Under the pieces are notes generated by a model. That model did no database searches and was not told the DNA's origin. It saw only the letters and a program-made list of their open reading frames with translations. From Candidatus Kapaibacterium sp. (GTDB lineage: Bacteria > Bacteroidota > Ignavibacteria > Kapaibacteriales > Kapaibacteriaceae), in assembly GCA_018882895.1 (NCBI GenBank), contig VERF01000027.1:1-32130 (forward strand): a stretch of 32,130 nt of DNA, in the 5' to 3' direction. A program made the translations under genes and the position numbers. Below are positions 1-32,130 of the stretch, piece after piece (positions within the stretch are counted from its first letter, which is position 1; each line of letters begins with the position of its first letter).

Positions 1-100
1 CTGGTGTCATTTCCTGTGATCTGCCGGTGATAGATACACCGCACAGCATTGCTAATGAAGTGCACAAAAGCAGATACTCGTGCTTGACATTCAGATACAT
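1..100 (-). CDS. N-terminus of a secreted protein (partial, runs off the left edge)
   Basis: Read on the minus strand, an ATG at 100-98 opens a frame that stays open for 33 codons to the window edge. The peptide has a charged start (residues 4-8, NVKHE), then a hydrophobic run (YLLLCTSLAMLCGVSITG) and a polar RSQE, which is the layout of a signal peptide. A GAGGG lies about a dozen bases upstream of the ATG and could be the ribosome binding site. Nothing of the mature protein is visible, so no function can be given. The short open length makes chance a real alternative. Confidence 0.45.
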   Translation of the reverse strand, partial: MYLNVKHEYLLLCTSLAMLCGVSITGRSQEMTP

Positions 101-397
101 ACCAATACCCTCAAGGGATGAAACTGCGTTTACGCCCTATTGCCCACAAGGTGGGGTGAACTCCTCGTCGCAGCGATCCATGGTGCACGATTCATTGACG
201 CCACCTCCTCCACATCGACCTCCCTGCAACTTAAATGTATGTACCCTAATAGCATCTGAAAAGACAGGTATGATTGGGTCATTACCATTTTTCCTAGCAC
301 TCACCTTTAGTGCGTACACACAGTAACTTCAGTAATCTGTAATCAGTAATCTGTAATCTGTAATCAGTAATCGAATCACTCGTCACTATCTTCCCTC
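101..397. other. Non-coding stretch upstream of the selD duplication
   Basis: This stretch is more AT-rich than the rest of the window. Two overlapping open frames exist (plus 27-326, minus 137-319), but neither shows a recognisable domain, a clear ribosome binding site or the codon pattern of the neighbouring genes, so I do not call a gene. The segment probably carries the promoter of the left-edge minus-strand gene. It ends in the 7-bp-unit array at 330-371 and the first 20 bp of the selD direct repeat (from 378). Confidence 0.5.
330..371. repeat. Array of six 7-bp units, C(A/T)GTAAT
   Basis: Six consecutive 7-bp units alternate between CAGTAAT and CTGTAAT in the order A, T, A, T, T, A. 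Because 7 is not a multiple of 3 and each unit contains TAA, the array puts a stop codon into all three plus-strand frames within three units. It lies 6 bp before the duplicated selD block that begins at 378. It resembles in design, but not in sequence, the (A/G)GGTTTT arrays at 11128-11182 and 11315-11368. Confidence 0.85.
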
Positions 398-532
398 ATG
401 GTAAACCTCACACAATACTCACACGGAGCCGGGTGCGGATGTAAGATCGCGCCGGCGGTGCTTGACGGAATTCTTCAGACGTCTTTGCAGATGCCGCATG
501 ATGCGCGGTTGATCGTTGGCAACGCGTCCAAG
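378..532 (+). repeat. Direct repeat, left copy (selD 5' end)
   Basis: These 155 bp are repeated at 1625-1779 at an offset of 1247 bp. They hold 20 bp of the selD leader and the first 45 codons. I see five mismatches between the copies, at 403, 409, 460, 505 and 512. Read in the selD frame, four are silent and one changes Ser to Ala. Similarity stops sharply after 532, where the left copy runs into unrelated sequence. Confidence 0.93.
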
Positions 533-574
533 TATTTGGACAATTGTCTCAATAATGGTGATGCACTTTCATGA
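398..574 (+). pseudogene. selD: Truncated selD 5' fragment
   Basis: The ATG at 398 opens the same frame as intact selD and keeps 45 of its N-terminal codons, including the Cys-Gly-Cys-Lys active-site motif (residues 13-16). After Lys45 the frame enters foreign sequence, adds 13 codons and stops at 572-574, giving a 58-residue peptide. SelD is normally about 340 residues with ATP-binding and C-terminal domains, so this product cannot be a synthetase. It is best read as the left scar of the event that placed the hydrolase gene before selD. Whether it is translated is unknown; it keeps the same 20-bp leader as the full gene. Confidence 0.88.
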
Positions 575-617
575 TTGTTCACGCGGCAACTATCTCACAC
601 CCAAGCGCAACAGGGGA

Positions 618-1616
618 ATGATGAGGATCATATTCATTGCAATCTTGTTCATGAATGGCCTACTGTATGGACAGACTAAGTCTGCGCAGGACTATGGATT
701 CAAACATCTTGTGCTCAGGTTCAACGCAGACCCAGTTGACATACTTGTTAAGTCAAAGACGAACGAAGAGGATATTCCGAAACCTCTCTTTTTCTTCTGT
801 CAGGGAAGCTTGCCAATTCCGATGATCGTGCATGAAGGGGCGACTTCATACGGAACATTCCCTTTCAATCCGGACAGTCTGTCGAAGGACTATCACCTTG
901 TGATTGTTGGAAAACCGTCCATTCCGCTGATCGCAGATGTGACTGAACTTCAGAGTGACTATACCTACCTGGATAGTACGGGACGATTTCCTAAAGGGTA
1001 CATCACGCGTAATCTCCTGAGTTACTACGTCCCCCGTAACATCGCCGTTGTGAGATTCCTCCAGAAGCAAGGATGGGTCTCGAAAGACCGACTTGTTGTG
1101 GCTGGACACTCTGAGGGCAGCACGATCGCGGTGAAAATGGCGGCCGCGTTGAAAGACGTAACGCATTTGATCTACTCGGGTGGGAATCCTTTGGGAAGGA
1201 TTCTCTCCATTGTTCAACAAAGCCGCTCTCACGAATCCACTCCTGACAGTGTTACACATGGAGAAGCAAGCTTTGACTATTGGGAGGATGTCGTTGCACA
1301 TCATTCCGACCTCACCGACCTAAACGGCGACACCCATAGAAGCACGTACGAGTTTTCGGAGCCAATGATGCCGTACCTGCAGAGGCTGTCTATTCCGGTA
1401 TGTGTTTCCTATGGAACAAAGGACTGGGGCGCTCCCTACAACGACTACCTGCGTGTAGACGTCATCCGCAGAAACAAAAGGAACTTCACCTTCCGTGCAT
1501 ACATAGGTACTGAACACAACTACTTCCCAATTCGAGAAGACGGAACGCCTGATTACAATGTGTTCAACTGGGATAGCGTCGCGGACGACTGGTTGCGATG
1601 GTTGAGGAGAAACTAA
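618..1616 (+). CDS. Secreted alpha/beta-hydrolase-fold protein
   Basis: A 332-residue protein if started at the ATG at 618. This start follows AGGGG and gives a clean signal peptide ([18 protein letters not shown]); the open frame reaches back to 516 but would add an unlikely charged leader. The nucleophile elbow GHSEGS marks the catalytic Ser, an Asp follows in SYGTKDW, and a His lies in GTEHNYF near the C-terminus, in the Ser-Asp-His order of this fold. It may be a peptidase or esterase acting outside the cytoplasm; the substrate cannot be read. The gene sits entirely within the segment bracketed by the selD repeat and is visibly more AT-rich than its neighbours, which suggests it arrived by transfer. 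Confidence 0.82.
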
Positions 1617-1624
1617 AACGCTGG

Positions 1625-1779
1625 ACTCGTCACTATCTTCCCTCATGGTCAACCTTACACAATACTCACACGGAGCCGGGTGCGGATGTAAGATCGCGCC
1701 GGCGGTACTTGACGGAATTCTTCAGACGTCTTTGCAGATGCCGCATGATTCGCGGCTGATCGTTGGCAACGCGTCCAAG
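1625..1779 (+). repeat. Direct repeat, right copy (selD 5' end)
   Basis: This is the partner of 378-532. Here the repeat continues without a break into the full selD gene, so this is the functional copy. Only 20 bp of leader are shared with the left copy. What lies upstream of 1625 is the tail of the hydrolase gene, so the promoter now serving selD must lie in or before that gene. Confidence 0.93.
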
Positions 1780-2679
1780 GATGATGCGGCGGTGTATGAC
1801 CTCGGAGATGGCACGGGCATTGTGAGCACAACGGATTTCTTCATGCCCATCGTGGATGATCCGGTAGACTTTGGACGCATTGCCAGTGTGAATGCCATCA
1901 GCGATGTGTACGCCATGGGTGGACGCCCCATGATGGCCATTGCGATTCTCGGGTGGCCTATCAACACCGTGCCGGTGGAGGCTGCGCAGCTCGTTCTGGA
2001 AGGGGCTCGCATGGCCTGCATGGATGCGGGGATCCCACTGGCGGGTGGACATTCCATCGATAGTCCGGAGCCGATCTTTGGTCTGGCGGTTACCGGGCGC
2101 GTGAACCTTAGTCATTTGAAGACCAATACCGGAGCCAGGCTGGGTGATGTGCTGTTCCTGACAAAGCCCCTTGGCATCGGAATCCTGACGACGGCGCAGA
2201 AGAAGGGGATTCTTACGCCCGAACATGCTGCTCATGCGCGCGATGTGATGTGTCAGCTCAATCGCGCCGGTGAGACGTTCGGGACGTTGCCCTACGTCCA
2301 CGCAATGACCGATGTGACGGGCTTCGGATTGTTGGGCCACCTCATTGAACTCTGTGAGGGGGCGAACCTTTCGTCAGAGCTCCATGCCGATGCCGTGCCG
2401 CTGATCGACCGTGCGGCGCTGCTCGGCTACCTTGAGCAGAAGTCATTCCCTGGTGGGACTACGCGGAACTTCAACTCGTATGGACATCACGTCTCGGAGC
2501 TGTCAGAGACCCATAAGTATCTCTTCTGCGACCCACAAACCAGCGGCGGTCTACTCGTGTCGGTCGATCCTGCTCATGCCGATGAGTTTGCCGCTCTGGC
2601 CCGGACAATGGGGCTTGGCAATCTGCGGCCGATCGGACGCATGATCGCCAATGGTGGGAAGCGCGTCGAAGTGCGCTAA
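1645..2679 (+). CDS. selD: Selenide, water dikinase (selenophosphate synthetase)
   Basis: SelD makes selenophosphate from selenide and ATP, the selenium donor for selenocysteine and selenouridine in tRNA. The 344-residue length is normal. The N-terminal motif [10 protein letters not shown] carries the conserved catalytic Cys13 and Lys16; many relatives have selenocysteine at the position of Cys13, but the codon here is TGC. Further family marks are TTDFF.PIVDDP and the ISDVYAMGG segment of the AIR-synthase-like ATP site. The first 45 codons and 20 bp of leader are duplicated at 378-532. No Shine-Dalgarno site is seen. It ends 12 bp from the stop of the convergent TolB-like gene, with no obvious terminator between. 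No selA or selB is in the window. Confidence 0.96.
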
Positions 2680-2691
2680 GCCCCCTGACCC

Positions 2692-3750
2692 TTAGTCCTC
2701 CCAGTCGGCAATGAACACATTGGTGTCACGCGTGCCATTGTTGTTGCGATTGCTCGAGAACACCAGCTTCTTACCGTCAGGCGAGAACATCGCAAAGGCA
2801 TTGAACATGCTCTCGGTGGTGATCTGCTCAAGCCCCGTTCCGTCCTCATTCACCATGTAGATGTGAAAGTCGTAGCCGCGCTTCGATGCGTGGTTGGACG
2901 AGAACAGGATCTTCTTTCCGGATGGATGATAGTAGGGGGCCCAGTTGGCTTTGCCGAGCTTGGTGATCTGCTTCATGTCCGAGCCATCAAGGTTACACGT
3001 GAAGATCTCCATCTCCGTTGGTGCCACAAGCCCTTGGCCGAGGAGCTCCTTGTACTCACGTGCCGCACTGTCCGACGTCGGACGTGAGGCCCGGAACACC
3101 AGCTTCTTGCCGTCGGGCGAGAAGAATGCGCCTCCATCGTAGCCAAGGGCGTTCGTTACCTGACGCTGATCCGTGCCATCGATGTTCATCGTCCAGAGCT
3201 CCAGATCTCCGCTACGATCCGATGTGAACACGATCTTGTCGCCCTTGGGCGACACCGTCCCTTCAGCATCGTAGCCGGGGGTATCGGTCAACTTTTTTAC
3301 GATCGTACCTCTTTCGTCGGCCACGTAGATATCGTAGGTCGGCAGAACCTGCCACAGATACTTTCGGTCCGACCGAGGAGCAGGCAATGGAGGACATTCA
3401 TCTCCGGCCTCATGGGTGCTGCCGTAGAGAATGTGCTTGTTGTCCGGCATGTAATACGAACACGTGGTTCGCCCCTTGCCCGTGCTGATAAGGGGCGGAC
3501 GGTGCGACGAGTCGCCCGCGGCCGCGATCGTCATCGCATGGATCTGATCACACTTGTGTCCCCATCCGGCGTAGTTGCTCTGAAAGGCAAGCTTCTTTCC
3601 GTCCGGACTGAAATACGCCTCGGCGTTATCGCCCCCGAACGTCAGCTGTCGGATGTTCTTCAGATGTGGTTCGGTGGCATGGGCAGAAAAGACGAACGCC
3701 GCAAGAGCCGCGGCAAGGCACATGCAGCGTGTAATGGTTGCGCTAAACAT
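2692..3750 (-). CDS. TolB-like beta-propeller (PD40 repeat) exported protein
   Basis: A 352-residue protein with a signal peptide (hydrophobic core about residues 8-22, AHA cleavage site). The mature part is built of five or six repeats of the PD40/WD40-like type: SPDGKKLAF, SPKGDKIVF, SPDGKKLVF, HPSGKKILF and again SPDGKKLVF, each followed by SN or SDR. Such propellers occur in TolB and in many periplasmic or surface proteins of Bacteroidetes, usually as binding platforms. No enzyme domain follows the propeller, and no tol-pal genes are nearby, so a specific TolB role is not supported. It is divergent from the malic enzyme gene with only 37 bp between start codons. Confidence 0.85.
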   Translation of the reverse strand: MFSATITRCMCLAAALAAFVFSAHATEPHLKNIRQLTFGGDNAEAYFSPDGKKLAFQSNYAGWGHKCDQIHAMTIAAAGDSSHRPPLISTGKGRTTCSYYMPDNKHILYGSTHEAGDECPPLPAPRSDRKYLWQVLPTYDIYVADERGTIVKKLTDTPGYDAEGTVSPKGDKIVFTSDRSGDLELWTMNIDGTDQRQVTNALGYDGGAFFSPDGKKLVFRASRPTSDSAAREYKELLGQGLVAPTEMEIFTCNLDGSDMKQITKLGKANWAPYYHPSGKKILFSSNHASKRGYDFHIYMVNEDGTGLEQITTESMFNAFAMFSPDGKKLVFSSNRNNNGTRDTNVFIADWED

Positions 3751-3754
3751 GGTT

Positions 3755-3762
3755 CGAAGCTA
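3755..3762 (-). promoter_or_regulatory. Possible -7 element for the TolB-like gene (one mismatch)
   Basis: On the minus strand TAGCTTCG matches the Bacteroidetes -7 consensus TAnnTTTG at all but one position and ends 4 nt before the ATG at 3750. It is weaker than the elements at 3774, 14084, 14090 and 23243 but has a similar spacing to the start codon. Confidence 0.35.
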
Positions 3763-3773
3763 CGACATCTCCG

Positions 3774-3781
3774 TATTTTTG
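3774..3781 (+). promoter_or_regulatory. -7 element (TAnnTTTG) of the malic enzyme operon
   Basis: TATTTTTG matches the TAnnTTTG consensus and ends 6 nt before the ATG at 3788. With usual geometry, transcription would begin at or next to the start codon, giving a leaderless message; no Shine-Dalgarno site is present, which fits. No good TTTG -33 box is seen. Confidence 0.55.
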
Positions 3782-3787
3782 TGCCCT

Positions 3788-5416
3788 ATGTCACACAGTG
3801 ATACCTCTAAGAGTGGGTTCGATGTTCTTCGCGACCCACGACTGAACAAAGGAACGGCCTTTACACGACGCGAGCGGCGCGAGTTGGGATTGATGGGACT
3901 GCTACCGGATATCGTCTCCTCAATGGAAATGCAGCTGGAGCGCATCGAAGGTCACGTTGATTCCCTCACCACCGACCTCGACAAGTATATCTACCTGAGC
4001 GATCTGCAGGAGCGCAACGAATCGCTCTTCTATGCCATGCTTCAGAAGGACCCGGTCAAGTACATGCCGATCGTGTACACGCCCACCGTTGGTCTTGCAT
4101 GCCAGACGTTCGGCAGGATCTACCGTCGCCCCAAGGGCATGTTCATCAGTGTCCGCCACCGCGGAATGATGGCCGAAGTGCTCCGCAACTGGCCCGAGAA
4201 GGATGTGCGCTGGATCTGCGTCACCGACGGAGAGCGCATTCTCGGTCTGGGCGACCTCGGAGCCCAGGGCATGGGCATACCGGTGGGCAAGCTTGCTCTC
4301 TACACGGCGTGTGCCGGCGTGCCCCCTGAGGTTACCCTCCCGATCATGCTCGATATCGGCACCAACAACGAAGCACTGCTGGAAGACCCGTTCTACATCG
4401 GCATTCGTCAGCGTAGGCTGCAGGGACAGGAGTACGATGACTTCATTGAGGAATTCGTAACCGCCGTGCAGGAGGTGTTTCCGAAGTGCGCCATTCAATG
4501 GGAAGACTTCGCCAATCCGAATGCAAGCCCCATTCTCGAGCGGTATCGTCACCGGATCTCATCGTTCAATGATGACATTCAGGGCACGGCCGCCGTGGGC
4601 GTTGCCGGCGTTATCGCCGCCACGCGCATGAAAGGCGAGCGCCTGCGTGACCAAACGTACATGTTCCTCGGTGCCGGATCTGCCGGCATCGGCATTGCCG
4701 AACTCCTGTGGCGCCTGATGATCGATGAAGGGTGCACGGAAGAGGAAGCACGAGGGAAGTGTTGGCTGCTCGACAGCAGGGGACTCGTGGTGAACTCGCG
4801 AACGGACGTGCCAGGAACGCAGAAGGCTCCGTATGCGAAGGAACTTCCTGAAGTCGCAACGCTTATCGATGCCGTGCGCGCTGCACGGCCAACAGTGCTG
4901 ATTGGCACAAGCACCATGGCCAAGGCCTTCACACAGGACGTGATCGAGCACATGGCCTCATACTGCGAGCGCCCGGTCATCTTTCCGTTCTCCAATCCAA
5001 CGTCAAAGAGTGAGTGTACCGCCGAAGAGGCCTATACCTGGACCAATGGCAAGGCCATTTTTGCCAGTGGAAGCCCCTTCAAACCGGTCGAGATCAACGG
5101 AAAGACCATCCACCCGGGTCAGGGCAACAACGTCTACATCTTCCCCGGTGTTGGCCTTGCGGCTTATGCCGTGGATGCCACAAACATTCCGTATAAGACC
5201 TTTGGCGTGGCAGCCCGTGCCCTTGCCGGCATGGTATCTGATGAGCAGTTTGAAAAGGGGCTTATCTATCCGCCAATGTCAGACATCCAGAAGGCAGCCA
5301 AAGTTGTGGCCGTGGCATGCGCAGAATATTTGTTCGACGACGGACATGCCGGAGTCGCACGTCCGGACAACGTTGCCGAACTCGTAGAGAGTCACATCTG
5401 GAGGCCAGCCTACTAG
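3788..5416 (+). CDS. NAD(P)-dependent malic enzyme
   Basis: Oxidatively decarboxylates malate to pyruvate, feeding pyruvate and reducing power. The 542-residue length and motifs fit the large MaeA/eukaryote-like class rather than the short MaeB type. Visible residues are the catalytic Tyr97 in YTPT, Lys168 in GKLALYTACAG, metal ligands Glu239-Asp240 (QWEDFANPNA) and the Asp pair in FNDDIQGTA, then the dinucleotide-binding FLGAGSAGIG (about 293-302). The ATG at 3788 was chosen because homology begins just after it; the open frame extends back to 3653 only through the divergent gene's start region. It leads a four-gene operon, with one base before the GTG of the AMP nucleosidase. Cofactor preference cannot be decided by eye. 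Confidence 0.95.
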   Translation: MSHSDTSKSGFDVLRDPRLNKGTAFTRRERRELGLMGLLPDIVSSMEMQLERIEGHVDSLTTDLDKYIYLSDLQERNESLFYAMLQKDPVKYMPIVYTPTVGLACQTFGRIYRRPKGMFISVRHRGMMAEVLRNWPEKDVRWICVTDGERILGLGDLGAQGMGIPVGKLALYTACAGVPPEVTLPIMLDIGTNNEALLEDPFYIGIRQRRLQGQEYDDFIEEFVTAVQEVFPKCAIQWEDFANPNASPILERYRHRISSFNDDIQGTAAVGVAGVIAATRMKGERLRDQTYMFLGAGSAGIGIAELLWRLMIDEGCTEEEARGKCWLLDSRGLVVNSRTDVPGTQKAPYAKELPEVATLIDAVRAARPTVLIGTSTMAKAFTQDVIEHMASYCERPVIFPFSNPTSKSECTAEEAYTWTNGKAIFASGSPFKPVEINGKTIHPGQGNNVYIFPGVGLAAYAVDATNIPYKTFGVAARALAGMVSDEQFEKGLIYPPMSDIQKAAKVVAVACAEYLFDDGHAGVARPDNVAELVESHIWRPAY

Positions 5417-5417
5417 C

Positions 5418-6191
5418 GTGCTGACCAAGCTCGATATCGCTCGCAACTGGCTCCCCCGATACACCGGCACGGAGGTGGATGCGTTTGGTGATTATGTGCT
5501 GCTGACGAATTTCCGTGGTTACGTTGACGCATTTGCGGCCAAGTTCGATGTGGAGATCAAAGGCAAGGACCGCCCGATGCAGACGGCCACGCATGGCAAT
5601 CTGACGATCATAAACTACGGTATAGGGTCGCCCAACGCCGCCTTGGTAATGGACCTGCTTGTGGCGCGCATGCCTAAGGGAGTATTGTTCCTGGGCAAGT
5701 GTGGTGGACTGAGAAACTCAACGGAGATAGGGCACTTCGTGCTGCCGATCGCGGCCATTCGAGGTGACGGTACAAGCAATGACTACTTCCCTCCGGAGGT
5801 ACCGGCACTGCCGTCGTTCAAACTCCACAAGTTCGTCTCCGATAAGGTGCTGATGTTCGGGCAGGAATACAGAACCGGCGTTGTCTACACCACAAACCGC
5901 CGTGTGTGGGAGTGGGACGAGTCATTCCGACGTCGACTGCAGGACCTGAGCTGTCTTGCCATCGATATGGAGACGGCAACGATATTCATCGTCGGCCACA
6001 AGAACGGCATCCCTCGCGGAGCGCTGTTGCTCGTCAGCGATGTCCCGGTGGTGCCCGAAGGTGTGAAGACGGAAGAGAGCGACAAGCGTGTGACGCACGA
6101 ATTCGCTGATCTTCATCTGAACATCGGCATCGAAGCCATGCGCGAAATCGGCATCAAGGGCGAAGAAATCAAGCATCTGCGCTATGACTAA
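5418..6191 (+). CDS. amn: AMP nucleosidase
   Basis: Hydrolyses AMP to adenine and ribose 5-phosphate, helping to set the adenylate pool. At 257 residues it is the short form found in Bacteroidetes, made of the phosphorylase-type catalytic domain without the N-terminal regulatory domain of E. coli Amn. Family marks are FLGKCGGLR, the IAAIRGDGTSNDY loop, the acidic AIDMETATIF segment that normally contacts the ribose, and LLVSDVP near the C-terminus. The start is GTG at 5418, one base after the malic enzyme stop. It overlaps the following phosphatase gene by 8 bp, so translational coupling is likely. Confidence 0.92.
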   Translation: MLTKLDIARNWLPRYTGTEVDAFGDYVLLTNFRGYVDAFAAKFDVEIKGKDRPMQTATHGNLTIINYGIGSPNAALVMDLLVARMPKGVLFLGKCGGLRNSTEIGHFVLPIAAIRGDGTSNDYFPPEVPALPSFKLHKFVSDKVLMFGQEYRTGVVYTTNRRVWEWDESFRRRLQDLSCLAIDMETATIFIVGHKNGIPRGALLLVSDVPVVPEGVKTEESDKRVTHEFADLHLNIGIEAMREIGIKGEEIKHLRYD

Positions 6192-7539
6192 CGATCGAGT
6201 TCGTTTCGCTGCTCTTGTACTGATCGCCTCTGCGATCGTCGCATCTGTGGTCCAGGCCCAAGGGCCCCTTCGCTCGGGACCGATGATAGGACACGTCGAC
6301 ATGCGAGGCGCATCGATCTTCGTACAGACGCTGAAGCCGGCCTCGGTACAAGTACGTTACGTAGACTCCGCATCGGGTGCGTCGTATGTCACGCCGCCGA
6401 TCCGGACGCGGGACGAGGATGGTCACTGTGTGACGACGCATCTCGACAGTGTTGAGCCGGGCCGGACGTATCGGTACAGTATTGTGGTTGACGCAGCCGA
6501 AGTGAAGCTTCCGTTCCCAACCACATTCCGATCGCGACCCATCTGGAAGTACCGCGGAGCGACCATCCCACCGGTGACCATTGCGATGGGGAGCTGTCAC
6601 TACGTGAACGAAACGGGCTACGAACGCCAGGATTCAACGGGTGCGGAACGGGGCTATGGAACGGTGACGGATATCTTTTCGTCGATCCTTGCCCGACGTC
6701 CAGATGCCATGCTGTGGCTGGGTGACAACGTTTACCTGCGCGAGCCTGACTGGGGATCGCGCTCCGGCATCCTCAAGCGCTACTCGCACACGCGCGCCTA
6801 TGCTCCTGCTCGCCCCATGCTTGCCAACGTGCCGAATTATGCCACGTGGGACGATCATGATTACGGTCCGAACGACTCCGACCGAAGCTGGTGGATGAAA
6901 GAGTCGGCCCGCGACATCTTCAAGCTCTTCTGGCCCAACCCTTCGTACGGGTTCAGAGCTCAGGAGGGGATTGCCACAAGCATGGAGATCGCAGACGTAC
7001 AGGTCTTCCTGCTCGATGACCGGTGGTACCGCAATGCCAACGACCGCTTCGATCAGCAGCGCCGCATCCTCGGTGATGCCCAGCTTCAATGGGTCATCGA
7101 CGGACTTGCAGCCAGCCGAGCCACATTCAAGATCGTTGCCGTTGGCTCTCAGGTTCTGAGCGACAACAAACGTCGCGAAGGATTCGAACGATCCACATTC
7201 GAGCGCGATGAGCTTATCCAAGCGATCACCAAGAACAAGATCTCGGGTGTGGTGTTCATCTCCGGAGACGTACACTTTGCCGAACTCTCCAAGCTCGATC
7301 GCGAGGGGGCATACCCTTTGTATGAGCTGACATCTTCGCCCCTTTCCGCCGGACTGAACTCAAGCGCACTCTACCGCGAAAACTCCCGCAACGTGGCCGG
7401 TACCGAATACGTTGGCCACAACTTCGGCCTCATCTCGGTGCAAGGGGCGAAGGGCTCGCGTATCCTGACTCTCTCGATCATCTCCGCAGACGGCAAAGAG
7501 GTCTGGAAGAAAGAGATCGGGGAAAGAGAACTGAGGTAG
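6184..7539 (+). CDS. PhoD-like alkaline phosphatase/phosphodiesterase, exported
   Basis: A 451-residue protein with a signal peptide (about residues 1-25, cleavage near VQAQG), an Ig/FN3-like N-terminal domain (about 30-120) as in PhoD, then a metallophosphatase domain. Visible metal-site motifs are GSCHY (136-140, with the Cys that binds Fe in PhoD), WLGDNVY (178-184), TWDDHDYGPND (221-231) and SGDVHF (about 360). PhoD enzymes release phosphate from mono- and diesters in the periplasm or outside the cell. No pho box can be assigned. It overlaps amn by 8 bp and is followed after 3 bp by pyrD, so it is probably expressed with these genes rather than as a lone phosphate-starvation gene. Confidence 0.9.
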   Translation: MTNDRVRFAALVLIASAIVASVVQAQGPLRSGPMIGHVDMRGASIFVQTLKPASVQVRYVDSASGASYVTPPIRTRDEDGHCVTTHLDSVEPGRTYRYSIVVDAAEVKLPFPTTFRSRPIWKYRGATIPPVTIAMGSCHYVNETGYERQDSTGAERGYGTVTDIFSSILARRPDAMLWLGDNVYLREPDWGSRSGILKRYSHTRAYAPARPMLANVPNYATWDDHDYGPNDSDRSWWMKESARDIFKLFWPNPSYGFRAQEGIATSMEIADVQVFLLDDRWYRNANDRFDQQRRILGDAQLQWVIDGLAASRATFKIVAVGSQVLSDNKRREGFERSTFERDELIQAITKNKISGVVFISGDVHFAELSKLDREGAYPLYELTSSPLSAGLNSSALYRENSRNVAGTEYVGHNFGLISVQGAKGSRILTLSIISADGKEVWKKEIGERELR

Positions 7540-7542
7540 TCC

Positions 7543-8688
7543 ATGAGCTTCATTGAATTTATTGGCCGACTGGAGTTTGTGCTGCGTCCGGTGATCTCCT
7601 TTGTTCCGGCGTCGCTTGGAGTGCGGGCGTTCACGGCTGGACGCAATGTGTATCTGCCGCGGTTTGCGCATGACGTGCCATCAAGATCCTTTGAGCCCCC
7701 TGAAGAGCTTGGGGTGACGGCATGGGGCTTGCGGTTCCGACTTCCGATCTGGAATGCTGCGGGCATGTTCAAGAGTGGTGCGGGTTATGCGATGGTCGCA
7801 GCCGAAGGCGCCGGCGCCTTTGTTGCCGGTACCACCACGTCGCGCCAGCGCAAGGGGAATGTTGTCAAGGGCATCACATGGCCATCAACGCAGTACCCCT
7901 ATTCGCACTCGGCATCGAACTGGATGGGCCTGCCCAACGCGGGTCACGCCGAGGTTGCCGCAAAGCTCGCCAAGGTACGACACGTGCCGGGCTGCCCGTT
8001 AGGGATCAGCGTCAGCGCCGAGCCCGGACTCGATGAGGGACTTGCCCTGCCGGAACTCATGGAAGGACTGCGTCGATATGCCGATGCCGGCGTTGATTAC
8101 ATCGAGCTCAATGAAAGCTGTCCGAATGTACCCGGACATGACAGGCACGAGGCGCTGGATTCGGCTTTGCTACGGCGCCTTGATGTGGTTGCTTCCGAAT
8201 TTTTGGCCAAACGCACTCGCCCCCTGCCGCTGGTGGTCAAGCTTTCCACTGATACGTCGCACGAGCAGATCCCGTTGCTGGTTGCGGCTCTGGTGGACCG
8301 GGGATTTGACGGAATGATCCTCGGCAACACGTCGACACGTTATGCGGATCTTCGCAGGTACGTCGACCGGCGTGATCTGGCCATGTATGACCACTTCACC
8401 AAAACGTATGGCGGTGGCATCAGTGGTGCGCTGCTAACGCGGTCCTCGCTCGAGTCCTGCACCGTTGCCATGGAAGCCGTGCGAGCACTGGCCCCCTCCC
8501 ATGAGTTTCATGTCATCCGCTGCGGTGGTGTGATGACCATGGAGGACATCGAAGCATCACGTCGCACGGGTGTGCTACTGAATCAATGGTACGTGGGCTA
8601 CTTCGAGAACTTTGCCCAACACGGACATGATCTCTATCGGGTGCTGTCAGAGCGCATGCGACTGAGCTCGGTGCTGACGCTGTCGTAG
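7543..8688 (+). CDS. pyrD: Dihydroorotate dehydrogenase family protein
   Basis: FMN-dependent oxidation of dihydroorotate to orotate in pyrimidine synthesis is the likely role. The 381-residue protein carries NAAGMFKSG (about 71-79), the active-site loop IELNESCPNVPG with Cys193 at the position of the catalytic base of class 1 enzymes (class 2 has Ser), VVKLSTD with the FMN-contacting Lys, LGNTS, and IRCGGVMTMED near the phosphate site. Cys as base points to a class 1-like cytosolic enzyme, although the N-terminal 60 residues are longer than usual. It is the last gene of the 3788-8688 operon. Its last 55 bp overlap the 3' end of the convergent lipoprotein gene. Confidence 0.87.
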   Translation: MSFIEFIGRLEFVLRPVISFVPASLGVRAFTAGRNVYLPRFAHDVPSRSFEPPEELGVTAWGLRFRLPIWNAAGMFKSGAGYAMVAAEGAGAFVAGTTTSRQRKGNVVKGITWPSTQYPYSHSASNWMGLPNAGHAEVAAKLAKVRHVPGCPLGISVSAEPGLDEGLALPELMEGLRRYADAGVDYIELNESCPNVPGHDRHEALDSALLRRLDVVASEFLAKRTRPLPLVVKLSTDTSHEQIPLLVAALVDRGFDGMILGNTSTRYADLRRYVDRRDLAMYDHFTKTYGGGISGALLTRSSLESCTVAMEAVRALAPSHEFHVIRCGGVMTMEDIEASRRTGVLLNQWYVGYFENFAQHGHDLYRVLSERMRLSSVLTLS

Positions 8689-8960
8689 AACGACTTCAGG
8701 TTCTGCGGTGTTGTGCCGTGAGATCGCAGCTGACGTTCAAACTCTTCGACGCTATAGCCCGATGCCTTAAGGATCGAGTCGATATGCTTTGCCGTCGAGG
8801 CTGAGTCGAGTCCGGTCTGACGTTCCACCAGCACACGTGCATAGGTAGACACCAGTTTTTGGCCTTCCTGATCGACCTTGTCGCAGGAGGTGAGCATCAT
8901 CATGACAGTGATGCAGCAGAGGCCGAGACTACGGCTCATGGCAAGGGGCGTGCGGTTCAT
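8634..8960 (-). CDS. Small lipoprotein (DUF4296-like)
   Basis: A 108-residue protein with a lipoprotein signal: basic start, hydrophobic stretch, and the lipobox LTSC at about residues 23-26, so it is predicted to be lipid-anchored. The rest is a helical, charged domain. Size, lipobox and layout resemble the small Bacteroidetes lipoproteins grouped as DUF4296, but this is a resemblance by eye. The ATG overlaps the stop of the Nudix gene (ATGA), so the two are translationally coupled. The 3' end overlaps the end of pyrD by 55 bp. Confidence 0.75.
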   Translation of the reverse strand: MNRTPLAMSRSLGLCCITVMMMLTSCDKVDQEGQKLVSTYARVLVERQTGLDSASTAKHIDSILKASGYSVEEFERQLRSHGTTPQNLKSFYDSVSTELSRMRSDSTR

Positions 8961-9595
8961 ACTGTCTCCGATTGATATTCGTGAAGGATCATGACGAGCT
9001 CATGCAGCATCATCGCCGTTGCACCCCAGAGAGGGATCGTGGGATGCACCCGCCAGTGCGGCACATCAACGCGGACACCAGTGATTATGTCAGCCCGATG
9101 CTGCACGGATGACGGATCGAGGAACGATGCTATTGGCTCGATCAATACCTCAGCTACCTCATCGGCATTGAGCGTCCATGCATCGCGTTCATGAACGATG
9201 CCCAGCACCGGCGTAACGGCGCTGTGGGATGGGGGAATGTACAGGCCCGTGAGCTCACCCAGCACGCGTACTTGTTCGGGTGCGATTCCAACCTCTTCGT
9301 GCGCCTCTCGAAGAGCCGCTGCGATCGCATCTTCGCCGTCTTCGCAACGTCCGCCCGGAAAGGAGATCTGACCCTTGTGATTGCGCAGCCCTTCGCTTCG
9401 GACGGTGAGCATCACATGCATCTGTTCGTTGCGATCGATCATCAGTGGCACAAGAACGGCGCTGCGGCGGGCAGTTGCCGGAGCCGGCATCAGACGGGAC
9501 CGACGGTCTGGTATGTCGGGTACGAATCGCTCGTGCGCTTCAACTCCCGGAAGGGGGCTTTGCAGTCGGCGCTGCATCCATGTCTCAAACATCAT
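8957..9595 (-). CDS. Nudix hydrolase, CoA-pyrophosphatase (NudL/YeaB) type
   Basis: Likely cleaves CoA or related nucleoside diphosphate derivatives. The full Nudix box is present: GGRCEDGE followed by seven residues and REAHEEVGI, preceded by LRNHKGQISFPGG, the extended signature of the UPF0035/NudL group. I take the ATG at 9595 (212 residues); the frame is open to 9694, but that would cover the murE start. A GAGATTTG lies 4 nt before the chosen ATG. The gene is divergent from murE with 49 bp between starts and coupled by an ATGA overlap to the lipoprotein gene. Confidence 0.9.
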   Translation of the reverse strand: MMFETWMQRRLQSPLPGVEAHERFVPDIPDRRSRLMPAPATARRSAVLVPLMIDRNEQMHVMLTVRSEGLRNHKGQISFPGGRCEDGEDAIAAALREAHEEVGIAPEQVRVLGELTGLYIPPSHSAVTPVLGIVHERDAWTLNADEVAEVLIEPIASFLDPSSVQHRADIITGVRVDVPHWRVHPTIPLWGATAMMLHELVMILHEYQSETV

Positions 9596-9599
9596 GGCG

Positions 9600-9607
9600 C
9601 AAATCTC
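9600..9607 (-). promoter_or_regulatory. Possible -7 element for the Nudix gene (one mismatch)
   Basis: GAGATTTG on the minus strand differs from TAnnTTTG only at its first base and ends 4 nt before the ATG at 9595. The spacing matches the other start-proximal elements in the window. Confidence 0.35.
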
Positions 9608-9612
9608 GCGAC

Positions 9613-9639
9613 TTTGGCCATGGCGTCCATCGTATTTTG
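9613..9639 (+). promoter_or_regulatory. Probable murE promoter (TTTG ... TATTTTG)
   Basis: TTTG at 9613-9616 and TATTTTG at 9633-9639 are separated by 16 bp, close to the -33/-7 layout of Bacteroidetes promoters, though the -7 element has one base fewer than TAnnTTTG. It ends 5 nt before the murE ATG at 9645, again suggesting a leaderless transcript. Confidence 0.45.
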
Positions 9640-9644
9640 CGTGC

Positions 9645-11150
9645 ATGATCACTCTGTCTGCAGCGCTCTCGGCGTTGTCGAATTGTAGCTCCACACAGAT
9701 CGACGCCGATGCACAGTCGGCTCCGGTTCACGACGTGACCACTGATTCTCGTCAGGTACAGCCGGGAATGATCTTTGTTGCCATCGTGGGCACAACGTTC
9801 GATGGTCACGATGCCATCGACCAGGCCATTGCTCGCGGCGCCGTGGCGATCATCGTCGAGCGGATGCCGGCAAGCCCCTTGCCTGCGAGCTTCGTGTGCG
9901 TCTCCGACACCCGCCGCGCCTTCGCCGAACTGGTCCTGGCCATCTTCGATCACCCCAGCAGCGTCCTGTCGATGTATGGCGTCACCGGAACAAACGGTAA
10001 GACCACCTGTGCCACGCTGATGGAGCAGATCTTCGCGCTGGAGGGCCGGAGGGTTGGCTTCATCGGTACCACGGGAAATCGCTACGGTGGCCTCGAGTAT
10101 GCCACGGACTACTCAACGCCCCATGCCCGACAGCTTGCCGAGCTGTTCATGTCGATGCGCTCGGAGGGCGTCGACACGGTCTGCATGGAGGTAAGCTCTC
10201 ATGCCCTGTCGCAGCATCGTGTGCTGGGAATTGACTACCGCGGTGCGATCTTCACGAATCTCACGCGTGATCATCTCGATTACCACGGCACCATGCAGGA
10301 GTATGCCAGGTGCAAGAAGCTTCTCTTTGATGGACTCTCGACGTCGGCCGCTGCCGTGTTGTGGGGCGATTCTGAGTGGACGCCCTACATGAAGCGGGGA
10401 TGCAATGCACGCCATGTGATCACCGTGGGGAAGGGGGCGGATAATCACGTCCGCGTAACGAACGTACAGATGTCGCTCACCGGCACAACGTTCACGCTTG
10501 AGCGGATGCGTGCCGACGCAACATTGGTGCCCGAGCGTTGCGTGATCTCTACGCGTCTTCTCGGAGACTTCAATGTTGCCAATGCAGCCCTGGTGGCAGT
10601 TCTCTGCATGGTCGACGGTATGAGTCCGGATTCCGTGATTGCTCACCTTGCGGCCGTGACCGGCCCCAAGGGCCGCATGGAGGTGCATCATGTGCCGTCG
10701 GGACCCACGGCGATCGTCGATTATGCCCATACCCCGGATGCTCTTCAAAGCGTCCTCGGCGTGCTTCGCGGACTCCATCCCGCAGGCAGTGCGGCGGGCA
10801 AGATCCACGTTGTCTTCGGCTGTGGCGGTGATCGCGACCGAGGCAAGCGTTCCGAGATGGGGCGCATTGCCTCCGAAATGGCCGATCACGTCTATATCAC
10901 CAACGACAACCCCCGCACCGAATCACCCTCTGATATCATAGCCCACATCATGGGCGGCATCGACGGACCACACCGTTCCCGCGTTACTATCATAGAGGAT
11001 CGACGTCAGGCCATCCATGCGGCTCTTTCTGCCGCCGCTCCCTCGGACGTCGTCCTCGTCGCCGGCAAAGGCCACGAGGAGTACCAGATCGTCGGCACCG
11101 AACGTTTGCCGTTTAGTGATACGGAAGAGGTTTTAGGTTTTGGGTTTTAG
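9645..11150 (+). CDS. murE: UDP-MurNAc-tripeptide synthetase, meso-diaminopimelate type
   Basis: Adds the third stem-peptide residue to UDP-MurNAc-L-Ala-D-Glu in peptidoglycan synthesis. The 501-residue protein shows the N-terminal TTDSRQVQPG and GTTFDGHD motifs, the ATP loop GVTGTNGKTT (112-121), the EVSSHAL segment, the Lys to be carbamylated in YARCKKLLF, IVDYAHTPDA, and DNPRTE, whose DNPR box marks use of meso-diaminopimelate. The ATG at 9645 was chosen because homology starts there; the frame is open from 9381 only through the Nudix gene. The last codons (VLGFGF) and the TAG stop are written by the (A/G)GGTTTT array, which appears to have replaced the original tail. No other mur genes are adjacent. 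Confidence 0.96.
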   Translation: MITLSAALSALSNCSSTQIDADAQSAPVHDVTTDSRQVQPGMIFVAIVGTTFDGHDAIDQAIARGAVAIIVERMPASPLPASFVCVSDTRRAFAELVLAIFDHPSSVLSMYGVTGTNGKTTCATLMEQIFALEGRRVGFIGTTGNRYGGLEYATDYSTPHARQLAELFMSMRSEGVDTVCMEVSSHALSQHRVLGIDYRGAIFTNLTRDHLDYHGTMQEYARCKKLLFDGLSTSAAAVLWGDSEWTPYMKRGCNARHVITVGKGADNHVRVTNVQMSLTGTTFTLERMRADATLVPERCVISTRLLGDFNVANAALVAVLCMVDGMSPDSVIAHLAAVTGPKGRMEVHHVPSGPTAIVDYAHTPDALQSVLGVLRGLHPAGSAAGKIHVVFGCGGDRDRGKRSEMGRIASEMADHVYITNDNPRTESPSDIIAHIMGGIDGPHRSRVTIIEDRRQAIHAALSAAAPSDVVLVAGKGHEEYQIVGTERLPFSDTEEVLGFGF

Positions 11151-11182
11151 GTTTTGGGTTTTGGGTGTTGGGTTTTGGGTTT
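11128..11182 (+). repeat. (A/G)GGTTTT array, left arm
   Basis: About eight 7-bp units of AGGTTTT or GGGTTTT (one variant GGGTGTT) read on the plus strand. The array starts inside murE and supplies its stop codon TAG at 11148-11150. Four GGG runs separated by TTTT, TGTT and TTTT (about 11156-11180) fit the pattern for a G-quadruplex in the transcript strand. It forms an inverted repeat with 11315-11368. Confidence 0.92.
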
Positions 11183-11199
11183 ATGTGGTGATGCTTCTG

Positions 11200-11258
11200 T
11201 AAAACAGAAAAAGTGACGCGGGCTCTCGCCCGGTCACTTCCTTGGCTGTGCTGTTTTA
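11200..11258 (-). terminator. Rho-independent terminator hairpin, mainly for the minus strand
   Basis: AAGTGAC (11211-11217) pairs with GTCACTT (11233-11239), and inside it CGGGC pairs with GCCCG around a TCTC loop; read on the minus strand the loop is GAGA, a GNRA tetraloop. On the minus strand the stem is followed by TTTCTGTTTTA, a classic U-rich tail, so it should end transcription coming through rpsU. An outer pair TAAAACAG (11200-11207) and CTGTTTTA (11251-11258) can extend the fold, and may let it also work for murE transcripts. Residues 11259-11314 between this hairpin and the right array show no gene that I recognise. Confidence 0.8.
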
Positions 11259-11314
11259 GTACCTAGTATTGGGTTCGCTCGGCGTGATGATACGGCGTCT
11301 TACCCGCCCCAATC

Positions 11315-11368
11315 ACCTAAAACCTAAAACCCAAAACCCAAAACCCAAAACCCAAAACCCAAAACCTA
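11315..11368 (-). repeat. (A/G)GGTTTT array, right arm
   Basis: Seven complete 7-bp units plus partial ends, read on the minus strand as GGGTTTT five times in a row between AGGTTTT units. The TAG stop of rpsU (11368-11366) is the first TAG of the array. The five GGG runs fit a G-quadruplex pattern downstream of rpsU. With 11128-11182 it forms a long inverted repeat around a 132-bp spacer. Confidence 0.92.
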
Positions 11369-11560
11369 CTCTTGTTCCATCTGTGCGCGGTGCTGACGGC
11401 GAGCTGCCTTCAGGCGCGACATGCGGCGTTCGACGCTTGGCTTGACGAAGAAAGCACGCTTCTTAAACTCGCGAAGAACGCCTGAGCGCTCATATTTCTT
11501 CTTGAAACGGCGAAGAGCACGGTCAATCGACTCGTTGCTTTGTACGGTGACTCCGATCAC
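11366..11560 (-). CDS. rpsU: 30S ribosomal protein S21
   Basis: A 64-residue basic protein of the small ribosomal subunit. The start [20 protein letters not shown] and the KPSVERR segment are typical of S21, and the length is usual for Bacteroidetes. AAGGGA lies before the ATG as a ribosome binding site. The gene follows the basic-tailed Tudor-like protein by 24 bp, so the two are probably one transcript. The last sense codon GAG is followed directly by the GGGTTTT array, whose TAG serves as stop. Confidence 0.95.
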
Positions 11561-11584
11561 GTTAAATCCCTTGAGGTTGAGTGT

Positions 11585-12076
11585 TTACTTGAAATTCTCG
11601 ACGAGGCGCTTTTCTTTGTTCTTTTCGAAGTGCACGAGCACAGCGCCGCGCCCGTTCGACATGATCTCCTTGGAACGTACGATGCCGACATCGTCCCAGA
11701 GCTTGTGATAGATCACATCACCTACCTTGTACACGTTCTTTGGCGAGTACTCCTTAGAGTCTTCGCGAGCGAGCTTGATCTCGGTAACCTTCTTGTCCGT
11801 ATTCGTGGCAAGCGTGTCGAGATTGATCATCTGCATGTGACGGCTCAGCGTACAACGAGCCCATTGCATGCGACCGCCTTCTGTTTCCATCGGCTCGGCC
11901 ATCAGCTCATGCTTGGTGTCCTTCATAAGGAACGGCGAGTACAGAACAATGTACTTGGCCTTCCGTTTGGTCTTCTTTGGAGCCTCAACGCCATCGGCAT
12001 CAACAGCTTCTGCCGTTGCCTTCTTGGCTTTCGAGGTCTTGGTTGTAGCGGCCTTGGAGGCTTTCGCTGCGGGCAT
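11585..12076 (-). CDS. Basic-tailed protein with a UvrD-Tudor/KOW-like C-terminus
   Basis: A 163-residue protein. Residues 1-40 are rich in Ala, Lys and Thr like a histone H1 tail. A middle domain (about 41-105) is unrecognised. The C-terminal 50 residues (YKVGDVIYHKLWDDVGIV ... VLVHFEKNKEKRLVENF) resemble the small Tudor-like beta barrel at the end of PcrA/UvrD, which binds RNA polymerase or nucleic acid. That resemblance is by eye and no function is assigned. It lies 24 bp upstream of rpsU, which suggests a role linked to transcription or translation. A TAACTTTG promoter element lies 29 nt before the start. Confidence 0.75.
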   Translation of the reverse strand: MPAAKASKAATTKTSKAKKATAEAVDADGVEAPKKTKRKAKYIVLYSPFLMKDTKHELMAEPMETEGGRMQWARCTLSRHMQMINLDTLATNTDKKVTEIKLAREDSKEYSPKNVYKVGDVIYHKLWDDVGIVRSKEIMSNGRGAVLVHFEKNKEKRLVENFK

Positions 12077-12105
12077 AGGATATCCAACGAGGTTTTTGGG
12101 GGCCT

Positions 12106-12113
12106 CAAAGTTA
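12106..12113 (-). promoter_or_regulatory. -7 element (TAnnTTTG) for the Tudor-like gene and rpsU
   Basis: TAACTTTG on the minus strand matches TAnnTTTG exactly. It stands 29 nt upstream of the ATG at 12076, giving a short leader, unlike the start-proximal elements elsewhere. No convincing -33 box is seen at the expected distance. Confidence 0.5.
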
Positions 12114-12159
12114 CGAAGAAAAACGGCAAAAGCGAGCGTTGCGCCTGAGGATCGTCGGA

Positions 12160-13233
12160 TTACCTTGCTTTTACGAGCTTGGCTTTGAGGGACTGGATGA
12201 CTGGGACGGGGCTTGGGTCGACCTTATTCAGCACCGCAAGGTGCCAGCTGACCCAGTCACCGAGGTAGATCTGGGAGAACATCCGGCCGAGCAGGGTAGC
12301 CCCCTTCGGCTCCGGAGAGATGATCTCGGCCACATTGGCCTTGATGATGTCCTTGAGGGCGTCAAAACGGATCTGAACGCGGCGATTGTCCTCCGGATCG
12401 CGGAGCATGATCACCGAGAAGTTCTTGGTCTTACCCTTCGGGTGCTGCCAGCCGTTGATCTCGTTGTGATTCATCTCGGGAAGCAGGTTCCCGAATGCCA
12501 ATTGCTTGGCATTTTCCTGAATCTGGCCCCTCCACCGCAGGTTCACGACGTCCATCCGCTCGTTGGCCGAATAAATCACCGGGATGGTCCCATGAAGCTT
12601 CTTGGCGATCTGAAGCGCCGGATTCTTGGCTGTGGAGGATGCGTAGAGGTCGCGGACGTCATCCGTGTGCGCAAGAATCTCACGGATCCCCTTGGCATTC
12701 AAGCGGTTGGCACGATTGTCCATTGCCCCGTAGCGCGACATAATTGTCAGCAACGGGAAGAACGAGTAGGCGATGGCACAGCGTGGCTGATATCCGGGTG
12801 GGATGTTGATGATCGGGAAACCATACGTGATCGCCCTCTTGCCAAGTTGTCCACCGGTAGTGATGCAGACCACCCGCATGGTCTTTTTCCGCACATCATC
12901 AAAGGCCGCAAGGGTCTCTTCCGTCTCTCCGGAGTAGCTCGAACAGACCACATTTGTGTCGCTGTCCATCCAAGCCGGTACACCATATCCCCTGTGAACG
13001 GAGATGTTCAAATGGTCTGCACCCCCGGTCGAAGCTGCATAGCTGCGGAGCAGATCAGCACCGATGGCCGATCCTCCTAAGCCAAAGAAAGCATAGCGGT
13101 TAGATGTAGATTGTTGCCGCCAAAGAGGCGCATTTTCACCGATACTAACGGCTTCTTTTACCTGTTCCGGGAATCGATACAGGGTATCGAACATGTTCGA
13201 GGCATCGAGCGCCGATGCCGGGTTTTTGGGCAT
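12160..13233 (-). CDS. Bifunctional phosphoglucose/phosphomannose isomerase
   Basis: Interconverts glucose 6-phosphate or mannose 6-phosphate with fructose 6-phosphate. The 357-residue protein has the two SIS domains of the archaeal/bacterial PGI/PMI family: GLGGSAIGAD (51-60), the phosphate-binding SSYSGETEET (98-107), the catalytic Glu240 in GQIQENAK, His256 in MNHNEINGW, and a Lys-rich C-terminus where the family has its base. It is preceded by AAAGGGG and separated by 77 bp from the upstream terC. It lies 83 bp before the Tudor-like gene, far enough for that gene to have its own promoter. Confidence 0.92.
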   Translation of the reverse strand: MPKNPASALDASNMFDTLYRFPEQVKEAVSIGENAPLWRQQSTSNRYAFFGLGGSAIGADLLRSYAASTGGADHLNISVHRGYGVPAWMDSDTNVVCSSYSGETEETLAAFDDVRKKTMRVVCITTGGQLGKRAITYGFPIINIPPGYQPRCAIAYSFFPLLTIMSRYGAMDNRANRLNAKGIREILAHTDDVRDLYASSTAKNPALQIAKKLHGTIPVIYSANERMDVVNLRWRGQIQENAKQLAFGNLLPEMNHNEINGWQHPKGKTKNFSVIMLRDPEDNRRVQIRFDALKDIIKANVAEIISPEPKGATLLGRMFSQIYLGDWVSWHLAVLNKVDPSPVPVIQSLKAKLVKAR

Positions 13234-13310
13234 GAAAGGCCCCTTTCAGTCTTAAAGGTTGGCGGCGATAATAGAAAGGGTTACGATCGTTTCCAAGAAG
13301 AAAAAGATTG

Positions 13311-14078
13311 CTAGTCTTCCAACGATGGAGCCCGTAATTCTACGGGGGCTGTTCCTTGACGTTTGCGAAGCCTCATGTTCAGGAATTCGACGGAGATGGA
13401 AAAGAGCATAGCGGTATAGACGTATCCCTTCGGAACGTGCACGCCGAATCCTTCCAGCATGAGTACCAGACCAACCATCATCAGGAAGGCCAGAGCCAGG
13501 ATCTTGACGGTTGGATGTTCGTGAATGAAGGCCGAGATCTTTCCAGCGCTCAGCTGCATGACGAATACGGCGATGATAACCGAGATGGCCATGATCGAGA
13601 AATCTTGGACGAGTCCGATCGCCGTGATAACGGAGTCGATCGAAAACACGATGTCCAGCACGATGATCTGGGCCACCATTGTGGCAAATGCGGCCCGTGC
13701 GGCACCGGAAGGGGCATGCTCGGCACCCTCGAGCTTGTTGTGGATCTCGCTTGTGGCCTTGGCCAGCAGGAACAATCCCCCGCTAAGCATGATGAGGTCG
13801 CGCCCACTCACTCCCCAGGGGGCATCCATGGCCAGCATCTGAGGGACCTGGAAAAGGGGCGAAGTGAGCTGTGCAATCCAGACCGCTCCCATGAGAAACA
13901 CCAGGCGCAATATCAGCGCGAGGGAAAGTCCGATGGTTCGTGCCTGCTTCTGCTTGGCAGGATCGAGTCGGCCAACGAGGATCGAAATGAAGATGATGTT
14001 GTCGATCCCGAGCACGATCTCCAAGATGGTCAGAGTCAGCAGAGAGACGAGGTTGTCGGAGGTAAAGAGTGTTTCCAT
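13311..14078 (-). CDS. TerC-family integral membrane protein
   Basis: A 255-residue inner-membrane protein with about seven hydrophobic segments. The two acidic TerC motifs are present: EIVLGIDNIIFIS near the N-terminus and DIVFSIDSVITAIG in the middle. The family is linked to tellurite resistance and, in better-studied members, to manganese export coupled to exported metalloproteins; substrate here is inferred only from the family. The ATG at 14078 was chosen because the frame upstream (open to 14162) covers the divergent gene's start. TAGTTTTG lies 5 nt before it. Confidence 0.9.
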   Translation of the reverse strand: METLFTSDNLVSLLTLTILEIVLGIDNIIFISILVGRLDPAKQKQARTIGLSLALILRLVFLMGAVWIAQLTSPLFQVPQMLAMDAPWGVSGRDLIMLSGGLFLLAKATSEIHNKLEGAEHAPSGAARAAFATMVAQIIVLDIVFSIDSVITAIGLVQDFSIMAISVIIAVFVMQLSAGKISAFIHEHPTVKILALAFLMMVGLVLMLEGFGVHVPKGYVYTAMLFSISVEFLNMRLRKRQGTAPVELRAPSLED

Positions 14079-14083
14079 GAATG

Positions 14084-14091
14084 CAAAACTA
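14084..14091 (-). promoter_or_regulatory. -7 element (TAnnTTTG) of terC
   Basis: TAGTTTTG on the minus strand is an exact match and ends 5 nt before the terC ATG. It shares its TA pair (14090-14091) with the plus-strand element of the divergent dehydrogenase gene, so the two polymerase sites overlap completely. Confidence 0.55.
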
Positions 14092-14097
14092 AATTTG
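14090..14097 (+). promoter_or_regulatory. -7 element (TAnnTTTG) of the aldehyde dehydrogenase gene
   Basis: TAAATTTG is an exact match ending 5 nt before the ATG at 14103. There is no Shine-Dalgarno site, as expected for a leaderless message. No good TTTG -33 box is present. Confidence 0.55.
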
Positions 14098-14102
14098 TCG
14101 CC

Positions 14103-15473
14103 ATGATCTTCAGAAGTGTCGACCCGGCAACGCAAAAGATTGTTGCAGAGTTCACAGCACATTCCTCGGAGGATGTCTCGCGCGCGATTTCCGCATGCTC
14201 ACAGGCACAGACCCACTGGGCTGCGCTTCCACTGGCAGAGCGGATCGCAGCCGTCAACCGCCTGGCAGAAAGGCTCGAGGAACATCGCTTGAAGGGGGCT
14301 CGCATCGTCACTGAGGAGATGGGCAAGCCCCTTGCTCAGTCGCGCGCAGAGGTCGACAAATGTGCGGGAGTGTGCCGAACCATGGCGTCGATCGCGCCGG
14401 ATGTATTGGCTGACGAGATCGTCGACGCAGGGTTTCGGCGTAGCCGTGTGACGTATGAGCCGCTTGGTATCATTCTGTCGATCATGCCATGGAACTTCCC
14501 GCTGTGGCAGTTCTTTCGCTTTGCTGCACCGGCATTGATCGCCGGCAACGGTATTCTACTGAAACATGCACCCACGACGATGGGGTCGGCACTCTTTGCC
14601 GAGGAGCTCTGCCGCGAGGCCGGACTGCCGCACGGTTTGGTGTCGGCCCTGCTGATCGATGTGCCGCAAGTAGAAGCGGTCATCGCCCATCCGGCAGTTG
14701 CGGCGGTGACATTCACCGGGTCGACCCGTGCAGGTCGTAGCGTGGCGCAGATCGCCGGACGCTGCATCAAGCCCGCGGTCCTGGAACTTGGTGGAAGTGA
14801 TGCCTATATCGTGCTGGAGGATGCCGACCTCGATGTGGCCGTCGAGGCATGCGTTGCGGGCCGTCTGCTCAATGCCGGACAGTCCTGCATTGGCGCAAAG
14901 CGATACCTCGTCCACCGAAGCCGTCATGATGAATTTGTCGAGCGCGTAGCCCGCCGTTTCGATGCGGCCGTCGTGGGTTCGCCCATCGATGCGTCAACCG
15001 AGGTCGGCCCGATCGCTCGGGAAGATCTTCGCGATACATTGCTCGATCAGGTGCGGCTGGCTCTGGAACATGGTGCTCGATGCGTCACGAGCAGGACGCT
15101 TGACGATGTTCCGGCAGGGGGCTGGTACGTCCCACCCATGCTGCTATGCGACGTCGAACCATCAAATCCAGCCTTCCGCCAGGAGCTGTTCGGTCCGGTA
15201 GCAACCGTAACGATGTTCGATAGCGACACAGAGGCCATTGCCCTTGCCAACGACACGGAGTACGGTCTGGGCAATGCCGTCTTCAGTCACGACCTTCAGC
15301 GAGCTCAGGAAATAGCCAAAGCACTCCGCAGCGGGACGGTCTTCATCAACGACTTCGTCAGGAGTCACGCCGCCCTGCCCTTTGGAGGCGTCAAAGCTTC
15401 GGGCTATGGACGTGAACTTGGCAGATGGGGAATGCTGGAGTTCGTGAACGTAAAGAACATTACGATCGGCTGA
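14103..15473 (+). CDS. NAD(P)-dependent succinate-semialdehyde dehydrogenase (Sad/YneI-like)
   Basis: Oxidises an aldehyde, probably succinate semialdehyde, to the acid. The 456-residue protein shows the class 3-type aldehyde dehydrogenase residues Asn131 in MPWNFP, Lys154 in LLKHA, FTGSTRAG (204-211), Glu228 in LELGGSD, and the nucleophile Cys262 in NAGQSCIGAKR, with FGGVKASGYGRELG near the end. The NAGQSC...KR form is typical of the YneI/Sad group. The ATG at 14103 was chosen by homology; the frame is open back to 13356 only as the antisense of terC. It diverges from terC, and its 3' end overlaps the convergent CNNM gene by 14 bp. Confidence 0.92.
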   Translation: MIFRSVDPATQKIVAEFTAHSSEDVSRAISACSQAQTHWAALPLAERIAAVNRLAERLEEHRLKGARIVTEEMGKPLAQSRAEVDKCAGVCRTMASIAPDVLADEIVDAGFRRSRVTYEPLGIILSIMPWNFPLWQFFRFAAPALIAGNGILLKHAPTTMGSALFAEELCREAGLPHGLVSALLIDVPQVEAVIAHPAVAAVTFTGSTRAGRSVAQIAGRCIKPAVLELGGSDAYIVLEDADLDVAVEACVAGRLLNAGQSCIGAKRYLVHRSRHDEFVERVARRFDAAVVGSPIDASTEVGPIAREDLRDTLLDQVRLALEHGARCVTSRTLDDVPAGGWYVPPMLLCDVEPSNPAFRQELFGPVATVTMFDSDTEAIALANDTEYGLGNAVFSHDLQRAQEIAKALRSGTVFINDFVRSHAALPFGGVKASGYGRELGRWGMLEFVNVKNITIG

Positions 15474-16497
15474 TGCGGGCAACGCGCGCGTCCCGGCGCT
15501 GTTTGGCCAGCGCGCGCAGGTCTACAACGTGGTCGGCCTCGTCAACGATCTCCGCACCGAGCATGGTCTCGAGAACGTCCTCCATGGTGATGATGCCCTC
15601 AACGCCGCCGTGCTCGTCCACGACCATGAAGACGTGCTGGCGCTTTTGCAGAAACTGCTCCAGGGCATGATCAAGCGTGATGTTCTCAGGGATGAATCCG
15701 ATGTCGCGCTTCAACCGTCCGAGCTCCACCGTGTGACGTCCGGCCAGCGCCGCGCGCAGGATGTCCTTGGTCATGACGTAGCCCGAAACCGAATCAAGGT
15801 CGGCATCATCGTGCACAGGCAACCGCGAGAACATCTGAAGCTCAGGATGCTTGATGGCCTCACCAACGGTGAGTTCGCTCGTGAGTGCCGAAACGACCAT
15901 TCGCGGCGTCATCACGTCGCCAACCTCGATGCTGCTCAGCTGCATGATATTGGTCATGATACGATACTCGCCCGGATCCAGAGCTCCTTCCTCGCGGGCC
16001 GTCTCTACCAGGGCCTCGAGTTCTTCACGGGCCTCCTCCTCTTCCTCCTCCTGCGTGCGGGGCTTGGTGAGCGTCATCAGCAGGCGATGCACAAGAAGCA
16101 TCGGAGTTGCCAGAGCGGTGATGACGGCAAGAGAAGCACTGGCGAAACGCAGCAGATGCTCGGCGGAGCGTTCCCCGATTGTGCAGGAAAAGACCTTCAC
16201 AAGGGCGAGCCCCGTTGCCAGAAGGGTAAGGTCGATGGCAAGGCGCTGACCATCTCCGATGGTCGTCATCACAACGCCGGCAACGGCCAGGATCTGGAAG
16301 ATCACGTCGACAACGCTGATCGCAAGTCGTGCCTCACTGGGCTCATCCAAGGCACGCTTGAGTCGACGCCCCACCGATGAACCCTCGTCGGCCATCGTCC
16401 CCACAACCGAAATGGGAAGATTGGCCAACACCGCCGCCACCAGTTCGAGGTAGCCGCTGATGATGACCGATATGGTCAACAGAGCTACGTCCATCAC
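15460..16497 (-). CDS. CNNM/CBS-domain membrane protein (hemolysin C-like), lacking the CorC domain
   Basis: A 345-residue membrane protein. The N-terminal 145 residues hold three or four hydrophobic segments of the CNNM (DUF21) type, followed by an unusual acidic run of six Glu (about 151-156). Then come the typical linker (EYRIMTNIMQLSSIEVGDVM) and a pair of CBS domains (MTPRMVV ... VVDEHGGVEGIITMEDVLE). Such proteins are implicated in magnesium or other cation transport. The C-terminal CorC_HlyC domain found in most relatives of about 430 residues is missing. Its ATG overlaps the lipoprotein stop by 4 bp. Confidence 0.9.
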   Translation of the reverse strand: MMDVALLTISVIISGYLELVAAVLANLPISVVGTMADEGSSVGRRLKRALDEPSEARLAISVVDVIFQILAVAGVVMTTIGDGQRLAIDLTLLATGLALVKVFSCTIGERSAEHLLRFASASLAVITALATPMLLVHRLLMTLTKPRTQEEEEEEAREELEALVETAREEGALDPGEYRIMTNIMQLSSIEVGDVMTPRMVVSALTSELTVGEAIKHPELQMFSRLPVHDDADLDSVSGYVMTKDILRAALAGRHTVELGRLKRDIGFIPENITLDHALEQFLQKRQHVFMVVDEHGGVEGIITMEDVLETMLGAEIVDEADHVVDLRALAKQRRDARVARISRS

Positions 16498-17105
16498 CGC
16501 GAGCGGAACTCGGTGTTGACGATCCGGATGGGGCTTGGGGACTTCATGACGCCAAAGGGCGTCCCGACAACGGGAGTGGCTTCTACCATCAGCTTGGTGG
16601 GCTGAGAGTTTACTCCTCCGATGGAGAGCGCAAGGGCAACAAGCTCTTCGTATCCCTTATCGGTGATGACCTTGGTTAGATCGACCTCGATCTCAAGCGG
16701 GAAGGGGGCTGATGTCTGCCCGCCCGGAATGCCAACCTCCTTGCGAATCGCTCCGCTGATCGTTGGTTTGTCATCAATATAGAGCTGCCAAGGAAGCTCC
16801 TTCAGCGTTAGGTCGGCAGGCTTGCCTCCGCCACCTCCATCGTTGGGGTTGCGGGCCTCGACGTACACGGTGAAAGTGGTGGTGAGCTGCTTCGAGCGAA
16901 ACGCCGACAGGAGCTTAACGGCATCCATTGCCGACACGTCAGAGATGGAGCGCATACGGGACACGTCGACGCCGACGATGCGCATGTTCTCGACGCGTAC
17001 GATGCGGAACTGCATGTCTTTGAGCGACATCAGCGAGTTGGCCATCTGGCGCACGCTGGCACAGGAGGTCAGAAGTACAAGGGCAAAAACAACGAGGGTG
17101 CGCAT
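16494..17105 (-). CDS. LEA14-like (WHy domain) lipoprotein
   Basis: A 203-residue protein with a short signal sequence and lipobox LTSC (about residues 12-15). The rest looks like the late-embryogenesis-abundant type 2 / water-stress fold: VENMRIVGVDVS..., a long middle strand region (FTVYVEARNPN), then GGQTSAPFPLEIEVDL. Proteins of this kind are common as outer-membrane or periplasmic lipoproteins in Bacteroidetes, without a defined role. It starts 9 bp after the crtI stop and overlaps the CNNM gene by 4 bp, so it belongs to the same operon. Confidence 0.75.
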   Translation of the reverse strand: MRTLVVFALVLLTSCASVRQMANSLMSLKDMQFRIVRVENMRIVGVDVSRMRSISDVSAMDAVKLLSAFRSKQLTTTFTVYVEARNPNDGGGGGKPADLTLKELPWQLYIDDKPTISGAIRKEVGIPGGQTSAPFPLEIEVDLTKVITDKGYEELVALALSIGGVNSQPTKLMVEATPVVGTPFGVMKSPSPIRIVNTEFRSR

Positions 17106-17114
17106 GGTGATCGA

Positions 17115-18602
17115 CTACGATTGTGAGAATGTGGTGAGAATCTGATTCGCCGCGATCATGCCGCTGGTGGCCACAAGAGGAATGCCTCCACCCGGGTGCG
17201 AACTGCCGCCAACATACCAAAGATTTTGGACGTCTCGCGAGCGCTGGCGTGGACGAAGAAAGGCGCTCCATGGTGTGTTCGATGAGGCCCCATAGAGCGA
17301 TCCGCGATCGGTAGACCACTGGCGCGCCATGGTGTCCGGAGTGCGCACTCCCATTGCGTGAATGTGAGGTCGAAGTCCGAACGCCTCCATTCTGCGCAGC
17401 ACGGTCTCGGCACGTTCGTGTTCTCGCCCCCTCCATGCAGACTTTTCTGTCAGACCATCGGTAGCGCCAATGCCGTTTGCCGGAGCATTCACAAGCACGA
17501 ACCAGTTCTCCTTGCCCTCGGCCGCAAGCGAAGGGTCGGCCATGCACGACCGAGAGATGTAGACAGTCGCCCCGGCATCGGGATGATCCGAATGGCGAAT
17601 AGCCTCGAACTCGGCCCGGTAGTTGTCACTGAAGAGGATCGTATGCTGCGTCATGCCTCGTTCAACCCGGTCGGTGCTGATGTGCATCACCAGTCCACTG
17701 CATGATGGGTCGGCAGGGGGCTTGGCAGGCAACCCGAGCAGCTGATGTCGGGTCACCCATACGTCGGCATTGGATACAACGTGGTCCGCATCAATGCGCT
17801 CACCCGAACGCAGCTCGAGTCCGCAGACGCGTCTGTTGCGTGTGAGAATCTTCTTCACGCCCGTTTCAAGATGAACCCGCACGCCGACCTCTTCGGCCAG
17901 ACGGTGCAATCCATCGGCGATGGCATGCATGCCCCCTTGCGGATACCAGGCGCCGAAGCCGATCTCCACCCAGGGGATGACCATCAGTGTGGCGGGTGCA
18001 CGGAACGGAGTTGAGCCGTTGTAGGTGGCGAATCGGTCGAACAGCTGCACAAGGCGCGGATCCGAGAAGTACGACGCGTTGTGAGCATGCAACGTCGAGA
18101 ACGGTCGCAGTTTCGGAAGCGAGGGAAGAAGCGGAAGATTGCGTCGTTTGATCAGTTCCGCGAGCCCGTCGAAGCTGCCGAAGATGAAGACGTCCTTGGT
18201 CAGCTCGTAGACCTTTCGTGCATGCTCAAGGTAGCGACGTGCCGCCTGGCCCTGACCCGGGGAGAAGCGTTCGATGGCGTCTATGACGTCGTCGGGAGCA
18301 AACGGAAGGTCAAGCCTTGCGCCATCTGTCCACCGATACTGACAGGCCGGGTCGACACGTTTGAGTGTGATGTACTCTTCACGTCGGGCACCAACGGATG
18401 CGAACACCTCGTCAAGCACAAAAGGCATCGTCACCAATGTCGGGCCGGTCTCAAATGTGCTTCCATCGAGGACAACGCGGTTGAGCTTGCCTCCAAGGCG
18501 TTGACCCTGTTCGAAGAGATCCACGCGATGGCCGGCTGCAGCCAGTCGTATGGCCGCCACCAGTCCGCCGATCCCACCTCCGATGACGCCTATGCGGCCC
18601 AT
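17115..18602 (-). CDS. Phytoene desaturase (CrtI)-type FAD oxidoreductase
   Basis: A 495-residue FAD enzyme of the carotenoid desaturase/isomerase family. The FAD-binding GVIGGGIGGLVAA is at residues 5-17, followed by the GGKLNR segment; later motifs are TYNGSTPFRAPATL, WYPQGGMHAIADGL, and the C-terminal NLWYVGGSSHPGGGIPLV that is characteristic of CrtI. It probably inserts double bonds in phytoene or a related carotenoid; which one is not clear. No phytoene synthase (crtB) is in the window. The ATG at 18602 is separated from the bshC stop by one base; the frame is open further upstream only as part of bshC. Confidence 0.9.
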   Translation of the reverse strand: MGRIGVIGGGIGGLVAAIRLAAAGHRVDLFEQGQRLGGKLNRVVLDGSTFETGPTLVTMPFVLDEVFASVGARREEYITLKRVDPACQYRWTDGARLDLPFAPDDVIDAIERFSPGQGQAARRYLEHARKVYELTKDVFIFGSFDGLAELIKRRNLPLLPSLPKLRPFSTLHAHNASYFSDPRLVQLFDRFATYNGSTPFRAPATLMVIPWVEIGFGAWYPQGGMHAIADGLHRLAEEVGVRVHLETGVKKILTRNRRVCGLELRSGERIDADHVVSNADVWVTRHQLLGLPAKPPADPSCSGLVMHISTDRVERGMTQHTILFSDNYRAEFEAIRHSDHPDAGATVYISRSCMADPSLAAEGKENWFVLVNAPANGIGATDGLTEKSAWRGREHERAETVLRRMEAFGLRPHIHAMGVRTPDTMARQWSTDRGSLYGASSNTPWSAFLRPRQRSRDVQNLWYVGGSSHPGGGIPLVATSGMIAANQILTTFSQS

Positions 18603-18603
18603 G

Positions 18604-20178
18604 TCAGTCCGGGGTTTGCTCAGACGGAATGTCGATGAGCACATGGTGTCCGAGGCCAACGGCATCAAACACGTCAAGGGCCGTGCAAAGCGCCTCAACG
18701 CCGATCTGAGATTCCCATGTGGCCAGTGAAAACACCCGCTCCTGCAATGTGTCATTGGGCATGAGGGCGGAATGAATCGTTCGGGCCCTGTCGAGCGTGG
18801 CCGTATTACGCTTCTTGATGGCCGACCTGATCTTGCCCTCAAGCGCATCAAGGGCTGCACGAATACCGCTGCGCTGCGCAGCCACCGTGGGCACAAGCGT
18901 TACGTCTGTTCGTTCGGCGGCCTCATGGTAGGGGGCCAGCAGCCGATCGACCTCCGCATCCTTGGCCTGCGCATCGGGGAACATGTCCTGCGTCAGCTGC
19001 ATCGCAAGTTCACGTTCAATCGTCGACCATGACCGCAGGAAGTTGGCCGGCACCGTGTCGGCCTTGGCCACAAGGCGCGCGATCTTCGGCGTCAAAAGCG
19101 TGGCACCGTGACGAAGCATCGGCACCGGCATCTCGATGCCGCATGCCGCATAGGCTTCGCATAGTTGCGCGTGGTAGGCCAGCTCGGCTGCACCAAGCAC
19201 GCTGCCAACCGTTGGAAGAATTGCATCCTGCACAAGGGGGCGCGTGAGCACCGATGGGCTGAACTGAGCCACGGCATTACGCGCGCGCTCTGCGAGTCCG
19301 GCCTCGAGCGCATCCGGACGTCGGCGGCCGGAAGCATCGATGACAAAGAACCCAAAGTCGGCAGGCTTTGCCTGCACCGAAAGCCCCATGTCAAGACATC
19401 GCTGTGAGCCCTCCTGAAGGGCCTTTGTGATGGCGAGCTCTTCGACCTCGCGCATCACAAGCGGGGCATGCATGCCAGACTCAATGATGTGGCTGGCACG
19501 CACAACGAGTACGCCCCAGCGTTGCAGGTAGGGGGCAAGCATCATCAGAAAGGCATCGCCCCATGACGTCTCGGGAGCCCATGCATCAAGCACGCGTGTG
19601 CGGGTCGACTCAGCATAGCGTCCGCGTAGCATGGCCGCGGCGTCGGCAACGCTGGCATGCATTGCCGAATCAACACGGCGCATGCTCACCGGCATGCGCG
19701 GGTCTGCGCCATCCCAGGTGGTGATCGTCGAGGGCAGGCCGTCTGCACCGGGCAACAGCACCTGTGAGGCCTCGGCCGCATCATGATCGTTGTCTTCCAT
19801 CCAGAACACCGGCACGGCTTCAACGCCAAGGGATGCCTTGATAAGCCGACATTCGGCAACGGCCGAGCGGATCTTGTAGAGTGTGTACATGGGACCGCCC
19901 ATCATGCCGATCTGTTGGCCCGTGGCCACAACGACGCTTTCGGGTGATCCCAGAAGGTCCAATGAAGCGAGCTGCCGATCGGAGGCCATCATCGGTGCCA
20001 TGGACTGCTCGGCGAGCTGGCGAAGGCGAGAACGCGAAGCCCCTTGCCAAGAGCGCTTGCGGCAGAACTCCAACGTGATGGTGCGATTGGGAAATCGACT
20101 CGAGATCGGCTCCCTGCCGGCGATGAAGTCGCGAGCGACGGAGTTCGTACCGATGACCTCGTGATCGATGAGCTTCAT
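18604..20178 (-). CDS. bshC: Bacillithiol biosynthesis cysteine-adding enzyme
   Basis: Catalyses the last step of bacillithiol synthesis, joining cysteine to GlcN-malate. The 524-residue length and motifs match BshC: VVATGQQIGMMGGPMYTLYK (about 82-101), VPVFWMEDNDHDAAEAS, GSVLGAAELAYHAQL, and the extended C-terminal coiled-coil region. It starts within the stop of the amidohydrolase gene (4-bp overlap) and ends one base before crtI. bshA and bshB are not in the window. Presence of BshC implies a bacillithiol or N-methyl-bacillithiol redox system, as known in Bacteroidetes and Chlorobi. Confidence 0.95.
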   Translation of the reverse strand: MKLIDHEVIGTNSVARDFIAGREPISSRFPNRTITLEFCRKRSWQGASRSRLRQLAEQSMAPMMASDRQLASLDLLGSPESVVVATGQQIGMMGGPMYTLYKIRSAVAECRLIKASLGVEAVPVFWMEDNDHDAAEASQVLLPGADGLPSTITTWDGADPRMPVSMRRVDSAMHASVADAAAMLRGRYAESTRTRVLDAWAPETSWGDAFLMMLAPYLQRWGVLVVRASHIIESGMHAPLVMREVEELAITKALQEGSQRCLDMGLSVQAKPADFGFFVIDASGRRRPDALEAGLAERARNAVAQFSPSVLTRPLVQDAILPTVGSVLGAAELAYHAQLCEAYAACGIEMPVPMLRHGATLLTPKIARLVAKADTVPANFLRSWSTIERELAMQLTQDMFPDAQAKDAEVDRLLAPYHEAAERTDVTLVPTVAAQRSGIRAALDALEGKIRSAIKKRNTATLDRARTIHSALMPNDTLQERVFSLATWESQIGVEALCTALDVFDAVGLGHHVLIDIPSEQTPD

Positions 20179-23100
20179 CGGTCAGTGCCGTAGCCGGCCA
20201 CCTCATCACCCTCGGTGTCGCAGTGGTACTCTTGACGTGGGCCACGTCCGGCCGAGGATGAAGAAGCCCCCTGACCAATGGCAATGATGGCCTCCTGCTC
20301 GAGGAAAGCACGCAGCTCAGCATCGCGCTGACGAAGCTTTGCATCCACATCACGGGCGAAGTACTGACGTCCGTCCACGAACGTGCGCTCCACGCGTGAC
20401 ATGTTCGACAGGGGATTGCCGGACCAAACGACCACGTCGGCGTCCTTACCCACTTCGATGCTTCCCAGACGGTTTTCAATGGCCATCTGCTTGGCGGCAT
20501 TGATGGTGACGAACTTCATGGCATCCTCTTCCGAGATGCCGCCGTACTTGACGCTTTTGGCTGCTTCCTGATTCAGGCGGCGAGCCATCTCGGCATCGTC
20601 CGAATTGATCGACACCATAACGCCCTGTTCGTGCATGATGGCCGGACTTTCCGGAATGGCATCATAGACCTCGAACTTGTACGCCCACCAGTCGGCGAAG
20701 GACGAAGCGCGAGCACCATGCTTGGCCATCTCTTTGGCGACCTTGTAGCCCTCGAGGATGTGTGTGAACGTATGCACACGGAAGCCGAACTCTTCGGCCA
20801 GGCGCATGAGCATGAGGATCTCGCTCTGGACGTACGAGTGGCAGTGGATGTTGCGCTTGCCGTTGACGATCTCCACGAGCGCATCCAGCTGCAGGTCCCG
20901 CCGTACGGGCTTGGTTGGATCACCGGCACGCATGTCGCGCTCGTATTCTTTGGCCGTCCGGAACGCATCACGCATGATCTCTTCGACACCCATGCGCGAC
21001 TGCGGGTAGCGCACCGTGTAACGGTCGCCCCAGTTGGCCTGCTTGACGTTCTCGCCGAGCGCGAACTTTACCGTCGGCACGGCACCCTCAACCTTGAGGT
21101 CCTCGGCGTCGGCACCCCAGCGTGTCTTGATGTACTGCAGCTGGCCGCCCATAGGGTTTGCCGATCCGTGCAGCAGATGCGTCGAGGTCACACCGCCGGA
21201 GAGTTGACGATAGATGTTTACGTCGTCGGGGTGCACCACGTCACCGATGCGCACTTCCGTGGTGACGGCATGCGTGCCTTCGTTCACGCCGCGCGTGATG
21301 GCAATGTGGGAGTGCTCATCGATGATTCCCGGCGACACATGCATACCCGTGCAGTCGATCGTCGAGTCGGCGGTGAGCCCCTTACCGACAGCTGCGATCT
21401 TCCCATCGCGAAGCAGCACATCGGTACTGTCGAGAATACCGTTCGGACCCGACGTCCAGACACGTGCGTTCTTGAGCACCACGCTCAGCTGAGCCGGACG
21501 TGAGGCAAGCCCGAATGGGCCGAAGGGGAGCACTGACGGAAGGGGGCGACGCGCCCGCGTCACCGCCGGAGTGCTCTTGGACGGGGATGTGCGAAGCACG
21601 GAGTCACGCCGCAACACAAACGGCACCGTTACACCATTTGGCTGCACCAGATCGCCGCTCATCATCACACTGTCGGCAGATGCGAATCCTCGAAGCGTGC
21701 CAACAAGGCCGAGCGTGTCGGTTGTGATCGTCAGTGACACGCGGCGACCTTGAAGAGAAAATGTTGACGCAACGCTGACCGTATCGCGCATGGTCTCGAT
21801 CGATGGAGACTCGGCCGAGCCCGTGATGGAAACACGAAGTGGTCGGGCCGATGGCAGTGCCGACGACGAAAGCGTCCAATGTCCACGAGTATCAACCTCG
21901 GCATGGTGCTGCTGGATGCTCTCGGCACCTGCAACGACCACGCTGTGAAGGTCACTACCGGCATCGAAGATCGGCTTTGACATCACAACGAAGTTGGCAT
22001 AGTAGCCACGTTCGATCTTGCCCGTGCGATCACCGATCCCGGCAATGCGTGCCGGCTCGGTGGTCATGGCGGCCAAGGCAACGTCAGGTCGCAGGCCACG
22101 CTGCACGCACTCGCGCACGCGGGCGAGGTAGGCCGAGCGGTCCTTGAGTCCACTCGTGGTGAAGCAAAAGCGCACTCCGATCGAATCGAGCAGCCGCGCA
22201 TTGTCGGCTGCCCAATACCAGTTCATCAGATCCTCGAGTCCGATCTCGTGGGCTGAGACGGCATCGCGCACGTCGGGGACTTTCGGGAACTCCAACGGCA
22301 GGATCATTTCCGGGCGAATGCGGGCAACCATCGGCAGCCTGCGAAACTCCGTTCCGGTGCCCTTGACGAGTATCTGAAGCGAGAACTCTTTGGCGATACG
22401 GTCCCAACGGCCGATGTCGTTCTCATCGAGACATTCGGCCACGAAGGTTGCCTTGGATGTGACGGCACTGCGGAGTGCTTCGAGTGAGTGGTTGAACTCC
22501 GGTGGACGTTGTGATGAGCCCCTTGCCGCAGCCGCGTGGGCGCGGCCATACCAGTCGGCATCATACAGGGCCTGACGCACCAGAGCGATCGAGCCCATCT
22601 GTGAGGACGGGTATGGCGTCTTGCTCGAACCCTTGGTGAATGACAGCGCCTGATAGACACCGTCGTTGATGATGGTCTGAGATGCCGTTCCGTGGCGGAT
22701 GATCACTGCAGCGGCACTGCCGCGAAAGATCCCGTCGTTCGAGACCGTTGCGGCGGCACCAAATCCGATGTTCTGCCATTGCTTTGCCGCTTCTGCCGAG
22801 ATCGAAAGCGCATCCGATGCCTTCCGCTCCGGACGCACGGCCTGGTTCCAGTAGTGAGCCCCCTGCTGTGAAGGCGTCACCGGATCGCCGTCTTCTCCCC
22901 AGTCCGATCCGCCGGCCTGTGACCCCATGTCCTTGCCAAGCGACGAGACAGGCAGGAATGGCTCAACAAAGCCGGCATAGACCCACGCGCCGCGCAGATC
23001 ACGCACCTGTGCTCCGGCAGGAATGGCCAGGTTACGTCCCACGTCCTGAATGCGCTCGCCACGCACGATGATGACAGCCGAATCGATCTTCGATCCGGGG

Positions 23101-23237
23101 GCGGGAACGACCGTGCAATTGACGTAGGCAACTACCGCGATGCGCTTGTCACGCAGGCCCTCAACGGCAGTTGTGGACACTTGTGCCGTGGCAATGGATG
23201 CCGACACGGCGAGCAGGAGAAACAGGGTACGAATCAT
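20175..23237 (-). CDS. Exported tandem amidohydrolase (two imidazolonepropionase-like halves)
   Basis: A 1020-residue protein with a signal peptide (about 1-18). It contains two amidohydrolase-superfamily halves. The first (about 30-480) has the barrel frame but reads GAWVYAGFVEPF where family members have a His-x-His metal site, so it is probably not catalytic. The second (about 595-990) keeps it: GIIDEHSHIAI (His642 and His644), IHCHSY, HTFTHILEG and SINSDDAE. The tail after about 995 is low in complexity. Secreted enzymes of this layout in Bacteroidetes are annotated as amidohydrolases or peptidases; the substrate is unknown. TACTTTTG lies 5 nt before the ATG, and bshC overlaps its stop by 4 bp. 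Confidence 0.88.
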   Translation of the reverse strand: MIRTLFLLLAVSASIATAQVSTTAVEGLRDKRIAVVAYVNCTVVPAPGSKIDSAVIIVRGERIQDVGRNLAIPAGAQVRDLRGAWVYAGFVEPFLPVSSLGKDMGSQAGGSDWGEDGDPVTPSQQGAHYWNQAVRPERKASDALSISAEAAKQWQNIGFGAAATVSNDGIFRGSAAAVIIRHGTASQTIINDGVYQALSFTKGSSKTPYPSSQMGSIALVRQALYDADWYGRAHAAAARGSSQRPPEFNHSLEALRSAVTSKATFVAECLDENDIGRWDRIAKEFSLQILVKGTGTEFRRLPMVARIRPEMILPLEFPKVPDVRDAVSAHEIGLEDLMNWYWAADNARLLDSIGVRFCFTTSGLKDRSAYLARVRECVQRGLRPDVALAAMTTEPARIAGIGDRTGKIERGYYANFVVMSKPIFDAGSDLHSVVVAGAESIQQHHAEVDTRGHWTLSSSALPSARPLRVSITGSAESPSIETMRDTVSVASTFSLQGRRVSLTITTDTLGLVGTLRGFASADSVMMSGDLVQPNGVTVPFVLRRDSVLRTSPSKSTPAVTRARRPLPSVLPFGPFGLASRPAQLSVVLKNARVWTSGPNGILDSTDVLLRDGKIAAVGKGLTADSTIDCTGMHVSPGIIDEHSHIAITRGVNEGTHAVTTEVRIGDVVHPDDVNIYRQLSGGVTSTHLLHGSANPMGGQLQYIKTRWGADAEDLKVEGAVPTVKFALGENVKQANWGDRYTVRYPQSRMGVEEIMRDAFRTAKEYERDMRAGDPTKPVRRDLQLDALVEIVNGKRNIHCHSYVQSEILMLMRLAEEFGFRVHTFTHILEGYKVAKEMAKHGARASSFADWWAYKFEVYDAIPESPAIMHEQGVMVSINSDDAEMARRLNQEAAKSVKYGGISEEDAMKFVTINAAKQMAIENRLGSIEVGKDADVVVWSGNPLSNMSRVERTFVDGRQYFARDVDAKLRQRDAELRAFLEQEAIIAIGQGASSSSAGRGPRQEYHCDTEGDEVAGYGTDR

Positions 23238-23242
23238 GACGG

Positions 23243-23250
23243 CAAAAGTA
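23243..23250 (-). promoter_or_regulatory. -7 element (TAnnTTTG) of the amidohydrolase-bshC-crtI operon
   Basis: TACTTTTG on the minus strand is an exact match ending 5 nt before the ATG at 23237. It is the best candidate for the promoter of the five-gene operon running to 15460. Confidence 0.55.
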
Positions 23251-23271
23251 GCTAGGAGAAAGGCGATGATG

Positions 23272-24390
23272 TTAACCGGCTGCCTGACTCATTGCTGCGG
23301 GCAGGTCCACTACGCCGGCGCCCTGGCGATTAGGTGCAACCTCGGACAGGGGGCGAGCCGTTTCGGCCAGGATCTTCTTGATCGCGGCAACGGAAAGTGA
23401 TGGGTTGCAGGCCAATAGCTGGGCCACGATGCTGGTGACGATCGGGGCGGCGAAGGATGTACCGTCGACGAGTTTGTAGTAAGGGGCGACGAGTTGCTCG
23501 TGACGCATTGTTTCGTCGATTGCGTTGCGCAGAAGTGAGGCGTTCTTCGTGTCCCACATCGCCCCCTTCAGGTCGGCACTGTCGAGAAGGCGCGTGGCCG
23601 AGGTCTCGAGCATATCATCCGACATCGCGTCAAGTGCAAAAAGGGCACTTGCTCGCCGCTGCTGTGCCGTTCCCGGCATGAGAGGCCCGGCAAGCCAGAG
23701 GGCAGGTGCGATCACGTCTGGCTTCTGCACCCCGAGGTCGGTGATGCCAAACGTCGAGTGATACATCACATTGTCATCGGTGCGCACCGTGTTGTTGTCG
23801 TTCAGTCCACCAACAGTGATGGCACTCGGAGCAGCAGCGGGCGGTCGAATCGGTGCCAGGGGATTGTTGCCGGCTGCGGCAACGACAACGATGCCTTGGC
23901 GGACGAGAGATTCCACGGCGGCGTTGACCGGATGGGCCAGAGTTTGATCGAGTTCATCGGCATAGACGCTGATGTTGACGATGCGAATGCCATACCGTGA
24001 GGCATTCTCGGCTATCCACTGCAGAGCCCACGTGATGGTCGACGTTGGAATGCGCCCGTCCTCCTGCATGGTTCGAACAAGCACGAGTCGTGCATCCGGT
24101 GCAAGGGACGTATAGACACCTCTGGACAGGCATCCGTTGCCGGCGGCCGTGCATGCCGTCATGGTGCCGTGCCAGTGCCGGTCTCGCGCAACAGCCGGGG
24201 GATGTTCCAGCTCGGTCTTCTGCACAGCATCGACGTATTTGATGATCCGGTTGACCGGCTGCGTCAGATCCGGATGTGCCATGAAGTCACTGTCGACCAT
24301 GGCGATCACCACGTCCTTCGTCGACACCATTGTGGTGGCACGCAGGCGCGTCGGTATCGGCAAGGCAGTGAGTGGCTTCTCTTGATGCAT
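23272..24390 (-). CDS. Subtilisin-like (S8) serine peptidase
   Basis: A 372-residue peptidase with a complete triad: Asp33 in IAMVDSDF, His74 in RHWHGTMTA, and Ser about 312 in DGTSFAAPIV; the oxyanion Asn lies in VVVAAAGNNP. There is no signal peptide or propeptide at the chosen start, and no sorting domain at the C-terminus, so as it stands it would be cytoplasmic or need another export route. An insert rich in Met, Asp and Leu (about 240-300) separates the Asn and Ser motifs. It ends 34 bp upstream of the amidohydrolase start and diverges from the DUF3078-like gene. Confidence 0.9.
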   Translation of the reverse strand: MHQEKPLTALPIPTRLRATTMVSTKDVVIAMVDSDFMAHPDLTQPVNRIIKYVDAVQKTELEHPPAVARDRHWHGTMTACTAAGNGCLSRGVYTSLAPDARLVLVRTMQEDGRIPTSTITWALQWIAENASRYGIRIVNISVYADELDQTLAHPVNAAVESLVRQGIVVVAAAGNNPLAPIRPPAAAPSAITVGGLNDNNTVRTDDNVMYHSTFGITDLGVQKPDVIAPALWLAGPLMPGTAQQRRASALFALDAMSDDMLETSATRLLDSADLKGAMWDTKNASLLRNAIDETMRHEQLVAPYYKLVDGTSFAAPIVTSIVAQLLACNPSLSVAAIKKILAETARPLSEVAPNRQGAGVVDLPAAMSQAAG

Positions 24391-24460
24391 GTCAGGGGGC
24401 GCGCAACGCCGCTGTTGTTGCGATTGCGAGCCGCGAAGTTACACCACATGCTCGGATGCA

Positions 24461-24468
24461 TAGATTTG
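24461..24468 (+). promoter_or_regulatory. -7 element (TAnnTTTG) of the DUF3078-like gene
   Basis: TAGATTTG matches the consensus and lies 36 nt before the ATG at 24505, leaving a leader that contains AGGGGGA as a ribosome binding site. Confidence 0.45.
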
Positions 24469-24504
24469 CACCTTCACACGTTACAACGTTCAGGGGGATG
24501 GGGA

Positions 24505-27529
<3,025 letters not shown>

Positions 27530-27535
27530 TCATCG

Positions 27536-30500
27536 ATGCCGCAGGCGATCCGCTCTCTGATTCTGCACGCCTTCATTCTTTGGTCAATTCCCGCTGCCGC
27601 GCAGTTTTCGTTCACCCCGGTGGGGGTTGGACAGCTGCGCACCTCGGCGGCCCTTCCGGCGCAGCATGCGCTATTGAGGGCTCCGAACGGACTACTTGAG
27701 GCCGTTGCCATGGACCGGCAGCAGGTGCGGCTGACAATTCCGATTCCCGGAAGAAACCTTCAGATCAGTGGAACGAGCTTTTCGCTCTTCACCCCTGAGG
27801 CTGTGCTGATCGAGCATTCGGCCAATGGCGAGAGGCACGTTGAACTTCCCAAGCACGGACTGTTCCATGGAACGATCGATGGCCTGTCGGGCTCGTCGGT
27901 ATTTCTCGCTGCCTTTGAGCATCACGTTGTCGGCATCATCGAGGTTCCGGAACCTGATGGACGTCGGCGCTGGCTCATCTCCCCCGACACTGTCATTGCC
28001 GGCCGCCCTTCTACCCACGTCGTCTACGAGGTCACCCAAGGTGTTGGCACTCCACGGCAGTGCCAATCCGAGACGCTTCCTGACTATCAGCAGCGGGCCG
28101 ATTCGATCATGCAGATGGTCTCGGCCTGGGAGAGAGCCAAAGGGGCTGAAGGCGACGCACCCCAGGATGCCACGCAGCGAACGCTACAGCTGGCACTGGA
28201 CTGTACGCAGTCGTTCTACCGGAATCTTGGCAGCAACCTTGCCACGGCTGCCACTTCTGCCATCGCCGTCATCGGCGCCGATGCGATGATCTTTCTGCGC
28301 GATGCCAACGTTGTGGTGCGCGTGCCGTACCTGAGGGTGTGGACGTCGACCGATCCGTATCCGGGCGACATTGGTGAGAAGCTCGGCAGGGTTCGCGATC
28401 ATTGGAATGACAAGATGCAACACGTCAACCGCAGCGTTACGTGCCTCCTTTCCGGAGAAGGCGGCGGCGGTCTGGCGTGGGTTGGTGTTCTTTGCGGCGG
28501 CTACGGGTACAACGTCTCCGGCGTGGATGGACGCGTGAACTTCCCGGCTCCGGGATATCAGTGGGACGTCGACGTGACGTCGCACGAGCTTGGCCACAAC
28601 ATCGGCTCGTCGCACACGCACAACTGCGGCTGGAATCCTCCGATCGATTCCTGCTGGAATGCCGAAGGCGGATGCTACCAAGGCACACGCACGCGCCGCG
28701 GAACGATCATGAGCTACTGTCACCTTCAGTCGCTCGGCACCGAACTGCAGTTCCATCCGCGCGTGGCTACGTTGTTCAACCGCGTCCTGGCCAATTCTCC
28801 ATGTACCGGACCTGAGCGCTCTCAGCACGATACGGATCTTGCCGTGGTTGATATTCGCATGCCGATCAATGGTGCGTCGGTCATTGCTCGACAGTCCTTC
28901 ATCCCTGCGGCAGTCATCCGCAACGTCGGACGCAAGGCGATCACCGGAGCTGAGGTTCGTTGTTTGGTAACGTATCTTGACAACCACGTCAGCCGAACCC
29001 TGTTTGCCACGCTCGGCCGACTCGACCCCGGGCAGTCGCAGGAGGTGACGTTCAGTGCGATAGCGCTTGACACGGTGGGTGACTATCTGCTGCGCGCATC
29101 TCATGATCTGTGGTCGGATAAGTTCTCCACCAACAATGCGATGACCAGGCCGTTTCGCGTTGTGGACCGCGATTCAGGCACGGTCCGCGTGACCTCGCCC
29201 AACGGTGGCGAAACTCTGATATCAGGCCGCAATGCCAAGATCACATTCACGGCCTCTCAGGCGCCGAATGTTTTCATTGAGTATTCGACGAACTCAGGAG
29301 CCGAGTGGTTCACCGTACAGCGCAGTGTTGAATCGCTTCCCGGTGAGTACACCTGGGCTGTGCCGTTCACACCATCGCGTACATGCCTGGTTCGTGTTCG
29401 CAGCACCCTGAACTCCGGAGCAAGCGACGTCTCGGACGCACCCTTCACCATCGTTACCGAGCAGGATGTGCAGGCCCATGACATCGTGGACCCATCGACC
29501 GAAGGCGTCACGGCAACACCGTTCGTTCCGCGTGTGGTGATCCGCAACAACGGCACCGTCGATGTCAGAGATGTTTCCGTGCGTCTGACCATGAGATGGA
29601 ACAGGGCCGGAGCATATTCGTTTGACACCACGATCGTGCATCCTCTTCTTAAGGGGCTTGCCAGCGACACGATCTCATTCTCCCCGGCGCCGGTCCTGGC
29701 CAACGGCGTTCACATTGTTGAGCTGTTTGTCGATGCCAAGGACGATACCAATAAGACCAACAATCGTTTCTGGCGTGAATTCAATGCCAGCGGCCTGAAC
29801 CCTCCGTACAACGTGCGTCTCGAGGCTGGCGCCAATCGCGTGATCGTTCAGTGGTCACTTCTTGATGTGGACCCGACGGCACGCATTGAGCTCTGGAGAG
29901 GCGAGAGCCAGTCGAGCATGTCGCGCGTTCGGTCACTGCGTCCATCGGTCAATACCTACGTCGATGACGGGCTCGTCAATGGCCGACGCTACTTCTATGC
30001 GCTCCGCACGGTGCGAGGTTCGCAGTTCAGTGTCTTTTCGGCACCTGCCTCGGAGCAGCCGATGTCCTACCCTGCCGGTGGCGCTCCACAAGCCCCCTTA
30101 ACAATTTCCCCTCTGGATGGTGCGCAAGGCGTCCCTACGATGGCTGATCTGGTGTGGTCCTCTGTTCAGGGGGCCGATCAGTATGAGATCAATGTGGCCA
30201 CCGATGCTTCCTTCCAGGATCTTGAGCACGTCTTTGTTGTGCGTGATGCCGGCGACATCGTTGTACCGCTCGACTTCAACGTCACCCGCCGCTGGCGCGT
30301 GCGAGCGATGAATCAGACCGTCATCGGTCCATGGTCAACTGCTCCAACATTCATCACCACGCGAAACTGCGCAGGATCTGCATTGTCCTTCGATACGCCC
30401 GGCATCAAGGCCACGGATTCATCGCTGACGTGGAAGGGTGGGCCGGTGACAGTGGAGTTCTGGACGTATGTGAAGCGTTCGACGCTTCGGCCAACGTCGA

Positions 30501-32130
30501 CCTTCATGGTAGGCCTCAACGATAACGGCGGTAATCGTTTCCAGGGTCACGTCCCATGGGAAGACGGTCGCATCTACTGGGACTACGGAGACATCGGAGG
30601 TAAGGGGCGGATCTCGGGTCCGTTCGGTGACAACAACTACGATCGGTGGACGCATATCGCGCTGGTGAGCAACGGATCCACGTTCAAGGCCATATACGTC
30701 AACGGCGAGCCCGTGGCTGAGGCCAACGAGGCCGCATCACCGGCTGATCTCAAAGAACTGACCATCGGCGGAATGCGAACATCTACGTGGTTCAATGGAA
30801 TGGTCGACGAGTTCCGTGTCTGGAACGTGGTCCGCACCGCCGAAGAGATCCGAACCACGATGATGCGCCGCACGCCGCAGCCGTCAGAAAGCGCAAAGGT
30901 CGTTGGATGGTGGCGTATGGATGAGGGATCCGGCACAACCGCTCGAGATGCCGTCAGGGGGCGCATCCTGACGCTTGGTGCTGATAACCTCTGGACATCA
31001 AGTCAGGCAGGCATCCTTTGTGAAGATCCCGTCACGCTTGCCCCAACCGGCTTCACTGCCGGCACGGGAACGGCTCCCGCCGTCCGTAGTGCCGTGCACG
31101 ATCTTACATGGAGTGCGGGCTCTGCCGCGCGCGGCTCGCTGTGGTATCAGTTGCAGCTCGTGGATACGGCCACGAAGCGCGTGATGATGGACATCAATAA
31201 CATCCCTTCCATTGCCGGGTCAAAATCGGTCACCTATCCTCTGCGTGGTCTGCCATCGGATTCAACGGTGATCGTTCAGGTTCGTCCTCGCAACACCTAC
31301 GGCGACGGACCATGGTCAACCTCGACCATCACCACGCGCACGCCATGTTCGAATCATGCCGTAACGCTCGAGGGTAACGGCAACCGCCTGATCTCGGACG
31401 ACTTTCTCTACAGCGGCCGCGCCGCCACTGTTGAGTACTGGAGTTTGGTAGACTCGGCACAGGTGATGAACAGTGTGTCCTTCATGATCGGTCAGGCCGA
31501 TAACGAATCACGTCGCTTCCAGTCACATGCACCGTGGGGTGATCGAAATCTATACTGGGACTTCGGCAACTGGCGTGAGCTGGGTCGAGTGTCGACGTCG
31601 TATGCCGACAACATCGGCAAGTGGACGCATGTTGCGCTCGTGAGCAATGGACACGATTCGATGGCCATCTACTATAACGGCGTTCGAGCCGCCAGCTCGG
31701 TCTTCACCGGACAGCCGGGTGAGCTACGTCAGCTCACCATCGGCGGTAATCCGTTCTCGCGCACCTTCTGGAAGGGATCCATGCGCGACTTCCGCGTGTG
31801 GAATACCATGCGCAGTGAACGGCAGATCCGGCATTCGATGTTCGATCGCATGACCGAGCCGAACAGCGGCCTGCTGGGGTCATGGCTCCTGAATGAGGGG
31901 GCTGGCCTACGCTCATTTGACGCGACATTCCGCAGCGCTTCGGCGCGCGCCGAAGTGGAGTTCAAGTGGGATGCAACCGGCGGCAAGCTCGCTCATTCCT
32001 CTGCGGTTGTGCGCGGACGTCGCCTTGTGCAACGCGGTGATACCGCTGCGTATGACGTGAGGGAGATCCGTGATGCCTCTTACATGTGGTCGGCAATCGG
32101 CGGCACGCTTCAGACGAATCCGACCTTGGC
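27536..32130 (+). CDS. Large secreted M12-type metalloprotease with FN3 and LamG modules (3' end missing)
   Basis: The frame from the ATG at 27536 is open for 1531 codons to the window edge. AGAGGT precedes the start and a TATTTTG lies 29 nt upstream. Order: signal peptide (1-23, ending PAAAQ), propeptide-like region (to about 190), a metzincin domain with HELGHNIGSSH (zinc ligands His350, His354, His360) and Met-turn TIMSYC (Met392), a CARDB-like domain (from about 430), a SPNGGE ... Ig-like domain (about 550-640), a second CARDB-like domain, an FN3 domain (about 755-845), then two copies of an FN3-plus-LamG module (LamG starting near 945 and 1271). It is probably an extracellular protease that binds a polymer or glycan; a type IX sorting domain would be expected past the edge. 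Confidence 0.92.
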   Translation, partial: MPQAIRSLILHAFILWSIPAAAQFSFTPVGVGQLRTSAALPAQHALLRAPNGLLEAVAMDRQQVRLTIPIPGRNLQISGTSFSLFTPEAVLIEHSANGERHVELPKHGLFHGTIDGLSGSSVFLAAFEHHVVGIIEVPEPDGRRRWLISPDTVIAGRPSTHVVYEVTQGVGTPRQCQSETLPDYQQRADSIMQMVSAWERAKGAEGDAPQDATQRTLQLALDCTQSFYRNLGSNLATAATSAIAVIGADAMIFLRDANVVVRVPYLRVWTSTDPYPGDIGEKLGRVRDHWNDKMQHVNRSVTCLLSGEGGGGLAWVGVLCGGYGYNVSGVDGRVNFPAPGYQWDVDVTSHELGHNIGSSHTHNCGWNPPIDSCWNAEGGCYQGTRTRRGTIMSYCHLQSLGTELQFHPRVATLFNRVLANSPCTGPERSQHDTDLAVVDIRMPINGASVIARQSFIPAAVIRNVGRKAITGAEVRCLVTYLDNHVSRTLFATLGRLDPGQSQEVTFSAIALDTVGDYLLRASHDLWSDKFSTNNAMTRPFRVVDRDSGTVRVTSPNGGETLISGRNAKITFTASQAPNVFIEYSTNSGAEWFTVQRSVESLPGEYTWAVPFTPSRTCLVRVRSTLNSGASDVSDAPFTIVTEQDVQAHDIVDPSTEGVTATPFVPRVVIRNNGTVDVRDVSVRLTMRWNRAGAYSFDTTIVHPLLKGLASDTISFSPAPVLANGVHIVELFVDAKDDTNKTNNRFWREFNASGLNPPYNVRLEAGANRVIVQWSLLDVDPTARIELWRGESQSSMSRVRSLRPSVNTYVDDGLVNGRRYFYALRTVRGSQFSVFSAPASEQPMSYPAGGAPQAPLTISPLDGAQGVPTMADLVWSSVQGADQYEINVATDASFQDLEHVFVVRDAGDIVVPLDFNVTRRWRVRAMNQTVIGPWSTAPTFITTRNCAGSALSFDTPGIKATDSSLTWKGGPVTVEFWTYVKRSTLRPTSTFMVGLNDNGGNRFQGHVPWEDGRIYWDYGDIGGKGRISGPFGDNNYDRWTHIALVSNGSTFKAIYVNGEPVAEANEAASPADLKELTIGGMRTSTWFNGMVDEFRVWNVVRTAEEIRTTMMRRTPQPSESAKVVGWWRMDEGSGTTARDAVRGRILTLGADNLWTSSQAGILCEDPVTLAPTGFTAGTGTAPAVRSAVHDLTWSAGSAARGSLWYQLQLVDTATKRVMMDINNIPSIAGSKSVTYPLRGLPSDSTVIVQVRPRNTYGDGPWSTSTITTRTPCSNHAVTLEGNGNRLISDDFLYSGRAATVEYWSLVDSAQVMNSVSFMIGQADNESRRFQSHAPWGDRNLYWDFGNWRELGRVSTSYADNIGKWTHVALVSNGHDSMAIYYNGVRAASSVFTGQPGELRQLTIGGNPFSRTFWKGSMRDFRVWNTMRSERQIRHSMFDRMTEPNSGLLGSWLLNEGAGLRSFDATFRSASARAEVEFKWDATGGKLAHSSAVVRGRRLVQRGDTAAYDVREIRDASYMWSAIGGTLQTNPTL

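What the first reader, a model, noticed from the sequence alone, without database searches (positions are those of the whole stretch)
11128..11368. Inverted GGGTTTT arrays supply the stop codons of two convergent genes
Directly seen: 7-bp arrays of (A/G)GGTTTT lie at the 3' ends of murE (plus) and rpsU (minus) in opposite orientation. The murE TAG (11148-11150) and the rpsU TAG (11366-11368) are both the TAG of TAGGTTTT. In murE the array also encodes the last six residues. Each arm has at least four GGG runs in the coding strand, so both messages could end in a G-quadruplex, and the arms can pair over about 50 bp. Inference: this is a mobile or expanding gene-end element that affects 3' processing, termination or mRNA stability. 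I know of no described element of this kind in this group.
Basis: partly seen in the sequence, partly recalled or inferred. Interest (0 to 1): 0.72.

Follow-up and report, generated by a model that had tools for sequence, protein, structure and literature searches.

The report
Polar seven-base repeats at gene edges
The two inverted repeat blocks between murE and rpsU belong to a large, previously half-described class of short tandem repeats that sit against the edges of genes, pointing away from the gene; in this bacterial group they follow a strict spelling rule and keep their place while changing their letters, which suggests that something in the cell reads or maintains them.

Summary
A (A/G)GGTTTT array (11128-11182, +) supplies murE's last six residues and its TAG; its inverse (11315-11366) supplies the TAG of rpsU. 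Between them lies rpsU's probable intrinsic terminator. The reading as a G-quadruplex/hairpin 3'-end element is only partly supported. In 1.24 Mb from three Kapaibacteria MAGs I found 117 period-7/8 arrays. (1) 107 fit one degenerate unit, AC-N-RR(R)-KK (AC may be TT), against 12-20% of random units. (2) Within AC-type arrays K positions vary G/T in 53 cases and C/T in 1; ordinary DNA shows mostly transitions. (3) The 5' end of the RRKK strand abuts an ORF edge, at stops and at starts (87 vs 11 within 20 nt), also for types without GGG runs. (4) Orthologous gene edges share arrays far above chance, yet with different units: here heptamers, in a relative octamers at the same murE/rpsU junction. 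(5) Sister species have hundreds of matches or almost none. Position, polarity and inverted pairs were reported for G-rich heptamers in Xanthomonas and Nostoc (Rehm 2015). The grammar and the unit turnover at kept sites look new. The best inference is slippage-grown arrays held by an unknown strand-polar reader; the mechanism is not shown.

The parts
9645..11150 (+). murE; the last six codons and the TAG are array sequence
   Evidence: TIGR01085 and Pfam Mur ligase domains; start from codon score only
11128..11182 (+). heptamer array (A/G)GGTTTT, stop-edge array of murE, RRKK strand pointing away from the ORF
11205..11239 (-). probable intrinsic terminator of rpsU (AAGTGACCGGGC-GAGA-GCCCGCGTCACTT followed by TTTT), lying between the two arrays
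   Evidence: fold z -4.1 for the interior; array-free relatives have a comparable CACAAAAAGGCGC hairpin at this place
11315..11366 (-). heptamer array (A/G)GGTTTT, stop-edge array of rpsU
11366..11560 (-). rpsU (ribosomal protein S21); its TAG is the first TAG of TAGGTTTT
   Evidence: PF01165, TIGR00030
329..372 (-). second array of the class, unit ACTGATT (GTAATC[A/T] on +), upstream of a selD 5' fragment, in start-edge orientation
   Evidence: G009 has an ACTGATG array at the selD start (L143)

Best explanation
The two arrays are members of a dispersed class of polar gene-edge short tandem repeats. Shown: 7- or 8-bp units obeying AC-N-RR(R)-KK (or TT-N-GG-TK); arrays against the outside of ORFs with the 5' end of the RRKK strand at the ORF edge, whether that edge is a start or a stop; conserved sites with changing units; presence in some species and near absence in sisters. 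Inferred, growth: units are multiplied by replication slippage or unequal exchange, and arrays extend until they meet codons that selection will not give up; this is how murE and rpsU came to end in array codons. Inferred, maintenance: a sequence-specific, strand-polar factor tolerates any unit within the grammar, so arrays can swap units and keep their function. The polarity would fit a border that hinders RNA polymerase (or another machine) leaving an ORF, sense at the 3' end and antisense at the 5' end, while letting it enter. The last step is speculative.
For: Grammar: 80/88 heptamer and 27/29 octamer arrays fit, against 20% and 12% of random units; genome-wide, the degenerate octamer pattern has 933 hits in G009 and 339 in G005, and its reversed control 0 in all 40 genomes. 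Constraint: array-level polymorphism at K is G/T 53, C/T 1, A/T 3; in AC-type arrays the A and C are invariant in nearly all units. Across all arrays AC+GT deviations 457 vs transitions 264, against 60 vs 152 in ordinary DNA of two sister species. Polarity: d5<d3 in 76 vs 18 (P=1e-9), median d5 5 nt, d3 148 nt; neighbouring arrays head-to-head 27, other 3; an independent genus, G020, follows the rule at most of 11 loci. Sites kept, units changed: odds ratios 7.8, 37 and 107 at orthologous edges, with different units at all 13 shared edges; murC start carries ACTAGTT, ACGGAGGT and ACTGGGT in three species. Slippage: 14 of 47 arrays show block periodicity of unit variants at P<0.05.
Against: No reader or writer gene was identified and no expression data exist. 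Some arrays break the polarity rule (11 of 98 edge arrays). No growth polarity or decay gradient along arrays was seen. Conserved sites could be recurrent gains at tolerant sites rather than inherited ones. The grammar was formulated after looking at the arrays, although genus-wide pattern counts support it; the heptamer pattern's reversed control is lower but not zero.
Confidence: 0.4

Rival explanations
1. Ordinary simple-sequence repeats: arrays arise by polymerase slippage in intergenic DNA with no dedicated factor. They accumulate where harmless, and the unit grammar and polarity are what survives selection against stray signals. For example, NGTMMYY upstream of a start contains no ATG or GTG and little that resembles a Shine-Dalgarno sequence.
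For: Heptamer repeats are known to be over-represented in bacteria (stated in PMC4692102); block duplications fit slippage; arrays run into dispensable C-terminal codons; mutS is intact, so no mutator lineage need be assumed.
Against: Does not predict G/T rather than C/T polymorphism at K (53:1), invariant AC, the same grammar for 7- and 8-mers, the stop-edge polarity (61:10) or shared orthologous edges with changed units.
Confidence: 0.33
2. One reading: a gene-end RNA element, a G-quadruplex or inter-array hairpin, that acts in 3' processing, termination or mRNA stability.
For: GGG runs in both arms; strong predicted hairpin; arrays follow stop codons.
Against: Most arrays lack GGG runs and obey the same rule; start-edge arrays have the opposite RNA sense; 12 of 27 pairs cannot pair well; rpsU already has an intrinsic terminator between the arrays.
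Confidence: 0.1
3. Templated addition of repeats to DNA 3' ends, a telomerase- or DRT10-like reverse transcriptase healing breaks at gene edges, which would leave arrays pointing away from both ORFs.
For: Geometry, head-to-head arrays with gaps of 0-3 bp and unlike units, and a bacterial tandem-repeat-writing RT is known (PMC12632851).
Against: No RVT_1 match in G000, G003, G005, G006, G008, G009 or G020, all array-rich, and no Ku in the genus. Many unit types per genome would need many templates. No growth polarity. DRT10 primes on its own protein, not on chromosomal ends.
Confidence: 0.07
4. Ends of a mobile element with array-like terminal inverted repeats.
For: Inverted pairs; sharp edges.
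Against: The interior at murE/rpsU looks like the ancestral terminator region of array-free relatives; arms often differ in unit; single arrays are common; Y1 transposases are present in array-free genomes too.
Confidence: 0.04

Closest known systems
G-rich heptamer repeats GGGNATC / GGGGA(C/T)T of Xanthomonas and Nostoc (Rehm et al. 2015, PMC4692102)
   Same: Heptamers, dispersed, intergenic, within 50 bp downstream of stops on the coding strand or upstream of ORFs on the non-coding strand; closer to the 5' neighbouring ORF whatever its direction; singular or inverted pairs; overlap of stop codons included.
   Different: Here many unit types, most without GGG runs, period 7 and 8, one degenerate grammar, and unit replacement at orthologous edges. 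[quoted passage not shown]
TAACTGA direct repeats of Beggiatoaceae, Cyanobacteria and some Bacteroidetes (MacGregor 2015, PMC4679880)
   Same: Intergenic heptamer direct repeats, often directly before start codons; some Bacteroidetes carry larger assemblages of heptamers. The unit, read as ATCAGTT, also fits WYNRRKK.
   Different: A single unit sequence, mostly start-proximal; related heptamers rare there, whereas here many related units coexist.
Cyanobacterial STRR heptamers (Calothrix; cited in PMC4692102, details from memory)
   Same: Short tandemly repeated heptamers, several types in one genome.
   Different: Polarity and grammar not described to my knowledge; not compared by sequence here.
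DRT10 tandem-repeat cDNA / telomerase (PMC12632851)
   Same: Short tandem repeats written by one enzyme; the geometry here resembles healed ends.
   Different: No reverse transcriptase found in this genome or most array-rich relatives.

Membership tests
Gene-edge heptamer repeats (Rehm type) | Tandem heptamers dispersed in intergenic DNA | tested here: met
   88 heptamer and 29 octamer arrays in 1.24 Mb, 2 inside ORFs
Gene-edge heptamer repeats (Rehm type) | Coding strand downstream of stops, non-coding strand upstream of starts, close to the 5' neighbour ORF | tested here: met
   76:18 overall; within 20 nt stops 61:10, starts 26:1
Gene-edge heptamer repeats (Rehm type) | GGG runs able to form G-quadruplexes | tested here: not met
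   Met for the GGGTTTT arrays of the window; not met for the class, since most arrays (AC types) lack GGG runs
Gene-edge heptamer repeats (Rehm type) | Preference for four units | tested here: inconclusive
   Median 8.6 units (7-mers) and 10.8 (8-mers), but the detection threshold disfavours short arrays
Intrinsic terminator | GC-rich stem followed directly by a U run | tested here: not met
   The arrays themselves do not qualify; a separate terminator lies between them
DRT10/telomerase product | Reverse transcriptase encoded in the genome | tested here: not met
   RVT_1 no match in G000 (100% complete MAG) or most array-rich relatives
Phase-variation SSR | Association with surface or contingency genes and reading-frame or promoter switching | tested here: inconclusive
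   Seen at housekeeping genes (murE, rpsU, murC, lepA, proS, purK, selD), which speaks against it; no population data

The most novel reading that the evidence does not exclude
A genome-wide border code: strand-polar arrays of a degenerate unit (AC-N-RR(R)-KK) mark the outside of genes at both ends, are read or written by an unidentified factor present only in some lineages, and are conserved in position while their units are rewritten, including a change from 7- to 8-bp period.
Probability: 0.3. Interest if true: 0.85.

Novelty: new variant of a known kind. Interest (0 to 1): 0.6.

Why it matters
Heptamer repeats in bacterial intergenic DNA have been noted since about 1990 without an accepted cause. 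A grammar that allows G/T but not C/T at set positions, together with a polarity relative to ORFs rather than to transcription and unit turnover at conserved sites, argues against both plain slippage and G-quadruplexes as complete explanations. It also makes the question testable: find what binds AC-N-RR-KK, and what array-rich species have that their array-free sisters lack. It warns annotators that C-terminal residues and stop codons of essential genes can be repeat sequence.

Tried and rejected
G-quadruplex as the general basis: rejected, non-GGG types follow the same rule. Hairpin between arms as the selected feature: 12 of 27 pairs have unlike units. Mismatch-repair loss: mutS present in array-rich and array-free genomes. 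Reverse transcriptase, Ku and Y1 transposase as the lineage-specific factor: none matches the distribution. Directional growth: no gradient along arrays and no decayed units beyond the edges. Cyanobacterial control (plasmid A of Trichormus variabilis): too few arrays to test. Keto content as the orientation marker gave a weaker result and was replaced by the motif.

Full report
Observation. The window (a Kapaibacteria MAG; nearest relatives) carries two period-7 arrays of (A/G)GGTTTT, 11128-11182 on the plus strand and 11315-11366 on the minus strand. The TAG of murE (11148-11150) and of rpsU (11366-11368) lie in them, and murE's last residues VLGFGF are array codons. Gene identities were confirmed. 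The interior holds a stable hairpin followed by a U run on the rpsU strand, the likely rpsU terminator. The full inverted pair folds at -124.5 kcal/mol, but only a transcript that passes the terminator would contain both arms.

One of many. GGGTTTT arrays occur at about 20 further places in this genome, and GTAATC-type arrays give more matches still. In sampled DNA, period 7 dominates all tandem repeats. I analysed 117 period-7/8 arrays from 1.24 Mb of the window's genome (G000) and two congeners (G009, G005), with a codon-usage gene caller written for this purpose.

Grammar. 80 of 88 heptamer and 27 of 29 octamer consensus units fit W-Y-N-R-R-K-K or W-Y-N-R-R-R-K-K in some rotation and strand; random units would fit in 20% and 12%. 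In most types W-Y is AC, in the GGGTTTT type TT. Variation among units of one array keeps to the grammar: in 639 AC-type heptamer units the A and C are nearly invariant, R positions are always A or G, and K positions are T or G with rare exceptions. Counted once per array and position, K shows G/T 53 times and C/T once. Mutation normally favours transitions: two close sister species show 152 transitions to 60 A/C+G/T differences over 3.1 kb, the arrays 264 to 457. A genome-wide count of the degenerate octamer pattern finds up to 933 hits per genome and none for the reversed pattern in any of 40 genomes. The deviation counts are not independent events, and the grammar was formulated after inspection.

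Polarity. Take the RRKK strand 5' to 3'. Its 5' end lies against an ORF (median 5 nt) and its 3' end faces the wider intergenic space (median 148 nt); 76 arrays obey, 18 do not, P=1e-9. Within 20 nt of an ORF edge the counts are 61:10 at stops and 26:1 at starts, in an enlarged sample. The rule is therefore relative to the ORF, not to transcription. Types without GGG runs obey it as well (56:12). Neighbouring arrays within 600 bp face each other in 27 of 30 cases, with gaps from 0 bp, and 12 of these 27 pairs have unlike units. Start-edge arrays reach 0-30 nt from starts of lepA, murC, proS, purK and selD. Another genus of the family (G020) shows the same arrangement at most of 11 loci.

History. 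At the murE/rpsU junction, G009 has an inverted pair of octamers (ACTGAATT/ACTGAAGT), G003 an inverted pair of AGTTACT-type heptamers around a terminator, G005 a short octamer array on the murE side and G001 an array on the rpsU side; G002, G004, G006, G007, G010 and G011 have none. The terminator region between the arrays resembles that of the array-free species, so the arrays were added between stop codons and terminator. Across reciprocal-best-hit orthologues, gene edges with an array in one species have one in the other far more often than chance (odds ratios 7.8, 37, 107; Fisher P 0.005, 0.001, 1e-5), and the unit differs at all 13 shared edges (these are pairwise comparisons, so murC counts three times). 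Pattern counts are in the hundreds in G000, G001, G003, G005, G006, G009 (about a hundred in G008) and zero for the heptamer pattern in G002, G004, G007, G010 (octamers 0-6 in those). On a MurE tree array presence needs two changes at the fewest.

Mechanism. Block periodicity of unit variants in 14 of 47 arrays supports growth by slippage or unequal exchange. There is no decay gradient. Plain slippage does not explain the restricted substitution pattern or the polarity at stops. I therefore favour arrays that multiply by slippage but are held by a sequence-specific, strand-polar reader at gene borders; this is inference, at 0.4. K (G or T) and R (A or G) share hydrogen-bond acceptors in the major groove, so such degeneracy is natural for a DNA-binding protein (established chemistry, applied here by inference). 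Lineage-specific factors tested and not matching: RVT_1, mutS, Y1 transposase, Ku.

Known relatives. Rehm et al. 2015 (PMC4692102) reported the same position and strand rule and inverted pairs for G-rich heptamers of Xanthomonas and Nostoc, and left function open. MacGregor 2015 (PMC4679880) reported TAACTGA repeats before start codons. The present case is a new variant: multiple unit types under one grammar, two periods, and unit turnover at kept sites.

Limits. MAGs, sampled sequence (part of the G000 sample was chosen around GGGTTTT hits), an own gene caller, no expression data, no reader or writer identified.

Noticed in passing
window 378-535 and 1625-1782: A 158-bp, 96% identical direct duplication of the selD 5' end with its upstream sequence; the first copy is a truncated selD fragment, the second begins the intact selD (1645-2679), and an unrelated ORF (about 555-1616, weak hydrolase similarity) lies between them, as if a gene had been inserted with duplication of the selD start.
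   Followed up: partly
window 11585-12076 (-): 163-aa ORF upstream of rpsU, without a Pfam or NCBIfam match; the DNA next to rpsU looks similar in several congeners.
   Followed up: no
L090, L094, L096, L051, L057 (same genome): Further tandem arrays of GC-rich 15-36-bp units (for example GAGACGCCTTCGGCGTGC, CCGTCATTCCCGCGAAGGCGGGAATCCATT), sometimes near heptamer arrays; several contain short inverted repeats.
   Followed up: no
first bases of G009 C1 and C11, G000 C39, G005 C1: Contigs begin inside long heptamer or octamer arrays, so these repeats probably fragment such MAGs and hide the longest arrays.
   Followed up: no
start-edge arrays of G009 and G005 (L110, L112, L113, L118, L130): Between array and start codon there is often a TAnnTTTG-like sequence (GTAACTTG, GTACTTTTG), resembling the Bacteroidota -7 promoter element (from memory), which would imply leaderless or very short-leader transcripts.
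   Followed up: no
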